Shown here: positions 1 through 64,000 of the stretch, piece by piece
How positions within the stretch are numbered: the stretch's first letter is position 1
How the letters are laid out: each line of letters starts with the position of its first letter
Origin: Planotetraspora mira
GTDB taxonomy: Bacteria > Actinomycetota > Actinomycetes > Streptosporangiales > Streptosporangiaceae
NCBI RefSeq assembly: GCF_016863275.1
Contig: NZ_BOOO01000040.1
Coordinates: forward strand, 62,001-126,000
Direction: 5' to 3'
Length of the DNA: 64,000 nucleotides
Made by a program: the position numbers and the translations under genes
The notes under the pieces: generated by a model
Databases searched by the model: none
Seen by the model: only the letters and a program-made list of their open reading frames with translations
Told to the model about the DNA's origin: nothing

Positions 1-346
1 ACAGTGACGGTGACGGTGACGACCAGCTTCGCGCCGCCGCAGTGCCACAGGGCCAGTGACGGGTCCAGGTCGCCGGAGCCGGTGACCACCACCTTCATGG
101 GGTGCTCGGTCAGACCTCCCCCAGGTGGGCGGTTCGCCGCTCCGCCGAGCCGACCAGCAGTCGCGGGTTGTCGCGGCGCACGGCCGTGGCCCCGAGGAGG
201 ATGGCGTCGACTTCGGCGCGCACCGCGTCGACCCGGTCGAAGTCCTCGCCGCTGGACAACAGGAGCCGCTCGGGGCCGGCGTCGTCGAGGTAGCCGTCGG
301 CGGTCGCCGCGGCGGACCGCAGCACGTACGGCCGAGTGGTGGCCAT
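1..346 (-). pseudogene. RibD C-domain-like (dihydrofolate reductase fold) reductase, frameshifted and cut by window edge
   Basis: The minus strand starts at ATG 346 and reads a RibD-type reductase N-terminus (ATADGYLDD, then AILLGATAVRRDNPRLLV). It meets a stop at 110, while the family sequence continues in another frame (LTEHPMKVVVTGSGDLDP) until the window edge. One base appears to be missing near 115-125, in a run of five C (plus strand). The protein would be a pyrimidine reductase-like NADPH enzyme, and its place directly after a GTP cyclohydrolase II gene fits riboflavin or deazapurine metabolism. Whether the frameshift is real or a homopolymer error cannot be decided here. Confidence 0.7.
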
Positions 347-359
347 CGGGGGCTCCCGG

Positions 360-1157
360 CTAACTCGCGAGTTCGGTCAGGGCGATGGTGTGGCCCGTAC
401 GGTCGACCTTGGCGCGCAGGTAGCGCATGTTGCTGTCGGTGGCGAAGACGCCTGTGGGCACCCGGCGGCGCACCGTCACGCCGAGGGCGGACAGCTGACG
501 CTCCTTGTCGGGATTGTTGGACAGCAGGTCGACACTGCCGATCCCGAGCGCGCCGAGCATCTGCGCGGCGACGGTGTAGTCCCGACCGTCCTCCGGCAGC
601 CCGAGCGCGGCGTTCGCGGCGTAGGTGTCCAGGCCGTGGTCCTGCAGGGCGTAGGCGTCCAGCTTGTTGTACAGGCCGATCCCCCGACCCTCCTGACGCA
701 GGTAGAGCAGCACCCCTTCCGCCGCGGAGAGCCGCTCGACGGCCTCGCGCAGCTGCGGGCCGCAGTCGCAGCGTGCCGAGCCGAAGACGTCGCCGGTGAG
801 GCATTCGGAGTGCAGGCGCACCAGCGGGGACGCGCCCGCGTCCGGCTCACCGAAGACGAGCGCCACGTGCTCGCCGTCGTCGGCCAGACCACGGAAGGTC
901 ACGGCCTCGGCCACCGTGCTGAACCCGTCGCGGAACCGCAGGGGCACACGCACCCGTGTTCGTACGACGGCGTCCGCGTTGTGGTCCGACGCGGAGAGCG
1001 GTTCGCCTGAGACCACATCGACGTAGATGCCTGGCTCCTTTGAGTTCCAGAACTCGTTTTCCAAGGGCGGCTCGGTGACGTCGTCCTGGGTGACCGCCCC
1101 CTGTCGTGACGTCAGTCGTTCTACTGCCTCGGGCGTGCGCTCATATGTCTGTGCCAT
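360..1157 (-). CDS. ribA: GTP cyclohydrolase II with an MsrB-derived N-terminus (chimera)
   Basis: 265 residues. Residues about 65-262 are GTP cyclohydrolase II: zinc cysteines C119, C130 and C132 in HSECLTG and CDCG, then LRQEGRGIGL and LLSNNPDK. The enzyme opens GTP to the pyrimidine precursor of riboflavin in the cytosol. Residues 1-57 (for example EFWNSKEPGIYVDVVSGEPL) instead match the start of methionine sulfoxide reductase B and stop before its catalytic region. Start ATG 1157 has AGGAG seven bases upstream. The frame is open further upstream into the SDR remnant, but the RBS favours 1157. The RibD-like gene follows 13 bp downstream. The chimera probably keeps cyclohydrolase activity; the MsrB part cannot be active. 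Confidence 0.88.
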   Translation of the reverse strand: MAQTYERTPEAVERLTSRQGAVTQDDVTEPPLENEFWNSKEPGIYVDVVSGEPLSASDHNADAVVRTRVRVPLRFRDGFSTVAEAVTFRGLADDGEHVALVFGEPDAGASPLVRLHSECLTGDVFGSARCDCGPQLREAVERLSAAEGVLLYLRQEGRGIGLYNKLDAYALQDHGLDTYAANAALGLPEDGRDYTVAAQMLGALGIGSVDLLSNNPDKERQLSALGVTVRRRVPTGVFATDSNMRYLRAKVDRTGHTIALTELAS

Positions 1158-1259
1158 GGTTCTAGCTCCTCGCTGTGGGGTTTGACTTCTCGTGTTGGTT
1201 TGCCAAGGAGTCCGTGCTGTGCCCGGACCTCGCGTGGCAGGGGATCTCTTTGAGGCCTG

Positions 1260-1992
1260 ATTCCGGCCCGCCATAACGCCGCCGTCGACGTTGACGATCG
1301 CGCCGGTGACCCAGCTGGCATCGTCGGAGAGCAGGTAAGTCACCGCAGAGGCAATGCCCTTGGGCGTTCCCACACGGCCGAGCGGGTGGAAGCCGTTGAA
1401 GGTGTTGAGCGTGGCCTCGGGCTGGTCCCTGGGTACGAACGCCTCATACAAGGGGGTGGCGCCACGGCGTTGACGCGGATCTTGTGCTCCGCGAGCTCCA
1501 TGGCCAGGTTGTGGGTGAGCGCATGGAGGGCCGCCTTGCCCATCGAGTAACCGGTCGCGGGGGTGCGGCGACGGCTTGGTGGGCCCACATCGATGGCGCC
1601 TTCGCCGGCGCTGATCATGCCTCGGGTGACGGTTGGGTGAGGAAGAAGGCTGACATGGCGAGCTCGAGGTAGGCGTCGTAGTCGGCGCCCTCGTAGTCGA
1701 GGAAAGCCTTGGGGATGAAGAAGCCGGCTGAGTTCACCAGGAGGGCGGCGTCAGCGTGCTCGGCCGCCGGCGTGTCCTGGACCCGCCTGACGTCGTCGTG
1801 GTTGGCAAGGTCGGCAGTGATGCCCCATGCCTCCCCGTTCTGGACAAGGTGCTGACGGTGTCGTCCACGCGGGCCTGGTCGCGGCCGATGATGACGGCCG
1901 AGCCGCCGGCCGCGATGACGTCTTCAGCACTCTGCCGTCCCATGCCGCTCCTGCCGCTGACGGCGATCAGTTTGCGGCCTTCGAACGCCCAT
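1260..1992 (-). pseudogene. short-chain dehydrogenase/reductase, multiply frameshifted
   Basis: Pieces of one classical SDR are readable in order on the minus strand in different frames: KLIAVSGRSGMGRQ (cofactor loop), a LLVNSAGFF segment, TGYSMGKAALHALTHNLAME (catalytic YxxxK) and the tail DDASWVTGAIVNVDGGVMAG. At least four frame changes and a small deletion before TGYSMGK separate them. AAAGGAG lies before ATG 1992, but that ATG is out of frame with the cofactor loop. The last piece runs in frame into the following chimera. A decayed gene is likeliest, though the density of shifts could also reflect poor sequence. Confidence 0.75.
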
Positions 1993-2202
1993 GCTGCTTC
2001 ACTCCTTTGCGATGCGGCTCGTGCCGCAGTTGGCGTCTGAACTAGAGATCCTGCCGGGCACGTCTTGGTGAGTGACAGGCGCGCGGCAGGTCTTACATGC
2101 CAGGTCGTCGGAGGTCTAGAGGCCCGCCGGCATCTCGCTACGCGACGACGCGGATGACCGGAGACGACCCGGGGAAGCAGCCGGATAGGCCCCTACGATC
2201 AG

Positions 2203-2415
2203 GCGGGCCCCTGCCCGACGGGACTGCCGGTCATCGCCCGCCGTGGCACCCCGTACGGCTCCGGCCTGGGTAGGCATCGCTGGATGATCGAGCAGACGAT
2301 CGCCCTGTTCCATTGGCTCCACCGCCTGCGCATCCGCTGGGAGATTCGCGACGACATCCACGAAGCCTTCATGACCCTGGCCGCCGCCATCATCGCCGGC
2401 GACGCCTCATCCACT
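2203..2415 (+). pseudogene. IS5-type transposase, C-terminal fragment
   Basis: The plus strand reads ARRGTPYGSGLGRHRWMIEQ, then HRLRIRWEIRDDIHEAFMTL, the conserved C-terminal end of IS5-family DDE transposases (last catalytic Glu region E-x-TIALFHWLHRLR). The upstream two thirds, including the DDE aspartates, are absent. No terminal repeats are recognisable, so this is an IS scar between the SDR remnant and the APH-type gene. Confidence 0.7.
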
Positions 2416-2459
2416 GATCATCCGATAGGACTTCTCATAGCAGTCGGGCCCGCGCAGCC

Positions 2460-3206
2460 TCACAGCCGGGATCTCAGCACGTCGACCTCACAGCCCGGCG
2501 CGAACGGGTCGAAGCCGTGCTCGACCAGCCAGCGAACCACCAGCAGGCTTCGCAACGACCACCACGCGCGGATCACGTCGAGGTCGACGTCGGTGCCATA
2601 GCCGGCGACGACGTCGCCGAGGTGCTCCTCGTGTCCGAGCGTCAAGATGGCGAGGTCGAACAGGGCATCACCTCGGCCCGCCTCGGACCAGTCGATGATG
2701 CCCGTGATCTCGTCGCCGTCGACGAACACGTGAGCGATCTGCAGGTCGCCGTGCGTGAACACCGGGGCCCACGGCCGGAGCGCGTCCTCGGCGACCTGGC
2801 GGTTGCGGGTGACCAGGTCGGCGGGCAGGACGCCGTTCGTCACGAGCCACTCGCACTCACCGTCGAGATCCGCCGCCAACTCGTCGCGGCCCCGGCCGGC
2901 CCGGCCGAGCCGGGGCGGCAACGGCGCGTCGTGCAACCTCCGGATGGCGGCGCCCGCCGCGGCCCACGCCGCCGGGGACGCGGTAGACGGCTCGCCGAGG
3001 CGGCCGAGCGCCGTCCCCGGGACTGCGGCGATGGCGAGCACCGGCGGCTTGTGCCACAGGACCTTCGGGGTCGGGACCGGCGCCAGGGCCATCGCCTCGA
3101 CCTCGACGTCGATGCGCGCCTGATCGGCGTCCACCTTCAGGAACACGTCGCCGACGCGCAGGGTCGCGCGCTCGGAATGGGCGACGACCATTTGGACTTC
3201 ATCCAT
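2460..3206 (-). CDS. aminoglycoside phosphotransferase (APH)-family kinase
   Basis: 248 residues with the APH/choline-kinase fold: an N-terminal lobe with FLKVD, the catalytic motif HGDLQIAHVFV and the metal-binding segment IIDWSEAGRGDALFDLA. In Brenner's motif HxDxxxxN the Asn position is His here, so metal binding may differ from true resistance enzymes. Substrate unknown; it should not be called an antibiotic resistance gene. ATG 3206 is chosen because the fold begins at once; GTG 3230 is possible and neither has a good RBS. Downstream lies only the IS scar. Confidence 0.8.
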   Translation of the reverse strand: MDEVQMVVAHSERATLRVGDVFLKVDADQARIDVEVEAMALAPVPTPKVLWHKPPVLAIAAVPGTALGRLGEPSTASPAAWAAAGAAIRRLHDAPLPPRLGRAGRGRDELAADLDGECEWLVTNGVLPADLVTRNRQVAEDALRPWAPVFTHGDLQIAHVFVDGDEITGIIDWSEAGRGDALFDLAILTLGHEEHLGDVVAGYGTDVDLDVIRAWWSLRSLLVVRWLVEHGFDPFAPGCEVDVLRSRL

Positions 3207-3350
3207 GGGCGACCAGTATCCCGGGGGCAATCGTCGACGTCGCCGGGTTTTTCGCGTGCGATGGCGGCTGACCGCGTCCCGCTACCGAGCAGCCTCGTGC
3301 GCGACACCGACCGCTGATCAGGTCAAGTCCGCCACTTTTGTTAAGAGCCC

Positions 3351-3423
3351 TTAGGGGTTGCATCCCGTACCTAGGTACAGGCTTACCGTCGGACTGTGGG
3401 TCGCTCGCAGGAGAGACGGGTGG
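3351..3423 (+). promoter_or_regulatory. orphan copy of a mer-type MerR promoter
   Basis: 73 bp, 72 identical to 20222-20294 in front of the MerR operon. It contains -35 TTGCAT (3358-3363), an abnormal 19-bp spacer centred on the perfect palindrome GTACCTAGGTAC (3367-3378), and -10 TTACCG (3383-3388), the geometry that MerR proteins act on by DNA distortion. No plus-strand gene follows: the next gene (3472-3978) is on the other strand. It would fire antisense into that gene's end. Confidence 0.75.
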
Positions 3424-3471
3424 GCACGATTTGGCAGGGCAATGTGGCATCCCCGCGTGGGCCTATGCGCA

Positions 3472-3978
3472 TCACGCCTGAGCTGATGCGTCCTGGCGGC
3501 GCCTGCGCGCCAGTGCGCGTGCGATCAGAGGAAAGCCGATCAGCGACGGCAGAACCCAGTAGGAGACGGCGGGAAGCCGATCCCATAGGGGCAGGTGCGG
3601 GCCGTTGTCCACGTAGAACCCGGTGAGGAGGAGCACGTAGGACGCCCCCATCCCGAGAATGTGGACGGCCGGTCGACGTCTCCGGTTCAGGTAACCGGTC
3701 AGGCCTGCGGTGAACGCCAACGTGCCGATGGCGAACAGGTAGGCGTTCTCTTTCCAGCGGATCGCCGACATGACGGTCAACGTGACGTAGACAATCAGGA
3801 GCCCCCAGAAATAGGCGCGGCCGAACCGCCTGTGCGATGGGCTGCCCTTATGTGTGAGGGCGGCGATCGCGCCCCCGATGACGCAGGTGAGCCCCGCTAT
3901 GACGTGGACGGCGAGTGCGGCCAGGAACACCGGCCCCGCGTTCGGAATCGGAGTGCCCAAGATGTCGATGTCGTTCAC
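3472..3978 (-). CDS. DUF2306-like membrane protein
   Basis: 168 residues with four to five hydrophobic segments and the family pattern HVIAG...KGSPSHRRFGRAYF near the N-terminus, with conserved His residues facing the membrane. Function of the family is unknown. Divergent from the PadR gene and sharing the 22-bp palindrome at 3995-4016, so it is probably PadR-repressed. ATG 3978 has GGAGGT upstream (CCTCC at 3983-3987). Confidence 0.75.
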   Translation of the reverse strand: MNDIDILGTPIPNAGPVFLAALAVHVIAGLTCVIGGAIAALTHKGSPSHRRFGRAYFWGLLIVYVTLTVMSAIRWKENAYLFAIGTLAFTAGLTGYLNRRRRPAVHILGMGASYVLLLTGFYVDNGPHLPLWDRLPAVSYWVLPSLIGFPLIARALARRRRQDASAQA

Positions 3979-3994
3979 GGCACCTCCATACGTC

Positions 3995-4016
3995 GCGTCG
4001 CTATATATAGCGACGC
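3995..4016. promoter_or_regulatory. 22-bp perfect palindrome, probable PadR operator
   Basis: GCGTCGCTATATATAGCGAC plus GC is a perfect inverted repeat with an AT-rich core in GC-rich DNA. It lies in the 86-bp divergent region between the DUF2306-like gene and the PadR gene, 17 bp before the former's start and 49 bp before the latter's. PadR operators commonly have such ATATAT cores. Its position allows one site to control both promoters. Confidence 0.75.
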
Positions 4017-4064
4017 TACTCCGAGCCTTGGCCGACGGGAAGAGCAGGAGTAGCGTTACTACCT

Positions 4065-4403
4065 ATGAGAGCCGAAGCGCTCAAAGGCCACTTGGACGGA
4101 CTCCTGCTCGCCGCGCTGGAGGACGGCCCACGACACGGCTACGCCGTGAAGGAAGCCCTGCGGGACACCACCGACGGCAGGCTCGACCTTCCGACGGGCA
4201 CCGTCTATCCGGCCCTGCACCGTCTGGAACAGGCAGGCCTGATCTCAGGAAGCTGGTCCGTGGTCGGCGGACGCAGACGACGTACGTATGAGTTGACCGA
4301 GGACGGGCGGCGGTCCCTCGCCGGAGCCCGTGACCACTGGCAGGAGTTCGCCACCGCGATCTCAACAGCCCTGGGGGGTACGCCGTGGCCGGCCACGAGC
4401 TGA
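4065..4403 (+). CDS. PadR-family transcriptional regulator
   Basis: 112 residues, usual length for a PadR-s1 protein: winged helix at residues 5-75 (HGYAVKEALRD, PTGTVYPALHRLEQAGLI) and a short C-terminal dimer helix. These repressors commonly respond to small phenolics or drugs; the ligand here is unknown. The 3' end overlaps the start of the next membrane gene (4385), so the two are co-translated. It most likely represses its own operon and the divergent DUF2306-like gene through the palindrome at 3995-4016. Confidence 0.9.
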   Translation: MRAEALKGHLDGLLLAALEDGPRHGYAVKEALRDTTDGRLDLPTGTVYPALHRLEQAGLISGSWSVVGGRRRRTYELTEDGRRSLAGARDHWQEFATAISTALGGTPWPATS

Positions 4404-4966
4404 TCGATCGCCACCTGCAGGCACTCGCCGTACGGCTCCCCCGGTCCGTCGTCGAGGAACTCGCCGACGGGCTCGAGACATCGTATGAAGAACAGCTTGA
4501 GCGGCTCGGCGATCCGGAGGAGGCGGCCAGGGCCGCGCTGGCCGACTTCGGTGACCCCGACACGATCACCACCGCGTTCGTCCGTCTGTCTCCTGGCAAG
4601 ACGACCGCGATCCGGCTCCTCGTCATCGGTCCACTCGTCGGACTGAGCTGGGGAGCCGCTTTCGTCACCGGCCACGCGTGGGCCTGGTCGATACCCCTGC
4701 CGGCACGTCTGGCCTTCGGTATCGCGCTCAGCGTGGCCGTGTTCATGCTGGTCCTCGCCGTCCGCGAACGGCGCCACTACCAAGCCGTACGGCTGGCGGC
4801 GCTGGGCGGCGCGGCAAGCGCGGTCGTCCTCGACGCGGCCATACTCGGGACCGTCGCGTCGATCGTCCCTCCGCCTTCGCTCCTGCTCCTGCTGGCGCTG
4901 ACGGCCAGCATCGTAAGAATCTTGCTCGTGATGCGAGCCGTACCGGCGATGATCAGGCACCCGTGA
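4385..4966 (+). CDS. membrane protein with HAAS-type N-terminal domain, PadR partner
   Basis: 193 residues. Residues 1-75 form the helical HAAS/DUF1700-type domain (LADGLETSYEEQLERLGDPEEAARAALADFGDPD), which commonly accompanies PadR regulators, followed by five to six hydrophobic helices. Starts at GTG 4385 inside the PadR gene with GGGGGG upstream. The domain probably scaffolds or regulates the membrane part; precise role unknown. The pairing with PadR supports a drug- or envelope-stress operon. Confidence 0.8.
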   Translation: MAGHELIDRHLQALAVRLPRSVVEELADGLETSYEEQLERLGDPEEAARAALADFGDPDTITTAFVRLSPGKTTAIRLLVIGPLVGLSWGAAFVTGHAWAWSIPLPARLAFGIALSVAVFMLVLAVRERRHYQAVRLAALGGAASAVVLDAAILGTVASIVPPPSLLLLLALTASIVRILLVMRAVPAMIRHP

Positions 4967-5045
4967 TCGTGCTGCGGGGTCGGTGAAAACCGTCACACCA
5001 GCAAGGTTCTGTCGCGTCCGACAAGCCGAACGATGGTTCCTCACC

Positions 5046-5160
5046 GTGGTGATCGACACTGCGACGAACACGGTGATCGCCACCGTCCCCGTCGGCAGCA
5101 GCCCGGCTGATGTGGCGGTCAGTCGCGGCGGCACGCGCGTCTACGTCACCAACCTGGGCG
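5046..5160 (+). pseudogene. YVTN beta-propeller fragment
   Basis: About 38 codons read VVIDTATNTVIATVPVGSSP and VAVSRGGTRVYVTNLG, one blade of a YVTN-repeat propeller of the type found in secreted actinobacterial proteins. No signal peptide, start or further blades surround it, so it is a remnant. The rest of the open frame (4983-5330) has no recognisable content. Confidence 0.6.
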
Positions 5161-5331
5161 CAACACGGATGACGGCGTCAGAGACGGAGCGTCACCCGGT
5201 GCCCCCTGACCTCGTTGGAGGCAGGGGCGCATTTTCTGCGGTGTGTGTGGATGCCTGGTGGCCGATCCAGATCGGACTCGACTTCCGTGTCCTTGGCCGG
5301 AGGACAGGCGGGATGTTCGGGTCAACGTGAG

Positions 5332-6582
5332 TTACTCGGTCCCCGCGATAGTGCTGCGGCGCTCGATGAAGACGACGTCGCGCCAGCGGTCGCGGTGGCG
5401 GCCGATGCGCTGGCGGGTGCCGATAATGCAGAATCCGGCCTTCTCGTGGAGGCGGAGACTCCCGGTGTTCTCGGGGAAGATCCCAGACTGGATGGTCCAG
5501 ATGCCTGCGGTCTCGGTGGACTGGACGAGGGCCTTCAGCAGCGCGGTGGCGATTCCGCGGCCCCCGTGATCAGGGTGAACGTAGACAGAGTGCTCGACCA
5601 CTCCGGCGTAGACGCATCGGTCGGAGATGGCACTGGCGGCGACCCAACCGAGTACCTGACCGGTAAGCGCTTCGACGGCGACGTGCCGATGGAGAGGTAA
5701 CTTCGCGGCGTCGAACGCTTCCCAGGTCGGTGCGGTGGTCTCGAAGCTGGCATTGCCGCTGTCGAGCCCGGCTTGGTAGATGTCGAGGATCTGCCTGGCG
5801 TCGCCGGCCGTCATGGGGCGGATGTTGATCTCGGGCGGTGCTGCCGGTTTGGTCGCCTGGATGATCGCCGAGTGGAGACCGTCGGCTGCTGCCTGGGTAC
5901 GCGTGATCGTGTAGGTGGTGAACCCGGCTGCTGCCAGCAGAGAGAGGTACTCGGATTCGGCGAGGGTGCCGATGGTGCAGCCGACGAGTTGTTCGGCTTC
6001 CGCGCGCTGCGCGGGGTCGAGTCCGTCGTCCGCGATGACGTCGCTGATGCCGAGTCTGCCGCCGGGTTTGAGGACGCGGAAGGCTTCGGCCAGGACGCGG
6101 GGTTTGTCGGCGGACAGGTTGATCACGCAGTTGGAGATGATCACGTCGATGCCGGCATCGGGAAGCGGGATGTCCTCGATGTGCCCGTGGAGGAACTCGA
6201 CGTTGTTCACCCCGGCTTCGGCGGCGTTGGCCCTGGCGAGGGTGATCATGTCGGGGGTGGCGTCCAGGCCGTAGGCCTTGCCGGTGGGGCCGACTCTGCG
6301 GGCCGAGAGCAGGACGTCGATCCCTCCGCCTGAGCCGAGATCGAGGACGGTTTCCCCCGGTTGGAGGTCTGCGACGGCGACAGGGTTTCCGCATCCCAGG
6401 CTGGCGCGGACCGCTCCCTCGGGGAGCTCTCCTGTGTCGCTGTAGGCGGCGGCCCCGAATCCGCCGTCGTTGAATTGTTGTGGTCCGCAGTCGACGATCT
6501 GGAGTTGGGCTTGGGCGGTGCGGGCGAGTCGGCCGTAGCGTTCGACGATGGTTGCTCGGACCTTGTCGGCGTCTTCGGGCAT
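5332..6582 (-). CDS. arsM: arsenite S-adenosylmethionine methyltransferase fused to ArsN1-type N-acetyltransferase
   Basis: 416 residues. Residues 1-245 are ArsM: SAM site DLGSGGG (81-87) and cysteines C32, C64 (GCGNP), C152 (SNCVIN) and C202 (GCTIG), which bind As(III) in the family. Residues about 253-416 are a GNAT domain ([48 protein letters not shown]) closest in pattern to ArsN1/phosphinothricin-type acetyltransferases, which acetylate arsinothricin. One polypeptide would methylate inorganic arsenic and acetylate an amino-acid arsenical. ATG 6582 has GGAGGA upstream and lies 11 bp after arsR, so both form an operon. Confidence 0.9.
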
Positions 6583-6593
6583 GTGTCCTCCGG

Positions 6594-6929
6594 TCAGCAG
6601 GCGCAGCCTGGCGGGGAAACGGGATTGCCCATGACCACGTCGGCGGCCGTGGGGAAGGCCCCTATGCACGCCTTGTTGATCTCATACAGGCTGGACGTGC
6701 CCCGACGCTCGACCAGGACGAATCCCACCTCGGCCAGCACCTTCAAATGCGCGGACACGGTCGACTGCCCGACGTCTACTGCCTCGACGATCTCTTTGAC
6801 CGACATGGGCGCTTGGCGCCTGGCGAGCAGGGTGACGATCTGGATGCGCGTGGCGTCGGCCAATGCCTTGAACCACGAGGCGTACTTCATGGCTGTGGTC
6901 CGGTCGAGCGGTCCTGTTCCCTCATTCAT
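6594..6929 (-). CDS. arsR: ArsR/SmtB-family repressor
   Basis: 111 residues: winged helix with recognition helix VGQSTVSAHLKVL (53-65). Candidate As(III) ligands are C88 and the C-terminal pair C109/C111 (GCAC), an arrangement outside the classic ELCVCDL site of E. coli ArsR, so sensing probably uses C-terminal thiols. First gene of the unit with the ArsM-ArsN1 fusion. A palindrome overlaps the start codon (6928-6950), indicating autorepression. Confidence 0.9.
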   Translation of the reverse strand: MNEGTGPLDRTTAMKYASWFKALADATRIQIVTLLARRQAPMSVKEIVEAVDVGQSTVSAHLKVLAEVGFVLVERRGTSSLYEINKACIGAFPTAADVVMGNPVSPPGCAC

Positions 6930-6950
6930 CGTTAATCGACGATAAACGAT
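6928..6950. promoter_or_regulatory. probable ArsR operator overlapping the arsR start codon
   Basis: The minus strand reads ATCGTTTATCGTCGATTAAC then GAT, an imperfect 23-bp dyad (arms ATCGTT/AACGAT and ATCG/CGAT). It covers the first bases of arsR, so the transcript probably starts at or next to the ATG with little or no leader, and repressor binding would block both promoter and start. Confidence 0.65.
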
Positions 6951-7263
6951 GAAGCTGGGTAAGGGAAGGGGTCGGGTGATTGCCTTCGCCGGCCTGTCCC
7001 GTTGCCAGGCCGGTGGTCTCTTCGTGGTGATGCGTCAGTGTGGAAGTGTCGGACGGCGAACTCATCCCGTCCCGTGCCAAGGGTTGTCGCTCGTCCGCCA
7101 TGGCATCGTCGGCTTCAGCGCCAAGTGCCCGACGGCCCCGTCTCGGGGCTCGTGCCGAGTCAGCGAAATGTCAGCTAGGCCGCCGGCACGAGGCCGAGCA
7201 GCGGATTCCGGACGCCAATCGGGGTATGCAACGACACCGCGCCGCGCGGACGGTCCCTCAGCG
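6951..7263. other. intergenic stretch without supported gene
   Basis: Open frames on both strands here have no recognisable protein features, no RBS-supported starts and mutually overlapping coverage. Nothing is called apart from the operator at its left edge. Confidence 0.5.
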
Positions 7264-7446
7264 TCAGGTGACGAAAGCGCATTGGACCCGCGGAGTGAGA
7301 AGAAAGGAGCTGCCGCCGTTGTTGAATACCTGCACCGACCATATATCCGCGGTCGAATTGGATTGGTTCTCTGAGACTGAGATGTTTGTGACTGTACCGG
7401 ATGTGCCGTAGCCACCGCCGAGTACCCGTTTGGATGGTGGGGCTGG
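7264..7446 (-). pseudogene. C-terminal remnant of a small secreted protein
   Basis: Sixty codons without a start read KRVLGGGYGTSGTVTNISVS, then ADIWSVQVFNNGGSSFLLTP and a Cys near the end. This resembles the C-terminal domain of actinobacterial exported proteins with the phrase CPxGKRVLGGG. A TGA lies immediately upstream in frame and no signal peptide is linked, so the N-terminus is lost or out of frame. Confidence 0.5.
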
Positions 7447-7460
7447 TCAGTGTCGTGCAT

Positions 7461-7497
7461 GGGGCGGCCTCCCGGATGGTGCCGAGAGACCGCCCCC
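7461..7497 (-). terminator. possible terminator of the secreted-protein gene 7644-7991
   Basis: GGGGCGGCCTC and GAGACCGCCCC can pair around a 13-base loop. It lies 147 bp after the stop of the upstream minus-strand gene. No clear T tract, as usual for actinobacterial hairpin terminators. Confidence 0.35.
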
Positions 7498-7643
7498 TTC
7501 ATGATCAAGTTACTGTTGGCGCCGGCTCCGCTGCTGGTAGGCGCTCACGCCCATGGCTCTGCGGCCGGAGTGCCCACGCGACCGGTCGTTGTGCACCTAG
7601 ATCACGGAACGGGCGTTACCGGGACCATTGGCGCCAGGTAGCG

Positions 7644-7991
7644 TCACTCAGCCTCCGCCTCCGACTTGCTGTCGGTGTCCTGCCTCTGGAACGGGGTGGC
7701 CTGGGTGTCGCTCTTCTGGAACGGCGTCACGACCAGGCTGAAGTCACGCATTAGGTACTGACGCTGGAACTCGAACTGGCGCTCGTGCTGGCGCTGGCGG
7801 AGGTGGTTCCGGTTGTGGTTGCTGTTCCGGTTGCCCCGGCCCCAGCCGCCCCCGCCGCAGCCGCCGCCGCAGCCCATGACGGTCGTGGCGTTCGCTGTGC
7901 CGACGGTGACAGCGGTGCCGAGGGCAACGGCTCCGCCGGTCAGCGCGGTGCTGATGGCGAGAACCCCGACGAGGCTCTTGAAGTTAGGCAT
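7644..7991 (-). CDS. small secreted Gly/Cys- and Arg/Asn-rich protein
   Basis: 115 residues. Signal peptide 1-34 (MPNFKSLVGVLAISTALTGG, cleavage near ANA-T), then a Gly-Cys motif GCGGGCGGGGWG, an Asn/Arg/His-rich part (NRNSNHNRNH) and a Gln/Arg-rich helix, ending with two similar phrases TPFQKSDTQ and TPFQRQDTD and an acidic tail. ATG 7991 follows AAGGGGAA. Unrecognised family; the basic/acidic layout and CGGGC could suit metal or polymer binding, which is inference only. Confidence 0.65.
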   Translation of the reverse strand: MPNFKSLVGVLAISTALTGGAVALGTAVTVGTANATTVMGCGGGCGGGGWGRGNRNSNHNRNHLRQRQHERQFEFQRQYLMRDFSLVVTPFQKSDTQATPFQRQDTDSKSEAEAE

Positions 7992-8332
7992 CCCATTTCC
8001 CCTTTTGACGACTTTTACCCTTGCGCTAACTTTCCCCAATGATTAGGGAAATGCGCTTATGGCCACGCTTAGTGCACCATCCGCGCATTGTCGTATTTTC
8101 CGTGCCGAGCGACCGACAAACGAGAGTCGATGGCTTTTGTCATCCGCTTATCTCTTTATTGACCATGCCGACCAATAATGGCCGCCATTGATGCGAAATG
8201 GGCTTTATGTCGGACATAAACGTCCCGATATGGGCGATATTTCGCGCCCTTGATGAGCCGGCGGTAGTCGAACAGCTCCCGCTGGATCGCGTCGAGGCAC
8301 CGTCCGGCGCATACGTCAACCCAGGCCACAGC
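7992..8332. other. upstream region of the small secreted-protein gene
   Basis: AT-richer sequence upstream of ATG 7991 probably holds its promoter, but no confident -35/-10 pair is evident. A 57-codon minus-strand frame (about 8155-8325; FDYRRLIKGAKYRPYRDVYV) looks protein-like yet has no start or known family. Confidence 0.4.
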
Positions 8333-10273
8333 TCATCCGCGAGCTCCCGGCTTGGCAGACCTTGCTCGTGTGAGAAAACCAAGCACGTAGAGCGCACCGA
8401 TGGCGACAACTCCGCGTACCGCACCCCCGATGTGCTGATCGACGGCCAGGGAGTCCAGTTCGGCGGTCAACCCGCCCGCGGGGCTTCCCAGGACGGGATC
8501 CTGCTGCAAGGGCGTGTACATCAGGCCGAGTTGCCGGTACCACTGCTCTCCGATCAACGGCCAGGTCAGCACGACGGTGACAAGCACCGTCTGGACGGCG
8601 ATGCCGCCGAGAACCAGCCGCGCACGGGTGGCCGAGCTCAGGGGCACAGGCAGCGGATCGATTCCGGCGGCCACCCAGAAGTAGAGAAGGCCCGTAGCCG
8701 TGAACGTCAGCTGGGTCGCGAGATTCACGGCCTGACTCGATTGGGAGTATCCGAACCAGTCGGTCACATAGAACGAGAACACCGGGATCACGTAGGCGAG
8801 GAAGACCACGATCGGTTTGGTCGCCCACCTTGCGAAGCGGTTGCTCAGCACATCCGCCGTTCGGCCGAGAGCCTGCAAGGTCAAGGTGACCGGAGCACCA
8901 CCGGCTAACAGCACGGGACCTAAGACCGTGATGACCACATGCTGGACGGAGTGCAGGGAGAACATCACTCGTGCGTAGGTTCCGATACCGGTCACCTCTA
9001 CCAGCGCAAGCATTCCGAGACCGGTGAACCACGCCGACGTCCGTCTTCGCGGCCATGCGATTCCTCTCATGGTCACGCGGCGAACCCCCACCAAGTACGC
9101 CGCCGCGGCCGCGAGGAACAGCGAAATCAGGAAGGGGCTGGGGCGCCATTCGGTGATCAGCCGAGTGAAGGTGAAGGGAAGCACCTCGTATCCGAGGAGG
9201 TGCCGGAGGTAAAGCAGTTCGCCGCTCTGCACATTCGTCGCCGTGACGGGAGACACAGCGGGAGGTGCGGTACGAGACAGTGCGACTGCGAGTCCGATCG
9301 TCGCGCCCATGACCGCGACCTCGCCGGCGGCGAGCCGGAGAAACGGCCGCCTGGACTGCCCACTCGCCAGTCCGGCCATCGTGGTGCGGCGATGTCTCCA
9401 GCCGAAGTATCCCAGCACGAACAGCGCCAAGATCTTGCCCGCGAGCAGCAGGCCGTACCGCGACGTCCATAACTGAGAAAGCTCACCAAGCCGAATCCAG
9501 CCGGCGACCCCACCCGACAGGGCCACCGCGATGAAGCACGTCAGCGCGACGACGCTGAAACGGCTGATGCCGGAAGGCAGAAGCTCGCGCTCATCGCGCA
9601 GGTAGAGCAGGATGCCGACCAGGCCCCCCACCCACACCGCGATGGCGACGATGTGGACCATCATGGCCGATACAGCCAGGTCGTGGTCGGCGGCCGACGT
9701 CGCGTGCCCGGCGAAGGCAGGCGGCAGAAGCCCGAAGATGCTCGCGGCCAACAGCGCACGCGCCCATCCGGTTCGCGACACATTGCGACACACGGCGGCA
9801 ACGACGAGGGCGATCAAGGCGACGATGAGGAAAGCCCGTCCCTGCGTGATCGACAGGGTCAGATCTGCCACCGCCCCGACGGAGCCGATCCTGGAAAGCG
9901 GCACTCCTGAGACGTCAGATGCCGTCAGGACGAGCACGAACGCGGTACTCACCGCCCAGCCCAGCGCCCATGCGCCTGCGGCCCGGATGCACCGCGTGGC
10001 AGCCGGGCTCAGCTCACCCGGTGATGTCGGCACCAAGACCGTCCCGGTGAACAACGCGCCCACCGTAGCTACGGCACACGCGTCGTGCGCAAGACGAGCC
10101 AACGGCAGGGTCCAGGTGACCACGGCACCTGCCGTAGGGAGGAGGTATGCGAGATCACCATCGGCTCCGGCTCCACCGACCCACAGTCCCAGGACCAAGA
10201 TCCCGATACTGCATGCAGCGGCACCGGCGAAATAGGCGCGAACAGTCCTCCTCTTCTCAGTGACCGTCCTCAT
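8333..10273 (-). CDS. copD: CopD-CtaG fusion: copper import domain joined to caa3 oxidase assembly-type domain
   Basis: 646 residues, about 16 membrane segments. The first half is a CopD copper-import domain (FAGHATSAADHDLAVSAMMV then AVWVGGLVG); the second half is CtaG_caa3 type (LYLRHLLGYEVLPFTFTRLI, MFSLHSVQHVVITVLGP, ending with WYRQLGLMYTPLQQDPVLGS). It should sit in the cytoplasmic membrane and pass copper from CopC to the cytosol or a cupro-oxidase. ATG 10273 has GGGGAG seven bases upstream and overlaps the copC stop by 17 bp, so the two are coupled. Confidence 0.88.
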   Translation of the reverse strand: MRTVTEKRRTVRAYFAGAAACSIGILVLGLWVGGAGADGDLAYLLPTAGAVVTWTLPLARLAHDACAVATVGALFTGTVLVPTSPGELSPAATRCIRAAGAWALGWAVSTAFVLVLTASDVSGVPLSRIGSVGAVADLTLSITQGRAFLIVALIALVVAAVCRNVSRTGWARALLAASIFGLLPPAFAGHATSAADHDLAVSAMMVHIVAIAVWVGGLVGILLYLRDERELLPSGISRFSVVALTCFIAVALSGGVAGWIRLGELSQLWTSRYGLLLAGKILALFVLGYFGWRHRRTTMAGLASGQSRRPFLRLAAGEVAVMGATIGLAVALSRTAPPAVSPVTATNVQSGELLYLRHLLGYEVLPFTFTRLITEWRPSPFLISLFLAAAAAYLVGVRRVTMRGIAWPRRRTSAWFTGLGMLALVEVTGIGTYARVMFSLHSVQHVVITVLGPVLLAGGAPVTLTLQALGRTADVLSNRFARWATKPIVVFLAYVIPVFSFYVTDWFGYSQSSQAVNLATQLTFTATGLLYFWVAAGIDPLPVPLSSATRARLVLGGIAVQTVLVTVVLTWPLIGEQWYRQLGLMYTPLQQDPVLGSPAGGLTAELDSLAVDQHIGGAVRGVVAIGALYVLGFLTRARSAKPGARG

Positions 10274-10913
10274 CCACATCTCCCCGTCGCCGCATGGACA
10301 GCGCGCCAACTCCTATGAGGGCGAGTGCGGCGATTCCCAGCGCCATGAGCGCTCGCGTCCCCAGGCCCTCCGCTTGCGTAGCCGGCCGCGCCATGGAAGG
10401 CGCTTGCGCCCCAGGTGGTAGGGCCACGGTTGGAGGAGAAGAGACATCTCGGCCCGACGGCGACGGCTTCTCATCCGGAGATTCGCCTGAAGAGGCCGAG
10501 GCGGCCTCGGCCGTCGCGGTAAGGGCTGACGTGGTCAGCTTGAAGGAGATCTGCCCTTTGATCGGATGACCGTCAGCCGACACGACTCGGAAGGCGACGA
10601 CGTACATTCCCGCAGCCTGGAGCGGCTTCAGTGACTGGCGAATCGTGTCGCGTTTGATCGCAACTGATCCATTCTCGTATCGCTTCCCTTGTGGCCCGCT
10701 CACGATCACAGTCGCGAATCGAGGAAGAACCTTGTCGTTGAAGTCCAGCAGGATGGTTCGCGGCGCGGTGTGCAGCTCGGACTTGTCCGCGGGATTGCTG
10801 GCCTCGAGAACGTTGTGGGCGAAGGCGCCCTGGGCGGCCACGGTTGATGCGCAACCAATGGAAACGGTGCAGAACAGCCCTACCAACATCCGGCGAATCG
10901 ACCGTCGAGCCAT
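10257..10913 (-). CDS. copC: CopC-domain copper-binding protein, membrane anchored
   Basis: 218 residues. Signal peptide ends at AFA-H so that His becomes the mature N-terminus, as in CopC Cu(II) sites; a second ligand is His in SADGHPIKG. CopC beta-barrel occupies about residues 33-128, followed by a Ser/Pro linker and a C-terminal membrane helix with RRR stop-transfer. Held on the outer face of the membrane, it would feed the fused CopD-CtaG encoded immediately downstream. ATG 10913 with AGGAGG is preferred to GTG 10916. Confidence 0.9.
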   Translation of the reverse strand: MARRSIRRMLVGLFCTVSIGCASTVAAQGAFAHNVLEASNPADKSELHTAPRTILLDFNDKVLPRFATVIVSGPQGKRYENGSVAIKRDTIRQSLKPLQAAGMYVVAFRVVSADGHPIKGQISFKLTTSALTATAEAASASSGESPDEKPSPSGRDVSSPPTVALPPGAQAPSMARPATQAEGLGTRALMALGIAALALIGVGALSMRRRGDVDEDGH

Positions 10914-11056
10914 CACACCTCCTAGAGCGGCGTCTCACGGCAAGACCTACGTGCACGACAGGCAGGACTACGCCGACATCATGGACGGCCTGTGCCAAGG
11001 ACTTGCACAGGCATCCATAGGGTGAAGCCTTCTGCCCGGATGGAGCATCGGCGGCT

Positions 11057-11482
11057 TCAATGTCCCGGCATTTCCATCTGTCCGCCGAGCTGACCGTGCA
11101 GCGATGACAAGAGGTCTGGGCTCGCGATGACGACCCATCGGTTGCCGACGAGATACGCCCCGCCGTACGACTGGGCGTCGTCCAGCCAGTCCCGCTTGCC
11201 CTTCTCGGTGGCGAAGCTGGTGATGATGTAGCGCCCCCGCGGTGTCTGGCAGATCGCCTGACGCAGTTCGTCGGCGTCAATCTGTACGTTTGGACTACCG
11301 CAGCCGCTCTTGGCGGCCAACTGCTCGACGCTCAACGGCGAACCGGCACCCAAGGTGGGGGCACCGAGGGCGTGGCCCTGAACCGACTTATGGCTCCGCC
11401 CCTCAGATGAACAAGCCATGGCGAGCGGCAGAGCGAGGAAGACGGTCAACCTGCGGAGCGTCAGACCCCTGTGCCGGCTCAT
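11057..11482 (-). CDS. small lipoprotein, unknown function
   Basis: 141 residues starting MSRHRGLTLRRLTVF, with a lipobox LAMAC at residues about 21-25, so it is predicted to be exported and lipidated. The mature part has two further Cys (SGCGSPNVQID, AICQTPRGRY) that may form a disulfide and a compact alpha/beta domain ending in MEMPGH. No family recognised. It precedes the copper unit on the same strand (144 bp gap), but a link is not shown. Confidence 0.65.
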   Translation of the reverse strand: MSRHRGLTLRRLTVFLALPLAMACSSEGRSHKSVQGHALGAPTLGAGSPLSVEQLAAKSGCGSPNVQIDADELRQAICQTPRGRYIITSFATEKGKRDWLDDAQSYGGAYLVGNRWVVIASPDLLSSLHGQLGGQMEMPGH

Positions 11483-11720
11483 CAGGCCGGCAGTGTGCTG
11501 CAGTCGACGAGTCGGGCACTTTCCAGCGAGCTCGTGCGGGTCATCATCTTCACGGCTCTCCCTCCACGGACGCCAGCGGATCCAGGCGCTCGCTGGGAGG
11601 TACGCAGAGCTTGTTTCCACGGTTCATCGAAAGCCTGTTCCGTGAGGTCGAACGGGCTCGGCGAGCTATGCGTCGCTGTGTCGAACTGGCGCACACCGTC
11701 GATGGGGAAGAAGAAGCGAT

Positions 11721-12020
11721 ATGAGTGAGCAGGAGAGCTGGCGAGAGCTCAGGGATCGCCGGTTGGCCGAGCCGGGCGCGGTTGAGGCCTATGAGGCGAC
11801 GCGTCTCGCCTACGAATTGGGCAAGACGGTTCGGGCGATGCGTGAAGGGCGAGGCTGGAGTCAGAACGATCTGGCACGCGAGGCCGGCATGACGCAGTCG
11901 GCGGTGGCGCGGTTCGAGGCCGGCGGGACGATCCCCACGTTGCCGGTTTTGGAACGCCTGGCACGTGCCTTGGATGCGGATGTCGAGGTCCGTCTGACAC
12001 CACGGGCTCCCGCCGCTTGA
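11721..12020 (+). CDS. XRE-family antitoxin-like DNA-binding protein
   Basis: 99 residues: N-terminal helices (WRELRDRRLAEPGAVEAYEA), then a Cro/C1-type HTH at 33-88 (GWSQNDLAREAGMTQSAVAR). Length and the LAEPGAVEAYE start are typical of HigA-like antitoxins that follow a RelE/HigB toxin. The preceding 100 bp contain no toxin-like sequence, so this is an orphan antitoxin or a stand-alone regulator. Confidence 0.75.
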   Translation: MSEQESWRELRDRRLAEPGAVEAYEATRLAYELGKTVRAMREGRGWSQNDLAREAGMTQSAVARFEAGGTIPTLPVLERLARALDADVEVRLTPRAPAA

Positions 12021-12155
12021 GCTGAGCCGATACTGGGGAACATCGCGGCCCCGTTGGCGCCGGCGGAGCCTGCCAGGTCGGCCTGACGTCTGGTGACTCG
12101 CAGGCCTGTGTCGCAGGCTCACAGCCGGCTGTCGCGCACGGGGGTATGAACGGTC

Positions 12156-13142
12156 TCAGACGGCGACGACGACCTTTCCCTGTGCGTGTCCTTCCTCCTG
12201 ATATCTGATGGCCGCCGGGATCTCCTCGAACGGATAACAGCGGTCGATGACCGGGGTGACCTTGCCGTCCTCGATGAGCTCGGTCAGCGTCATCAGGTTC
12301 CGCCTGTTCTCCGTGCAGCCGACCACGTCCGCCACGGCCATCCGCTGCGACACGAACGGGGACATCGCGACCGCCGAGAACACGCGGACGGCCGGCTGGA
12401 ACCATCGGCTCGCGGGTCCGCCGACGGCGACGTAGGTCCCCTTCGGCTTCAGCACCCGCCGGCATGCGGACCCCGGACGGCTTCCCGCGTTGTCGAGCAG
12501 CAGGTCGTACCCCCGCCTGTCCCGCGTGAAGTCCTCCTTGGTGTAGTCGATGACGTCGTCCGCGCCTATCGACCGGACCATGCCGACGTTCCGCGGCCCG
12601 CAGACACCGGTGACCTCCGCGCCGAACGCCTTGGCGATCTGCACGGCGAACGTGCCGACACCGCCGGAGGCGCCGTTGACGAGGACCTTCTGGCCCGGCT
12701 GGATCCGCCCCACATCACGCAGGCCGATCAGGGCGGTGTTGGCCGCGAGCGGCACCGCCGCCGCCTGCTCGAACGACAGGTTCCTCGGCTTCGGCGCCAG
12801 TTCTGCCGCCTGCACGCAGACGTACTCGGCGAAGCCTCCCTGCTTGATCTGCGCGAACACCTCGTCGCCGCTGCGGAACCCCGTCACGCGCCCGCCGACT
12901 GCCTCCACCTGCCCCGCCACGTCCGCGCCCAATATGTCCAACTTCGGCCTGCGCGGCCCGAGGCTGCCGCCCATCAGGCGCGCGATGTACGGCTCGCCTC
13001 TCATGTGATGCCAGTCGTAGGGCTGGACGGAGGTGGCGCGCACCCGGACGAGCACCTCGTCCTCGCCGGGCACGGGCCGGTCGATCTCGGTCAGGTCCAG
13101 GACGTCGGGGGAACCGTACGAGCGCAGAACGAACGCCTTCAT
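12156..13142 (-). CDS. medium-chain dehydrogenase/reductase, quinone-oxidoreductase-like
   Basis: 328 residues: GroES-like N-domain (YDWHHMRGEPYIARLMGG, LGADVAGQVEAVGG) and Rossmann cofactor domain (VLVNGASGGVGTFAVQIAKA). Catalytic and structural zinc cysteines of alcohol dehydrogenases are missing, so it belongs to zinc-independent NADPH:quinone reductase-type MDRs; substrate unknown. ATG 13142 with GGAGAAG upstream. A DUF2306 gene is divergent from it. Confidence 0.85.
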   Translation of the reverse strand: MKAFVLRSYGSPDVLDLTEIDRPVPGEDEVLVRVRATSVQPYDWHHMRGEPYIARLMGGSLGPRRPKLDILGADVAGQVEAVGGRVTGFRSGDEVFAQIKQGGFAEYVCVQAAELAPKPRNLSFEQAAAVPLAANTALIGLRDVGRIQPGQKVLVNGASGGVGTFAVQIAKAFGAEVTGVCGPRNVGMVRSIGADDVIDYTKEDFTRDRRGYDLLLDNAGSRPGSACRRVLKPKGTYVAVGGPASRWFQPAVRVFSAVAMSPFVSQRMAVADVVGCTENRRNLMTLTELIEDGKVTPVIDRCYPFEEIPAAIRYQEEGHAQGKVVVAV

Positions 13143-13326
13143 CACTTCTCCTCATCCACTGCGGGCGGGGACGGCGACGAGCGGGTCTCGAGCCGGAAAT
13201 TCACTGTAAAAGTCCAGGAGAAAGGGCTCATCGGCCGAAAGTACGCCCGTTTGGCGGACGATAGGCCGACCCGGATCAGGCCCATCGCCCGATGAACCGC
13301 CGTCGCCCGCCGATCACGATCGGGGC

Positions 13327-14031
13327 ATGACCGACGAGAACACGGTGGAAAATCCGACATCGCCTCGAGGCGGCCCTCCGGCGGGCGCCCCCGACAAGGC
13401 GGGGACGTCCGCCACGGCCTCCTGGCTCGTCCCCGCGGCGCTGATCATGCTCAGCGCCGTTCCCGTGGTCGCCGGAGCGGCCCGCCTGACTCAGCTGGGC
13501 GGGGGCGCGGCGATCACGCCGGAGAACGCGCGCTTCTTCGCCGTGCCCCTTCCCGTGGTGCTGCACATAATCGGCGCCAGTCTCTACAGCGTGCTCGGCG
13601 CCTTCCAGTTCGCGCGCGGACTCCGCCGCCGACACCCCCGCCTGCATCGCGCGGCCGGACGACTGCTCGTTGCCTGCGGAATCGCCGCGGGGCTCACGGG
13701 CCTGTGGATGACCCTGTTCTATCCCCGCCCCGAAGGCGACGGCGATCTCCTCGCGGGTTTCCGGCTCCTGTTCGGCACCGCGATGGTCGTGTCCATCGTC
13801 CTGGGGCTGGCCGCCATCCGGCGGCGGGACGTCGCCCGGCACCGCGCATGGATGACCCGGGGTTATGCCATCGGGGTCGGCGCGGGGACGCAGGCGCTGA
13901 TCCACTTGCCCTGGGTCCTGATCTTCGGCATGCCCAGCGGGACGTCCAGGGCGCTGCTCGTGGCCGCCGGCTGGCTGATCAATCTCGCCGTGGCCGAATG
14001 GGTCGTCCGCAGCCGGTCCGCGTCCTTCTAG
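13327..14031 (+). CDS. DUF2306 membrane protein
   Basis: 234 residues: disordered Pro/Gly-rich N-terminus, then seven hydrophobic segments with family features VVLHIIGASLYSVLGAFQFA, HPRLHRAAGRLLVACG and ARHRAWMTRGYAIGVGAGTQ; the conserved His/Arg residues could bind haem, but the role is unknown. Its stop overlaps that of the convergent response regulator by four bases. Second DUF2306-like protein in the window. Confidence 0.85.
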   Translation: MTDENTVENPTSPRGGPPAGAPDKAGTSATASWLVPAALIMLSAVPVVAGAARLTQLGGGAAITPENARFFAVPLPVVLHIIGASLYSVLGAFQFARGLRRRHPRLHRAAGRLLVACGIAAGLTGLWMTLFYPRPEGDGDLLAGFRLLFGTAMVVSIVLGLAAIRRRDVARHRAWMTRGYAIGVGAGTQALIHLPWVLIFGMPSGTSRALLVAAGWLINLAVAEWVVRSRSASF

Positions 14032-14678
14032 AGGCGGTTGGTCTCGTAGGCCCACATGGCGATCTCGACGCGGTTTCTGGCGCCGAGCTTGGCCATCAGG
14101 CTGGCGATGTGGGACTTGACCGTGCTGAGGGAGATGTGGAGTTCCTCGGAGATCTCACTGTTGGTCCGTCCGCGCGCCACGGTGGCGAGGATCTGCTCCT
14201 CGCGCTCCGTGAGCGCCTCGACGGGGCGCACCGGGGCTGAGCCGGTCGTCGTCCGGGCGAAGGTCCTGAGCAGCCGCGCGGTGACGCTCGGGGCGATGAG
14301 CGCGTCGCCGCCGGCGGCGGCGTGGACGGCCTGGGCGAGCAGTTCCGTGCCCGCGTCCTTGAGCAGGAAGCCCCGGGCGCCGGCTCTCAGCGCGGCGTAG
14401 ACGTACTCGTCGAGGTCGAATGTGGTGATGACGACGACGGCGAGAGGGTCGGCGACGCCGGGCCCGGCGAGGGATCGGGTGGCCTGGATGCCGTCCACGC
14501 CCGGCATGCGGATGTCGAACAGGCACACGTCGGGGCGCAGGCGCCGGGCGAGCTCGACGGCCCGCCGTCCGTCGGCGGCCTCGCCGACGACCTCGATGTC
14601 CGGCTGGGCGTTGAGGATCATGGTGAGCCCGGTGCGCACGATCTCCTGGTCGTCGGCGACGAGCACCTGGATGCTCAT
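14028..14678 (-). CDS. NarL/LuxR-type response regulator
   Basis: 216 residues: receiver domain 1-120 (ADDQEIV acidic pair, phosphoacceptor Asp in CLFDIRMPG, VVITTFD, LLKDAG) and a LuxR-type HTH at 150-212 (LTEREEQILATVARGRTNSE, LSTVKSHIASLMAKL). Start ATG 14678 overlaps the kinase stop (ATGA), so both are co-translated. Targets unknown. Confidence 0.93.
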   Translation of the reverse strand: MSIQVLVADDQEIVRTGLTMILNAQPDIEVVGEAADGRRAVELARRLRPDVCLFDIRMPGVDGIQATRSLAGPGVADPLAVVVITTFDLDEYVYAALRAGARGFLLKDAGTELLAQAVHAAAGGDALIAPSVTARLLRTFARTTTGSAPVRPVEALTEREEQILATVARGRTNSEISEELHISLSTVKSHIASLMAKLGARNRVEIAMWAYETNRL

Positions 14679-15847
14679 GTCGCAGGTCCCGTCCGGGGCA
14701 GCGCGGCGGTCACGGTCCACCCGCCGTCGGGATCCGGGCCGGCCGCGCAGGTGCCGCCGAGCAGGTCGGCGCGCTCGATCATGCCGAGGATCCCGTATCC
14801 CGCCGACGCGTTCGGGCGGATGAGGCCGCTGTCGCCGTCGTCGCTCACACGTAGGTGCACCGAGGTCTCGTCGGCTGCGACGCGTATCTCGACGCGGGTG
14901 GCGTGCCGCGCATGCCGAAGGGCGTTGGTGACGGACTCCTGGGCGAGCCGGTAGACCGCGGACCCCACCGCTGGGGAGAGGTCGCCGAGATCGCCTGAGA
15001 CCTCCACGTCGACGGACGGGCCGGAGCCACTCCGTCGCGTGAGCTCCTTGAGGTCGCCGATGCCCCGGCCGGGTGTCAGGTCCGCGGGTTGGCCGCGACG
15101 CAGGACGCGGACCATGGCGCGCATCTCGGCGAGCGCGCGTGACGCCTCGGCCTCGATCACGCGGAGCGCCTCGGTGGCGGCGTCAGGTCCCGACGCCGAC
15201 GTGGCGAGGCCCGCCTGGGCGCGTATCGCCATCGCCGAGACGTGATGCGCCACGGTGTCGTGCAGGTCGCGGGCCAGCCGTTCGCGTTCGAGTAGCTTCA
15301 CCTGATCCAACTCGCGCATCCTCTCCCCGGCCCGGTACCTGAACGCACCGCCCAGGCCGATGGTCGCGAACATGACGGCCAGCGCGCCGACCAGGTCGCC
15401 GGGCGCGGAGATCGTCGAGACGCCGACCGAGATGAGCATGACGGCGAACCCGATCACGGCTTCGCGGCCCGACCCCCATCGGAACAACGCGTACGGAAGG
15501 ATCAGCAGATACGCCGCCGTGTACTCGTCGGAGGACGGCCCGCCCAGCAACGCGGGGATCAGACTCGTGGCGACGAAGCAGATCGTGAGCATCGACAGCG
15601 GCCTGGTCCTGCGCCACAACAAGGTGGGCACCAGCCCGATGGCGACGGTCACCGAGTAGGCCCGCCACGGAAGATCCGGCCGCAGGACCCCTTCGAGCGC
15701 CGCCGCCGGTATGAGCAGCGCCACGAGCACCCAGTCTCGCCAGACGCGGGCCGGCACGGGGGAGGGGCGCGGCTCGTCCCAGACCGAGCGAAGAAGGGCG
15801 AGCACGTCAACATCGTAGGAAAGCCTCGCCCGTTCGAACAGATGCAT
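14675..15847 (-). CDS. HisKA_3-type sensor histidine kinase
   Basis: About 390 residues: four to six membrane helices (residues about 40-165), coiled linker, phosphoacceptor H196 in LARDLHDTVAHHV, and a HATPase at 290-385 (LAQESVTNALRHARH, GYGILGMIERA). No large extracellular loop, so sensing is intramembrane. Phosphorylates the coupled LuxR-type regulator. Start ATG 15847 is the first Met but a downstream GTG is possible. Confidence 0.9.
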   Translation of the reverse strand: MHLFERARLSYDVDVLALLRSVWDEPRPSPVPARVWRDWVLVALLIPAAALEGVLRPDLPWRAYSVTVAIGLVPTLLWRRTRPLSMLTICFVATSLIPALLGGPSSDEYTAAYLLILPYALFRWGSGREAVIGFAVMLISVGVSTISAPGDLVGALAVMFATIGLGGAFRYRAGERMRELDQVKLLERERLARDLHDTVAHHVSAMAIRAQAGLATSASGPDAATEALRVIEAEASRALAEMRAMVRVLRRGQPADLTPGRGIGDLKELTRRSGSGPSVDVEVSGDLGDLSPAVGSAVYRLAQESVTNALRHARHATRVEIRVAADETSVHLRVSDDGDSGLIRPNASAGYGILGMIERADLLGGTCAAGPDPDGGWTVTAALPRTGPAT

Positions 15848-16124
15848 GTTCAGCCGACATGCGCGCCGCCCGCGCACGCGACGGCCCGGCCGGGTCGCGT
15901 CTTCGGCTCAGAACAGGCCGAGATGATCGATCGTCTTGCCCGCAGCCTCGATGATCGACGCGGCGGAGGTCGCTGCCTGTTCCGCCTCCTCAGGCTCCAC
16001 GGACTCGTCGGGGAACATGGGTACTCGAGTTCGTTGCTGCGCCGTCGAAGGAGGCCGAAGGGCTCGAAGGGGGAACCGAACTGGCGGACCACGGCCTGCT
16101 GGACGGCGTAGTGGCCACCGGCCG

Positions 16125-16502
16125 TGGTGGCGCGCAGTCCTCGCCCTCCACCGGGCGCAGCAGGACAGGGAACGGGCTGAGGCCGGCGACAAGTGGCGGG
16201 AACACGGTCTCGCCTTCGCCTCCCTCGCCGGCACTCCCCTCGACTCCCACAACGTACGGCGAGCCTTCCGGAAGATCGTCAAGGACGCCGGCCTACCCGC
16301 CCACGAATGGACACCACGCGCGATGCGGCACAGCTTCGTCTCGCTACTCTCCGACTCCGGCGTAACCCTCGAAGGCATCGCCCCTCTCGTCGGCCACAGC
16401 GGCACCGCCGTCACCGAAACCGTCTACCGCAAGCAGATCCGCCCAGTACTCCTCGGCGGAGCCGAAGCCATGGACGGATCTTCACGTGATCAGGCCCCTT
16501 AG
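16125..16502 (+). pseudogene. tyrosine-recombinase integrase, C-terminal fragment
   Basis: About 125 codons read AGDKWREHGLAFASLAGTPL, HNVRRAFRKIVKDAG, TPRAMRHSFVSLLSDSG, LVGHSGTAVTETVYRKQIRP: box II with the second Arg, the GH(S) motif and the catalytic Tyr of an integrase of the kind carried by actinomycete integrative elements. The N-terminal DNA-binding part and first Arg are missing. The tRNA-Pro 3' fragment and repeat lie about 420 bp downstream, as expected for an int-attP end. Confidence 0.8.
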
Positions 16503-16801
16503 AACTGCCCGTAGACGCTGATCGCCCGATAGACGCACACCAGAACCATCAACGCAAAGACGGCCTTGGAGACAAGGGGCCGCCGGAGCAATGCCACGGC
16601 CGCCGCCGCGAAGAGCACCGCCAAGCCCACGCTGAGGAACGCACCGAAGGCCTCGTCCTTGTCCAGCATGCCGGGAAAGGCCTCCGGGTTATCCGCCTCG
16701 ATCGTCGTGGCGTAGCTGAACAGCACCCAGAATGCCGCCACCGCATAGAGCGCCGCCGCACCAACGGACCTCGCGACAGAGGCGGCTCGATTCGCGGTCA
16801 T
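16499..16801 (-). CDS. small three-helix membrane protein
   Basis: 100 residues (MTANRAASVARSVGAAALYA...), with hydrophobic helices at about 12-33, 50-70 and 76-95 and an acidic loop (EADNPEAFPGMLDKDEA). ATG 16801 has GGAAGG upstream. Convergent with the integrase remnant, overlapping its stop. No known function. Confidence 0.65.
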   Translation of the reverse strand: MTANRAASVARSVGAAALYAVAAFWVLFSYATTIEADNPEAFPGMLDKDEAFGAFLSVGLAVLFAAAAVALLRRPLVSKAVFALMVLVCVYRAISVYGQF

Positions 16802-16919
16802 CCCATAAGCCCTTCCGGAAGCCACAGCGAGATCGGATCCGTTGTCACTCAGTTAGTCACTCAGCACATGAAAAAGGTGCCACGTGATCACGTGACACCC
16901 TATCCGACCAGCCAAAACC

Positions 16920-16965
16920 TGGTCGGGACGGCAGGATTTGAACCCGCGACCCCTTGACCCCCAAA
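16920..16965 (-). other. tRNA-Pro 3'-end fragment with CCA, probable att site
   Basis: The minus strand reads TTTGGGGGTCAAGGGGTCGC, then GGGTTCAAATCC and TGCCGTCCCGACCA, i.e. anticodon loop (GGG) to the CCA end of tRNA-Pro. The 5' half is missing, so it is not a functional tRNA but the usual core left by integrases that use tRNA genes. It sits between the integrase tail and the repeat 16981-17068. Confidence 0.75.
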
Positions 16966-16980
16966 AAGTGGGGTTAGGCG

Positions 16981-17068
16981 TTTTTGCAGCTCAACGGCCT
17001 TCAGGTAGACATGCACGACGTTTGGTGACGTGCGGGTTGTTCGGCTGCGTGCACGACGTGTGGTCCCC
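16981..17068. repeat. att-arm repeat, copy A
   Basis: 88 bp beginning TTTTTGCAGCTCAACGGCCT and ending GACGTGTGGTCCCC, collinear without gaps with copy C (63050-63137, about 80 percent identical by eye) and sharing its right 26 bp with copy B (29868-29893). Internal CACGACGT motifs recur. Adjacent to a tRNA-Pro fragment, so probably the integrase arm-binding side of an attachment site. Confidence 0.65.
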
Positions 17069-17212
17069 ATGAAGTCCGCCCGGACGCCTCCGCCGCTCAC
17101 CTGATTACTCGGTCGCTCAGATCCTCGGGCAGACGCTACGCTCCCGGGGATCCACCACGGTGCAGGTCTGGTTTCGAGGCCTCACGGAACATGGGCGGAG
17201 CAGGAGAGATTC

Positions 17213-17644
17213 ATGGCGATGCCCAAGAAGGGCTCTCGGCTCATCACCGTGGCCGACGTGGTGTTCCGGTGGCACATCCGTCACCGGCCCACCTACTGCG
17301 AAGGCAACGGCTGGACTCCCCTCTCTTTCTCGGTGGAACACGCCGCACAACCCGCCAACGTCCTCATGGTCACCCTCCCCTGCGCCCGGCCCGACAACTG
17401 GCTCGGAGAGCGAGCCATCGCTGTACGCCCGGTCCTGGTGGAATCGACCATCCGACGTGCACTCGACGAGGGATGGGCACCGGCGCGCAGGGGCAGGCCC
17501 TTCTCCCTCGATATCACCGAAGATGAACTCCCGGACCTTCTCGGCGAGCCGCCCAACTACGTGATCCCATTCCTATGGGGCGTGATTCCTCTCGGCGGCG
17601 GAATCGAGGACCTTCCGCGCGCCCGCCAGATCTGGCCGCAGTAG
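17213..17644 (+). CDS. conserved hypothetical protein
   Basis: 143 residues beginning MAMPKKGSRLITVADVVFRW; a mixed alpha/beta protein with FRWHIRHRPTYCEGN and a region RRALDEGWAPARRGRPFSLDITEDEL. GGAGAG lies before the ATG. The RRALDEGWxPxxxGxPF phrase is common in actinobacterial hypothetical proteins; no function is known. Confidence 0.7.
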   Translation: MAMPKKGSRLITVADVVFRWHIRHRPTYCEGNGWTPLSFSVEHAAQPANVLMVTLPCARPDNWLGERAIAVRPVLVESTIRRALDEGWAPARRGRPFSLDITEDELPDLLGEPPNYVIPFLWGVIPLGGGIEDLPRARQIWPQ

Positions 17645-17745
17645 CCGTACGAACGCCTGCGACAAACCGCCACTTTGTGGCGCACCCGTCTGCTGACGAT
17701 GCCGTCAACTACTGCCGTTAGACACCCCCCAATCAACCACCCAAG

Positions 17746-17779
17746 AGGGCCCTACCGGGATCATCTCCGGGAGGCCCCT
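17746..17779. terminator. hairpin between convergent genes
   Basis: AGGGCCCTACCGG and CCGGGAGGCCCCT pair at 11 of 13 positions around an 8-base loop. It lies between the stops of the convergent genes 17213-17644 and 17803-18123 and could terminate both. Confidence 0.5.
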
Positions 17780-17802
17780 GCGATCTTCAGGCAGAAATCA
17801 AA

Positions 17803-18123
17803 CTACTGAACTACGAATGTGGCAAAATACTTCGGCTCCCTGGATGCTGCAATCAAGAATTGCCGCCAAGCCGAGATTGCACCCTCGCCGGGGGAGTCCG
17901 TATACCATCCCTCAAAAACTGGCTCGAAGCCCTCCGGCACCTTTCGCCATAGGTCGCCACCTAGAATCACGAAATCATTCTGAACAAGAATGTGAAAAAC
18001 CTGATCTAGGCAATCGACCGGGAAGGCGTACTCGGCAGATCCAACATCAGTAAGATCTGCCGACCTTTCCTGAATCGAAGTCGGCAGCACTGCGAACAGC
18101 GCTTCCTGCCTAACATGAGCCAC
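17803..18123 (-). CDS. Imm40-like immunity protein
   Basis: 106 residues with the Imm40-type core FHILVQNDFVILGGDLWRK followed by a WYTDSPGEGAISAW segment. Such cytosolic proteins neutralise polymorphic toxin tails. GTG 18123 has GGAGGG upstream and lies directly after the stop of the toxin-like tail (18127-18279), the normal toxin-then-immunity order. Family assignment is by motif memory and moderate. Confidence 0.65.
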   Translation of the reverse strand: MAHVRQEALFAVLPTSIQERSADLTDVGSAEYAFPVDCLDQVFHILVQNDFVILGGDLWRKVPEGFEPVFEGWYTDSPGEGAISAWRQFLIAASREPKYFATFVVQ

Positions 18124-18126
18124 GGG

Positions 18127-18279
18127 TCACCCTCCTGGTGTAGATAGGTGATGGTTTATAGTTCCATCTTGTTCAATGATCCAACGAAAGAAACCTTGCT
18201 TTCCGTCATATTCACCCGGCAGTCGCACATGCATTCTTGGAATACCATCCCTGTCAGATTCAATTGTCACATTGCGCAT
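18127..18279 (-). pseudogene. toxin C-terminal tail
   Basis: Fifty codons read HVRLPGEYDGKQGFFRWIIE and QDGTINHHL, resembling the end of polymorphic toxins of the type PGxxxGKxGxFxxIIxxxGxITHxxF. Upstream sequence belongs to another gene on the opposite strand, so the delivery domains are missing. An ATG at 18279 may be fortuitous. It abuts the Imm40-like gene. Confidence 0.5.
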
Positions 18280-18344
18280 GGCGGGGATCGTATCGGCAAT
18301 CCCAGGAAAGCCGAGGCGCACCGGGCCCAGTGGGCGCTGGTGCT

Positions 18345-18590
18345 CGCAGCGATGAGCCGGAGGTATCCGGGCTGCTCGCACTGCTGCTGGTCAGCGACTC
18401 ACGGCGGACCACCCGCACCGATGCCCAGGGTCGGCTGCTGCGCCTGGCGGAGCAGAACCGTGCCCACTGGGACCAGGCAGCGATCACGGAAGGGCGGGCC
18501 CTCGTCCTGCGCGGCATGCGGCTGGGCCGGGCTAGCCGGGTATCTTCTGCAGGCCGCGATAGCCGTCTTGCACGCGGAGGCGCCTAGGGT
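18345..18590 (+). pseudogene. ECF-type sigma factor, internal fragment 1
   Basis: Reads SDEPEVSGLLALLLVSDSRR, then LAEQNRAHWDQAAITEGRAL and, after a frameshift, YLLQAAIAVLHAEAP. This is the central SnoaL-less C-terminal region of long (about 400 aa) ECF sigma factors. It continues at 19305, so the gene has been interrupted. Confidence 0.7.
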
Positions 18591-18593
18591 TTG

Positions 18594-18870
18594 TCTGATG
18601 AATGATCTCTGTTGGTGCGGTTAGATGATCGTTCGTGGTGAGACGTGGTGAGCTGACCGATAAGGCCTGGCAGCGGATCGAGCCGCTGTTGCCCGCCACG
18701 GACGCGCGGGGTCGTCCGTGGCGTGGCGGCTGCGGACCGGATCGCCGTGGCGCGACATTCCCGAGCGGTACGGGCCCTGGCAGACCTGTTACGAGCGGTT
18801 CAAGCGCTGGGACGAGGACGGCACATGGGCGCGGCTGCTGGAACAGATACAGGTCAAGCTGTGATCGATG
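18594..18870 (+). mobile_element. IS5-type insertion sequence remnant (transposase N-terminus)
   Basis: GTG 18635 opens VRRGELTDKAWQRIEPLLPA, the standard start of IS5-family transposases. A deletion after ARGRP removes about 15 codons and changes frame; the family sequence resumes as VAWRLRTGSPWRDIPERYGP and RFKRWDEDGTWARLLEQIQV and then stops at TGA. The element begins immediately after the sigma fragment, consistent with insertion into that gene; the right end is lost. Confidence 0.75.
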
Positions 18871-18959
18871 AGTGGCTGTGATGGCAGTTCTGCTCGGGGC
18901 TGGGATCCTGGAGTCGCCGCGTGGACGGGAACAGGAGAGTCGGAAGGACGATCGAACCG

Positions 18960-19304
18960 ATGAGACACGACTACATCCCGCTTAAGGCGGAGACCGAAGG
19001 CGGCGAGCTCATCGTGGAACCGTCGGAAGACGCCCTTTACGAGATGATCATCGAGCTGACCGCGCCCGATAACACCTTCGTAATCGTCGAACCCGACGAA
19101 GATGACCCCGCTTGGTTCGCATCTGCATCCCTCCTCGATGACGGTACCTACGAGGTCGAGTACCGGGATACCGTTCGCAGACGGCACGAACTCAGCGTCG
19201 GAAGCGACCCTGACCGCATCGCTCGCGATGCAGCCGTCTGGGTTGCTAACACCGCCCGAGCGCACAGAGCCCTCAGCGGACATCAATCCTCAGCCGACTT
19301 CTGA
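18960..19304 (+). CDS. hypothetical protein, Imm1-like
   Basis: 114 residues (MRHDYIPLKAETEGGELIVE...). The phrase NTFVIVEPDEDDPAWFASAS followed by DDGTYEVEYRDTVRRRHEL is a small beta-rich fold similar in pattern to Imm1-type immunity proteins. GGAAGGA precedes the ATG by about 11 bases. It occupies the break in the sigma-factor gene behind the IS remnant, so it was probably imported with it. Confidence 0.6.
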   Translation: MRHDYIPLKAETEGGELIVEPSEDALYEMIIELTAPDNTFVIVEPDEDDPAWFASASLLDDGTYEVEYRDTVRRRHELSVGSDPDRIARDAAVWVANTARAHRALSGHQSSADF

Positions 19305-19566
19305 AACAGGCCCTGGGTACGAAGACACTGACTGGCCACAAATCGTCAGCTTGTACGACCGGCTGCAGCAGGTCTGGCTGTCCCCGGTGGTCGCACTGAA
19401 CCGGGCCGTGGCGCTGGCCCGGGTACCGGGTTGCGCGAGGTGGAGGCACTGGAGAACGACCCGCGTCTGGCCGGGTACCACTACCTCCCCGCGATCAAAG
19501 CGGATCTGCTGCACCGACTCGGCCGATACGCAGAGGCCGCCACCGCCTACCGGGCGCCGTTCCTCA
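19305..19566 (+). pseudogene. ECF-type sigma factor, C-terminal fragment 2
   Basis: Reads YEDTDWPQIVSLYDRLQQVW, SPVVALNRAVALARV and, after a frameshift near 19430, LENDPRLAGYHYLPAIKADL with LHRLGRYAEAATAYRAP. This TPR-like end follows fragment 1 (18345-18590) in homologous sigma factors. The last ~15 residues are replaced by the next gene. Confidence 0.7.
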
Positions 19567-19570
19567 TGAG

Positions 19571-20041
19571 ATGCACCTGGGGCAGAATGCGGAGGTGGTG
19601 GAGATCCGGTTGTTCCGATCTGGCGACGGTCCGGCCGTGGCCGACGTCATCGAGCGGTGCCTGCGCGAACTCAACAGTCGCGATTACCCGGAAGAGATCA
19701 TCGAGCGCATGTGCGCACACTTCTCCGCCGAGCGGATCGTGCAACTCGCCGACGAGCGGCAGATGTTCGTCGCCGAGAGTGCGGGGATCGCGGGCACCGT
19801 CTCCCGCGATGGCAACAAGGTCTTCACGATGTTCGTCCATCCCCGGGCGATCGGTCAGGGTCTCGGACGGCGGTTGATGCGCCACATCGAGACACTGGCT
19901 GCAGCCGAGGGGTACGACTACATGGAAACCGGCGCCAGCGTGACTGGGCACGGGTTCTACCAGCGGCTGGGTTACGTCGACGTGCGCACGAGCGAGACGG
20001 AGTTCGGCTTCAACTACATTCTCCGGAAGCCACTGCGATGA
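19571..20041 (+). CDS. GNAT-family N-acetyltransferase
   Basis: 156 residues with GNAT motif A (VFTMFVHPRAIGQGLGRRLM) and C-terminal GHGFYQRLGYVDVR. Substrate unknown. The start is uncertain: ATG 19571 lies in sigma-factor debris and GTG codons near 19595 are alternatives. The MerR promoter begins 181 bp downstream. Confidence 0.8.
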   Translation: MHLGQNAEVVEIRLFRSGDGPAVADVIERCLRELNSRDYPEEIIERMCAHFSAERIVQLADERQMFVAESAGIAGTVSRDGNKVFTMFVHPRAIGQGLGRRLMRHIETLAAAEGYDYMETGASVTGHGFYQRLGYVDVRTSETEFGFNYILRKPLR

Positions 20042-20221
20042 CACCGCTGGAGACGCAGACGGTAATGCAGGACAGCCCCTGACCTGGTCCTGGACTTCCG
20101 CCTGCGAGCCCTTGGACGATGATCATTCCAGCCATATTCCGGATCATGGTCTGTGCGATCTCGCACGCACTCCCCCGCCGGATCGTCCAGGAGCGGGAGC
20201 GCCGCCGCTGGATGCATGGAT

Positions 20222-20294
20222 TTAGGGGTTGCATCTCGTACCTAGGTACAGGCTTACCGTCGGACTGTGGGTCGCTCGCAGGAGAGACGGGTGG
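20222..20294 (+). promoter_or_regulatory. MerR-type promoter/operator of the mer-like operon
   Basis: -35 TTGCAT (20229-20234), 19-bp spacer with palindrome GTACCTAGGTAC (20238-20249) and -10 TTACCG (20254-20259). The overlong spacer and central dyad are the hallmark of MerR activation by DNA untwisting. It lies 22 bp before the gene at 20316 and is duplicated at 3351-3423. Confidence 0.8.
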
Positions 20295-20315
20295 CCTTGG
20301 CAGTTGGGAGGGCTC

Positions 20316-20648
20316 ATGGATTGGGCGCCGGCTGAATGCACACTGCCGACCGAGGAGCAGCCGTTGCGAGTGGCAGAGTTCGACGCGCTGTTCGCCTCCA
20401 CGCTTCGTGGGGTGGAACGTGTGGGGCCGACTCATCTTCGGCTCATGCTGGAAGGCGGTGCGCTCGTGGAAGCGACTGCGCGGGAGTTGGCGGCGCGGGA
20501 AACGAGCTGCTGTTCGTTCTTCACGTTCACCTTCACGCCAGGAGACCAGGGCCTTGGTCTGGATATCGAGGTCCCTATGGTTCACGTCAAGGTCCTGGAC
20601 GGGTTGGCGGTCCGGGCGAACGAGGCGGCACCCCGGATGGCGTCATGA
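20316..20648 (+). CDS. small MerR-operon protein with Cys-Cys motif
   Basis: 110 residues: a compact alpha/beta domain with LMLEGGALVEATARELAARE, then TSCCSFFTFTFTPGDQGLGL and HVKVLDGLAVRAN. The ETSCCSFF element is the obvious metal-binding candidate; another Cys lies at position 8. GGGAGG precedes ATG 20316. Its stop overlaps the merR start (ATGA). Known companion of actinobacterial MerR genes but without assigned function; a metallochaperone or sensor helper is inference. Confidence 0.75.
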   Translation: MDWAPAECTLPTEEQPLRVAEFDALFASTLRGVERVGPTHLRLMLEGGALVEATARELAARETSCCSFFTFTFTPGDQGLGLDIEVPMVHVKVLDGLAVRANEAAPRMAS

Positions 20649-21091
20649 GTGAGAAGTGGCTGCGGACCGGGCAGGTCGCCGAAGCGGCGGGGGTGAACGC
20701 TCAAACGCTGCGTTACTACCATCGCCGGGGTCTCCTGCAAGAGCCGCAGCGTAGTAACGGTGGTCATCGGCTGTACCCGCCGGAAACCGTGATCGCGCTT
20801 CGGGTGATCAAAGTCGCGCAGCGGCTGGGCTTCACGCTGGACGAGGTTGCCGACCTGATCGAGACCATCGGGCATCGTCATGGCAGACCGAACAGCGGAT
20901 TGCAGGCGCGGGCGACAGCCAAGCTAGCAGAGGTCGAGCAGAAGATTGCCGACCTTCAGCTGATCCGGCAGACGCTGGTACAGGCGGTGGATGCCGGGTG
21001 TGATGATCTGGTGGCTTGTGCGGCAAGTCCGTGTTGCCCGCTCCCCTTCTCTGATCTTGCAGGCGGAGGGCACCGTGTCGACGTCGGCTGA
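20645..21091 (+). CDS. merR: MerR-family metal-responsive regulator
   Basis: 148 residues: winged helix 5-73 (TGQVAEAAGVNAQTLRYYHR), dimer coiled coil 85-117, and a C-terminal cysteine cluster C119, C125, C130, C131 (DAGCDDLVACAASPCCPLPF). Two of these correspond to the Hg-binding C117/C126 of Tn501 MerR, but the C82 equivalent is absent, so the metal could be Hg, or another soft or borderline metal. It should act on the 19-bp-spacer promoter upstream. Confidence 0.85.
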   Translation: MSEKWLRTGQVAEAAGVNAQTLRYYHRRGLLQEPQRSNGGHRLYPPETVIALRVIKVAQRLGFTLDEVADLIETIGHRHGRPNSGLQARATAKLAEVEQKIADLQLIRQTLVQAVDAGCDDLVACAASPCCPLPFSDLAGGGHRVDVG

Positions 21092-21239
21092 TTCGGATCG
21101 GCGTAAGCGCCTTATCCCGGCCCGTCTGACCGGCTTGGCGGCGGCCTGCGCTGCGTGCTGCGTGCCGTCTTCGCAGTCATCGAGCACCTACCCGCCGCAT
21201 CCGTGTTCTCGATGTCACCGCCCATCCCACCGCGGATGA
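21075..21239 (+). pseudogene. truncated MerT-like transporter N-terminus
   Basis: GTG 21075 with GGAGG overlaps the merR end and reads VSTSADSDRRKRLIPARLTG, LAAACAACCVP: a basic N-terminus and the start of a first membrane helix with a CAACC thiol cluster, as in mercury/metal transporters. The frame is then lost. The operon therefore probably no longer has its transport function. Confidence 0.5.
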
Positions 21240-21335
21240 TTATTCGGCACCCGCAGGGTTCGTTACGCGCATGTCCGTATCGAGTTGGCCGCGGCACCGG
21301 GCCGCTTTCGGACATGACCGGGACACCAAAACGCA

Positions 21336-21368
21336 GGGAGGGCGGGCCCGTTGTGCGCCCGCCCTCCC
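21336..21368 (-). terminator. strong hairpin terminator
   Basis: GGGAGGGCGGGC and GCCCGCCCTCCC form a perfect 12-bp stem with a 9-base loop, 21 bp beyond the stop of the propeller gene. It can serve both that gene and the mer-like operon from the other side. Confidence 0.85.
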
Positions 21369-21389
21369 CGACCGTCAGTGGGTGACTCG

Positions 21390-23780
21390 CTACTGCTGCG
21401 GAAGCGCGATCTTCCAGACGCTGCGGCCGAACGTGGCCGCGTAGAGCGTCTTGCCGTCACCGGTGATCTTGATGTCGAGCACCGGCGTGTTGGGCAGGCC
21501 GTCGCCGAACCGCTTCCAGTTCTTCTTGCCGTTCTTGTCGTAGAAGACGCCGAAGTCGGTCGCCGCGTAGAGCTGGTCGTTCGGCTGGTCGTAGGCGAGC
21601 ATCTCGACCGGCGCGTTCGGCAGCTTTCCGCTGATGTTCTTCCAGCTCGCTCCGCCGTTGGTCGTCTCCCAGACGTTCGCCGCGTAGTCGCCCTCCCGGT
21701 AGCCCGAGTAGGCCACGTACACGTGGTCGGCGTTGGCCGGGTCGACCACGATCGAGTTCACCCACCGGACGGGCAGGCCCTTGCCGGTGAACTCGGTCCA
21801 GTTGGCGCCGAGGTCGGTCGTCTTCCAGAGCCGGCCGGTGTCGGTACCGACATAGATCGTGTTGCCGTCGGTCTTCGCCACACCAACCGTGGTGATCGTG
21901 GAGTAGAGGCCGCCATAGGAACCCTGGTCGTCCTGTTCCGGCGGAACCGGGCCGGTCAGGTAGTCCCCGGGCGGGCTGATCTGCGTCCAGGTCGTTCCCC
22001 GGTCGGTCGACCGGTCGAGAACGTTGCCGCCGAAGTACACGATCGAGGGGTCGCTCGGGTCGAGGACGACCGGGGCGTCCGTCGTGATCCGCGAGGAGTG
22101 CCGCGTTCCGAACCGGATGTTGCGGGTGGTGCCGTTCGCGTCCTCGTGCCGGGTGCAGTTTCCGACCTGGGAGCACTCGTAGTAGATGTTGTGGTCGCTC
22201 GGGTCGATCACGACGAAGTGGCCGTCACCGCCGCCGTAGGAGTTCCACTGCGTCAGGTCCGAAGGCCCGGCGGCGGCGGTCCAGGTACGGTTGCTGCCGT
22301 TGTCCTGCAGGCCGGACGCGAGCCGGCTCGGGTCGTCCATGGCCACCGCGAGGTGGTACGACTGGTTGAACGGCTCGTACGTCGCGTGGATCCACGAGCG
22401 GGTGGCGCCGTTGGCGTCGGAGCGGTAGACGCCGCCGTCGTCCCCGAGGTAGACCCGGTTCGGGACGTTGGGGTCCCACTGCACGATGTGCTGGTCGGAG
22501 TGGGGTCCGCTGGAGGTGGCCCACGTCGCGCCGCCGTCCTTGGACTCGCGCAGGTTCACATCGGCGTTGAACAGGTGGTTCTCGTCCTTCGGGTCGACCC
22601 ACAGGCGCCCGAACCACCACTCGAAGCCGCTCGAACCGCCCGCACGACCGCCCGGCACGAATGAGTCGCCGCCGTCGTTCGAGACGTAGAAACCCTTGTC
22701 TGGACCGTAGGTGTTCCCGGAGATCACGTACACCCGGTTCGGGTCGTTCGGCGCGATCGCGACTCCGATGCGGCCGAGGCTCGCGTCGCTCGTCAGCCCG
22801 GTGCCCGAGGTGTCCGAGACATGCGTGCCGGTCACGTTCTCCAGCCGCTTCCACGTGTCCCCGCCGTTGTCGGAGCGGTACAGACCGGAGCCGACACCGC
22901 CGTAGAGGCGTGCGCCGCTGTTGCGCTGGTGGTCCCACAACGATGCGAAGATCCGCTTGGGGTTCGTCGGGTCGATCGCCAGGTCGACGCCGCCGGTGGT
23001 GGCGTTCGGCGTCGGCAGGACGAGCTTCCAGTCCTTGCCGTGGTTCGTCAGCCGGTAGATGCCGCGCTCACTCGCGGACCCGGACAGGTTCCCCGCGGCC
23101 GCGACGAAGACCGTCTGCGGGTCCGTGGGGTCGACGACGATCCTGCCGATCGCCGCGCTGCCGGTGAGGCCCCACTGCTGCCAGTGCTTGCCGCCGTCGG
23201 TCGACCTGTAGACGCCGTCGCCGAAGTAGGTCAGACCGCCGCCGGACGGATTCGCCTCGCCGGTGCCGGCCCACAGCGTGCCGTCGGGGCCCATCGCCAG
23301 CGCGCCCACCGTCTGCGTGTAGTCGTCCGGCCAGGCCGGCTCGAAGGTGTTGCCGGCGTCCGTGCTCTTCCAGACGCCGCCGCCCGATGCCGCGACGTAC
23401 AACGTGTCGGGGTGGGCGGGGTCGACGGCCAGGTCGGTGACACGGCCTCCGATGTTCGAGGGGCCGACGAGATCCCAGGTGCCGTCGCCGGGTTTGAGCG
23501 CCTTGGCCTGCTGGACCGATTGCTTGATCTGCGCGGCCGTCACCTCCTGGCCGGAGGTGAACTTCTGCGTGAGGTATTTCGCCGGTTCGGCGGGACCACC
23601 GTCCTCCTCCTCGCCGGGAAGCTGGAGAGAGGCGCTCGTCTGGCTTCCCGCGGACAGGACCGCCTGACCCGAGAACGCGGGCCCCTGGAAGGTCAAGGCC
23701 GACACGCCGAATGCGAGCACGCCCGCCGTACCGATCGCGGGCAGGGCACGCCTCATCCGACTCTTACGTCTCTTGACCAT
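21390..23780 (-). CDS. large secreted BNR/VPS10-type beta-propeller protein
   Basis: 796 residues. Signal peptide in residues 1-40 (MVKRRKSRMRRALPAIGTAG), acidic linker, then about nine Asp-box blades, for example VYRSTDGGKHWQQ, LYRSDNGGDTWKR, LRESKDGGATW, LDRSTDRGTTW, LWKTTDLGANW and VWETTNGGASW. The layout resembles tandem sortilin/xyloglucanase-like propellers, but no catalytic Asp pair can be assigned, so it is not called a glycosidase. ATG 23780 has GGGAGA upstream. Exported; ligand unknown. Confidence 0.85.
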   Translation of the reverse strand: MVKRRKSRMRRALPAIGTAGVLAFGVSALTFQGPAFSGQAVLSAGSQTSASLQLPGEEEDGGPAEPAKYLTQKFTSGQEVTAAQIKQSVQQAKALKPGDGTWDLVGPSNIGGRVTDLAVDPAHPDTLYVAASGGGVWKSTDAGNTFEPAWPDDYTQTVGALAMGPDGTLWAGTGEANPSGGGLTYFGDGVYRSTDGGKHWQQWGLTGSAAIGRIVVDPTDPQTVFVAAAGNLSGSASERGIYRLTNHGKDWKLVLPTPNATTGGVDLAIDPTNPKRIFASLWDHQRNSGARLYGGVGSGLYRSDNGGDTWKRLENVTGTHVSDTSGTGLTSDASLGRIGVAIAPNDPNRVYVISGNTYGPDKGFYVSNDGGDSFVPGGRAGGSSGFEWWFGRLWVDPKDENHLFNADVNLRESKDGGATWATSSGPHSDQHIVQWDPNVPNRVYLGDDGGVYRSDANGATRSWIHATYEPFNQSYHLAVAMDDPSRLASGLQDNGSNRTWTAAAGPSDLTQWNSYGGGDGHFVVIDPSDHNIYYECSQVGNCTRHEDANGTTRNIRFGTRHSSRITTDAPVVLDPSDPSIVYFGGNVLDRSTDRGTTWTQISPPGDYLTGPVPPEQDDQGSYGGLYSTITTVGVAKTDGNTIYVGTDTGRLWKTTDLGANWTEFTGKGLPVRWVNSIVVDPANADHVYVAYSGYREGDYAANVWETTNGGASWKNISGKLPNAPVEMLAYDQPNDQLYAATDFGVFYDKNGKKNWKRFGDGLPNTPVLDIKITGDGKTLYAATFGRSVWKIALPQQ

Positions 23781-24036
23781 TCCGTCTCCCAATAACCCGT
23801 CCACAGTTGGACATCTGGGGCAAAAGGTAAAGAGAGCGAAAGTATTGAGTCAATAGACGTTTGTCGAAGGGTAACTACTTCCGGGACGTTGCGGGCACAC
23901 CCGCTCGATGCCGCATCGCGCGTCAGCGTCGTACGGGGGCCGGCCCGTGCACCGCCTCCAGCAGCACGAACCCGTTGGCGGAGCCGTCAGGGTCTCGTGC
24001 GACAAATGTAGGAAGCCACGGGCCGGCGTTTGTCTC

Positions 24037-24528
24037 CTACGACAACGTGTACTTGACCCGGACCTTTCCTTCGCACAGCTGGATCACCTGAATGGCCACG
24101 TCGTGAGGTCCAGACAGGTGCGCTTCGGCCTCCGAGCCTTCTTCCTGGTCCTTGCGCTCGATCTTGTACCCGGCCTTGGCGAGCACGTCCGCGGCCTCGT
24201 CGCGAACACTGTCGAGCTTGGTGGGATCCGCGTCCTTCGCGACGAAGAACAGCTCGGTCTTGCCGAAGGGCCCCTTGGACATGTAGACCTGCCCGCCGGA
24301 CGGCACCGGCAGGTCCGCGGGCGGCTGCCGGTCCGGCTTGCCGGTCAGGTCGCCGGCCTGCGAGCAGGGGATGCCGTTGCCCGCCGCCTCAGGGCTCGCC
24401 GCCGCCGAAGTCGCGCTCACGGGGCTTTCCTGCGCAGCGGCGTTCGAAGAAGTCTCCCCGCAACCGGCGAGCGATGCCACGGCGGCGACGGCGATGCTCG
24501 CCGCAGCGATCAGTCGTGTGATGTTCAT
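24037..24528 (-). CDS. lipoprotein, unknown function
   Basis: 163 residues: signal peptide with lipobox SLAGC, a Ser/Ala-rich linker, then a folded domain with one Cys pair (IPCSQAG and IQLCEGKVRVKY) and a basic/acidic helix DEAADVLAKAGYKIERK. ATG 24528 follows GAGGAA. Divergent from the substrate-binding protein gene only 37 bp away. Confidence 0.75.
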   Translation of the reverse strand: MNITRLIAAASIAVAAVASLAGCGETSSNAAAQESPVSATSAAASPEAAGNGIPCSQAGDLTGKPDRQPPADLPVPSGGQVYMSKGPFGKTELFFVAKDADPTKLDSVRDEAADVLAKAGYKIERKDQEEGSEAEAHLSGPHDVAIQVIQLCEGKVRVKYTLS

Positions 24529-24565
24529 GAAATGGTTCCTCAGGGGGTGAGATAAGGTCCTGCGC

Positions 24566-25876
24566 ATGATCGGGCAGGAATCCCTCAAAACGGGCGGATA
24601 CGCCCGCGGGCGGCGACGCTACCAGGTTCGCCGGCGTGGCCACAGACGACGGATGGTGCCGATGTGGGTCGCCGCTCTCATCGTGCTGATCTCTGCCTGC
24701 TCGGGCGGCGGGTCACAGGGGGCGTCCACCGACGACCTACTGGTGGTGGTCAGCGCGCCGATGTCCACAGAGCCGTGGATCGACGCCTTCATCGAACGAG
24801 GGGCGCGGCTCGCGATCGACGAGCTCAACGCGCACGGCGGGGTCACCACCTCGTCCGGATCGCGCCGGGTCAGGCTGACTGTGCTCGACAACGCCGGGTC
24901 GCCGGCACAGGCCGCGGCGAACGCCCGCAAGGCGGTCGACGACCACGCGGCCGTTCTGCTCACCGACGGGACCGGCGCGGCCTCCGTCGCGCCGATCACC
25001 GACGCCGCGCACCTGCCGGTCTTCATCTGCTTCGAAGGCGGCGAGGCGCTGATCGACCCGTCCCGCTGGCCGAGCCTTTTCCGCATGGCGCCGGCCAATA
25101 AGCCGATGGCGCGCCGGCTCGCCGACTACATCGCGAACAGCCGCCCCAAAGTCGGCGTGATCAGTGACGACTCGACGTACGGAGAGCAGGGCCGGGAGGC
25201 GCTGCTACAGGCCTTCAAGATCGACGAGGTGGAGGTGGTGGCGGATCAGAAGGCGCCGGCACGCTCCCCCGACCTGACGACGCAGGTGCTGGCCGCACGG
25301 CAGGCGGGTGCCGACAAGCTCGTGGTGTGGGCGAGCGCGAGCGACGTGATCGCGGCCATCCAGGCCGTCCACGCGCTGGGCTGGAAGGTGCCCGTCTACA
25401 CCGGGCCCACCGGTGAGGACCCGCTGATCCGTCAGCGCCTCGCCGAGCATCCGGAATGGCTCGACCAGGTCACCTTCGTCTCATTCCGGATGACCAGCGA
25501 GGTCGGGCCGGGGCCGTTCGAGCAGTTCCGCGCCGGCTACGAGGCGAAGATGGGCGTCGATCTGGTCGGTGTCCGCCAGGACGGCAAGCAGGTCGTGCAG
25601 CCGCCGGACTGGCCGATGTTCTCCTACGACGCGGTTCACCTGGTCGCCGCATCGCTCAGCGAGAGCGGCGCGCCAGGCGAGCCGCTCATGGAGGCCCTGA
25701 ACAAGATCAGCATCACCGGCGCCAACGGCGACTACCGCGGCTACGCGGCCGACCAGCACGAGGGGGTGAACCCCAGCGACATGTACTTCGCCCGGTTCCA
25801 CGGCTTCGTCTTCGAACCCGTCGGCGACGACCCGCTCTCCGACACCATCCCCTCGGTGCACCAGTTGCAGGACTGA
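24566..25876 (+). CDS. periplasmic-binding-protein type 1 lipoprotein, branched-chain amino acid type
   Basis: 436 residues. Basic N-region, membrane segment and lipobox LISAC, then a Leu/Ile/Val-binding fold (LAIDELNAHGGV, VAPITDAAHLPVFICFEG, PKVGVISDDSTYGEQGREAL). It should present a ligand to the permease encoded convergently at 25932-29357, which lacks another binding protein nearby. Start 24566 gives a long Arg-rich leader; ATG 24653 is an alternative. Confidence 0.88.
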   Translation: MIGQESLKTGGYARGRRRYQVRRRGHRRRMVPMWVAALIVLISACSGGGSQGASTDDLLVVVSAPMSTEPWIDAFIERGARLAIDELNAHGGVTTSSGSRRVRLTVLDNAGSPAQAAANARKAVDDHAAVLLTDGTGAASVAPITDAAHLPVFICFEGGEALIDPSRWPSLFRMAPANKPMARRLADYIANSRPKVGVISDDSTYGEQGREALLQAFKIDEVEVVADQKAPARSPDLTTQVLAARQAGADKLVVWASASDVIAAIQAVHALGWKVPVYTGPTGEDPLIRQRLAEHPEWLDQVTFVSFRMTSEVGPGPFEQFRAGYEAKMGVDLVGVRQDGKQVVQPPDWPMFSYDAVHLVAASLSESGAPGEPLMEALNKISITGANGDYRGYAADQHEGVNPSDMYFARFHGFVFEPVGDDPLSDTIPSVHQLQD

Positions 25877-25931
25877 CGCCCGTCACCACGGGGACGCATA
25901 TCGGGGCCTCCGGGAAACGAGGCGGCTCACT

Positions 25932-26654
25932 TCAGGGGTTGCCGTCGCCGAAGTACATCCGGCCGATCCGCGGGTCGGCCGCCACCGTCGCGGTGGACCC
26001 GCTGAGGATCACGTGACCTTCCTGCAGCACGACAAGCCGATCGGCGAGCCGCAAAGCCAGCTGAAGGTGTTGCTCGATGAGCAGAACGGCCGTGCCCATG
26101 GCCCGGATGGCGGCGATGTCCTCGGCGAGCGCGGCGATCGACGCAGGAGCCAGACCAGCCGACGGTTCGTCGAGGACCAGCAGCGAGGGGTCCGACATGA
26201 GGCCGCGGCCGATGACGAGCATCTGCTGCTCTCCGCCGGACAGGCTGCCGGCGCGCTGCCCGCGCCGCTCCGCCAGCCGCGGAAAGGTCCGGTAGACGCC
26301 CTCTCGGCGCTCGGCGACGACGTACTTCCTACGGCTGTCGAGATAGCCGCCGAGGGTCAGGTTCTCCTCGACGGTGAGACTGGGGAAGACGCGTCTGCCG
26401 TCGGGCACGTGGCTCAGTCCCCCCTGGACGATCCGCCGAGGGTCACACCGGGTGATGTCCCGGCCGTCGAACATCACCTCGCCCGAGCTCGGCCGATGCA
26501 GGCCCGACACCGCACGGGCGACGGTCGTCTTACCCGCGCCGTTGCCGCCGAGCAACGCGACGATCTCGCCGCGCTCGACGTGAAAGGACACGTCGTCCAG
26601 CACCGGTGCGGCGCCGTGGCGGGCGCACAGTCCGCGAATGTCGAGCAGCGCCAC
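25932..26654 (-). CDS. livF: LivF-type ABC importer ATPase
   Basis: 240 residues: Walker A GGNGAGKTT, LTVEENLTLGGYLDSR, signature LSGGEQQML, Walker B LLVLDEPSAGLAP and switch His in IEQHLQLAL, all intact. GTG 26654 has GGAGA upstream and is 19 bp after the LivM-LivG gene. It powers the HAAT-family uptake system with the fused partner. Confidence 0.92.
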   Translation of the reverse strand: MALLDIRGLCARHGAAPVLDDVSFHVERGEIVALLGGNGAGKTTVARAVSGLHRPSSGEVMFDGRDITRCDPRRIVQGGLSHVPDGRRVFPSLTVEENLTLGGYLDSRRKYVVAERREGVYRTFPRLAERRGQRAGSLSGGEQQMLVIGRGLMSDPSLLVLDEPSAGLAPASIAALAEDIAAIRAMGTAVLLIEQHLQLALRLADRLVVLQEGHVILSGSTATVAADPRIGRMYFGDGNP

Positions 26655-26673
26655 GCGGTCTCCTCTCAGCACG

Positions 26674-28404
26674 TCAGGCGCGGGTGGACGACGGATCGGC
26701 ATCGCCGAGGTAGATCCGGCGTACCGCGGGATCGGCGGCCGTCGACTCGGGGGTTCCGCTCGCCAGCACCCGGCCGCGGTCCAGAACGGTGATCCTGTCG
26801 GCGACGCCGTACACCAGCGCCAGATCATGTTCGACCAGCAGGACGGCCACGCCGCCTGCCGCGAGGCGACGCAGGACACGGGTCAGGGCGGCTCGTTCCG
26901 GCCCGGTCATGCCGACGGCCGGTTCGTCGAGCAGGAGTACGTGTGACCCGGTCGCGACGGCCCGGGCCACCTGCAGGAGACGCCGTTCGCCGGCGCCGAG
27001 CGCCCCCGGGCGGTTGAACGCGCGCTGGGCGAGTTCCGTCACATGCAGCGCCCTCCATGCCTCGCGGTCGGCGATGTCGGCGTGGTCCTGCATCGACGCA
27101 CTTCCGAAAAGGTGCCGGACGGCGGCGAACGGCACCGGTGTTCCTCCGCGCACCCCAAGCAGCACCTGACGGTGAGGACAGAGCCGCTCCAGACCGACGG
27201 TGCGCTGGAACGTCCGGGTCACTCCCCTCCTGACCATCTCGAACTGGCCGGCCCCGGTGACGTCGGTCTCCTCCAGCAGAATCCGGCCGCCCTTGGGACG
27301 CAGAGCGCCGGCGAGGGCGCGTAAGGCCGTCGTCTTGCCGCTGCCGTTGGGGCCGATGAGCGCGTGGACCTCTCCGGCTCGCACCTCCAAGTCCACTCCC
27401 GTGAGGATGTCCGTCTCCCCGATACCGACGTCCAGCCCCTGGGCGGCCAACACCACCCCCTCCCGGGAAGCGGTGCGGGTGGCGGATTCCCCGGAATGTT
27501 CCACCGGTTCACGCGGGCGCTCCGCCCGCTCGGGCCACCGGGCCGCCAGCCGTTCGATCGGCTCGCGGAGGAAGGGAACCGCGACCAGCGCCAAGGCGGT
27601 GAGCACGCCACCGGACGCCTCGGCCGGCAGACCCACCGCACCGGCGAGCGCGTCGCCCAGCGGTGGAATCACGGCGATCACGAGCAGGCCGAGCACCGGC
27701 CCCCACAGCCGTGCCGTACCCCCGATCAGCGCCGCCACGAACAACTGGAGGGACAGCAATGGCGAGACGTCGGATGGGGCCGCCACCCCGAGCAGCACGG
27801 TGATGCCCGCGCCGGACACCGCCGCGATGGCCGCGGTCGTGGCGAAGAGAGCAGCCCTGCGGCGAAGCACCGGCACCCCGAGGGACGTGGCCAGCGCGGG
27901 AGCCTCGCGAAGGGCCGCCCAGTCCAGGCCGGCCGGGCCGCGGGTCAGCCGGGCCACGGCGGCCAGTGACAGCAGGCACAGCGTTCCCGCCACGGCGACG
28001 TGCGCCCACGGGGTGAGAGTGACGGTCACGCCGAAGAACGGTGAGTTCAGGCGGGTCGGTGTCGGGCGAACCAGCCCCTGGCTCCCACCGGACACCGCGG
28101 GAAACGCACGGAGCAACGCGTACACGAGCCAGGCGAACGCCCATGTCGACAACGCGACCTCCGCGCCGCGCAGACGAGCCGTGAGCAGGCCGACCAGGTA
28201 GCCGGCGCACGCCGCGATCGCGGCGGCGGCGAGCACGGCCGCCGCGAGCGGCAATCCGGCGCGTTCCAGATGCACGACACCGAAACCGCCCACGGCCAGG
28301 AACGCGCCTTGGCACAGGACGGGTTGCCCTCCGTACGAGACGGACAGCGCGAGCCCCAGCACGGCGATCAACAGGTACAGATGGTGTGCCAGCTCGACCG
28401 TCAT
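26674..28404 (-). CDS. LivM-LivG fusion (permease joined to ATPase)
   Basis: 576 residues. Residues 1-290 are a LivM-type permease with about nine helices; residues about 320-570 are a LivG-type ATPase: Walker A GPNGSGKTT, TRTFQRTVGL, Walker B VLLLDEPAVGM, switch HDLALVYG. The ABC signature is LGAGERRLL rather than LSGGQ, so this site may be degenerate. ATG 28404 overlaps the livH stop (ATGA), so translation is coupled. Confidence 0.9.
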   Translation of the reverse strand: MTVELAHHLYLLIAVLGLALSVSYGGQPVLCQGAFLAVGGFGVVHLERAGLPLAAAVLAAAAIAACAGYLVGLLTARLRGAEVALSTWAFAWLVYALLRAFPAVSGGSQGLVRPTPTRLNSPFFGVTVTLTPWAHVAVAGTLCLLSLAAVARLTRGPAGLDWAALREAPALATSLGVPVLRRRAALFATTAAIAAVSGAGITVLLGVAAPSDVSPLLSLQLFVAALIGGTARLWGPVLGLLVIAVIPPLGDALAGAVGLPAEASGGVLTALALVAVPFLREPIERLAARWPERAERPREPVEHSGESATRTASREGVVLAAQGLDVGIGETDILTGVDLEVRAGEVHALIGPNGSGKTTALRALAGALRPKGGRILLEETDVTGAGQFEMVRRGVTRTFQRTVGLERLCPHRQVLLGVRGGTPVPFAAVRHLFGSASMQDHADIADREAWRALHVTELAQRAFNRPGALGAGERRLLQVARAVATGSHVLLLDEPAVGMTGPERAALTRVLRRLAAGGVAVLLVEHDLALVYGVADRITVLDRGRVLASGTPESTAADPAVRRIYLGDADPSSTRA

Positions 28405-29357
28405 TCCGGGTCCTCACGCAGCGGCGATCGCAGGCCCCGCCGTCCGAGGGCGAGCACGATCAGCAGGATGGTCAGCGGTACCACGTCGGCGTAGTGGGGG
28501 CCGAGAACGCTCGATGCGACGACGAACGACTCGATCACGCCGAGCGCCAGCCCTCCGGCCAGCGCGCCACGCACCGATCCCAGGCCGCCCACCAGCGCAG
28601 CCGCCATCGCCTTGAGGCCGAGGACGACGCCGTCGTCGACACCGAGCGAACGGTCTGGGGAGATCAGAAGCCCCGCCAGACCCGCCAGCGCGCCGGCCAC
28701 CACGAAAGCGACGAGCACCAGCCGCCGCACCGGGAGCCCGAGCAGCGCGGCGGCGGTGGGGTCCTCGCTGACCGCCTTCATCGCCGTGCCGACCGAGGTG
28801 AGTACGAGCAGCCGCTCGACCAGGATCCCCACGGCCAACCCGATCCCTATGACCCCGAGAGCGCGCACCGACACCGTTTCTCCCCCGGGCAGTTGCAGCA
28901 CTCCTGAAGGCGTCAGGCTGCCCAGGCGCAACGGATCCGGGACCGCGTACGCGTCCTGCGTGAGCACCAGCCCGAGAACCTCCCGGATCAGCAGGCCGGC
29001 GGCCAGGCCACCCGCCACCCAGCCCAAGACGTCCCCGCGGGTGGACCGGTGCCCGACTCCCGGCAGGAAGGGCCGTACGGCGACGAGGTAAACGCCCGCC
29101 GACAGTGCCGCTCCCGCGGCGACGATCAGCACCGCCAGCCCGACGGAGTGCACCATGTCCAGGGCCGCCGCCACCGGCGTGGTCCCGAGCACCACCAGCA
29201 CACCGATGAACACGCCGCCGACCACGAGATCGCCGTGCGCGAAAGAGATCACGCCGGTCAGCCGGTAGACGAGACTGAACCCCATCGCGATCAAGCCGTA
29301 GGCCGTACCCAGGGCCAACCCGCTCAGGATCGCCTGCAGCGCCACCCCTCCGCTCAC
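28401..29357 (-). CDS. livH: LivH-type ABC importer permease
   Basis: 318 residues, about eight helices with the family start LSGLALGTAYGLIAMGFSLV and GVISFAHGDLVVGG, and the cytoplasmic coupling loop VGTAMKAVSEDPTAAALLGL. First gene of the livH-livMG-livF operon. Imports branched-chain amino acids, amides or related compounds; specificity is not deducible. Confidence 0.92.
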   Translation of the reverse strand: MSGGVALQAILSGLALGTAYGLIAMGFSLVYRLTGVISFAHGDLVVGGVFIGVLVVLGTTPVAAALDMVHSVGLAVLIVAAGAALSAGVYLVAVRPFLPGVGHRSTRGDVLGWVAGGLAAGLLIREVLGLVLTQDAYAVPDPLRLGSLTPSGVLQLPGGETVSVRALGVIGIGLAVGILVERLLVLTSVGTAMKAVSEDPTAAALLGLPVRRLVLVAFVVAGALAGLAGLLISPDRSLGVDDGVVLGLKAMAAALVGGLGSVRGALAGGLALGVIESFVVASSVLGPHYADVVPLTILLIVLALGRRGLRSPLREDPE

Positions 29358-29815
29358 CGAGCGCCATCCTCAGTGAGCGGCGAGCCAGATGAGTGATAAC
29401 AGGAGATGTCGATGCACCCTTCGTCAGTCTTTGGAGGGGGATCTTATAGCCCGGTGACCGGTGCTCTGGGAACCGCAGTCGCCGTCGCAGCAGCACCCGG
29501 AAGGCCGGGGAACGCGACACTGCTCAGCACATCGCTGATCGGGTCCACGGGCCGCTCGGGCAGGGGCTTCGCGAGTGGTGTCGGGAGCTGCGAGTGCGAG
29601 GCCGGCTGGGGGGCGGCCCAACGAGCGCGCCGACGCCTCGCAGGCGGGCACCCGCGTGCGGTGCTCCTGCAGCGGATGTTTCCCGGCGCGCGGGTTGACC
29701 CGATCGCGCATCACCGAGCCCATCGGCTGCACGCGTTCGCCACCTCCGGCTGGGAGAGCGCCACACCGCCGGATTCATCGGTGGCCAAGCACGTAGCGAG
29801 CCGCACAACGCAAAA

Positions 29816-29848
29816 GGCGCCCGCCCGGTCCGAAGACCAGGCGGGCGC
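29816..29848. terminator. GC-rich hairpin, probable terminator
   Basis: GGCGCCCGCCCGGT and ACCAGGCGGGCGCC pair at 13 of 14 positions around a short loop, preceded by CAAAA. It probably marks the end of a lost plus-strand gene, such as an integrase. Confidence 0.55.
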
Positions 29849-29867
29849 CATCGATGAAGCAGACATC

Positions 29868-29893
29868 GGCTACGCGCATGACGTGTGGTCCCC
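29868..29893. repeat. att-arm repeat, copy B (partial)
   Basis: GGCTACGCGCATGACGTGTG then GTCCCC is identical to the right end of copy C (63112-63137) and close to copy A. A second GTGGTCCCCAC follows. A tRNA-Pro fragment lies about 950 bp further on. Confidence 0.55.
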
Positions 29894-30025
29894 ACGTGGT
29901 CCCCACCGTGCCGGCCAACGTGCGGGCCTGCGTCCGTCACCCGCAGGCGTCTCACGGCCCAGTCGGGGCCCCGCATCCGTCGGGGTCGCCGGACTCTGAC
30001 CAGCTGCGAAGATGGCCTCGTGGAT

Positions 30026-30580
30026 ATGGACAAGATTCGTTTTCACGTCGAGGAGATGTCCCGGCTGTTCGGTGTCAAGCCCCCTGAGGTCATCCATGGC
30101 ACGCCGCCAGAAGGAGCGGACTGCATTCTGAGAAGACTCGGGAAGAGCTCAGTGATCGTCATCGGAGATACTTTCGACGCGTTGCCAGAGCGTTTACAGG
30201 ATGCGGATATCGCGTGGCTTGTCGCGGCATCCGATCGCGAACGTTCCCGTAAGGACGGTGTATCCATCAGGCGCGCCCTTGTCATAGGCCTTGTGGTCGG
30301 CACCCTGGTGGCCCCGTTTGTCATCCTGTTCGACTCGTTCATCCCGGCTGTCGTCGCAATCGTGGCGGTCGTCATCGTGATGAGTCCGTACGCCTTGAGG
30401 CAGCGGATATATGGGCTGGACCGCAGGGTGGCGAAGGTCTGCGGAGAGGAGATGGTTCGTCACTTCTTCGACTACTGGCAGGAACACCCTCCTCAGATGC
30501 GGGGTCTCTATCGACTCGTGATGAAGCTCCAGCCGTCCTTGGCGAAACGAGCCGCTCGGCTGGCGTCCGCGAACCTGTAA
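30026..30580 (+). CDS. membrane protein, possibly degenerate M48-peptidase-like
   Basis: 184 residues. The N-terminal part (MSRLFGVKPPEVIHGTPPEG, SSVIVIGDTFDALPERLQDA, DIAWLVAASDRERS) follows the order of M48 peptidases up to the helix that should carry HExxH, where SDRER stands instead. Two membrane helices (about 95-140) and a basic C-terminus follow. Without zinc ligands it cannot be an active metallopeptidase. GTG 30020 is an alternative start. Confidence 0.55.
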   Translation: MDKIRFHVEEMSRLFGVKPPEVIHGTPPEGADCILRRLGKSSVIVIGDTFDALPERLQDADIAWLVAASDRERSRKDGVSIRRALVIGLVVGTLVAPFVILFDSFIPAVVAIVAVVIVMSPYALRQRIYGLDRRVAKVCGEEMVRHFFDYWQEHPPQMRGLYRLVMKLQPSLAKRAARLASANL

Positions 30581-31197
30581 ACCCCGGAGGCGGTGCAAAC
30601 CACGGGATCGCCGAACTCCGATCCCGAACCTGGCCCGGCCCCGACACGTCAGGCGCACACAGCCGCCCGAGGGGGCCGGGTTGAACAGCCTCGTCCGCGC
30701 GAGACTCAAAGGAATACGGCGGCAATCGCCATGACAGCTCTTGACCGGCAGTCAAGCAACGCCATCAGCCGGACGCAAGATGATCGTGGTCCTCAAGACG
30801 CCGAAAGGGCCGGCCCGATCAATCGGATCAGCCCTCTGAGCTGCGTCGGGACGACAGGATTTGACCCTGCGACCCCTTGACGTGGCCGCGGTATCAAGGG
30901 GCGTCGTCCTGGTGGCCTCGCCGCCTGCGGCAGTGCCATCTCATCTGCTCTCGCGGATTGATCCGCATAACGCTTGATCCCAAGTTCCGGGCGGGATCGG
31001 TGCGGATCGTCAAGGAGACCGACCCGATCTGCCCTTCTGGCCAGGGCACTGGGACAGGGGTGACAAGGGTTGGCCACGCGGCGCTCGAATGCTCACCTGC
31101 CGGGAATCAATGGGTTACTCGTCCATCGCCTGCAAGCCGCGATCAATGGGGCGAGTTCAGCTCGTGGTAGGCCTAACCGAGTACGGGGAGATCTGAG
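30581..31197. other. gene-free stretch around a tRNA-Pro fragment
   Basis: Contains the tRNA-Pro 3' fragment at 30846-30880 and otherwise no supported gene. GGGGAG immediately before TTG 31198 is the RBS of the next gene. Confidence 0.5.
30846..30880 (-). other. diverged tRNA-Pro 3'-end fragment
   Basis: The minus strand reads TCAAGGGGTCGCAGGGTCAA then ATCCTGTCGTCCCGA, the T-arm to acceptor end of a tRNA-Pro. TTC of the T loop has become GTC and no CCA or anticodon arm is attached. Same orientation as the fragment at 16920-16965. Confidence 0.6.
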
Positions 31198-32118
31198 TTG
31201 CGCCGAGTCGGCCTCATCATCACCACCGCCCTGGCTGCCATGGCGGTAGGTGCGAGCACAGCGGCCGCCGATCCTTCAACGGTGATCGGCGTCGCCCACC
31301 GCGGAGCGTCGGCGTACGCGCCCGAGAACACCGTCGCGGCCTTCAAGCTGGCCGCCGAACAGGGCGCGGACATGTTCGAACTCGACGTTCAGGAGACCAA
31401 GGACCACAAGCTGGTCCTGATGCACGACACGACGCTGAACCGCACCACCGACGCGGAAAAGGTCTTTCCCAACCGGAACTCCTGGAAGGTGGGCGACCTG
31501 ACCCTCGCGCAGATCCGCAAGCTCGACGCCGGTTCGTGGGCCGACACCGATTACGAGGGCGAACCGGTGCCCACCCTTGGCGAGGCGCTGCGCGCGATGC
31601 AGGGAAGCGGGCTCGACCTGCGGCTGGAGATCAAGTCCCCGCACCTCTACCCGGGCATCGAGGGCCGCGTCGCCAGCAAGCTGCGCCGCAACTCCTCGTG
31701 GCTCAGCGGGAGCAGGCTCGTCCTCCAGTCGTTCGACTGGGACTCCATGCGTACCTTCAACAAGGAACTGCCCCAGGTGCCGATCGGCCTGCTCGGCACA
31801 CCGGAGACCGCGGATCTCGACGACCTCGCCAAGTTCGCCGACGAGATCAACCCGCCGTACGCCGACGTAACCCCCTCATACGTCAAGTGCGTACACGACA
31901 ACGGCATGAAGATCTTCACCTGGACCGTGAACGACCCCGACGACATGAGCCGCATGACCTCCTACGGCGTAGACGGCATCATCACCAACAAGCCAGACGT
32001 ACTGAGCGAGCTGGCCGCCACTCCGGACCAGCGCGCCGGCAACGAGAAAGCCGACGACGAGTCCTTCGAGAAGCTGACCACCGTGGACGAGATCAACATG
32101 TATCAGCGCGCCGCCTGA
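31198..32118 (+). CDS. secreted glycerophosphodiester phosphodiesterase
   Basis: 306 residues: signal peptide (IITTALAAMAVGASTAAA), then GDPD fold with H34/R35 (AHRGAS), E43 (PENT), E61/D63 (FELDVQ) and H76 (MHDTTLNRTT), i.e. the complete metal and catalytic set. Cleaves glycerophosphodiesters outside the cell to glycerol-3-phosphate and alcohol, likely for phosphate or lipid-head-group scavenging. TTG 31198 with GGGGAG upstream; the C-terminal ~30 residues are an acidic extension. Confidence 0.92.
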   Translation: MRRVGLIITTALAAMAVGASTAAADPSTVIGVAHRGASAYAPENTVAAFKLAAEQGADMFELDVQETKDHKLVLMHDTTLNRTTDAEKVFPNRNSWKVGDLTLAQIRKLDAGSWADTDYEGEPVPTLGEALRAMQGSGLDLRLEIKSPHLYPGIEGRVASKLRRNSSWLSGSRLVLQSFDWDSMRTFNKELPQVPIGLLGTPETADLDDLAKFADEINPPYADVTPSYVKCVHDNGMKIFTWTVNDPDDMSRMTSYGVDGIITNKPDVLSELAATPDQRAGNEKADDESFEKLTTVDEINMYQRAA

Positions 32119-32273
32119 CCGGAGTCCTCAGTGCCCGCCTCCCTGGCTCGGCGGGGCCGGCCCCACGGGCGCCGTCGGCCCAGGTCCACAGGGCGAACAT
32201 GTGCCGTTCGGGCAGGTACGTGGCCTGACTGTCCGACGGCGCCTCGGGGAGTTTCTGCCTGGTTCCCATGGCT

Positions 32274-33905
32274 TCAGCGGGTGCCCACCTCGTCGCCTTC
32301 GCGGGCGGTCAGGTCCTCGGCCCCAGCCCCGGGGGCCGTCTCGTCCGCGATCGGGCTGCCGTCCCGCGCGGGCTCCGGCTCGCCCCCGGCAGCCGCGGGC
32401 TTGCGGATCGCGCGCAGGGCGAGCAGCAGCACGGCCGCGCCGAAGAGCGCGATGAACATGATCCAGACCGCGCCGACATGCATGGCGTGGACGAACGCGT
32501 CGTCGGCGGCGTGCCCGAGCGCGGGCAGGTGGGACGTGGTGGCGACGTGCCGCGCCTGTTCGGCGGAGACCCGCGCCTGCTCCCGTACCGGTCCGGGGAC
32601 ACCGTCCAGCGACGGCTCGATCGCGCGTCGGTACACGATCGACATGATCGTGCCGCCGACGGCGATACCGATCACACTGCCGGTCTGGCGCACGGTGTTG
32701 GTGACGGCCGACCCGGCACCGGCCCGCTCCAGCGGCAGCGTGCTGATCAGCGCCGCGGTCACCGGGCCGAGCACCATGCCGATGGACAGGCCCTGGACCA
32801 GCAGCACGACCTCGATCCAGACGAGGGGCGTGCCCAGTCCGAAGAGCCCGTACGCGCCCATGGTCAGTGCCGCGACGATCAGCGCCGGCACGGCGACGAG
32901 CCGCAGCGACCAGCGGTGCACCAGGCGGGCGCCGACGGGCGCGCCGAAGATCGCGCCGAGCGCGGTCGGGAGGCCGGCCAGGCCCGCCTCGATCGGCGAG
33001 TAGCCGCGCGCGCCCTGCAGGTAGAACGCGTTGTAGAAGGTGACCGCGGATATGGCGAACAGGAGCAGGCCGAGCGCCGCGTTGCCGCCGCCGAACGCGC
33101 GCTGGGCGAGCAGCCGGGGATCAAAGCTCGGCATCTTGCTGCGCAGTTCGACGCGGACGAACACGGTCAGCAGGATCAGTCCGACGACGATCGGCGCCCA
33201 GACGTCCGTACGGCCCCAGGCCGCCGCCTGACCCGCGCGGATCAGCCCGTAGGCGAGCGCCGCGAGGCCGGTGATGGACAGCAGCATCCCGGCCGGGTCC
33301 AGCGGTCGCACGACGGGGCTGCGGAAGTTCGGGACCAGCAGGGCGATGCCGATCAGCGCGAGGACCACGACCGGGACGTTGACCAGGAAGACCGAGCCCC
33401 ACCAGAAGTGGTCGAGCAGCACACCGGCGAGCACCGGGCCCACGGCCATGCCGACCCCGGCGGAGGTCGAGGAGATGGCGATCGCGGTCGACCGCGCCGG
33501 GCCGGTGAACGTCCATATGAGGATGGCCAGGTTGGCCGGCATGATCAGCGCGCTGCCGACGCCCATCGCCGCCCGCGCGGCGATGAGCTGCCCCGCGTCC
33601 CCCGCGTACGCTGCCCACACCGAGGACGCGGCGAAGACCACCAAGCCCGTCGCGAGCACGGCCCGGTGGCCGAAGCGGTCGCCCAGCGCACCCGCGGTGA
33701 ACATCAAGGTGGCGAAGGCCAGCGTGTACGAGCCGGTGGCCCACTGCAGCTCGGCCGGGCCGGCGTTCAGCCCACGGACCGGGTCCGCGAGGGTCTCCAG
33801 GGTGGTACTCAGGACGGTGTTGTCCAGCCAGATCAGCAGTGAACACACCATGAGAACGGCAAGAATCAACCGCTGCCTGGAATTCGGCAACGTGGATGTA
33901 GTCAT
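32274..33905 (-). CDS. MFS exporter, DHA2 (14-helix) family
   Basis: 543 residues, about 14 helices, with motif A GALGDRFGHRAVL, motif C-like SAGVGMAVGPVLAGVLLDH and a long cytosolic acidic C-terminus. DHA2 pumps expel drugs or antibiotics with protons. ATG 33905 follows GAAGG. It has a well-formed promoter at 33946-33974 and a 69-bp tandem repeat further upstream, so expression is probably regulated. Confidence 0.9.
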   Translation of the reverse strand: MTTSTLPNSRQRLILAVLMVCSLLIWLDNTVLSTTLETLADPVRGLNAGPAELQWATGSYTLAFATLMFTAGALGDRFGHRAVLATGLVVFAASSVWAAYAGDAGQLIAARAAMGVGSALIMPANLAILIWTFTGPARSTAIAISSTSAGVGMAVGPVLAGVLLDHFWWGSVFLVNVPVVVLALIGIALLVPNFRSPVVRPLDPAGMLLSITGLAALAYGLIRAGQAAAWGRTDVWAPIVVGLILLTVFVRVELRSKMPSFDPRLLAQRAFGGGNAALGLLLFAISAVTFYNAFYLQGARGYSPIEAGLAGLPTALGAIFGAPVGARLVHRWSLRLVAVPALIVAALTMGAYGLFGLGTPLVWIEVVLLVQGLSIGMVLGPVTAALISTLPLERAGAGSAVTNTVRQTGSVIGIAVGGTIMSIVYRRAIEPSLDGVPGPVREQARVSAEQARHVATTSHLPALGHAADDAFVHAMHVGAVWIMFIALFGAAVLLLALRAIRKPAAAGGEPEPARDGSPIADETAPGAGAEDLTAREGDEVGTR

Positions 33906-33945
33906 GAATACCTTCGAATGCGATCTGGAAAAGCTGACGAGCGGG

Positions 33946-33974
33946 ACCGTAGGCAACCATCGGGCGTATGTCAA
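33946..33974 (-). promoter_or_regulatory. sigma70-type promoter of the MFS exporter gene
   Basis: On the minus strand TTGACA (33969-33974), a 17-bp spacer and TACGGT (33946-33951), about 41 bp before the start codon. This is close to the vegetative consensus. Confidence 0.75.
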
Positions 33975-34008
33975 TTCCCGGGTAGCCGGTCACGGTCGGC
34001 GATTTTCC

Positions 34009-34190
34009 AGCGCCCCCGAGGGCATGCCGCCAAGCGTTCTGTCAATTCTTGAAGATGTGAGCGGGCCGGCGGTTTAGTGCGCTCCCGTGGGCATGCCGCC
34101 AAGCGTTCTGTCAATTCTTGAAGATGTGAGCGGGCCGGCGGTTTAGTGCGCTCCCGAGGGCATGCCGCCAAGCGTTCTGTCAATTTCTGA
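34009..34190. repeat. 69-bp tandem repeat, about 2.6 copies
   Basis: The unit (one copy 34078-34146) contains GGCATGCCGCCAAGCGTTCT and GAAGATGTGAGCGGGCCGGC and recurs at exact 69-bp spacing with one or two substitutions; the third copy ends near 34190. Each unit includes palindrome GGCATGCC and, on the minus strand, TTGACA. It lies upstream of the MFS promoter. The length, a multiple of three, leaves a minus-strand frame open, which is not evidence for a gene. Confidence 0.85.
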
Positions 34191-34575
34191 TCCTGTTGTT
34201 TGACTTCGCGTGAATTCCGTGCCCCACCCCGTGTTCCGGCTCTGCTCCGCGCCCTTGTCCCGCCCCGTGTACCAGGTCGTGCGCTGCGCCGGACGTAGGA
34301 AGGGGGTGGGCGCCAGCGCCGGTGCGACCGCTCTCGGGGCCGCCGGGAGCGGCCGAGTACCCAGACGGCTACCCCGTGCGGGCGGTCCTTTCGGCCTGCC
34401 GGTTCAGCAGGCCGAACGTTCTTCCTCGCATATTTTTGGAATAGGAGGATTGGAATTCACCCGCGCCAGTGGAACGGAAGTCGCCGGGGTATTCATGGAG
34501 AGGCAGGGGACAGAGCCGACCGCACTCTCGCCAGGGTGTTTCTCGTCCGCAGGGAAAGGAGAGGCGCGCCCTGGA
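34191..34575. other. gene-free stretch
   Basis: The long plus-strand frame here (34210-34902) lacks an RBS and protein-like composition and overlaps the zinc-ribbon gene on the other strand. Nothing else is supported. Confidence 0.45.
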
Positions 34576-34815
34576 TCAGGTTTGCTCTGTCGGTTCTTCT
34601 ATTCGCGTCCACCAATTGATGTTCTGACCGGTGGTCCCGAAGGCTTCGTTCAGTCGGTTGCTGAGATCGCGAAAGGTGCCGCGCTCGGGTTGCTGTTCAG
34701 GCGTCCAGGTGGCGTCGAATTCCTCGCAGAGGAGGAAGCTGATCTCGCCGCCCCGTACTCGGTAGGGCTTGACCCATCCCTGACCGCATCGAGGACACTA
34801 CAGTCGCCTGTGCAT
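34576..34815 (-). pseudogene. small zinc-ribbon protein interrupted by TAG
   Basis: The minus strand reads ATG (34815) HRRL, TAG (34798-34800), then CPRCGQGWVKPYRV, ISFLLCEEFDATWTPEQQPE and ends ...RIEEPTEQT at TGA 34576. CPRC with LLCEE looks like an actinobacterial zinc ribbon (third Cys present, fourth replaced by Glu/Phe region). No alternative start exists between TAG and CPRC. Missed by simple ORF length filters. Nonsense mutation, sequencing error, or an upstream frameshift are possible. Confidence 0.6.
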
Positions 34816-34969
34816 GCGGCCATGCTTTCCAACTGGAAAGCGTTCGTCGCAACGGCACGCTTGGTGAGAAGTCAGGCTGTGAGGTCGTATTCGGCCTGGT
34901 AGGTGCGTTTGTGTTCTTGGTGGCTGTGGTAGCCCGTTCTAGGGCCTGCCTCAAAGTCCCGGCTTATTT

Positions 34970-34986
34970 GATCTTGTGACAAGATC
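34970..34986. promoter_or_regulatory. 17-bp palindrome before the VOC gene
   Basis: GATCTTGTGACAAGATC is a perfect 8-1-8 inverted repeat ending 5 bp before the ATG at 34992. It could be an operator, or in RNA a hairpin affecting initiation because no separate RBS is visible. Confidence 0.55.
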
Positions 34987-34991
34987 CCGGG

Positions 34992-35402
34992 ATGCTGCGA
35001 TTCACCGACTTCATCATCGATTGCCCAGACGCGATGAAACTGGCGGCCTTCTACTCCGAGGTGACGGGTCGCCCGCTCAAGGAGGGCAGCCACGAGAACT
35101 GGGCCGGTATCCAGTTCGGCGAGATCGAGTTGGCCTTCAACCCGGTGGAGGACTACCACGCCCCCCAGTGGCCCGACAGCGAGCACCCCAAGCAATTCCA
35201 CCTCGACTTCGAGGTCGACGACATCGAGGCCGAACAGAGCCGCGTCCTGGCCCTCGGGGCGTCCCTGCAGCAGGACTCCATCGGCTCCGACGGCTATGGC
35301 TGGCGCGTCTACACCGACCCCGTCGGCCACCCCTTCTGCCTCTGCCACAACAAGGGTGTCATCTGGACCGACCAGGGCCTCATCTGGCCCAAGCGCGCTT
35401 AG
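34992..35402 (+). CDS. VOC (glyoxalase/bleomycin-resistance-like) protein
   Basis: 136 residues: two beta-alpha-beta-beta-beta modules, FTDFIIDCPDAMKLAAFYSE at the start and FHLDFEVDDIEAEQSRVLAL, ending YTDPVGHPFCLCHN. Metal-ligand-like His and Glu positions are present, but the family spans many reactions and binding roles. The ATG lies just behind the 17-bp palindrome. Confidence 0.8.
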   Translation: MLRFTDFIIDCPDAMKLAAFYSEVTGRPLKEGSHENWAGIQFGEIELAFNPVEDYHAPQWPDSEHPKQFHLDFEVDDIEAEQSRVLALGASLQQDSIGSDGYGWRVYTDPVGHPFCLCHNKGVIWTDQGLIWPKRA

Positions 35403-35499
35403 AGCGGCTCCAAGGCGCTACGAGGGTGCACGGCTGACCCGCTAGGACGTCACCGCGGATGACTGCCTGGTGCTCGATGAGGTGTCCGCCGGCGTCCGG

Positions 35500-35790
35500 T
35501 CGGGGTGCCCGCCCGGCCCGGTCGCGCCGGGCGGCCCGTGACCGACCACGCGCCGGGACGTTCCCGCGGCGGCCTGACCACCAAGCTGCATCTGGCGTGC
35601 GAGCAGGGTCAAAAGCCGCCGGCGATCCTGCTGATCGCCGGTCATCGTGGCGACAGCCCGCAGTTCACCGTGGTCATCGACGCCATCCGGGTGCCTCGTC
35701 TGGGTAGCGCGCGGCCCCGGACCCGGCCTGGCAGTGTTCTGGCGGACAAGGCCTACACCTCGGGTGCGGCCCATGGTGCGCTCGGATAGC
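35500..35790 (+). pseudogene. IS5-type transposase, central fragment
   Basis: Reads DHAPGRSRGGLTTKLHLACE, LIAGHRGDSPQFTVVIDAIR and TRPGSVLADKAYTSGAAHGA: the middle of an IS5-family DDE transposase including the second catalytic Asp (ADKAY). N-terminal and C-terminal parts are absent. Its C-terminal counterpart type occurs at 2203-2415, but the two are not shown to be one element. Confidence 0.75.
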
Positions 35791-35842
35791 TCGCCCGGCG
35801 CCAATCCGCAAACGTCAGTCCAAGATCGTAAGCTTGCCGCCC

Positions 35843-36364
35843 ATGACCAAGGCTCGGACCATATCGTTCGATCTCCACGTCGCCTATAGCCAGGCGTACC
35901 TCATCGACCTCATTGACGACGCGATGGGCCCAGGCGACCTACTCGACGACCACCCCACGCATCCCGTCGGGATCATACGTGTGAAAGACGGCATCGCGTT
36001 CCTGGTCACAGGCCTGCACACGGGCACGGTCGGCTTCTCGGCGACGGTGGCCGATGGCGACCCGGGAGCGGACACCGACGGGTACGAGGACATCGTGGAG
36101 ATCAGTTTCAAGTCCACCGTCGGACGAGTCTCCCTGCTCGAGTGGTCGCCCGAGGTGGCCCATGACCTCCCCGACCTAACCACAGGACCGGGGTGGTACC
36201 GACTGCGCTATCACGCCCGGGGCATGGACGAGGCGCGGGAGGCGGACACCTCGGCAGAGATCATCGATAGCTATCTGCTGCAGATCCGGCCCCAGGACGA
36301 GTCCCAACCGCGCGTGGTCAAGAGCACGAGCAAGCTGCTCGCCATGTGGCGCAGCGCGGGCTGA
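35843..36364 (+). CDS. hypothetical protein
   Basis: 173 residues (MTKARTISFDLHVAYSQAYL...), mostly beta strands, with FLVTGLHTGTVGFSATVADG and GPGWYRLRYHARGMDEAREA. Such proteins accompany toxin-immunity or DNA-element genes in actinobacteria but no function is established. Starts at ATG 35843 shortly after the IS fragment. Confidence 0.65.
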   Translation: MTKARTISFDLHVAYSQAYLIDLIDDAMGPGDLLDDHPTHPVGIIRVKDGIAFLVTGLHTGTVGFSATVADGDPGADTDGYEDIVEISFKSTVGRVSLLEWSPEVAHDLPDLTTGPGWYRLRYHARGMDEAREADTSAEIIDSYLLQIRPQDESQPRVVKSTSKLLAMWRSAG

Positions 36365-36434
36365 GATATCCGACAGACTTCGCCGCCGACAGCACAAATT
36401 CCTGTTCCGGCTCGTCGGGGGCTTACGGCGTGCT

Positions 36435-37082
36435 TCAGACCGGCTGGGGGATGGTGAACAGGCGCAGAAAGGTGTTCAGCAGTTCGCGGCGCCCGGACAG
36501 TTCGACCAACCCACACTTGGCCGCCCGCATGAGCTCCCAGTAGGAGGGGAGCCCGTCCGGCTGGAAGGCGATCGCGAGATCGGGCTCGCCTGAAGCCGGG
36601 CCTACGCCGGCTTCGAGCTTCCCGTCGGTGACCGCGAGGTGCACCACCAGGTCGGGGGCGCGGACCTCCCAGGTCGCGGTCACCCCTGCCGCGGCTTCGG
36701 CGTGGAAGACCCCCCGCAGGTTCATGATCAGCGACTCGGGCGTGACGATCTCGCCCGGTCGTGGCTCGCCCGTGTGCACGGCGCCCCAGCGCCCGAGGGC
36801 GAAGATGGCCGGTTCGAGTTCGCGGCCGACAGAGGTCAGCGTGTAGAGGACGCCGCGCTGTGGCGCCGGCGCGACGCGGCGTTCGACGATGCCCGACTGC
36901 TCGAGCTCCTTGAGTCGGGTGGAGAGCACGTTGGTGGGAATGCCCGGCAGCCCGTCGAGCAGGTCGGTGTAGCGGTGCGGCCGCACCGCGAGATCGCGCA
37001 CGATCAGCAGCGCCCATCGTTCGCCCACGAGCTCCAACGCGCGGGCCAGGCCGCAGTACTGACCGTAATCACGACGCTTCAT
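36435..37082 (-). CDS. HxlR-family regulator with SCP2-like C-terminal domain
   Basis: 215 residues: winged helix 1-105 (YCGLARALELVGERWALLIV, RYTDLLDGLPGIPTNVLSTR) with Cys10, a redox/electrophile sensor position in HxlR proteins, and an SCP2-type lipid- or ligand-binding domain (115-205). Divergent from the NmrA-MFS-SDR operon, which it probably controls through the palindrome at 37120-37132. Confidence 0.87.
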   Translation of the reverse strand: MKRRDYGQYCGLARALELVGERWALLIVRDLAVRPHRYTDLLDGLPGIPTNVLSTRLKELEQSGIVERRVAPAPQRGVLYTLTSVGRELEPAIFALGRWGAVHTGEPRPGEIVTPESLIMNLRGVFHAEAAAGVTATWEVRAPDLVVHLAVTDGKLEAGVGPASGEPDLAIAFQPDGLPSYWELMRAAKCGLVELSGRRELLNTFLRLFTIPQPV

Positions 37083-37119
37083 GCTTCAACTATAGCAACC
37101 TCTTTAATCTGCCGCCTGA

Positions 37120-37167
37120 TTCGTTTTACGAAGCTGACTTGCAAAAACGAAGTAGCACGCCTAGGGT
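37120..37167. promoter_or_regulatory. HxlR palindrome and divergent operon promoter
   Basis: TTCGTTTTACGAA (37120-37132) is a perfect 5-3-5 palindrome 38 bp from the hxlR-type start. Directly beside it is a plus-strand promoter: TTGCAA (37139-37144), 17 bp, TAGGGT (37162-37167). A regulator bound at the palindrome would act from just upstream of -35. Confidence 0.6.
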
Positions 37168-37488
37168 CACCGACATGACCGAACGGACCCTGGGCGACCG
37201 TCCTGGTCCAGAGTTGCGACGGGCGGTCACGCACGGCCCGCGCACGGTCCCCGTCGCTCGCCGCGTCCACGGCGGGCCCGGACGCCTTCGCCGTCACCTC
37301 GAACCCGTGATCGGCGGGCTGCTTGTCACTCGAGCCGGCGCCGGGAGACTCCCGGTGCACCCTGCCGGTCGGGATCGCGGCCGCTCGGCTCGTGCCGTAC
37401 GTCACGAAGATCCCCGATCCGTTCGGCACGGGGCGGCTGACTCCACCCAGTCCACCACCGCATCGTGAATCGACCAGCGGAGAACCAT
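37168..37488 (+). other. long leader before the NmrA-like gene
   Basis: About 315 bp separate the promoter from ATG 37489. A frame from ATG 37175 to 37468 is Arg/Pro-rich and unrecognised, and probably not a gene. No riboswitch-like conserved core is apparent. Confidence 0.4.
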
Positions 37489-38391
37489 ATGTCCTCATCA
37501 GCTACAAGCAAGACCGTCCTCGTCTCGGGAGCGACGGGTGACACCGGGCGAGCGACCGTCCGGGAGTCCATCGCTCTCGGCCTCAACGTCAGGGCCATGG
37601 TGCGCAGCATCGATGCACGTTCCCAGGCCCTCGCCGACCAGGGAGCCGAGGTCGTCGTCGGAGACTTCCTGGACCCCAACACCCTTCGCCCGGCCATGGA
37701 AGGCGTGGACGCGGCATATCTGTGCTATCCGGTCGCGCCGGGGCTCATCCACGCGACCGTCAACTTCACCCAGGCCGCGAAGGAGACGGGCGTCAAGGCG
37801 GTCCTCAACTGCTCCCAGCGGTCCGCGAACCGCGAGTCCACCAGCCCCTCGTGCCGCGACACCTACATCGCCGAAGAGGTGCTCAACTGGTCCGGGCTGA
37901 ACGTCGTTCATCTCCGCCCGACCCTCTTCCTCGAGTGGTTGCAGTACTCCTGGATGCCGTCCAAGCTGCGGGAGGGCGTCCTGTACATGCCGGTGGGCGA
38001 GGGCACCAGTTCCCCCGTCGCCGCCGAGGACCAGGGACGCGCCATCGCCGCGCTGCTGCTGCACCCCGAAGAGCACATCGGCACCACCATCCCGCTCTCC
38101 GGCCCGGTCGAGATGGGCCACGAGCAGATGGCGGCCGAACTCACCGAGGCACTCGGCAGGAAGATCGTCTTTGAGAACCCGCCCATGGCGGAGTACGCCG
38201 CGCACCTCGAGGCGGCCGGCGTGCCCCCCTACGGCGTCGCGCACATCACCGGCGCGATGCTCGACTACCAGAACGGCCGCATGTCGGGCGCCGACGACAA
38301 CATCGAGAAACTCACCGACCGCCGGTCGATGACGGTCGGCGAGTACGCCCGCGCGCACGCCGACCTCCTCAACGGCGACAGACTGACCTAG
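37489..38391 (+). CDS. NmrA-like NAD(P)-binding oxidoreductase
   Basis: 300 residues of atypical SDR/NmrA type: VLVSGATGDTGRATVRESIA, VVVGDFLDPNTLRPAMEGVD, LNCSQRSANRE and VVHLRPTLFLEWLQYSW. No YxxxK pair, typical of redox sensors or quinone reductases of this family. GGAGA precedes ATG 37489. First gene of an operon with an MFS exporter and an SDR, opposite an HxlR regulator; a detoxification role is inferred. Confidence 0.85.
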   Translation: MSSSATSKTVLVSGATGDTGRATVRESIALGLNVRAMVRSIDARSQALADQGAEVVVGDFLDPNTLRPAMEGVDAAYLCYPVAPGLIHATVNFTQAAKETGVKAVLNCSQRSANRESTSPSCRDTYIAEEVLNWSGLNVVHLRPTLFLEWLQYSWMPSKLREGVLYMPVGEGTSSPVAAEDQGRAIAALLLHPEEHIGTTIPLSGPVEMGHEQMAAELTEALGRKIVFENPPMAEYAAHLEAAGVPPYGVAHITGAMLDYQNGRMSGADDNIEKLTDRRSMTVGEYARAHADLLNGDRLT

Positions 38392-38399
38392 GTGGTGCT

Positions 38400-39671
38400 G
38401 TGACCAATCCAGACACGGTTGGGTTGCTTTCCGGCCCCGAAGGCCGGCGAGCGCGAAACCCGTCCTCGCGCCGGCCGCACCTGCCGCGCACCGTCGGCTT
38501 CGCCGGCATCTCGGCGGCGATGGTGGCGATCCTCGTCGCGGCCGGCGCCCCCACGCCGCTCCTGCCGATCTACCAGAGGAACTGGGGCCTCGCGCCCTGG
38601 CAACTGACGCTCGCGTTCGGTGTCTACGCCATCGCGCTCCTGATCGCGATCCTCGTGATCGGATCACTGTCCGACCACGTCGGCCGGCGCCCACTCATGA
38701 TCGCAGCGCTCACGGTCGAACTGGCGGCGATGCTGGTATTCCTGTTCGCGCCCTCGATCGGCTGGCTCATCGCCGCCCGCATCGTCCAGGGAGTCGCCAC
38801 CGGGGCGGCCTCCAGCTCGCTCAGCGCCGCGGTCGTGGAGCTCGCTCCCGAGCGGCACAAGAAGCTCGGCGCCCTGATGACCAGCATGGCGCCCCTGGCG
38901 GGCCTGGGCATCGGGGCGCTCTTCGCGGGCCTGCTCGCCCAGTTCGTCTCCGATCCCGCGTTCACGGCCTGGCTCGTTCTCGTCGTGGTCGTGGCCGCCG
39001 GAACCGTCTTCACCGTGTTCACGCCGGAGACGTCGTCCCGCAAGCCGGGCGCGTTGGCGTCACTGGTCCCGCGCGTCTCGGTGCCACCCCAGGTGCGCGG
39101 TCTCTTCGCATCGACCCTGCCCGTCGTGATCAGCGCGTTCATGACGATGGCGCTGTTCCTGGGCCTGGTCCCCATCGTGATGGGCGCCGTCTTCGGGGCC
39201 GGAACACCATTCGTCGGCGCGTTGGCCGCGTTCGTCACCTTCGGCGTCGGGACCGTGGTATCGGCGGTCACGACCGGCGTGCGACCTCACCACTTGAGGC
39301 TAATCGGGGCCAGTGCGATAACCGTCGGCGCGTTCGAGTTCATCGTGAGCGTCCGCGCCGAAGCACTGCCCTTCCTGTGGATCGCCGCCGTGTTGGGCGG
39401 CGCGGGGCTCGGTGCGTCGTTCTCGGGGATCACCCGGGGACTCGTGCCCGAGGTGAAAGCTCACGAGCGCGCGGGGTTGTTCACCGCCATCTACCTCGTG
39501 GGCTATCTCGCCATGGGCATCCCCGCGATCATCGCCGGCCAGTTCGCCGGGGCCGTCGGCGTGACGTCCATGGCGACCGGCTTCGGGATCGTCATCGCCA
39601 TCGTGGCCATGGCCGGCGTGGTCGTCACCGGCACGCGCACTGCACGGCGCCGGAAGGCCCATGCGGCCTAG
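38400..39671 (+). CDS. MFS exporter
   Basis: 423 residues, 12 helices: GSLSDHVGRRPLMIAALTVE (motif A), ARIVQGVATGAASSSLSAAV. GTG 38400 lies 8 bp after the NmrA-like stop with AGGTGG upstream, so they are co-transcribed. Substrate unknown; the HxlR context suggests an electrophile or drug. Confidence 0.87.
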   Translation: MTNPDTVGLLSGPEGRRARNPSSRRPHLPRTVGFAGISAAMVAILVAAGAPTPLLPIYQRNWGLAPWQLTLAFGVYAIALLIAILVIGSLSDHVGRRPLMIAALTVELAAMLVFLFAPSIGWLIAARIVQGVATGAASSSLSAAVVELAPERHKKLGALMTSMAPLAGLGIGALFAGLLAQFVSDPAFTAWLVLVVVVAAGTVFTVFTPETSSRKPGALASLVPRVSVPPQVRGLFASTLPVVISAFMTMALFLGLVPIVMGAVFGAGTPFVGALAAFVTFGVGTVVSAVTTGVRPHHLRLIGASAITVGAFEFIVSVRAEALPFLWIAAVLGGAGLGASFSGITRGLVPEVKAHERAGLFTAIYLVGYLAMGIPAIIAGQFAGAVGVTSMATGFGIVIAIVAMAGVVVTGTRTARRRKAHAA

Positions 39672-39723
39672 CGCCGGCCTTCTCATCGCAAGAGATCACT
39701 CCTGAGTGAAAGGGAACAAGAAC

Positions 39724-40428
39724 ATGACATCGATGAACAACGCGACCGTCCTCATCACGGGCGCCAACGGCGGGCTCGGTACCGCACTCGTCCAGGCCGC
39801 CCTCGAGCGAGGCGCCGCCCGTGTCTACGCCGCCGCACGAAACCCGAAGGACTGGGACGACAAGCGCGTCGTGCCGCTGCGCCTTGACCTGACCGACCCC
39901 GCCTCGATCGAACGGGCCGCGGGCGAGGCCGGCGACACCACCGTCCTGGTGAACAACGCGGCCATCTTCCCCCGAGGCGACCTGCTGAGCGCCCCGATCG
40001 AGGAGATCACGGCGACCATCGAGACGAACCTGGTCGGACCGATCCGCCTCACCCGTGCCCTCGCACCCGCTCTCCGATCGGCCAAGGGTGCGCTGGTCAA
40101 CGTGGGTTCCGTCCTCAGCTGGCTCGCGGTCGGCAAGGCGCACAGCGTCTCCAAGGCCGGCCTGTGGATGGCGACGAACGCCTTGCGCCTCGAACTCGCA
40201 CCTGACGGAGTGCAGGTGCTCGGCGCCTACTTCGGCCCCACCGACACGCCGATGCAGGCGGACAACCCCTCGCCCGGCAAGCACAAGCCGTCCGACGTCG
40301 TCGCGTCGGTGTTCGACGCTCTGGAGGCCGGCGAGAACGAGGTACTCGTCGACGACATGACCAAGGGCGTGCACGCCGCGCTCTCCCAGTCCGTCACCGT
40401 CCTGTACCCGGCTCTCGCATCGCGATAG
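39724..40428 (+). CDS. SDR-family protein with altered catalytic Tyr
   Basis: 234 residues, classical SDR: cofactor loop TGANGGLG (12-19), NNAA (77-80), Ser in NVGSVLS (129 or 132). The YxxxK motif reads H140-SVS-K144, so the catalytic Tyr is His. The neighbouring residues AHSVSKAGLW are otherwise normal. It may be inactive, slow, or use another acid. Third gene of the NmrA-MFS-SDR unit; GTG 39706 is an alternative start. Confidence 0.82.
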   Translation: MTSMNNATVLITGANGGLGTALVQAALERGAARVYAAARNPKDWDDKRVVPLRLDLTDPASIERAAGEAGDTTVLVNNAAIFPRGDLLSAPIEEITATIETNLVGPIRLTRALAPALRSAKGALVNVGSVLSWLAVGKAHSVSKAGLWMATNALRLELAPDGVQVLGAYFGPTDTPMQADNPSPGKHKPSDVVASVFDALEAGENEVLVDDMTKGVHAALSQSVTVLYPALASR

Positions 40429-40490
40429 CTCGCCGGCGGCCCCGGTGTGGTCGGTCATGGACTCATGGCGATCACACCGGGCACACCCCG

Positions 40491-40680
40491 GTGCGCCAGC
40501 ACCACTACAGCACGGACGTCCTCGGGAACCCGCTGACGGGCCCACTAGATCACCGGCTACCGGCACTACGACGGATTCGCCTACCCCACCCGCCGGTTCG
40601 TACTGCGCCGCCACCCCGACGACATCACCCCGGGCCGGCCGCTCACCTTCCTGAACATCGACTCAGTGTCCGTGTCCTAA
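40491..40680 (+). pseudogene. C-terminal remnant of a conserved hypothetical protein
   Basis: QHHYSTDVLGNPLT, then after a frameshift ITGYRHYDGFAYPTRRFVLR and PLTFLNIDSVSVS to TAA 40680. This resembles the end of actinobacterial proteins with HYTSxHxxFDGxxxPTRRRVxRR and a final IDIDDVxV strand, of unknown function. The N-terminal ~150 residues are gone. Confidence 0.55.
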
Positions 40681-40691
40681 AGGAACACACC

Positions 40692-41216
40692 ATGAACATC
40701 CTGGAAGCCCTCATCCGCCGGAACCGAGCGTTCGCCGAGACGCGATTCGACCCGCGGCTACGTATGCGGCCGAGCCTGAACACCACCGTCATCACCTGCC
40801 TCGACCCCCGGGTGGATCCAGCCGTCGTACTCGGCACCGAGCAGGGCGAGATCGCCGTGCTGCGCAACCCCGGCGGGCGGGTGACCCCGCAGACGATCGA
40901 GCAACTGCTCATACTCCAGGAGGTGGCGCGGGCCAACCAGCCCGATATCCCGTCCGAGAGGCACATCGTCGTGCTCCAGCACACCCAGTGCGGCATCACG
41001 CTCATCCAGAACCGGGCCGACATGCTGGCCTCCTACTTCGAGGTGGCCGAGGAGAACCTGCCCGCCGTCGCCGTCGGCGACCCGCGGGCCGCCGTCGCCC
41101 GCGACGTCGCCGCGCTACATGCCGAACCCTGCCTCGACGGCATCCAGGTCTCCGGACTCGTCTACGACGTCCTCACCGGCCTCGTCGACACCGTCGTCCC
41201 ACCACGAGAACTCTGA
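40692..41216 (+). CDS. beta-class carbonic anhydrase-like protein
   Basis: 174 residues: zinc/dyad motif C36-x-D38-x-R40 (ITCLDPRVDP) and H97-x-x-C100 (LQHTQCGI). All four family residues are present, so CO2 hydration is plausible, although the protein is at the short end of the family. AAAGGAA precedes ATG 40692. Confidence 0.85.
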   Translation: MNILEALIRRNRAFAETRFDPRLRMRPSLNTTVITCLDPRVDPAVVLGTEQGEIAVLRNPGGRVTPQTIEQLLILQEVARANQPDIPSERHIVVLQHTQCGITLIQNRADMLASYFEVAEENLPAVAVGDPRAAVARDVAALHAEPCLDGIQVSGLVYDVLTGLVDTVVPPREL

Positions 41217-41397
41217 AATCGACGTGGCGGGCGATAGCCTCGGCCAAGCCGGGCTCGGAGAACGGGACCCGGCCCGAGGACAAGGTACGGACGATGGCCG
41301 GGGCGACGTCCAGGCCGAGGACCTCGTTGCCCCCGATCGCCATACCGGCGGCGTACGGGATTCCGAGGCGGCCGCATCCGATGACGCTGATGTTCAC
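41215..41397 (-). pseudogene. truncated UDP-glucose dehydrogenase, inverted N-terminal copy
   Basis: 61 codons from ATG 41397 read NISVIGCGRLGIPYAAGMAI, NEVLGLDVAPAIVRTLSSGR and PFSEPGLAEAIARHVDF. This is the NAD-binding start of the ugd family, clearly similar to but not identical with the full ugd that begins 33 bp away on the other strand. The remainder has been replaced by the end of the carbonic anhydrase gene. Confidence 0.8.
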
Positions 41398-41429
41398 TGA
41401 GTACCTCCGAGCGAAGGGACGACCAGAAC

Positions 41430-42740
41430 GTGCGGATGACGATGATCGGGTGCGGCCATCTGGGAGCCACGCACGCGGCCTCGATGGCGGAGATCGGTCA
41501 TGACGTCCTGGGCGTGGATGTCGACGCAGCGAAGATCGAGACGCTGCGGTCGGGTCGGGCGTGGTTCCACGAGCCCGATCTGGACGAGATGCTGGCCAGG
41601 CACATCGCGTCGGGCCGGCTTCGGTTCACCACGGACTTCGCCGAAGCAGGCGAGTTCGGCGACGTGCATTTCATCGGGGTGGCCACCCCGGGCACGGACA
41701 CCGGCGAGTACGACCTGACGCAGCTGTTCTCGGCGGTGAGCATGCTCGCCGGGCACCTGCACCGACCCTGCGTGATCGTCGGCAAGTCGACCGTCCACGC
41801 CGGCACCACCTCTGCCGTGCAGGAACTCGTCCGCGACCTGGCCCCGGCCGGGGACGCCGTGGAGGTCGTATGGAACCCGGAGTTCCTGCGCGAGGGCCAC
41901 GCCGTTCAGGACACACTGCGCCCGGACCGGATCGTCATCGGCGTGACCAGCGCGGAGGCCGAGCGGATCATCCGCGAGGCCTACGCCCCGATCACCGACG
42001 CCGGTGTTCCCCTGGTCGTGACCGACCCGGTGACCTGCGAACTGGTGAAGGGCTCGGCCAACGCGTTCCTCGCGATGAAGATCTCGTTCATCAACGCCAT
42101 GGGCGACCTGTGCGAGGCGGCTGGAGGAGATGTCCGTCTGCTTGCTGATGCCATCGGGTTGGATCCGCGCATCGGCCGAGCGTTCCTGGACGCCGGCCTC
42201 GGATACGGCGGCGGCTGCCTGCCGAAGGACGGGCGGGCGTTCGCCGCACGAGCACGCGACCTCGGCGCGGACGGCGCCGTGGCGCTGCTGTCCGTCGTCG
42301 ACGACATCAACGCGGCCCGGCGCACCCGCGTCGTCGACCTGACGACGAAGGCGGTCGGGGGTGACGTGGCAGGCACACGCATCGGCGTCTGGGGTGCCGC
42401 ATTCAAGGTCGGAACGGACGATATCCGCGACTCCCCCGCCCTGGACGTCGCCACCCGCCTCCACGCCGCAGGCGCCGCCCTCACCATCTACGACCCGATG
42501 GCCATCGACACCGCCCGCGCCGCCCACCCGGAGCTCGGCTACGCGCAGGATCCGATCGCGGCCGCGCGGGACGCTGACGTGCTGCTCGTCATGACCGGCT
42601 GGCCTGAGTTCCGCGCCATCAACCCGCAGGAGCTGGGCGAGGTGGTGGCCAGGCGGGTCGCGATCGACACCCGCGCCGTGCTCCACGACGACTGGTGGGC
42701 GGGGGCCGACTGGACGATCCACCGGCTCGGCCGCGGATAG
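41430..42740 (+). CDS. ugd: UDP-glucose 6-dehydrogenase
   Basis: 436 residues: NAD-binding GCGHLG (about 8-13), central IGVTSAEAERIIREAY and ELVKGSANAFLAMKISFINA, and catalytic Cys in YGGGCLPKDGRAF; C-terminal UDP-binding domain complete. Oxidises UDP-glucose twice to UDP-glucuronate for cell-surface or antibiotic sugars. GTG 41430 follows GAAGGGA; ATG 41436 is possible. No glycosyltransferases nearby. Confidence 0.92.
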   Translation: MRMTMIGCGHLGATHAASMAEIGHDVLGVDVDAAKIETLRSGRAWFHEPDLDEMLARHIASGRLRFTTDFAEAGEFGDVHFIGVATPGTDTGEYDLTQLFSAVSMLAGHLHRPCVIVGKSTVHAGTTSAVQELVRDLAPAGDAVEVVWNPEFLREGHAVQDTLRPDRIVIGVTSAEAERIIREAYAPITDAGVPLVVTDPVTCELVKGSANAFLAMKISFINAMGDLCEAAGGDVRLLADAIGLDPRIGRAFLDAGLGYGGGCLPKDGRAFAARARDLGADGAVALLSVVDDINAARRTRVVDLTTKAVGGDVAGTRIGVWGAAFKVGTDDIRDSPALDVATRLHAAGAALTIYDPMAIDTARAAHPELGYAQDPIAAARDADVLLVMTGWPEFRAINPQELGEVVARRVAIDTRAVLHDDWWAGADWTIHRLGRG

Positions 42741-42876
42741 CCGCGTCACGGCCGTTGACCGACGATCACCGCGGCCTGCACGGTCGCCGTGAACCGCCCG
42801 GACGGCTCGATGCCGGTCCAGGTCTTACGCAAGGCCACATCCCACGCGTCGTTTCGCGCTTCACTGATTCCATGCG

Positions 42877-42908
42877 AAAGGGCCGGTCCGCGCGGGGACC
42901 GGCCCTTT
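42877..42908. terminator. strong bidirectional terminator
   Basis: AAAGGGCCGGTCC and GGACCGGCCCTTT form a perfect 13-bp stem with a 6-base loop and A/T ends on both sides, between the convergent ugd and flavoprotein remnant. Confidence 0.9.
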
Positions 42909-42917
42909 GCCTCGGCT

Positions 42918-43597
42918 CTATAGCCCGTAGGTCTCCAGCAGCCGCAGCCACACCTCGCTGACCGTGGGGAACGACGGTACGGCATGCCAGAGCCGCTCCA
43001 GCGGCACCTGCGCGGTGACGGCGATGGTGGCCGAATGCACCAGCTCCGCCACTCCAGGGCCGACGAAGGTGACCCCGAGCAGGACCTTGCGGTCCTCGTC
43101 GACCACCGCCTTGGCCCGGCCGCGGTAGGAGGGCTCTCGCACGTAGGCGCCGGACACCGCCGCCATGTCATACTCCACCACGCGGACCCGGTAGCCCTTC
43201 TCCCGCGCCGCGGCCTCAGTCAGGCCAACGGCGCCGATCTGCGGATCGGTGAAGATCACCTGCGGCACGCCGGACGCGGTGGTCACATCCCTCATGGCGG
43301 GTAGGTCATCCGGCTCGCCCTTCGCGCGGGCGACGATCACGTCCCCACACAGGCGGCCCTGATACTTGCCCATGTGAGTGAGCAGGGCACGCCCATTGAT
43401 GTCGCTGACCGCATACTGTCGTCCACCTGGACAGGCGAGCCCGGCGTCAGGCCGACGGTGACCAGGCCGAGCCCGCCACTGGCCGGGACACGGCCGGTGG
43501 CGACCAGCAGCTCGTCGGCGACCACGGGCGGCCCGTCGGCCAAGTGGATGGTCACCTCACCGTTGCGGACGCGCCGCTCCACCCTGGTCACCCGCGC
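42918..43597 (-). pseudogene. pyridine nucleotide-disulfide oxidoreductase, C-terminal two thirds, frameshifted
   Basis: Frame 1 (43597-43400) reads VTRVERRVRNGEVTIHLADG and LLVATGRVPASGGLGLVTVG (FAD/NADPH loop ATGRxP); after a frameshift near 43395 the interface domain continues GKYQGRLCGDVIVARAKGEP, PQVIFTDPQIGAVGLTEAAA to AVPSFPTVSEVWLRLLETYG. The N-terminal FAD site and redox disulfide are missing. Related to dihydrolipoamide dehydrogenase/mercuric reductase-like enzymes. Confidence 0.75.
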
Positions 43598-43602
43598 GCG
43601 GC

Positions 43603-43932
43603 ATGACCCTGGGCCATTACCCGCCTGCACGCATCGTCCTCCAAGCACACGCCGATCACCTCAGTCGCCAAGTACCGAGCGTCAACAGGTACGTCAACAC
43701 GGCAGTCATCGCCGATCATCTGACCCAAAAGCCACCGGAACGGCTCAGCTGCACCGCTGAAGATCGCAACCGGATCCTGCAGCAGTACCTGGCGACGCTT
43801 AACCGGGATGACTGGAGTGAAACGGTGCGCGCGGACTTGGACCCGAGTACCGACTACTTCACCTGGTTCACCGCCAACGTGGCAGCGCGCCTGCCCCTGA
43901 GAGCCTTCCCCGACGCTAACGCTGATGACTAA
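43603..43932 (+). CDS. hypothetical protein
   Basis: 109 residues (MTLGHYPPARIVLQAHADHL...), helical, with NRILQQYLATLNRDDWSETV and an acidic end. No RBS is obvious and the first codons overlap the remnant on the other strand. The even hydrophobic pattern suggests a real small protein, but no family is recognised. Confidence 0.5.
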   Translation: MTLGHYPPARIVLQAHADHLSRQVPSVNRYVNTAVIADHLTQKPPERLSCTAEDRNRILQQYLATLNRDDWSETVRADLDPSTDYFTWFTANVAARLPLRAFPDANADD

Positions 43933-44067
43933 TGCATGACCAGGCTGATCAACGTCTGATTGAGCGAGTGAACGCCGGGCAAGGCGGCGCGTTTACCGGC
44001 CACCGGACCCCCGGCGACGAAGGCCGCGACCACGACTCCGCGTGGATAACCCTCACCCTGTAAGCAG

Positions 44068-44106
44068 GAAGGCCTCTGACGGCGTATTGCCAGTTCAGGG
44101 GCCTTC
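44068..44106. terminator. hairpin between convergent genes
   Basis: GAAGGCCTCTGA and TCAGGGGCCTTC pair at 11 of 12 positions. It lies after the gene 43603-43932 and after the minus-strand gene ending at 44221. Confidence 0.65.
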
Positions 44107-44220
44107 ATAGCTGTGTGCGGCCGGAGGTACTCGAAACCCGTACCTTCTGATCCGGTCCTGACCATGTGCCTCGGTCGATCCAAATTGCTCGCACCCTCCA
44201 GGGGACAGCGTCCCGCGAGC

Positions 44221-44610
44221 TCAACCCGTGAGCATGTGCATGATGGGAGTTCCGAGCGCCCCCAGCCAGCCCGCCAGAGCCATCAGCGGCCCGCGCAGAG
44301 ACTCTCCCGCCACGGCGATCGCCCCCGCCGAGGTCAGTACCTCGGTCAGCCGGGCCAGGCGGGTGGCGATGCTCTGCCGATCGGGTTGCGCGCGGTCCAG
44401 TTCGGTCTGTACGGCCTCCGCCTCGGCCGCCTCGGACGGCAGGCCGAGAGCCTGGAGCCGGGTCACCAGCGACGCGGCCCACTCACTGGGCTCTCCCGCG
44501 AGGAATGTGCCCTGCTGGCCGCCCTGGATGGTCTGGTCGCCGCCCACGTTGTTGATGTTGACGGCCTGCTGGTTGCCAATGTTGAACGTCAATCCCATCC
44601 TCCAACTCAC
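44221..44610 (-). CDS. small helical protein with INNVGxDQ motif, FHA partner
   Basis: 129 residues from GTG 44610 (overlapping the FHA stop, GTGA); ATG 44598 is an alternative. The N-terminus carries FNIGNQQAVNINNVGGDQ, then IQGGQQGTFLAG; the remainder (about 42-125) is helical with LPSEAAEAEAVQTELDRA and a hydrophobic C-terminal helix LRGPLMALAGWLGALG. The Asn/Gln/Gly motif matches the one in the FHA protein. It resembles amyloid-like signalling motifs of bacterial immunity-type proteins; a helical effector or adaptor is inferred. Confidence 0.7.
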   Translation of the reverse strand: MSWRMGLTFNIGNQQAVNINNVGGDQTIQGGQQGTFLAGEPSEWAASLVTRLQALGLPSEAAEAEAVQTELDRAQPDRQSIATRLARLTEVLTSAGAIAVAGESLRGPLMALAGWLGALGTPIMHMLTG

Positions 44611-45419
44611 CCGCGCTGGACCGGAGCGTTCCAGGCGTGCCGGGGGTCGGTGTCCACTTTCCTGCCACGTGCTGCGGCGATGATGTGCATGATCAATGCA
44701 ATCAAGAACAGCATGGCGCCAACCGCCCCGACGGTGTACCCGATGGCCGAAAGTGCGAAGCCCTGCTCGTCGAACAAATTGCCCAGGGACGGTGGCTTGC
44801 CGGCCTCCGGGTTGCCGATGTTGTTGAAAATGTCGCCAAAACTTCTGCCGAAGCTGTTGGCGGTGCTGTAGAACCCCCAGAGGTAGACCAAGCCTCCGCC
44901 GAACATCAGCGCCAGGCTCAGCCAAATCAACCGCAGAGAACGGGTGCGAGCCGCCGCGACCTCTCGTAGGAAGCTGTCCCGCTGTTGGAAGTAGTGGTTG
45001 TACTGGTCGCGGCCCACATTGTTGATCTGGCCGCCTGCCTGCCGGTCGATGTCGAAGCGGACCGGCGGCTCCTGCGCGGGCCGGGCGGGCGGGATCATGC
45101 CGGTGCTCCCAGGCACCTCGTACCGTGCGCGGACCATGCCGAATTGGACGACGTCGCCGTCGTGCAGGACCCGGGGCCGCCGTACCGGTTCGCCGTTGAC
45201 CGACGTGCCGTTGCGCGATCCCAGGTCCTCAACACTGGTCTGGCCGCCCGTCTGGCTCAGCGCGGCGTGGATGAAACTGAGATAAGGATCGTCGAGCCGT
45301 AGATCGGCAGCCTGCCCTCGACCGAGGGAGCGGCGTCCGGGGCTCACAGGAAGCACCGTGCCCGCAAGCTGCGACGGGTGGATGACGACCAGTCGGGGAT
45401 CGTCTGATGACATGGTCAT
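44607..45419 (-). CDS. FHA-domain membrane protein with INNVGxDQ motif
   Basis: 270 residues. FHA domain at about 24-105 with phosphothreonine-binding residues in SLGRGQAADLRL, LSFIHAAL and DLGSRNGTSVNG; linker; motif QINNVGRDQYNHYFQQRDSF at 131-150; two membrane helices (about 162-185 and 225-250). The FHA and motif parts face the cytosol. It should recognise a phosphorylated partner and could relay this to the coupled small protein by motif pairing. ATG 45419 has GAGGAGA upstream. No Ser/Thr kinase lies within the window. Confidence 0.85.
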   Translation of the reverse strand: MTMSSDDPRLVVIHPSQLAGTVLPVSPGRRSLGRGQAADLRLDDPYLSFIHAALSQTGGQTSVEDLGSRNGTSVNGEPVRRPRVLHDGDVVQFGMVRARYEVPGSTGMIPPARPAQEPPVRFDIDRQAGGQINNVGRDQYNHYFQQRDSFLREVAAARTRSLRLIWLSLALMFGGGLVYLWGFYSTANSFGRSFGDIFNNIGNPEAGKPPSLGNLFDEQGFALSAIGYTVGAVGAMLFLIALIMHIIAAARGRKVDTDPRHAWNAPVQRG

Positions 45420-45605
45420 GCCGTCTCCTCGGCAACCGGCGGAACTGGGCCGCCCGGACGGGCGGCTGCTACGGCGCGGCGTCTTCGCCGCCTGACCGAC
45501 AGATGAGCGATCCTCGAGTGAACCTCGCGCCGCGTGGGCGCGGGGTCACCCAGGAGCGGCGGTGCCACAGCGGTGGGTCGCGCTGCTCGCGGCGTGTCAC
45601 GCTCG

Positions 45606-46289
45606 TCAGGTCGCGTTGATCGGGGTCGTCGCTCGCCGGCGCAGGAGCACCGTCACTCCGACCGCGATGGCCCACACCGCAATGCCGGCGGCGGCGGGGA
45701 ACAGGGGGTTGAACCGGTCAGTGAACAGGATTGTTGCGGTGGCCAGGCCGTGCCCGATGCCGCCGAGGACGGCGGGAACCGCGATCAGCGGGTTACCCAG
45801 GGCGCGGGTCCTGGCTCCGACGACGGCGAGGGCGATGATGCCGAGGCAGAACGCGGGTATGGTGATCGTTTCCATGATGACCTGTACGTCGCTGATAGGC
45901 GTGGGCCGCCCGGCGGCGATCGCGTCGGCGTCAACGGCGGACACCAGGCGCAGCAGCCAGTCGACGGCAGCCATCGAGGCGGTGATCGCCGCGATGACGG
46001 TGACGGTGTGCAGGCGTGGGACGCCGGCGAGGCTGCGGCCGCGGGCCAGCGCCACGAGCGAGGCGGCGATGAGTGCCACGCCGACGAGCAGGATGGCTTG
46101 GGAGGGGTACCACGCGGGGTCCTCGTACATCAGCCGCAGGTGCTCCTTGAGGCTGACACCTTCGGGGTCTTCCTTGGGATGCAGCGGACCACCGGCGAGG
46201 AAGAACGCTCCTCCCGCCAGCAGTCCCCATCCGACCAGCCGGCTGGGGCGGGTCACGGTCGGCTCCTGCGTCGTCGACCACGTGGACAT
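45606..46289 (-). CDS. six-helix integral membrane protein
   Basis: 227 residues with about six hydrophobic segments and one exported loop HPKEDPEGVSLKEHLRLMYE after the first helix. Charged ends are cytosolic. Family unrecognised. Divergent from the three-gene signalling operon starting at 46431, so it could be its target or sensor accessory. Confidence 0.7.
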   Translation of the reverse strand: MSTWSTTQEPTVTRPSRLVGWGLLAGGAFFLAGGPLHPKEDPEGVSLKEHLRLMYEDPAWYPSQAILLVGVALIAASLVALARGRSLAGVPRLHTVTVIAAITASMAAVDWLLRLVSAVDADAIAAGRPTPISDVQVIMETITIPAFCLGIIALAVVGARTRALGNPLIAVPAVLGGIGHGLATATILFTDRFNPLFPAAAGIAVWAIAVGVTVLLRRRATTPINAT

Positions 46290-46430
46290 GGCGTTTCCTT
46301 TCCTGGCGCATCGGATCGTCTCCCGGTCACGGTAAGGACGCCTAGGTACGCGTTCATCAGGGTCGTCCCTGGAGCTTGTTGAGGGTTAGCCCTCATGTGC
46401 GGACAGCGGATGTTGTGTCAGCCTCGACGG

Positions 46431-46790
46431 GTGGCACCAACCGCAGTCGTCGTGGACGACCACGCCGACTTCCGCGCTCACGCGGTGCAGTTGCTCGATG
46501 CGGCGGGTTACGAGGTCGTGGGCTCCTGCCCCGATGGACGCTCGGCGCTTGCCGCCATCGTGACGCTGCGGCCGGATCTGGTCCTGCTCGATGTGCAACT
46601 GCCGGACATCGACGGGTTCGGCGTGATGGCGCAGGTGGAGGAGCTTGACGCCGACCCGACAATCGTGTTGATTTCCACGCGTGAGGAGGCCGACTACGGC
46701 AGCCGGGTCGTCCGCAGCGGCGCGGCGGGTTTCATCACGAAGGCGGAGTTATCGGTGCAGTCGCTGAGCCGGGCGGTGGCGCGGCTATGA
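46431..46790 (+). CDS. stand-alone receiver-domain response regulator
   Basis: 119 residues, receiver domain only: VVVDDHADFR acidic pair, phosphoacceptor Asp in LVLLDVQLPDIDGFG, LISTRE switch and FITKAE. No output domain. GTG 46431 matches the domain start; ATG 46395 would add 12 residues. It overlaps the kinase start (ATGA), so it is likely a phosphate relay or sink for that kinase. Confidence 0.82.
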   Translation: MAPTAVVVDDHADFRAHAVQLLDAAGYEVVGSCPDGRSALAAIVTLRPDLVLLDVQLPDIDGFGVMAQVEELDADPTIVLISTREEADYGSRVVRSGAAGFITKAELSVQSLSRAVARL

Positions 46791-48943
46791 CGAGCCCAGC
46801 CGGCACCCCAGAAGCGCAGGCCGAAACGCGCACCACCGAGGCCGCGGGCGACGGCCGTCCGCCGTCACTCGATGCCCAGCGTCCCGGCACCGGGCGGTAC
46901 GTCGCCGTCTCATGCCTGGGTCTGCTCTGCGCGTTGCTCGTGGTCGGGGGCTTCGTCCTCGGCGTCTATCTGCCGAATCTGCACAACGGGCTGATCGCCG
47001 CGGCGTTCACGGCCGTCGGCATCGTGGTCGTCGGCAAGCGATGGGGCAACCGCGAAGGGTGGTATTTCACCGCCACCGGAGTGGCCCATGCGGCGATGTT
47101 CTTCGGACGCCAGTACGGCTTCTACTCCGCCGCCCACCGGGACGCCGCCCTGCCCGGCGCGACCTGGGTGGCGTGGACGGGAGTCTGGCCGCTGGCGCTG
47201 GTGTTGGTGCTCACCGGCGTCACCCTGATGTGCTTTCCCGAGGGGCGGCTGCCGTCACCTCGATGGCGGGTGGTCGTGGTCGTCATGGTGGCCGACGGGG
47301 TTCTGCTGGCGCTCGCTTCGGCGCTGTGGCCGGTGGAGTACGCCGACAACTCCCTGTCGTTGCCCCATCCGCTGCAGCTGGGCGGGTACCAGACCGCGCA
47401 GCGGCTGTGGGATGTTCTCGGTCCGGCGAGCTACCTCCTGCTGCAGATTGCCTGGGTGGCCTGCCTGGTGGACCGTATGCGTCGAGCCCGCGGCGATGAG
47501 GCGCGCCAGTTCAGGTGGTTTGCGTACGCGGTTGCCATGGGTGCGGTGGCCATGGCGGCAGGCTTGGCGGTCTTCGGCTCTCCGATGCTCGGCGTACTCG
47601 CCGTGCCTGCCATTCCCCTTGCCGCCGGGTTGGCGATCGTTAAGTACCGGCTGTACGACATCGACCTGGTCATCAACAAGACCCTGGTCGTGGGCGCGCT
47701 GGCGGTGTTGGTCACCCTCGGGTACATCGCGGTGGTGGTGGGTGTGGGCCGGCTGGTGGGCGTGACACCGGGCGCCAACCCGGTGCTGTCGATCGTGGCC
47801 ACCGCCATGGTCGCCGTCGCCTTCGATCCCGCCCGACGGCGCGTGCAGCGGGTCGCGGACCGCCTCGTCTACGGCAACCGGCCCTCCCCCTACGAGGCAC
47901 TGGCACGCCTGTCGACGCAGCTGAGCCGCGGCGGTCAGCATGACGACCTGCTTACTGGACTGGCGTCGACCGTCGCTGACGGGGTGGGTGCCGCCGAGGT
48001 GACGTTGTGGGTCGGCTCGATCGACGAGCTCGTCACGGTCGCGTGGTGGCCGCCACGGTCCGATCACCGGTCGGCGATGACCATCGCTCCTCGGAACCTT
48101 GCCTCACTGGAAGACGGCGGCCGTGCCCATGTGCGTCCCATCGTCCACCGAGGGTTACTGCGTGGCGCCGTGACGCTCACCAAAGCGCCTGGAGAGGTGC
48201 TCACAGCCGCCGAGGACAGTCTGCTGCGCGACCTCGTCGCTCAGGCCGGACTCGTCATCGACAACGTGGGTCTCGGCGCGGAGCTGCGGCAGCGCCTTCA
48301 CCAAATCTCGGTGCAGGCTGCCGAACTGCAGGCCGCCGCGAAACGCATCGTCTCAGCCCAGGACGAGGCCCGCCGGCGCATCGAGCGTGACCTTCACGAC
48401 GGTGCCCAGCAGCGACTGGTCACCCTGGCGCTCAGCCTCCGGTCGGCGTCCCGCCATGCAGCCGCCGTCGGCGACGATCAGCTCGTGGCCAGGATCGAGG
48501 AGGCCACGCGCCAGCTGTCCCAGGCGCTGGCCGAGTTGCGCGAGCTGGCCCGGGGCATCCATCCCGCGATCCTGACGCAGGAAGGACTCGACGCCGCGCT
48601 GAGCTTCCTGGCCGAACGCGCACCGCTACCAGTCCGCCTCAACATCCACCTCGAGCGGAGGCCACCCCAGGACGTGGAGACCACCGCATACTTCGTGGTG
48701 AGCGAGGCGCTGACCAATGCTGCCAAGCACTCCGGGGCTTCCAGTGTGACGGTCAGCGCGGGACTGGACGGCGACCGGTTGTGGATCGAGGTGACCGACA
48801 AGGGACAGGGTGGGGCGGACGACCGCTGGGGAGGCGGTCTGCAAGGTCTGGTGGACCGGCTGGCGGCCCTGAACGGGCACCTGACGGTGCACAGTCCGGC
48901 CGGTGGCGGGACCAAGCTCCGCGCGGAGATCCCATGCGAGTGA
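46787..48943 (+). CDS. large sensor histidine kinase with GAF-like domain
   Basis: 718 residues: eight or so membrane helices (residues 38-350), a GAF-like region (about 370-500; DDLLTGLASTVADGVGAAEV), coiled linker, phosphoacceptor H537 in RRRIERDLHDGAQQRL and a HATPase domain (EALTNAAKHSGASS, WGGGLQGLVDRLA). The membrane part with LVINKTLVVGALAVLVTLGY is typical of NarX-like actinobacterial kinases. Flanked by two regulators in one operon. Confidence 0.9.
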   Translation: MTSPAGTPEAQAETRTTEAAGDGRPPSLDAQRPGTGRYVAVSCLGLLCALLVVGGFVLGVYLPNLHNGLIAAAFTAVGIVVVGKRWGNREGWYFTATGVAHAAMFFGRQYGFYSAAHRDAALPGATWVAWTGVWPLALVLVLTGVTLMCFPEGRLPSPRWRVVVVVMVADGVLLALASALWPVEYADNSLSLPHPLQLGGYQTAQRLWDVLGPASYLLLQIAWVACLVDRMRRARGDEARQFRWFAYAVAMGAVAMAAGLAVFGSPMLGVLAVPAIPLAAGLAIVKYRLYDIDLVINKTLVVGALAVLVTLGYIAVVVGVGRLVGVTPGANPVLSIVATAMVAVAFDPARRRVQRVADRLVYGNRPSPYEALARLSTQLSRGGQHDDLLTGLASTVADGVGAAEVTLWVGSIDELVTVAWWPPRSDHRSAMTIAPRNLASLEDGGRAHVRPIVHRGLLRGAVTLTKAPGEVLTAAEDSLLRDLVAQAGLVIDNVGLGAELRQRLHQISVQAAELQAAAKRIVSAQDEARRRIERDLHDGAQQRLVTLALSLRSASRHAAAVGDDQLVARIEEATRQLSQALAELRELARGIHPAILTQEGLDAALSFLAERAPLPVRLNIHLERRPPQDVETTAYFVVSEALTNAAKHSGASSVTVSAGLDGDRLWIEVTDKGQGGADDRWGGGLQGLVDRLAALNGHLTVHSPAGGGTKLRAEIPCE

Positions 48944-49581
48944 TCCTCGCCGACGACGCCGTGCTGTTCCGGGAAGGGACCGCCCGGATTCTCATCGAAG
49001 CCGGTTTCCGGGTCACCGGCCAGGCCGGCAACGCCGCCGAACTGCTCGACCTCGTCCGACGCGATCCCCCCGCCGTTGCGGTCATCGACATTCGGATGCC
49101 GCCGGGCCATGCCACCGAAGGTATCGATGCGGCCGCGGAGATCCGACGTATCCACCCGGACGTCGGACTACTACTGCTGTCACAGCACGTCGACACCCAC
49201 CACGCGATGCGGCTGATGACCGAATTCGAGCGAGGCGTGGGCTACCTGCTCAAGGACCGGGTCAGCGACCTGGCCGGCTTCGCCGGCGACGTGCGCCGCG
49301 TGGCCAACGGCGACTGCGTGATCGACCCCGAACTCGTCGCCCGGCTGGTGGGACGCAAGCGCGAGCGTGACCCCCTCACCGCCCTCACCGAACGGGAACG
49401 CAGCGTGCTCGCCCTCATGGCGCAGGGCCGCTCCAACAGCGCACTCTCCACAGAACTTCACCTCAGCGCCAAGACGATCGAGGCACACGTACGCAGCATC
49501 TTCACCAAGCTCGACCTGCCCCCGGGCGTCGGCGACCACCGACGCGTCCTTGCGGTGCTCGCATTTCTCCGATCGAGCTAG
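48934..49581 (+). CDS. NarL/LuxR-type response regulator
   Basis: 215 residues: receiver (LADDAVLFREG, VIDIRMPPGH, YLLKDRV) and LuxR HTH (LTERERSVLALMAQGRSNSA, SAKTIEAHVRSIFTKLDLPP). ATG 48934 lies 10 bp inside the kinase gene. DNA-binding output for the kinase; a hairpin at 49603-49618 follows. Confidence 0.92.
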   Translation: MRVILADDAVLFREGTARILIEAGFRVTGQAGNAAELLDLVRRDPPAVAVIDIRMPPGHATEGIDAAAEIRRIHPDVGLLLLSQHVDTHHAMRLMTEFERGVGYLLKDRVSDLAGFAGDVRRVANGDCVIDPELVARLVGRKRERDPLTALTERERSVLALMAQGRSNSALSTELHLSAKTIEAHVRSIFTKLDLPPGVGDHRRVLAVLAFLRSS

Positions 49582-49602
49582 GAGCCGTCGGCCCGGCAGC
49601 GT

Positions 49603-49618
49603 GACCCTCCTGAGGGTC
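49603..49618 (+). terminator. short hairpin after the signalling operon
   Basis: GACCCT CCTG AGGGTC, a perfect 6-bp stem with tetraloop, 21 bp past the stop. Confidence 0.45.
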
Positions 49619-49905
49619 TCCTCCGCATGGAGGGAGCAGGCAGCGAAGAGCTGAGTTACGTCTGAAGCTGGTCGACTCCGACGAGGTCCGCGAGGCCGCG
49701 CTGGCGTTCAGCAGTCCAAGCTCGATCGCGGCCAGCTGGTAGTCGCTCCGTAGCAAGATCGGTGACATCCACGGGTGTCCAGGCAGCTGTCACCTCGGCC
49801 ATGGTCACCCGATGACAAGGCCCGACGGAGGAGGGCCGCGGCAGCGCTTCACCGCCAAGACGGGCCTGGACTTCTACCCGCCTTAACCTCAGCCATTAGG
49901 CCTCT
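49619..49905. other. intergenic stretch without supported gene
   Basis: Only short, unrecognised frames (for example SDEVREAALAFSSPSS) are present; no starts or RBS support a gene. Confidence 0.45.
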
Positions 49906-50340
49906 CTAGTTGATCCGGAAGACGGGAAAGCCCGAAGCGATCGCCTGCACCTGTTCCTCGGACGCGTTCGCGTTGATTCCCTCAAAGAACCGCCCGACCT
50001 CCCAGCCCCAGCGCTTCAGGTACGCCCGGAGAATGGCCGGCTTCTCGTCGTCGGATAGTTCGGTGGCGGTGAACGTTTCGATGCGGCGGCCCACGTGCAG
50101 TTCGCCGTTTCCAGCGACGCGCAGGTTGCGGACCCACTGGGTGATGCCTCGGGGTGCGACCAGGTAGCGGGAGCCGTTCAGGGTCAGCATGTTCACCGGC
50201 GTGGTGCGCCATTCGCCGCTGGACCGGCCGCGGACGTACAGGATCCGGGAGCCCCAGACGCTGATCCCGAGCCGGGTGAGCCCTGCAACCGTACGGTTGA
50301 ACAGGTGATCCATGCGGGTGGGTTCGATGTAGCGGGTCAT
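49906..50340 (-). CDS. Ddn-type deazaflavin (F420)-dependent oxidoreductase
   Basis: 144 residues of the nitroreductase/Ddn split-barrel family: RLGISVWGSRILYVRGRSSG, TTPVNMLTLNGSRYLVAPRG and QWVRNLRVAGNGELHVGRR. Members use F420H2 to reduce quinones, nitro compounds or coumarins. ATG 50340 with GGAG upstream. Three palindromes just upstream (50364-50431) suggest repression by a TetR-like protein, whose gene is not adjacent. Confidence 0.85.
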   Translation of the reverse strand: MTRYIEPTRMDHLFNRTVAGLTRLGISVWGSRILYVRGRSSGEWRTTPVNMLTLNGSRYLVAPRGITQWVRNLRVAGNGELHVGRRIETFTATELSDDEKPAILRAYLKRWGWEVGRFFEGINANASEEQVQAIASGFPVFRIN

Positions 50341-50363
50341 CACAGCTCCTCAGCAGATGATTC

Positions 50364-50431
50364 CGAGAGCACTGCTCTCGCTAGAGAACAAGCATGCTTG
50401 GAGATCCGCTCACAGTCAAGAGCAGTGCTCT
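50364..50431. promoter_or_regulatory. three palindromes upstream of the Ddn-type gene
   Basis: CGAGAGCACTGCTCTCG (50364-50380, perfect 8-1-8), CAAGCATGCTTG (50389-50400, perfect) and AGAGCAGTGCTCT (50419-50431, perfect 6-1-6). The outer two share AGAGCANTGCTCT and are 53 bp apart centre to centre (about five helical turns), fitting cooperative binding of a dimeric repressor. Confidence 0.7.
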
Positions 50432-50548
50432 CTGATTTGTGCGCCGATCTCGCTGAGGAACGGACCCGGATGGCTCCCACAGACGCGGAAGAGGACCGGA
50501 TGATCCCCGAAAACACCCAGGCCTGTGATCGTGGTGCCGCAAGTCGCC

Positions 50549-51267
50549 GAAGACATCCGAAGTGCTTCCCCTGCTTTACCTGCATGGACTGTCCTCGGGG
50601 GACTTCGTGCCCGCGCTGGAGCAGTTCCTCGGCGGCTCGCCCGGCCTGTCGTCGGCGTCCGTGACCCGGCTGACGAACCAGTGGCAGGACGACCACACCG
50701 TCTTCCAGCAGCGCGACCTCAAGGACCGCGACTTCGTCTACGTGTGGGCCGACGGCGTGCACCCCAAGGTCCGGCTCGGACAGGCTCACTCGTGCGTGCT
50801 GGTCCTGCTCGGAGTGCGGCTGGACGGCGCCAAGCAGCTGATCGCTCTCGCGGAGGGACTGCGGGAGTCCACCGAGTCATGGGCCGACCTGCTACGCGAC
50901 TGCCGCCGACGCGGCATGCGAGTCCGAGCTGGTGGTCGGCGACGGCGCGATGGTCTATGGAAGGCCCTGGCCGCAGTGTTCCCCGCCGCCCGTCATCAAA
51001 GGCGCTGGGTCCACAAGGCCCGAAATATCACAAACGCCCTGCCGAAGTCCGCGCAGCCGGGCGCGACGAAGGCCATGCAGGAGATCTACAACGCCGAGGA
51101 CCGCCGGTAGCCCGGCCGCCGCCCTCGCCATGGTATTCAAGCTGGTCGAGTCCGCCCAGGAACGCCGGCGCGCGATCACCGGCGCCTCCCTCGTCGCAAT
51201 GGTCCGCTCCGGGGCCAAGTTCGAGAACGGCTTCCTGGCCGAGCGCGACGAGACCGTCGTAGCCTGA
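50549..51267 (+). pseudogene. IS256-family transposase with internal deletion
   Basis: Reads LLYLHGLSSGDFVPALEQFL, FVYVWADGVHPKVRLGQAHS (first catalytic Asp), GLRESTESWADLLRDCRRRG, a frameshift near 50930 (VVGDGAMVYGRPW, second Asp), ARNITNALPKSAQPGATKAM, then jumps at about 51105 to AALAMVFKLVESAQERRRA and ends ...ERDETVVA. About 100 residues before the C-terminus, including the catalytic Glu region, are deleted and the N-terminal ~100 are missing. Confidence 0.85.
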
Positions 51268-51502
51268 TCACACGTCACCCGAACCACAGCGATTGACAAT
51301 TGCTCCGCCACCCGCCTTCTTGACTCCCGGCTCCTCCAACGCGGGACATGATCGCCTACTTGGAATCGGCCACGCTCGCGTTCAGCGGCTTCATCAGATC
51401 CAGCGCCTGGCCGTCGCCGATGGCGGCCACCTGGTGAATTACCCGCACAATTAGCTAGGTTGCCCGCACCTCGTCCGATTCGCACAGGGGAAAGTGGCAG
51501 CC

Positions 51503-52447
51503 ATGCGGCAACAGCACAAGACCTTCCAGGCGATCGAGGTCGGCGACGGCGGCGACGGGCGGTGGGCCGCCCACGCCCGGGCCCTGTGGCAGGACATGGA
51601 GGGCCTGCTGACCGCGGAGGGCAGGACTCCGGAGGGCGCGGACCGTGTTCGGGCGCTGTTCCGTGCGCACATGCCGGAACTGGTCCCGGTTCTGGACCGC
51701 CTGGCCGGCCAACTCGTCCGGCCCGAGGCGGAAGTCTTCCTCACCCACGCGGCACTGCGGCCGTTCTCCCCGTCCTGCACCCAGATCGGCAGGAACGGCA
51801 CTCTGCTGCGCAACTATGACTTCCCGCCCGATCAGTGCGAGGGCACCATCGTCTCCTCCTGCTTCCTGCGCCCCGTGATCGGGATGCAGGACGTGCTGTG
51901 GGGCTTGCTGGACGGGATGAACGACGCCGGTCTCGCGGTCTCGATCACCTTCGGCGGACGTTCCGTCTACGGACGTGGCTTCGCCATTCTCATCGTGGTG
52001 CGCTACCTGCTGGAGACGTGCGACACCGTAGATGAGGCGGTCGGCAGGCTGCGGTCCCTGCCGGTCGCCGTCCCACAAAACCTCACCCTTGTCGATCCCG
52101 CGAAGGCGGTGACGGTGTTCGTGGGGCCGGATATGTCGCCGACGGTGGCGCCGGATGCCTGTGCCGCCAATCACCAGCACCTGCCGGTGACCGACGAGCA
52201 GGAGCGGGCCTTGCGGACGCAGGAGCGGCTGCGCGCCATTCGCGCCGCGGGTGCGGACGTGGCGGCGATGCTGAAGCCGCCGCTGTATCGATCCGTCGAC
52301 GAGCAGGGGTCGGGAACGCTCTACACAGCCCACTACCGGCCCGTCGAGGGCCGTGTGACGTACTACTGGCCCGGTGAGTCCTGGCAACAGTCCTTCGGTG
52401 ACTTCACACCCGGATCCCGCACCGTGACCTTGGGCCGGGCCAGCTGA
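51503..52447 (+). CDS. C45-family (isopenicillin acyltransferase-like) Ntn hydrolase
   Basis: 314 residues. Self-cleavage nucleophile C92 in FSPSCTQIGRNGTLLRNYDF; preceding helical propeptide domain with AEVFLTHAALRP; later NLTLVDPAKAVTVFVG and CAANHQHLPVT. These enzymes cleave before Cys to form a two-chain amidase or acyltransferase. Substrate unknown. ATG 51503 with AGGGGAA about 12 bases upstream; GTG 51494 is less likely. No export signal, so cytosolic. Confidence 0.88.
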   Translation: MRQQHKTFQAIEVGDGGDGRWAAHARALWQDMEGLLTAEGRTPEGADRVRALFRAHMPELVPVLDRLAGQLVRPEAEVFLTHAALRPFSPSCTQIGRNGTLLRNYDFPPDQCEGTIVSSCFLRPVIGMQDVLWGLLDGMNDAGLAVSITFGGRSVYGRGFAILIVVRYLLETCDTVDEAVGRLRSLPVAVPQNLTLVDPAKAVTVFVGPDMSPTVAPDACAANHQHLPVTDEQERALRTQERLRAIRAAGADVAAMLKPPLYRSVDEQGSGTLYTAHYRPVEGRVTYYWPGESWQQSFGDFTPGSRTVTLGRAS

Positions 52448-52758
52448 GAGGCTTTCCGGACTCCTGCTCACCCTTGTACGAAGATCTTGCAAGAACGTGA
52501 TTTAACCCGCCGCCGACAGGCCCTCCCTAGGCCGACCCTGCCACGGCCGCACGGTGGACCGGCAGGGGCTCGGCACCGCTCCACTGGTCGGACGAGCGCT
52601 GACCGAGCCCTTGGGCCGGCTGAGAAAAGGTCTCGTGCGTGACGAACTGCGTGACAACGCCAACGGACAACCTCGGACACCGGTGACCGGCGGTGGACGA
52701 TCCCTACAGGTGAAGACCGTGTTCGGGCAGTTCAAAACGCTCATGCCTGTTGCCTGAT
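52448..52758. other. gene-free stretch
   Basis: A plus-strand frame (52554-52757) without RBS or known pattern is the only candidate and is not accepted. Confidence 0.4.
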
Positions 52759-53250
52759 ATGAAGGGGTCCGACACGCCCAGGGCCACTATTCATGGCCAG
52801 GCGATGCGTCTTACGAGGTGGCGAGAGCGGTTGAGTTCCGACGGTGTACTCATGAATGAGGACGAAAGCCTTCGGCGTTACGGTCTGAGTCCAGCCGTGG
52901 AGGACCTTGGCCAAGTTCGGGAGACCCTGGAGGCTCAAGCAGAGCAAGCCGACAGTGACACCGAGTTGATGAAGCTCTGCTGCGTGCAGCTCTTCAACGC
53001 GGGCAACCTCGATGATGTGCTGCCTATCTGGCGGGCCAAGGAATCGAGCTGGGATGCCCACTGTTCGATCGATGTGCAGTTGCTCTGCGGAGCTGGTCTC
53101 GAAGAAACCAAGGCGTACCTGGCCACAGAGAAGTCAGCGGATGCTTCAGAGGCATTGGACTACCTGCTGAGCTGCGAGGCAACTGGGGACTTCCTGAACT
53201 TCTCCGTAGAGAACAGGTCGCGGCTTTATGCCAGGTACTACCTGGGTTGA
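52759..53250 (+). CDS. hypothetical protein
   Basis: 163 residues, mainly helical, with NAGNLDDVLPIWRAKESSWD and CSIDVQLLCGAGLEETKAYL, followed by CEATGDFLNFSVENRSRLY. The VLxIWRAKxSSxDAxxSIDVQLLCGAGLxxTKxYL phrase recurs in actinobacterial hypothetical proteins next to secretion/toxin loci. Start uncertain (ATG 52759 or 52804). Confidence 0.6.
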   Translation: MKGSDTPRATIHGQAMRLTRWRERLSSDGVLMNEDESLRRYGLSPAVEDLGQVRETLEAQAEQADSDTELMKLCCVQLFNAGNLDDVLPIWRAKESSWDAHCSIDVQLLCGAGLEETKAYLATEKSADASEALDYLLSCEATGDFLNFSVENRSRLYARYYLG

Positions 53251-53526
53251 TCGAGTCCTGTAAATGGTCATCCCCCATGCGTGCCACAGGCGTGCCAGGC
53301 GGGACGGTCACCAGAAGAACTCGCGGGGACTCCCGGACAAGGTCACGCGCCCTTGAGCTGCTTAGCAGCACGTCCGTGAGCCGACGTTGTCGTCAGGGTT
53401 GTCGTCAGGCGCGACCGCGGAGCCAACAGCAGCAGCGACTCTCCCGACCTGTGATCAAGATGGCCTGCCTAGCCCGCTCAAGTAACCACGTGGTTCGCTG
53501 GTCCACCGGTGGAGGCCGCGTGAGGG

Positions 53527-54330
53527 CTATGACCAGATGATCGTCCCGAGGTCGTAGTACTTGTTGAAGTCCGGCGACGGATCTCCGGGGTAGTGGCCCT
53601 CGCTGCCGTACGGCGGGTCCATGTACTGGAGCCCTGTGATCGGCCGCGACGGGGTCGACACGTTGACCATGCAGGTGACCCATCGATCGCCCCTGTGATC
53701 GAACGACTCCGGCTGGGGGGTCTCCGGGCAGTTGGGCAGATCTCCGCCGAACCCCATGAGGATGACGTCGGACGGGCCTCCGTCGCGGAACACGGGGTTG
53801 AACCGGGGCGCGTACAACGACAGGGCGTCGCCGCTTTCGTTGGTGATGACGACATTGGCGTAGTACGCCGTGCGAGTCTTGAGCAACGCCCGGCTGTCGG
53901 CGTCGAAGTCGCCCCGGATGGTGGTGGCCGGGGCACGCCGGATCGGCTGCACGATGATGCCCAGCACGCCTTCGGAGTAGGTCTTACTCATGCGGTTGTA
54001 CTGACGGACGGGCACGATCGCCTTCTGCCCGAACCGCAGTCGCGTTCCCGGCCGGGTCATCTTCCCGCTCAGCCGCACTGGCCGGGTCGGCGGCGTGGTC
54101 GTGCCGGATGAGGATGGGACCGGTGTCGCCGACGACGAAGCCGGGGCAAGGGGTGGCGTCGGGGATCCGGGTGAGGAAACCGGCCGCGTGGTGTCGCCGG
54201 CTGTGGAACACCCCGACGCCGGCAGCCCGCCGACCAGGACAAGGGCGCAGGACAAGGCCCTGACCCGGCGAAGTGACCCGCGAAGCGGGGACCTCTCGGC
54301 GGCAGACCTGGGAATGTTGCTCACACGCAT
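53527..54330 (-). CDS. lipoprotein with DUF4352-like domain
   Basis: 267 residues: signal peptide and lipobox PASGC, Ser/Thr/Pro-rich spacer (residues 32-75), then a beta-sandwich with LRFGQKAIVPVRQYN, TAYYANVVITNESGDALSLY and a Cys pair (DLPNCPETP, WVTCMVNV), ending DLGTIIWS. Layout and Cys pair fit DUF4352/TRAF-like exported domains. ATG 54330 has GGGGGAG upstream. Confidence 0.75.
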   Translation of the reverse strand: MRVSNIPRSAAERSPLRGSLRRVRALSCALVLVGGLPASGCSTAGDTTRPVSSPGSPTPPLAPASSSATPVPSSSGTTTPPTRPVRLSGKMTRPGTRLRFGQKAIVPVRQYNRMSKTYSEGVLGIIVQPIRRAPATTIRGDFDADSRALLKTRTAYYANVVITNESGDALSLYAPRFNPVFRDGGPSDVILMGFGGDLPNCPETPQPESFDHRGDRWVTCMVNVSTPSRPITGLQYMDPPYGSEGHYPGDPSPDFNKYYDLGTIIWS

Positions 54331-54468
54331 GATGTCTCCCCCGGGGACCGGTCTCGAAGTAGTGCGACTCGAAGCTTCCCAAGGAGAGGTATCGACGAAT
54401 GCCTCCCACCGCAAGGCCGGCGACCCACGACTGCACGACCACAACCACGACCGAGAACGCAGTGGTGA

Positions 54469-54628
54469 CTAGCGGACAGCCCACTCAAGGGAGTCGCCGC
54501 TGCTTGGCGAGTACGCGATGTACGCCGGCTTGAAGTCCTCCGGCACCTCAAACAGAACGTACCCGCGCACACAACGGCCCTTGTGCACTGTGCGCCCCGG
54601 GTTGCCTGGGCACCTGCGTGGTCAGGTC
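54469..54628 (-). pseudogene. DUF4352-type C-terminal fragment
   Basis: Fifty codons without start: CPGNPGRTVHKGRCVRGYVL, then FEVPEDFKPAYIAYSPSSGD, SLEWAVR and TAG. Same fold end as the neighbouring lipoprotein, including the Cys pair, so probably a decayed tandem paralogue. Confidence 0.55.
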
Positions 54629-54698
54629 TCCGCAAGGCGGTCATGCCCGAGTTCAGCTTTCCGCAAGTCGAGACCCGACACCCTAAGGAGGGCGGTCT

Positions 54699-54920
54699 GT
54701 GACGAACCCGCTGTCCAACTCTGAGTACCTGGTAATTCAGTTCGATCAGCGCGACGGCAGCCTGGTCGTGCTGGAAAGCCTCGGATACAGCGCGTACGAC
54801 CGAGACGACGCATTGCGCGACGCCGAGTCCGCGGCCGCCCAAGCGCACGCGCGTGGGCTTCCGATCCAGTACGTGGTGATCCGCCTAGACACCGAGGCAG
54901 TCTTCCCAGCCCATGAGTGA
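54699..54920 (+). CDS. small hypothetical protein
   Basis: 73 residues: YLVIQFDQRDGSLVVLESLG, then an acidic/Ala helix and IQYVVIRLDTEAVF. beta-beta-alpha-beta layout. GTG 54699 has a very strong AAGGAGGG upstream (54686-54693), supporting expression. Convergent with the next gene. Function unknown. Confidence 0.65.
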   Translation: MTNPLSNSEYLVIQFDQRDGSLVVLESLGYSAYDRDDALRDAESAAAQAHARGLPIQYVVIRLDTEAVFPAHE

Positions 54921-55388
54921 CATACGATCGGGGACCGTATCGGCGTTAGGGACAAGCACCGCCAGGGCGACTTCTCCCCCAACAATCCCGACAGCTGCGG
55001 CTGGTGCTTCGTTGTCGTCGAACGCCTCAGCCAGGGTCTCCAGAACAACATCTGGGTTGTTGGCGCACAACTGGTTCCAGCGTGCGTCCAGCGCGGCTTG
55101 CCACTCTGCTCGCTGAGCGGTCAACTCCTGGCGGACGCGGGCGATCTCCTGCTCCCCCGTCCGACGGGCGTGTTCCTTGGCTACTGTCCGCTCGCTTCGC
55201 TTGAAAATGCCGATGCCTTCCAGCGCCTTGCTCTCATGACGCTTCCGGATAGCCGACTCATCGACGGGTGACGGCTGCGGAGCTATGGGTGGTGTCGCTG
55301 GTGCGAACCCCTCCCGGTGGATGTTGTTGATGGCATCGAATGCGCCGGCGAGCGCCTGCGCCTGCTGAGCCTTCTCGGCAGCTTGCAA
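54885..55388 (-). CDS. coiled-coil hypothetical protein, start uncertain
   Basis: About 167 residues from TTG 55388: a Gln/Ala coil (EKAQQAQALAGAFDAINNIH), Pro spacer, KALEGIGIFKRSERTVAKEH, a long coil (TAQRAEWQAALDARWNQLCA) and a globular end (APAAAVGIVGGEVALAVLVP). The protein-like frame continues upstream (FNARQLGLIGGGRSSRSSSR) to a TGA near 55500 without ATG/GTG, so a frameshift may separate it from the true start (ATG 55533 in another frame). Confidence 0.55.
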   Translation of the reverse strand: MQAAEKAQQAQALAGAFDAINNIHREGFAPATPPIAPQPSPVDESAIRKRHESKALEGIGIFKRSERTVAKEHARRTGEQEIARVRQELTAQRAEWQAALDARWNQLCANNPDVVLETLAEAFDDNEAPAAAVGIVGGEVALAVLVPNADTVPDRMSLMGWEDCLGV

Positions 55389-55977
55389 CTGCCGCTGGTA
55401 GGAAGCGACGGAACGTGAAGACGATCGTGAGGATCGTCCTCCACCGATAAGACCGAGTTGCCGGGCATTGAACGCGAACAGCGCCTGACGCCAGCCGGTC
55501 GCGGATCACCGCAGTCACGAGCGGGGCAAACATGAGCGTGCCGAACCCGGAACCCGAGTTGACGGTGACCTATCCGAGGGCAGGCAGTGGCATCCACGCC
55601 ATGGAGAGACGGGCGCGCGGGAACTCGCTGACCGCCACACGATGGCCCGCCCCATGTCCGGGGCTTACGTCAGCAGCTTGGCGTGACACCCCCCGAGGGG
55701 ACGTGACCGACCTGGCTGGCACTGGTCGCCCGCGGTAGCCGCCGGGCCGGACCACCCCCTGCCATCAGTGCCCGCAACACCCCGGGGTGAGTGATGGTCG
55801 GGGCATTGGGCCATGGGCGGCAATCACGCTGCCGGGTTAGCCCGCGGGCGTACGTCCCCGGGCCGATGTCTCGCGGGCGGCGTCTGGTTAGTCTCGCCGC
55901 ATGGCCACCACACGGAGGACCCCGTTGCCTGCACGCGCTTCGCATCGCGACCTCCCTCGTAAGAGGGGGCCCCGCCG
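55389..55977. other. mostly gene-free stretch before the third two-component system
   Basis: Apart from the likely out-of-frame N-terminus of the coiled-coil gene (to about 55533), no coding sequence is supported. The kinase promoter should lie near 55900; no clear boxes are seen. Confidence 0.4.
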
Positions 55978-57153
55978 ATGACGAGATCGAAGGTCATGGC
56001 CTGGGTGGGGGGTGCGCTGTACTTCGTCATGGTGGCTCTGCTGGTGTGGGGTGCGCCGCGGGCTTCGGGCACGGTCCACGCCGTCGGGTCACTGCTGGCT
56101 GTGAGCCTGCTCGTCGGTGTGCTGCGACGGATGCCGCTCCTGGCTCTGGCCATGACGCTGCTCGGGGCCACCGCCGTGGTGGTGGGCCCTCCAAGCGCCG
56201 CTTATGCGAGCCTGTCGGTGTCGTACCAGGGCCAGTTTCTGTCGTATCTGGCGGTGGACCTCGTCCTGGGCTTCATTGTCGCCACCCGCACCCGGCGAGC
56301 TTCGATCGTCGTAGTGGGCGTGTCTCTCACCGTTCAAGCCTTGGTGATCGGCGGGTTCGCTCACGGAGACAACCTGATCGTCAACGGCGTGATCGCCCTC
56401 TTGGCGACGGCCGCGTCCTGCACGGTCGGTCTGCTCAGTCGCGAACGCCGCGAACACGCGGTGGCGCTGCGCTCGCAGGAGGTGGCCGAGGCCGTGACCG
56501 CCGAACGGCTGCGGATCGCGCGGGAACTGCACGACATGGTCGCGCACAGTATCGGCATCATCGCCATCCAGGCCGGGGTCGGCAGCCGGGTCATCCAGAC
56601 GCAGCCTGCGGAGGCCCGCGAGGCACTGCGAGCCATCGAGACCACCAGCAGACAGACCCTGTCGGGCCTTCGGCGCACACTGGTGGCGCTCCGTCAGGCC
56701 GACCCGGGCACGGCGGCCTCGGGTCACGCACCTCTCGAACCCTCGCCCGGTCTGGCGGACATCGAACGCCTGGCCGCGGCGACCGCGGACGCGGGGGTAC
56801 GCGTCGACGTGCGCCGCAGCGGGGAGCAGCGTCCTTTGCCGGCCGACATCGACCTGTCCGCCTACCGCATCGTCCAGGAGGCGCTGACCAACGTGATCCG
56901 CCACGCGGGGACCGGGCGTTGCCGGGTGGCCATCGACTACGGGAACGATGAACTGACCGTGGAGGTCGTCGACGACGGGCGCGGCGCCACCGAGAACGGC
57001 TCGTCCCACGGCTTCGGCATCGTCGGCATGCGGGAGCGGGTCGGCCTGCTGCACGGCCACCTCAGCGCCGGGCCGCGTCCCGAGGGCGGCTTCCGGGTGA
57101 TGGCGAGGCTGCCGCTGCCCGAACCCGTCGAAGCTCCGGCGGAGGTTCGATGA
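55978..57153 (+). CDS. HisKA_3-type sensor histidine kinase
   Basis: 391 residues: four to five membrane helices (8-150), coiled linker, phosphoacceptor H185 in RIARELHDMVAHS, HATPase 285-385 (IVQEALTNVIRHAG, HGFGIVGMRERVGLLHG). ATGA overlap with the regulator. DesK-like; often paired with ABC exporters, as here. Confidence 0.92.
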   Translation: MTRSKVMAWVGGALYFVMVALLVWGAPRASGTVHAVGSLLAVSLLVGVLRRMPLLALAMTLLGATAVVVGPPSAAYASLSVSYQGQFLSYLAVDLVLGFIVATRTRRASIVVVGVSLTVQALVIGGFAHGDNLIVNGVIALLATAASCTVGLLSRERREHAVALRSQEVAEAVTAERLRIARELHDMVAHSIGIIAIQAGVGSRVIQTQPAEAREALRAIETTSRQTLSGLRRTLVALRQADPGTAASGHAPLEPSPGLADIERLAAATADAGVRVDVRRSGEQRPLPADIDLSAYRIVQEALTNVIRHAGTGRCRVAIDYGNDELTVEVVDDGRGATENGSSHGFGIVGMRERVGLLHGHLSAGPRPEGGFRVMARLPLPEPVEAPAEVR

Positions 57154-57812
57154 CCGTCCGGCTCGTACTCGCCGACGACCAGCCCTTGGTGCGATCCGGT
57201 CTACGCGTGCTCATCGCCGATCACCCCGACCTGGAGGTCGTCGGCGAGGCCGCCACCGGCGCCGAGGCGGTCCAACTGGTCAGGGACGTCGACCCCGACG
57301 TCGTGGTGATGGACATCCGGATGCCCGGCATGGACGGGATCGAGGCCACTCGCCGAATCACCGCGGGTCCGACAACGGCCCGCGTCCTCGTTCTGACCAC
57401 CTTCGACGAGGACGACCACGTCTACGACGCTCTCCGGGCCGGCGCGAGCGGCTTCGTGGTCAAGGACATGGCGCTGGACGACATCCTCACGGCGATCCGC
57501 GTCGTCGCCGCCGGCGACGCGCTGATCGCGCCGGGCGTGACGCGCCGTCTGATCGCGGACTTCGTCGGGCGACCCACTACTGCTCCGGAGCGCTCCCCAC
57601 GGCCGGTCGAAGGACTCACCGATCGGGAACGTGAAGTGCTGACCCTGGTCGGACGCGGCCGGTCGAACACCGAGATCGCGGAGGATCTCTTCATCACGGT
57701 GGCCACCGCCAAGTCGCACGTCTCACGGTTGTTCACCAAACTGGGCGCCCGGGACCGGGTTCAGCTGGTGATCACCGCCTACGAGATCGGGCTGGTCAAG
57801 CCGCCTCACTGA
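57150..57812 (+). CDS. NarL/LuxR-type response regulator
   Basis: 220 residues: receiver (LADDQPLVRSG, VVMDIRMPGMDG, VVKDMAL) and LuxR HTH (LTDREREVLTLVGRGRSNTE, ATAKSHVSRLFTKLGARDR). Followed after about 30 bp by the ABC remnant and permease, its probable targets. Confidence 0.93.
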   Translation: MTVRLVLADDQPLVRSGLRVLIADHPDLEVVGEAATGAEAVQLVRDVDPDVVVMDIRMPGMDGIEATRRITAGPTTARVLVLTTFDEDDHVYDALRAGASGFVVKDMALDDILTAIRVVAAGDALIAPGVTRRLIADFVGRPTTAPERSPRPVEGLTDREREVLTLVGRGRSNTEIAEDLFITVATAKSHVSRLFTKLGARDRVQLVITAYEIGLVKPPH

Positions 57813-57839
57813 GCACGTCGCGGCTGTGAGCACCTCGGG

Positions 57840-58232
57840 ACGCTGGCCCGGCGGGGCGCGGCGGTGCTGGTGTCCAGTCACCAGCTGGCCGAGGTGCAAC
57901 AACTGGCAACCCATGCCGTCGTCATGAACCACGGCCGCCTGGTCACCTCGGGCCCGCTCGCCGACCTGCTCGGCGACACCGACACCTACCGCCTCCAGGC
58001 GGAGGACACCGCGGGGGCGGCCGACGTGCTGCGCCGGATACCGGGCGTCGAGTCGGTCACCGTGAGGGGCGCCGAGGTCATCGTCACCGCTCCGAACGTG
58101 CCCTCCCGTGATCTCGTGCGTGAACTGGTCACGGCGGGCATCGGCGTCACGGCGGTGCACCAGGCGAACCGATCCCTCGAAGAGGCGTTCCTCACCATGA
58201 CCGAAGGAGACAGCCGGCATGCTGCGCGTTGA
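57840..58232 (+). pseudogene. ABC exporter ATPase, N-terminally truncated
   Basis: The frame starts abruptly in the ATPase core: RRGAAVLVSSHQLAEVQQLA (switch-His region) and MNHGRLVTSGPLADLLGDTD, then the C-terminal regulatory part. Walker A, Q-loop, signature and Walker B (about 200 residues) are missing, so it cannot hydrolyse ATP. The stop overlaps the permease start by 14 bp. A precise deletion joined it to the region after the regulator. Confidence 0.8.
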
Positions 58233-59016
58233 ACTGACCACTCAACTCCTGCGCATCCGCACCCTAGTCGCGCTCGCCTGCCTGGCCGCCGTCCCCGTCT
58301 TCGCGGGGCTGGCGACCATGTCCTCTGCCGGGCATCGCTACAACAACCAGAGCGGCCTGTTCGGCCCGTCGCCGTACTCGGCGCTCAACCACGCGATGGC
58401 AAGCCTGCAGTTCATCGCGCCGCCACTGCTCCCCATCGTGGTGGCGTCGCTCGCGAGCGCGATCGGATCCGCCGACCGGGACTGGGGGACGTTGCGCTAC
58501 CTGTACGTCACCCCGGTCAGCCGGGCACGGCTGCTGGCGGGGAAACTCGGCGCCGTCGCTGTCGTCACCGCCGCCGCCAACCTGTGCGTGCTGGTGGCCG
58601 GGCTGCTCATCGGCCTCGCGTTGTTCGGCTGGCATCCCTTTCACATCATCGGCGCGCCTGACCTGAACGCCGGCGACGCGACCGCCCGCGTCCTGGCCGC
58701 CAGCGGCTACACCCTGCTGTGCATGCTCAGCATCGCCGCGATCGCGTTCGCCCTTGGGCTACTTCTGCCACGGGGCGCCGAAGCCCTCGGGACCGCCGTC
58801 ACTTTCGTGGTCGTGGCCGGCATCCTCAACGGCCAGCCCGCCCTGCACACCGTGGCGGTAATGCTGCCCGTGCACTACTGGCAGAGCTGGACACATCTGT
58901 TCGATCCCACCGCGACAGCCGCCCTCGGGACCGGAACCGTGTGCCAGATCGCCACCATCGTCCTGGCCACCGGCGTCGCCGTCCTCGTACTCCTGCGACG
59001 GGACCCGGCCGCGTGA
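58219..59016 (+). CDS. ABC-2-type permease
   Basis: 265 residues, six helices, intact: LIRIRTL-type N-terminus, LLPIVVASLASAIGSADRDW, LRYLYVTPVSRARLLAGKLG. It would form the channel of an exporter (peptide, antibiotic or lipid). Its ATPase partner upstream is truncated, so function would need another ATPase. Confidence 0.85.
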   Translation: MLRVELTTQLLRIRTLVALACLAAVPVFAGLATMSSAGHRYNNQSGLFGPSPYSALNHAMASLQFIAPPLLPIVVASLASAIGSADRDWGTLRYLYVTPVSRARLLAGKLGAVAVVTAAANLCVLVAGLLIGLALFGWHPFHIIGAPDLNAGDATARVLAASGYTLLCMLSIAAIAFALGLLLPRGAEALGTAVTFVVVAGILNGQPALHTVAVMLPVHYWQSWTHLFDPTATAALGTGTVCQIATIVLATGVAVLVLLRRDPAA

Positions 59017-59222
59017 CACCGTTCTAGATCGACTGAGCTGCAACGCCGAGGCACGACCCATCCAGGTCGCTCCGCGAACAACGAAATCTCTGGAGCTTCC
59101 GCTTTTCGGCGCCATCCATTCGGAGCTCTTCGTGTTCACGCCATCAGGTCCTGCGCGTCATGGCACGAGCGGCGTCAATCCAGCGATGCGACAGGGGCGC
59201 TCGCGTTCCACGCAAGGCGACG

Positions 59223-60473
59223 TCATGCCGTTTCGCCCAGGGGTGTGGAGCGATAGCTGCGCCAGACGGTGATGTCGTATCCGATGGCAAGTGCCGCTCC
59301 CAAGAGCAGTGGCGCGCCTATTGCTGCGAGTGCACCGGTGAGCAGGGCCGTGGCGACGAGAGGGCTGACGGACACGGCAACGCTGCGGGCGATGCTGGTC
59401 ATGCTCGCAGCGGCGGTCCGATCCTCAGGATCCACGACAGCGGCGGTGAAAGCTTGGCGGGCCGGAACGTCGATCTTCGAGAGGGCTTGACGGATGAGCA
59501 GCAATGCGACCGCACCGCCCAGAGACGGGGCGAACGGGATGCAGGCCAGGATCAGGTTGGAGGCGAAATGCGGCACAAGCATCGCCGCGAGCAGGCCTCT
59601 GCGTGCGGCCAACAGGGGTGCGGTGAGCTGAGCAAGCGCGGGTAGAAGGTTGGCGGCGAAGAACACCAGACCGAGTTGGGCGGTGGTGGCGCCGTAACGG
59701 TGGGCGAACCACCAGGCCAGCACGGTCTGTACGGCCAGTCCCCCGGCGAAGGCGTCGACCGCGAAAAGTCCCGCCAAGCGGCGGATGTTGGCGGGTACCC
59801 GCCAAGGCGCCCGGGCGGCCGGACGGCCGATCGTTCCGGTGTCGGGTGCGGGATACGCCCGCGCTTCGGCCTCGGGCGACAACCTGAAGAAGAGCGTGAC
59901 GGTGCCCGCAGCCAGCACGGCATACAACGCGAAGGCCGCATCACCGGCGGACACCAGGTGCTGCAAACCCAATATGGCGGCGGCGAGCCCACCTAGGGCT
60001 CCGGCGACCAGCGCCGTCACGTTGTAAATGGTGAAGACCCTGGTGTGCTGGGACGGCTCGCACGATTGCGCCAGGATCGACTGCTCCACCCCCGAGAAAG
60101 GGGTGTTGTCGTTCGTCGACGGCGAGATCGTGCCGACGAACGCCGCAGCCGCCAGTGCGAGGAACGACTCGCTCAGGGCGAACACCACGCCCGCCGCCGC
60201 CATCAGACACCCGCAGGCGATAAGCGCCCGCCGCCGCCCCCACCGATCAGCGAACAACCCCAAAAGCAGACTGGAGGCGACCGAGCCAGCCGACGCGGCA
60301 GCCAGCAGCAGCCCTATCTGCCACGGGGCATCACCATCTTCCGCCAGCATCCCGGCCAGCAGCACACTGGTACACCCGTAGCCGAAGGTACGAACCGCCC
60401 TCGCCGCTACAACCAAGCGGACGTTCCGCGCCGATCTGCCCCAGAATATGTCCCTGACCTGCATGTTTGCCAT
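59223..60473 (-). CDS. MFS transporter
   Basis: 416 residues, 12 helices: FADRWGRRRALIACGCLMAA (motif A), SQHTRVFTIYNVTALVAGAL, ALSKIDVPARQAFTAAVVDP. A family of uncharacterised actinobacterial exporters. ATG 60473 or 60464. No regulator adjacent. Confidence 0.85.
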   Translation of the reverse strand: MANMQVRDIFWGRSARNVRLVVAARAVRTFGYGCTSVLLAGMLAEDGDAPWQIGLLLAAASAGSVASSLLLGLFADRWGRRRALIACGCLMAAAGVVFALSESFLALAAAAFVGTISPSTNDNTPFSGVEQSILAQSCEPSQHTRVFTIYNVTALVAGALGGLAAAILGLQHLVSAGDAAFALYAVLAAGTVTLFFRLSPEAEARAYPAPDTGTIGRPAARAPWRVPANIRRLAGLFAVDAFAGGLAVQTVLAWWFAHRYGATTAQLGLVFFAANLLPALAQLTAPLLAARRGLLAAMLVPHFASNLILACIPFAPSLGGAVALLLIRQALSKIDVPARQAFTAAVVDPEDRTAAASMTSIARSVAVSVSPLVATALLTGALAAIGAPLLLGAALAIGYDITVWRSYRSTPLGETA

Positions 60474-60879
60474 GCCTCAGTTGAGCGGAGACAGGCCACC
60501 GAGGAATCAGACACGCCGACTTCTTTACGGACCATGTGTCCTGCCGATAGGCGCGGGGGCCGAGGCAAGGAATTTCTTGTCGCGCATCGTTCAAGAAGCG
60601 CTCGGCCGATCCGCGTTCAGGACTTGCCCGGCGGTCTGAACGGCGACCACCGGGCGGTCACGCCCTGCGACCTTGATTCGCACGCCGGGCACCGTATAGA
60701 AGGTGAGGCTCTGCTAGGAGGCAATGCGTACGGTGCCCACTACCGGCAACGTGATCTGAGACTGATGATCTCCGTGGTGTCGGCCACCTGCTTGGCGGCC
60801 CAATCTGTTCGATGTCCCAGCCATGGCGCTCATTGATTGCCCGTGGTAGGACGGCGATGGCACGGACAAACGTCAATTG
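60474..60879. other. gene-free stretch
   Basis: Frames on both strands are unrecognised; the minus-strand one continuing from the kinase remnant degenerates here. Confidence 0.4.
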
Positions 60880-61118
60880 GCCGCGATTGCACAGGAGGAA
60901 GACGCCGTCGAAGAGCAGTACGGCGTCTGCGGGGGCGGTCGTGGCCAGCGGGGACGATGGAGTGTCGGTGTCTCTGTCGTAGACCGTGTGCTGGAACCTT
61001 CGGTCTCCGCTTGGGCCCAGCGGATCGAGCAGGACCCGGCACAGCGCGGCGTGGTCGTGACGGATCTGATCGCCTCGGCCAGCCGGCTGATGAGCTCGCC
61101 GCGGGCGCCTTGGCCCAT
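60880..61118 (-). pseudogene. uridine-kinase-like P-loop protein, internally deleted
   Basis: From ATG 61118 the minus strand reads GQGARGELISRLAEAIRSV; after a frame change and deletion it reads RVLLDPLGPSGDRRFQHTVY, ADAVLLFDGVFLLC. The latter is the central strand of actinobacterial uridine/cytidine kinase-like NTPases. P-loop and C-terminus are lost. Confidence 0.6.
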
Positions 61119-61404
61119 TGCTGCCTCTCTCACGGCGTCTCTACTTAGCACCGCACGTCAGGCTATTGTCCGAGTGGACGGCCCGCACGCGGTCGTCCTC
61201 GACCATGTGCTGCCGTTCGCTGCGAGGACGACACGGATCTCGCCGAACTCACCCGCCGTCTCCGACACGGGGCCGACCGTGTCGTCTTTGCACGTCAGTA
61301 CGTTGATCAACACTTGACTTCAACACGTCAGGCGACATTTCCCCACGTGTTAACTTGACGGCGTCCTTGATCAAGTCGACGAAGTCAAGGGAAGCCAAGG
61401 GACG
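61119..61404. promoter_or_regulatory. upstream region of the WxL-like surface operon
   Basis: AT-richer with repeated CACGT and TTGAC elements (61314-61375) and palindrome CTTGATCAAG (61367-61376). It probably carries the operon promoter but the boxes cannot be assigned with confidence. Confidence 0.35.
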
Positions 61405-61989
61405 ATGAACAGAATTCTCACAGCCGCTCTGGCGGGGATCTCAGGGGCGATCTGTGCGGGCGTGCTGACGGCGATGCCGGCCCACGCTGCCACGTGCGCG
61501 GAGAGCACCGCATGTAACACCACCACGACATTCGACGTGACCGCGGGTGCGCTCGAGATCACCGTGCCCGACACCGCCGTCCTCGCCACCGACGGATCGC
61601 CGGGCGGATTCGCCTACGGGCAACTGGGGGACGTCACCGTGGACGACGAGCGGGCGTCCGGCACGCCGACATGGACGACGACGGTGACCTCGACGGACTT
61701 CACCACGGGCGCCGCCGCCGCCGGTGAGACCGTGAGCAACGCCAGCGTGTACTACTGCTCGGGCGACGCGACCACCAGCGGAAACGGGACCTTCACCGCC
61801 GGCCAGACCGGTTGCGCTGTTCCGCCTCCCGCGACGGGCCAGACCCTGGACACGTCGCGTACGGCATACAGCCACACCGGCGGCACGGGCAACAACTCGG
61901 CCACGTGGAACCCGCTGATCACGGCAGCGATCGCCCTCAGCAATGTGGCGGGCACGTACACCGGCACGATCTCCCACACGGTGGCGTAG
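61405..61989 (+). CDS. secreted WxL-like surface protein
   Basis: 194 residues: signal peptide to about residue 28 (LTAMPAHA-A), mature beta-rich domain with FDVTAGALEITVPDTAVL, PTWTTTVTSTDF, two Cys (ETVSNASVYYCSG and TGCAVPP) and the end WNPLITAAIALSNVAGTYTG then TISHTVA. Overall layout (two Trp blocks and terminal strand) matches WxL-type domains that bind peptidoglycan. Operon with the DUF916 protein 5 bp downstream. Confidence 0.75.
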   Translation: MNRILTAALAGISGAICAGVLTAMPAHAATCAESTACNTTTTFDVTAGALEITVPDTAVLATDGSPGGFAYGQLGDVTVDDERASGTPTWTTTVTSTDFTTGAAAAGETVSNASVYYCSGDATTSGNGTFTAGQTGCAVPPPATGQTLDTSRTAYSHTGGTGNNSATWNPLITAAIALSNVAGTYTGTISHTVA

Positions 61990-61993
61990 CCGG

Positions 61994-63010
61994 GTGTCAC
62001 TACGCACCAGGCTGTTCGCCGCGATCGGGGCGCTGCTGGCGATTCATGTCGCCGGCGGCGCCCCGGCGTTCGCGTGGCCAACCGCCGCCCACGCCGGGGA
62101 AGCCGACGGCTCCCTCGGCATCCGGCTGCTCGAAGCCTCGTCCAATCGGAGCGACGATCCGCGGGCCCGGCTCTACATCGTCGACCACATCAACCCGGGA
62201 ACCACGATCTCGCGGCGCTTCGAGATCACCAACACCTCCAGCACGGCCCAGCACATCGCGATCTTTCCCGGCGCGGCCGAGATCCGCGGCAACGCGTTCG
62301 TGCCCTCCGCGGACCGCGACGCCAACGAGCTGAGCTCGTGGGTGGCCGTCGACCGGCCCCAGGTGGTGGCCCCACCGCACAGCCGCATCCCCTTGACGGC
62401 GACGATCAGCATCCCGAAGTCCGCCAGCCGCGGAGAGCGGTACGGCGGCATCTGGGCCCAGGTGCGGTCCGCTCCCGCCGGCCCGGCCTCCGGCTCGACC
62501 ATCCGGGTGGTCAACGGAGTGGGCATCAGGATCTACCTGGATGTCGGTCCCGGCGGCGATCCCCCGTCGGACTTCCGCATCGAGAGCCTGCTGCCCGGCC
62601 GTACCGAGGACGGCCTGCCGACCGTGCGGGCGACGGTTCACAACACCGGTGAACGCGCACTCGACCTCAGCGGGCGGATGTGGCTGTCCGAGGGGCCCAA
62701 CGGGCTGCAGGCCGGACCGTTCGCCGCCCAGGTCGGCACGACGCTGGCGCCGGGTTCCAGTGCCCCCGTCTCCGTCATGCTGCGCCAGCCGTTGCCCGAC
62801 GGCCCCTGGAAGGTGGCGCTCACGCTGGAGAGCGGCCGAGTCCATCGCACGGTCACGGGCACCCTGACGTTCCCGGTGCGAGCGGCGAGTTGGGGCCTTC
62901 CGGCGCTCCTGAATTCGGCGCCGCCGTGGATGCTCGCCGCCGGCGGGGCGCTCACCGCCGTGGTCATCCTGATCGTCGCCGTGCGCCGCCTGCGACGCAT
63001 CCTCGTCTGA
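61994..63010 (+). CDS. DUF916/WxLIP-like exported membrane-anchored protein
   Basis: 338 residues: signal peptide (LFAAIGALLAIHVAGGAPAF), N-terminal WxLIP-type Ig domain (GSLGIRLLEASS, ISRRFEITNTSSTAQHIAIF, ELSSWVAVDRPQ), second beta domain, C-terminal helix and basic tail RRLRRILV. In Firmicutes such proteins pair with WxL proteins on the wall; the same order is seen here. GTG 61994 lies 4 bp after the upstream stop. Confidence 0.82.
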   Translation: MSLRTRLFAAIGALLAIHVAGGAPAFAWPTAAHAGEADGSLGIRLLEASSNRSDDPRARLYIVDHINPGTTISRRFEITNTSSTAQHIAIFPGAAEIRGNAFVPSADRDANELSSWVAVDRPQVVAPPHSRIPLTATISIPKSASRGERYGGIWAQVRSAPAGPASGSTIRVVNGVGIRIYLDVGPGGDPPSDFRIESLLPGRTEDGLPTVRATVHNTGERALDLSGRMWLSEGPNGLQAGPFAAQVGTTLAPGSSAPVSVMLRQPLPDGPWKVALTLESGRVHRTVTGTLTFPVRAASWGLPALLNSAPPWMLAAGGALTAVVILIVAVRRLRRILV

Positions 63011-63049
63011 TAGCGGAGACGCCCCTGATACCGGAGGAGGTGCCTGGCT

Positions 63050-63137
63050 TTTTGCAGCTCAACGGCCTTCAGATAGCTACGCACGACGTGCGGTGACATG
63101 CGCGTTGTCCGGCTACGCGCATGACGTGTGGTCCCCG
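63050..63137. repeat. att-arm repeat, copy C
   Basis: 88 bp collinear with copy A (16981-17068) beginning TTTTTGCAGCTCAACGGCCT and ending GACGTGTGGTCCCC. Unlike copy A no tRNA fragment adjoins it; the left flank is the DUF916 gene end plus GGAGACGCCCCTGATACC. Confidence 0.65.
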
Positions 63138-63218
63138 GGTGGTTCCCAGTTCTCAATACGTGGCGCTCTCGTTGCGGTGCCGGCCTCCGAAACCGGTGCG
63201 CGGCTGATCCGAGTTGCG

Positions 63219-63776
63219 GTGAATGATGAGGGCGTGGTCACCAAGGTGCGCGCTGTCGAACTGGTCGAAGATCTGCTGCTGTGTAAGCGGCGAGAGTCGC
63301 CATGGATGCCCGAACTAGCTGTCCTCGACGTGGAGGAACATGCTCTCGGTTGGCTGGTCTTCTTGCAGTCGGTGGAGTACATCCGCACCCGTGAACAGAA
63401 GAAGATGCTGGTAGGCCAGGGCCCTTACCTGGTGGACCGGCGGGACGAGAGCATCCACCACATCCCCGTCACCACGTACGCCACTGGAGACTGGGCGGAG
63501 CTGTACCTCCGACAGGTCAAGGGCATCCGACCACCTGATCCGCTGGTCGCGGCTGTCCGAGAACACCTGCACTCCGCGGGGACCATGGCCGCGATACGTC
63601 ATCTACGCAAGCAGGCCCCGGGGTTTGGACCACAGGAGGCAAAGACCTACGTCGTGGCCGTACGGGACGGTGGCGAGCCCCCGGAGGAACTCGTGACCCT
63701 CACCCAGAAGCCGGAGAAGTGCCCGCCGCTGTCCATCGAGACGCTGACTGGACCGAATCGGCAGTGTTCGAGCTGA
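63219..63776 (+). CDS. Imm35/YrhB-like protein with L7/L12-like tail
   Basis: About 185 residues. The central region WLVFLQSVEYIRTREQKKML, VGQGPYLVDRRDESIHHIPV matches the Imm35/YrhB pattern. C-terminus AAIRHLRKQAPGFGPQEAKT then YVVAV resembles the L7/L12 C-terminal helix-turn (GLGLKEAKxxV). GTG 63219 is the chosen start, uncertain. It directly follows att copy C, so it may be element cargo. Confidence 0.65.
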   Translation: MNDEGVVTKVRAVELVEDLLLCKRRESPWMPELAVLDVEEHALGWLVFLQSVEYIRTREQKKMLVGQGPYLVDRRDESIHHIPVTTYATGDWAELYLRQVKGIRPPDPLVAAVREHLHSAGTMAAIRHLRKQAPGFGPQEAKTYVVAVRDGGEPPEELVTLTQKPEKCPPLSIETLTGPNRQCSS

Positions 63777-63850
63777 AGGGATGGCCCCAGGTGAGGGGGT
63801 CCTAATGCGTCCACCTTGGTGCCAGCCGTTCGACACGGCCAACTAGACGG

Positions 63851-64000
63851 CTAATGCGGCATGGATTTCGCGAGGTCGCTGACTTGCCGAAGCTGGCTCG
63901 CGGTAAGGCGTCGCACGTCCCAGATCAGTTCGGCCACGCCGGTAACATCTGGCTTCGGAACCAAGGCTGCGTCAGGCAGCGCGACGCCGGTCAACGCCGC
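63851..64000 (-). CDS. C-terminal end of a probable XRE-type regulator (partial)
   Basis: Minus strand from the window edge reads AALTGVALPDAALVPKPDVT, GVAELIWDVRRLTASQLRQV, SDLAKSMPH and TAG at 63851-63853. WDVRRLTxxQLRQVSDL is a common tail of actinobacterial XRE-family or toxin-antitoxin regulators. The DNA-binding part lies outside the window. Confidence 0.5.
   Translation of the reverse strand, partial: AALTGVALPDAALVPKPDVTGVAELIWDVRRLTASQLRQVSDLAKSMPH

Follow-up and report, generated by a model that had tools for sequence, protein, structure and literature searches.

A ribA-ribD_C segment inserted into msrB and the chimeric GTP cyclohydrolase II gene of Planotetraspora

Introduction

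How does a gene for GTP cyclohydrolase II (RibA) come to begin with the first codons of a methionine sulfoxide reductase gene (msrB)? The question is raised by a single intact frame on the minus strand (360-1157; 265 aa plus stop, by translation) of a 64,000-nucleotide stretch of Planotetraspora mira DNA, here called the window, from a genome of 9.03 Mb in 100 contigs. A first-pass annotation had read the frame as a cyclohydrolase preceded by about 57 residues of MsrB, i.e. as a recombination-born chimera that uses the expression signals of another gene. To our knowledge, young bacterial chimeras are seldom caught while the unsplit ancestor, the probable donor, both joints and the leftover half of the host gene are all still readable.

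Composition of the chimeric frame

The fusion of an MsrB N-terminus to a cyclohydrolase is borne out by the intact frame, by domain matches to both proteins and by PDB chains (Table 1). Pfam SelR (PF01641) matches residues 15-61 at profile positions 1-47 of 116 with 29.4 bits (cut-off 24.9), or gives 33.2 bits when the first 66 residues are taken alone; at most profile positions 1-48 are covered, i.e. the SelR domain is not complete, and the MsrB model TIGR00357 gives 35.7 bits at a cut-off of 113.05. GTP_cyclohydro2 (PF00925) matches residues 83-234 at positions 15-165 of 165 (190 bits), NF001591 scores 261.7 bits (cut-off 148) and TIGR00505, with 198.8 bits, stays slightly below its cut-off of 205.85. 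MsrB chains in the PDB align with residues 1-62 at most and GTP cyclohydrolase II chains with the remainder, where SECLTGDVFGSARCDC (with its cysteines) and the neighbouring motifs line up with the E. coli RibA structure 2bz0. In E. coli RibA the zinc-binding cysteines are C54, C65 and C67. Compared with the native gene of genome G004 (see below), 6-7 codons of the ribA start region are missing. The catalytic cysteine of MsrB, which lies in the C-terminal half, is absent, and with half of the domain missing Msr activity would not be expected from the chimera.

While the MsrB origin of the first part stands, its extent has to be amended from about 57 residues to 59 codons plus two bases. The ribosome-binding site and the start codon do belong to msrB, as had been stated: both are kept in 5/5 chimeras and in the unsplit msrB loci examined within the family (4/4), unlike the unsplit msrB of Nocardioides terrae, which has a GTG start. 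Judged by conserved sequence only, the cyclohydrolase would thus have captured the expression signals of msrB.

Table 1. Positions in the window of the chimeric gene, its parts and its decayed neighbours
Feature	Position	Strand	Basis or remark
Pseudogene of ribD_C (pyrimidine reductase), which follows ribA in the insert	1..346	(-)	extends beyond the left window edge; several deletions and a frameshift near codon 76
Chimeric ORF MsrB(1-59)::RibA	360..1157	(-)	translation, Pfam, NCBIfam and PDB chain matches
ribA-derived part: complete catalytic core, own start region gone	363..978	(-)	Pfam, PDB, comparison with native ribA
Left insertion junction: msrB ...GGTCCACAA, then native ribA CGCGGA..., about 1 shared base	978..979	(-)	
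msrB-derived 5' part: msrB nt 1-179, codons 1-59 plus two bases	979..1157	(-)	DNA alignment with N. cypriaca msrB, ending at nt 179; SelR match
Start codon ATG of the msrB part	1155-1157	(-)	
GAGGAG, msrB ribosome-binding site, 8 bases before the ATG	1166..1171	(-)	sequence, comparison across loci
SDR oxidoreductase pseudogene upstream of msrB	1256..1992	(-)	limits by eye; 6 indels relative to N. cypriaca

Distribution of the junction

Planotetraspora is a genus of soil actinomycetes. The genus sample comprised five genomes: G000 (the window genome), G001, G002, G003 (Planotetraspora silvatica NBRC 100141) and G004. Five Planotetraspora species have been compared in the literature, with OrthoANI values of 84.47-95.25% (PMC11431748). 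A 78-residue stretch across the joint is present in 5/5 genomes of the genus, the four other copies being 85-88% identical to that in the window. In a search of 341 genomes of the family this query matched 25 at E 1e-12 or better, and end to end only the five of the genus; the next longest match (G189, to residue 74) turned out to be an msrB with internal indels. Among the best 80 of 482 loci of the genome collection, from which close relatives of the window genome are possibly excluded, only P. silvatica covers the joint.

An assembly artefact, which the first-pass annotation had allowed for, might be suspected from the G004 contigs, which break within both ribA copies. The identical junction in all five genomes, in four of them inside contigs of 117-178 kb, already refutes this reading, which we consider practically out of the question. 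The other reservation, that the extension could be an ancestral ribA domain, fails as well, the extension not being found in the family genomes and the best 80 loci outside the genus. The chimera is real and shared by the genus, and it is not an ancestral domain, as msrB is unsplit in the loci examined outside the genus.

Insertion of the segment into msrB

An unsplit msrB stands behind the same SDR gene in Nonomuraea cypriaca K274 (G153), G144, G076 and Nocardioides terrae, while in G189 the same SDR leads into the msrB with internal indels; in N. cypriaca msrB is followed by msrA. In an alignment with N. cypriaca, msrB of the Planotetraspora loci extends to base 179 and gives way to ~1.38 kb of other DNA, after which G001 and G003 resume at base 182. 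This DNA holds ribA, a gene for a RibD_C-type reductase and, in reverse orientation, the 3' end of an epimerase gene. Two msrB bases were lost at the insertion; the left joint shares about one base and the right joint (...GTCGATCG / ACAGTCAC...) three, TCG. When the five loci were tested for the insertion, the left msrB flank was found in 5/5 and the right joint in G001, G003 and G004.

Remnants of msrB follow the insert in 4/5 genomes. In G004 the remainder still reads as an open frame, with 0 indels over 298 bp; in G001 and G003 it is riddled with indels; in G002 the right joint is deleted and the first ~190 bases of the remainder are lost, about the last 110 being left. In G000 no msrB remainder follows the insert. 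A recombination-born chimera was therefore rightly proposed, but not as the plain joining of two genes, since a ribA-ribD_C segment was inserted into msrB and remnants of the latter lie downstream.

A deletion that fused neighbouring msrB and ribA genes, by removing the end of the one and the start of the other, would account for a joint in frame and for a ribA that is nearly all kept. However, the msrB remainder sits after ribD_C and was not lost between the genes, it is msrA and not ribA that follows msrB in N. cypriaca, and the insert terminates in the tail of another gene, one that adjoins the native ribA locus. The right joints of G001, G003 and G004 already refute such a fusion; it would take a further rearrangement to save it, which makes it highly improbable. 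Equally improbable, in our estimate, is that msrB was split into two expressible halves, MsrB(1-59)-RibA and the C-terminal half of G004, which reassembled when the chimera was young. In G004 this C-half (right end of contig C106) is open and has an ATG overlapping the ribD_C stop (ATGA); it contains 'RYCINSASLRF'. If this were true, the reassembled halves would tether Msr activity to a flavin-precursor enzyme.

As to the route of the inserted segment, a transposon-borne insert was considered and rejected: there is no target-site duplication at the insert, no direct or inverted repeat pair at both ends of the G001 insert (inverted pairs being judged from 25 of 41), and no transposase within it, where only ribA, ribD_C and the gene tail are found. 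The complete msrB that was looked for elsewhere in the window genome is present on contig C4; it shows no DNA match to the MsrB piece and was dismissed as its source.

Elsewhere in the window, a transposase-like frame (2284-2414), read from the sequence, has no Pfam or NCBIfam match, and just past the shared gene set lies a member of the aminoglycoside-phosphotransferase family (2463-3230, minus strand; APH, PF01636, 76.8 bits). A single frame at 5332-6588 (minus strand) combines an arsenite methyltransferase (PRK11873, 274.6 bits, over the cut-off) with an ArsN1-type N-acetyltransferase domain (116 bits, below the model cut-off of 170), and is adjoined by a gene for an ArsR-type regulator (6594-6929, minus strand).

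Origin of the inserted segment

In the native loci of G000-G003 the genes for MarR, ribA, ribD_C and a convergent epimerase are adjacent. Native ribA and the insert differ by a dS of 0.54-0.61 in these four genomes. In the RibA tree, which has 17 outgroup rows, the inserted copies of G000-G003 group with the native ones of the same genomes in one clade (98/94), within which the native copies form a clade of their own (99/96). At 19 outgroup ribA loci, the 1.5-kb flanks gave a RibD_C match in 15, a MarR match in 14 and both in 13 (all family f18), and an epimerase gene in 0/19. A search of 338 genomes recovered four and missed G004 at the cut-off, because of the contig break in ribA.

The closest match is found in G004. 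The start of its native ribA shares 108-111 of 118 bases with the insert in four chimeras and 106 of 111 aligned bases with that of G003, and the end of its epimerase gene matches at 49/50 bases in G001, 42/43 in G002, 50/50 in G003 and 52/52 in G004. Compared with the four other native loci, the G001 insert is 78-82% identical at its left end and 78-85% at its right end. The best-matching donor is thus the G004 native locus, a probable assignment that rests on ~118 and ~50 bases because both ribA copies of G004, chimeric and native, are cut at contig ends (residue 99), for which reason the native one does not figure in the RibA tree either. On the G004 contigs C48, C100, C98 and C106 the native and the inserted ribA-ribD_C are interrupted at two shared points, a pattern that points to a collapse, in assembly, of nearly identical intervening stretches of the two copies.

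Horizontal movement of the gene set

The chimeric ribA genes differ by a dS of 0.048-0.087 in 6/6 pairs; between species, dS is 0.073-0.365 for native ribA and 0.041-0.256 for recA. G000 and G003 are the closest pair by recA (100/100) and by native ribA, but not by the chimera. Between genera, the SDR gene shows a dS of 0.032-0.059 when compared with N. cypriaca and of 0.064-0.153 with G144, G076 and G189; for recA, the latter three give 0.267-0.419. The tree of SDR and leader is nearly a star, with 1/6 inner branches well supported, and unites the five chimeras as one clade with weak support (57/74).

Because its divergence, both between species and between genera, is lower than that of recA, the SDR-msrB-msrA gene set has probably moved horizontally, and since the joint is identical the insertion would have been made once, in or near a G004-like lineage, so that the chimera probably has a single origin. 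A plasmid source of the SDR-msrB piece was tried and rejected: 61 plasmid records matched, none of them covering at least 80% of the query. Among the best 8 of the 61 the matches span SDR only (66-69%), and two further records reach 80-90% over some part. For the chimera itself, the best 30 of 785 plasmid records show a top identity of 73% from residue 64 on; those among them whose match begins before residue 62 have 41-59% identity.

The N. cypriaca recA was excluded from the rates because its match is split. A ~1 kb interruption lies inside one open frame of 743 codons (G153 contig C273, 6072-8126) and looks like an intein. The assembly is listed with 9% contamination.

Decay and constraint

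The surroundings of the chimera are partly broken. In the window genome the SDR stop has changed from TAG to CAG, and therefore the last SDR frame runs on into the chimera; a continuous open frame of 457 codons extends across the SDR end, the intergenic region and the chimera, with a 363-aa ORF from a TTG. It could accordingly be asked whether the whole locus is a decaying pseudogene cluster, in which the chimera is open by chance and its RibA is not used. In the window genome both SDR and ribD_C are broken (SDR in G003 also) and two other RibA genes are present, and the chimeric ribA (N:S 16:22) is less constrained than native ribA (20:68; Fisher p=0.033). Against this, 265 codons stay open beside an SDR with six indels (P about 0.014 that all six fall in SDR if equally likely, in a comparison picked post hoc, and P 0.25 that the leader alone, of 177 bases, escapes by chance; towards the outer ends of decayed stretches the indel counts may be alignment noise), the N:S ratio of the RibA part departs from neutral (p=1e-4), and ribD_C is a 240-aa frame in 3/3 other genomes in which it is assembled. 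General decay of the locus is therefore unlikely, although the chimeric RibA may be starting to decay, being less constrained than the native gene. The rates for the RibA part do not include G004, whose contigs stop at residue 99.

For the leader, the N:S of 16:8 (least-change counts) does not depart significantly from the neutral expectation (p=0.25); three intact msrB genes show 4:8 at these codons, and the leader differs significantly neither from these (p=0.08) nor from the RibA part (p=0.07). The intact msrB genes have a pooled pN/pS of 0.190 with and 0.178 without Nocardioides terrae, G189 being excluded because of its indels. As read from these substitution patterns, the leader appears to evolve near-neutrally and the RibA part under purifying selection.

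A role of the MsrB piece as a functional domain that regulates or targets RibA would fit the absence of indels from the leader in 5/5 genomes. Apart from its near-neutral N:S, W37 is replaced in 4/5 chimeras, SelR is represented by less than half of its profile, and the leader is predicted to be disordered: the structure model (of moderate quality, from a shallow alignment; mean pLDDT 62.6) has a pLDDT under 50 at residues 1-10 and 15-61. A function of this kind is very unlikely.

Proposed history and function

Following these results, the explanation in which we place considerable confidence is that a copy of ribA-ribD_C was inserted in msrB, giving a redundant but catalytically complete RibA that is made from SDR-msrB signals and carries an inert leader. 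A ~1.4-kb copy of a native ribA-ribD_C locus, which starts at about codon 7 of ribA, spans ribD_C and stops within the 3' end of the convergent epimerase gene, lies between msrB bases 179 and 182 (codon 60) of an SDR-msrB-msrA gene set, a placement that can be read directly from the sequences. The left joint is in frame, and therefore the msrB ribosome-binding site and start stand at the head of the 265-codon MsrB(1-59)::RibA. With homology as short as about 1 and 3 bases, the joining resembles illegitimate end joining or template switching. Spread of the altered gene set among Planotetraspora species would then have followed.

The product would be a GTP cyclohydrolase II expressed from the SDR-msrB signals and not from the native, MarR-linked ones, with a 59-residue leader that is presumably inert and without Msr activity. 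Judging from the sequence, production of an active chimeric RibA probably continues, but the enzyme would be redundant, because the native copy is present in the genome as well, along with a third RibA encoded in an open frame of 521 codons. Streptomyces coelicolor has a third GCH II variant.

The case illustrates how, in one step, a metabolic gene that was duplicated can abandon its own promoter and adopt the translation start of another gene; the constraint on the resulting leader is measurable against the same codons in intact msrB.

Comparison with known systems

The chimera is a well-documented gene accident of a known kind, and not a new enzyme or system. As judged by titles and the beginnings of abstracts, no MsrB-RibA fusion was found in the literature, and the main text of the Planotetraspora phylogenomics study (PMC11431748) contains no occurrence of riboflavin, horizontal or genomic island.

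It resembles GTP cyclohydrolase II (RibA; PF00925, NF001591) in its full catalytic domain, zinc cysteines and motifs, and differs in that its own start is replaced by 59 MsrB codons; it is paired with a ribD_C reductase gene, and the two were copied together from a native locus that has MarR upstream. With MsrB (PF01641, TIGR00357) it shares the N-terminal 59 residues, the ribosome-binding site and the start, whereas the C-terminal half is absent. The likeness to the chimeric or composite genes of prokaryotes, as outlined in PMC6769587, lies in a new frame assembled out of pieces of two unrelated genes; in the present case the pieces and their joints, the probable donor and the unsplit ancestral form are readable, and the host gene was split, not joined end to end.
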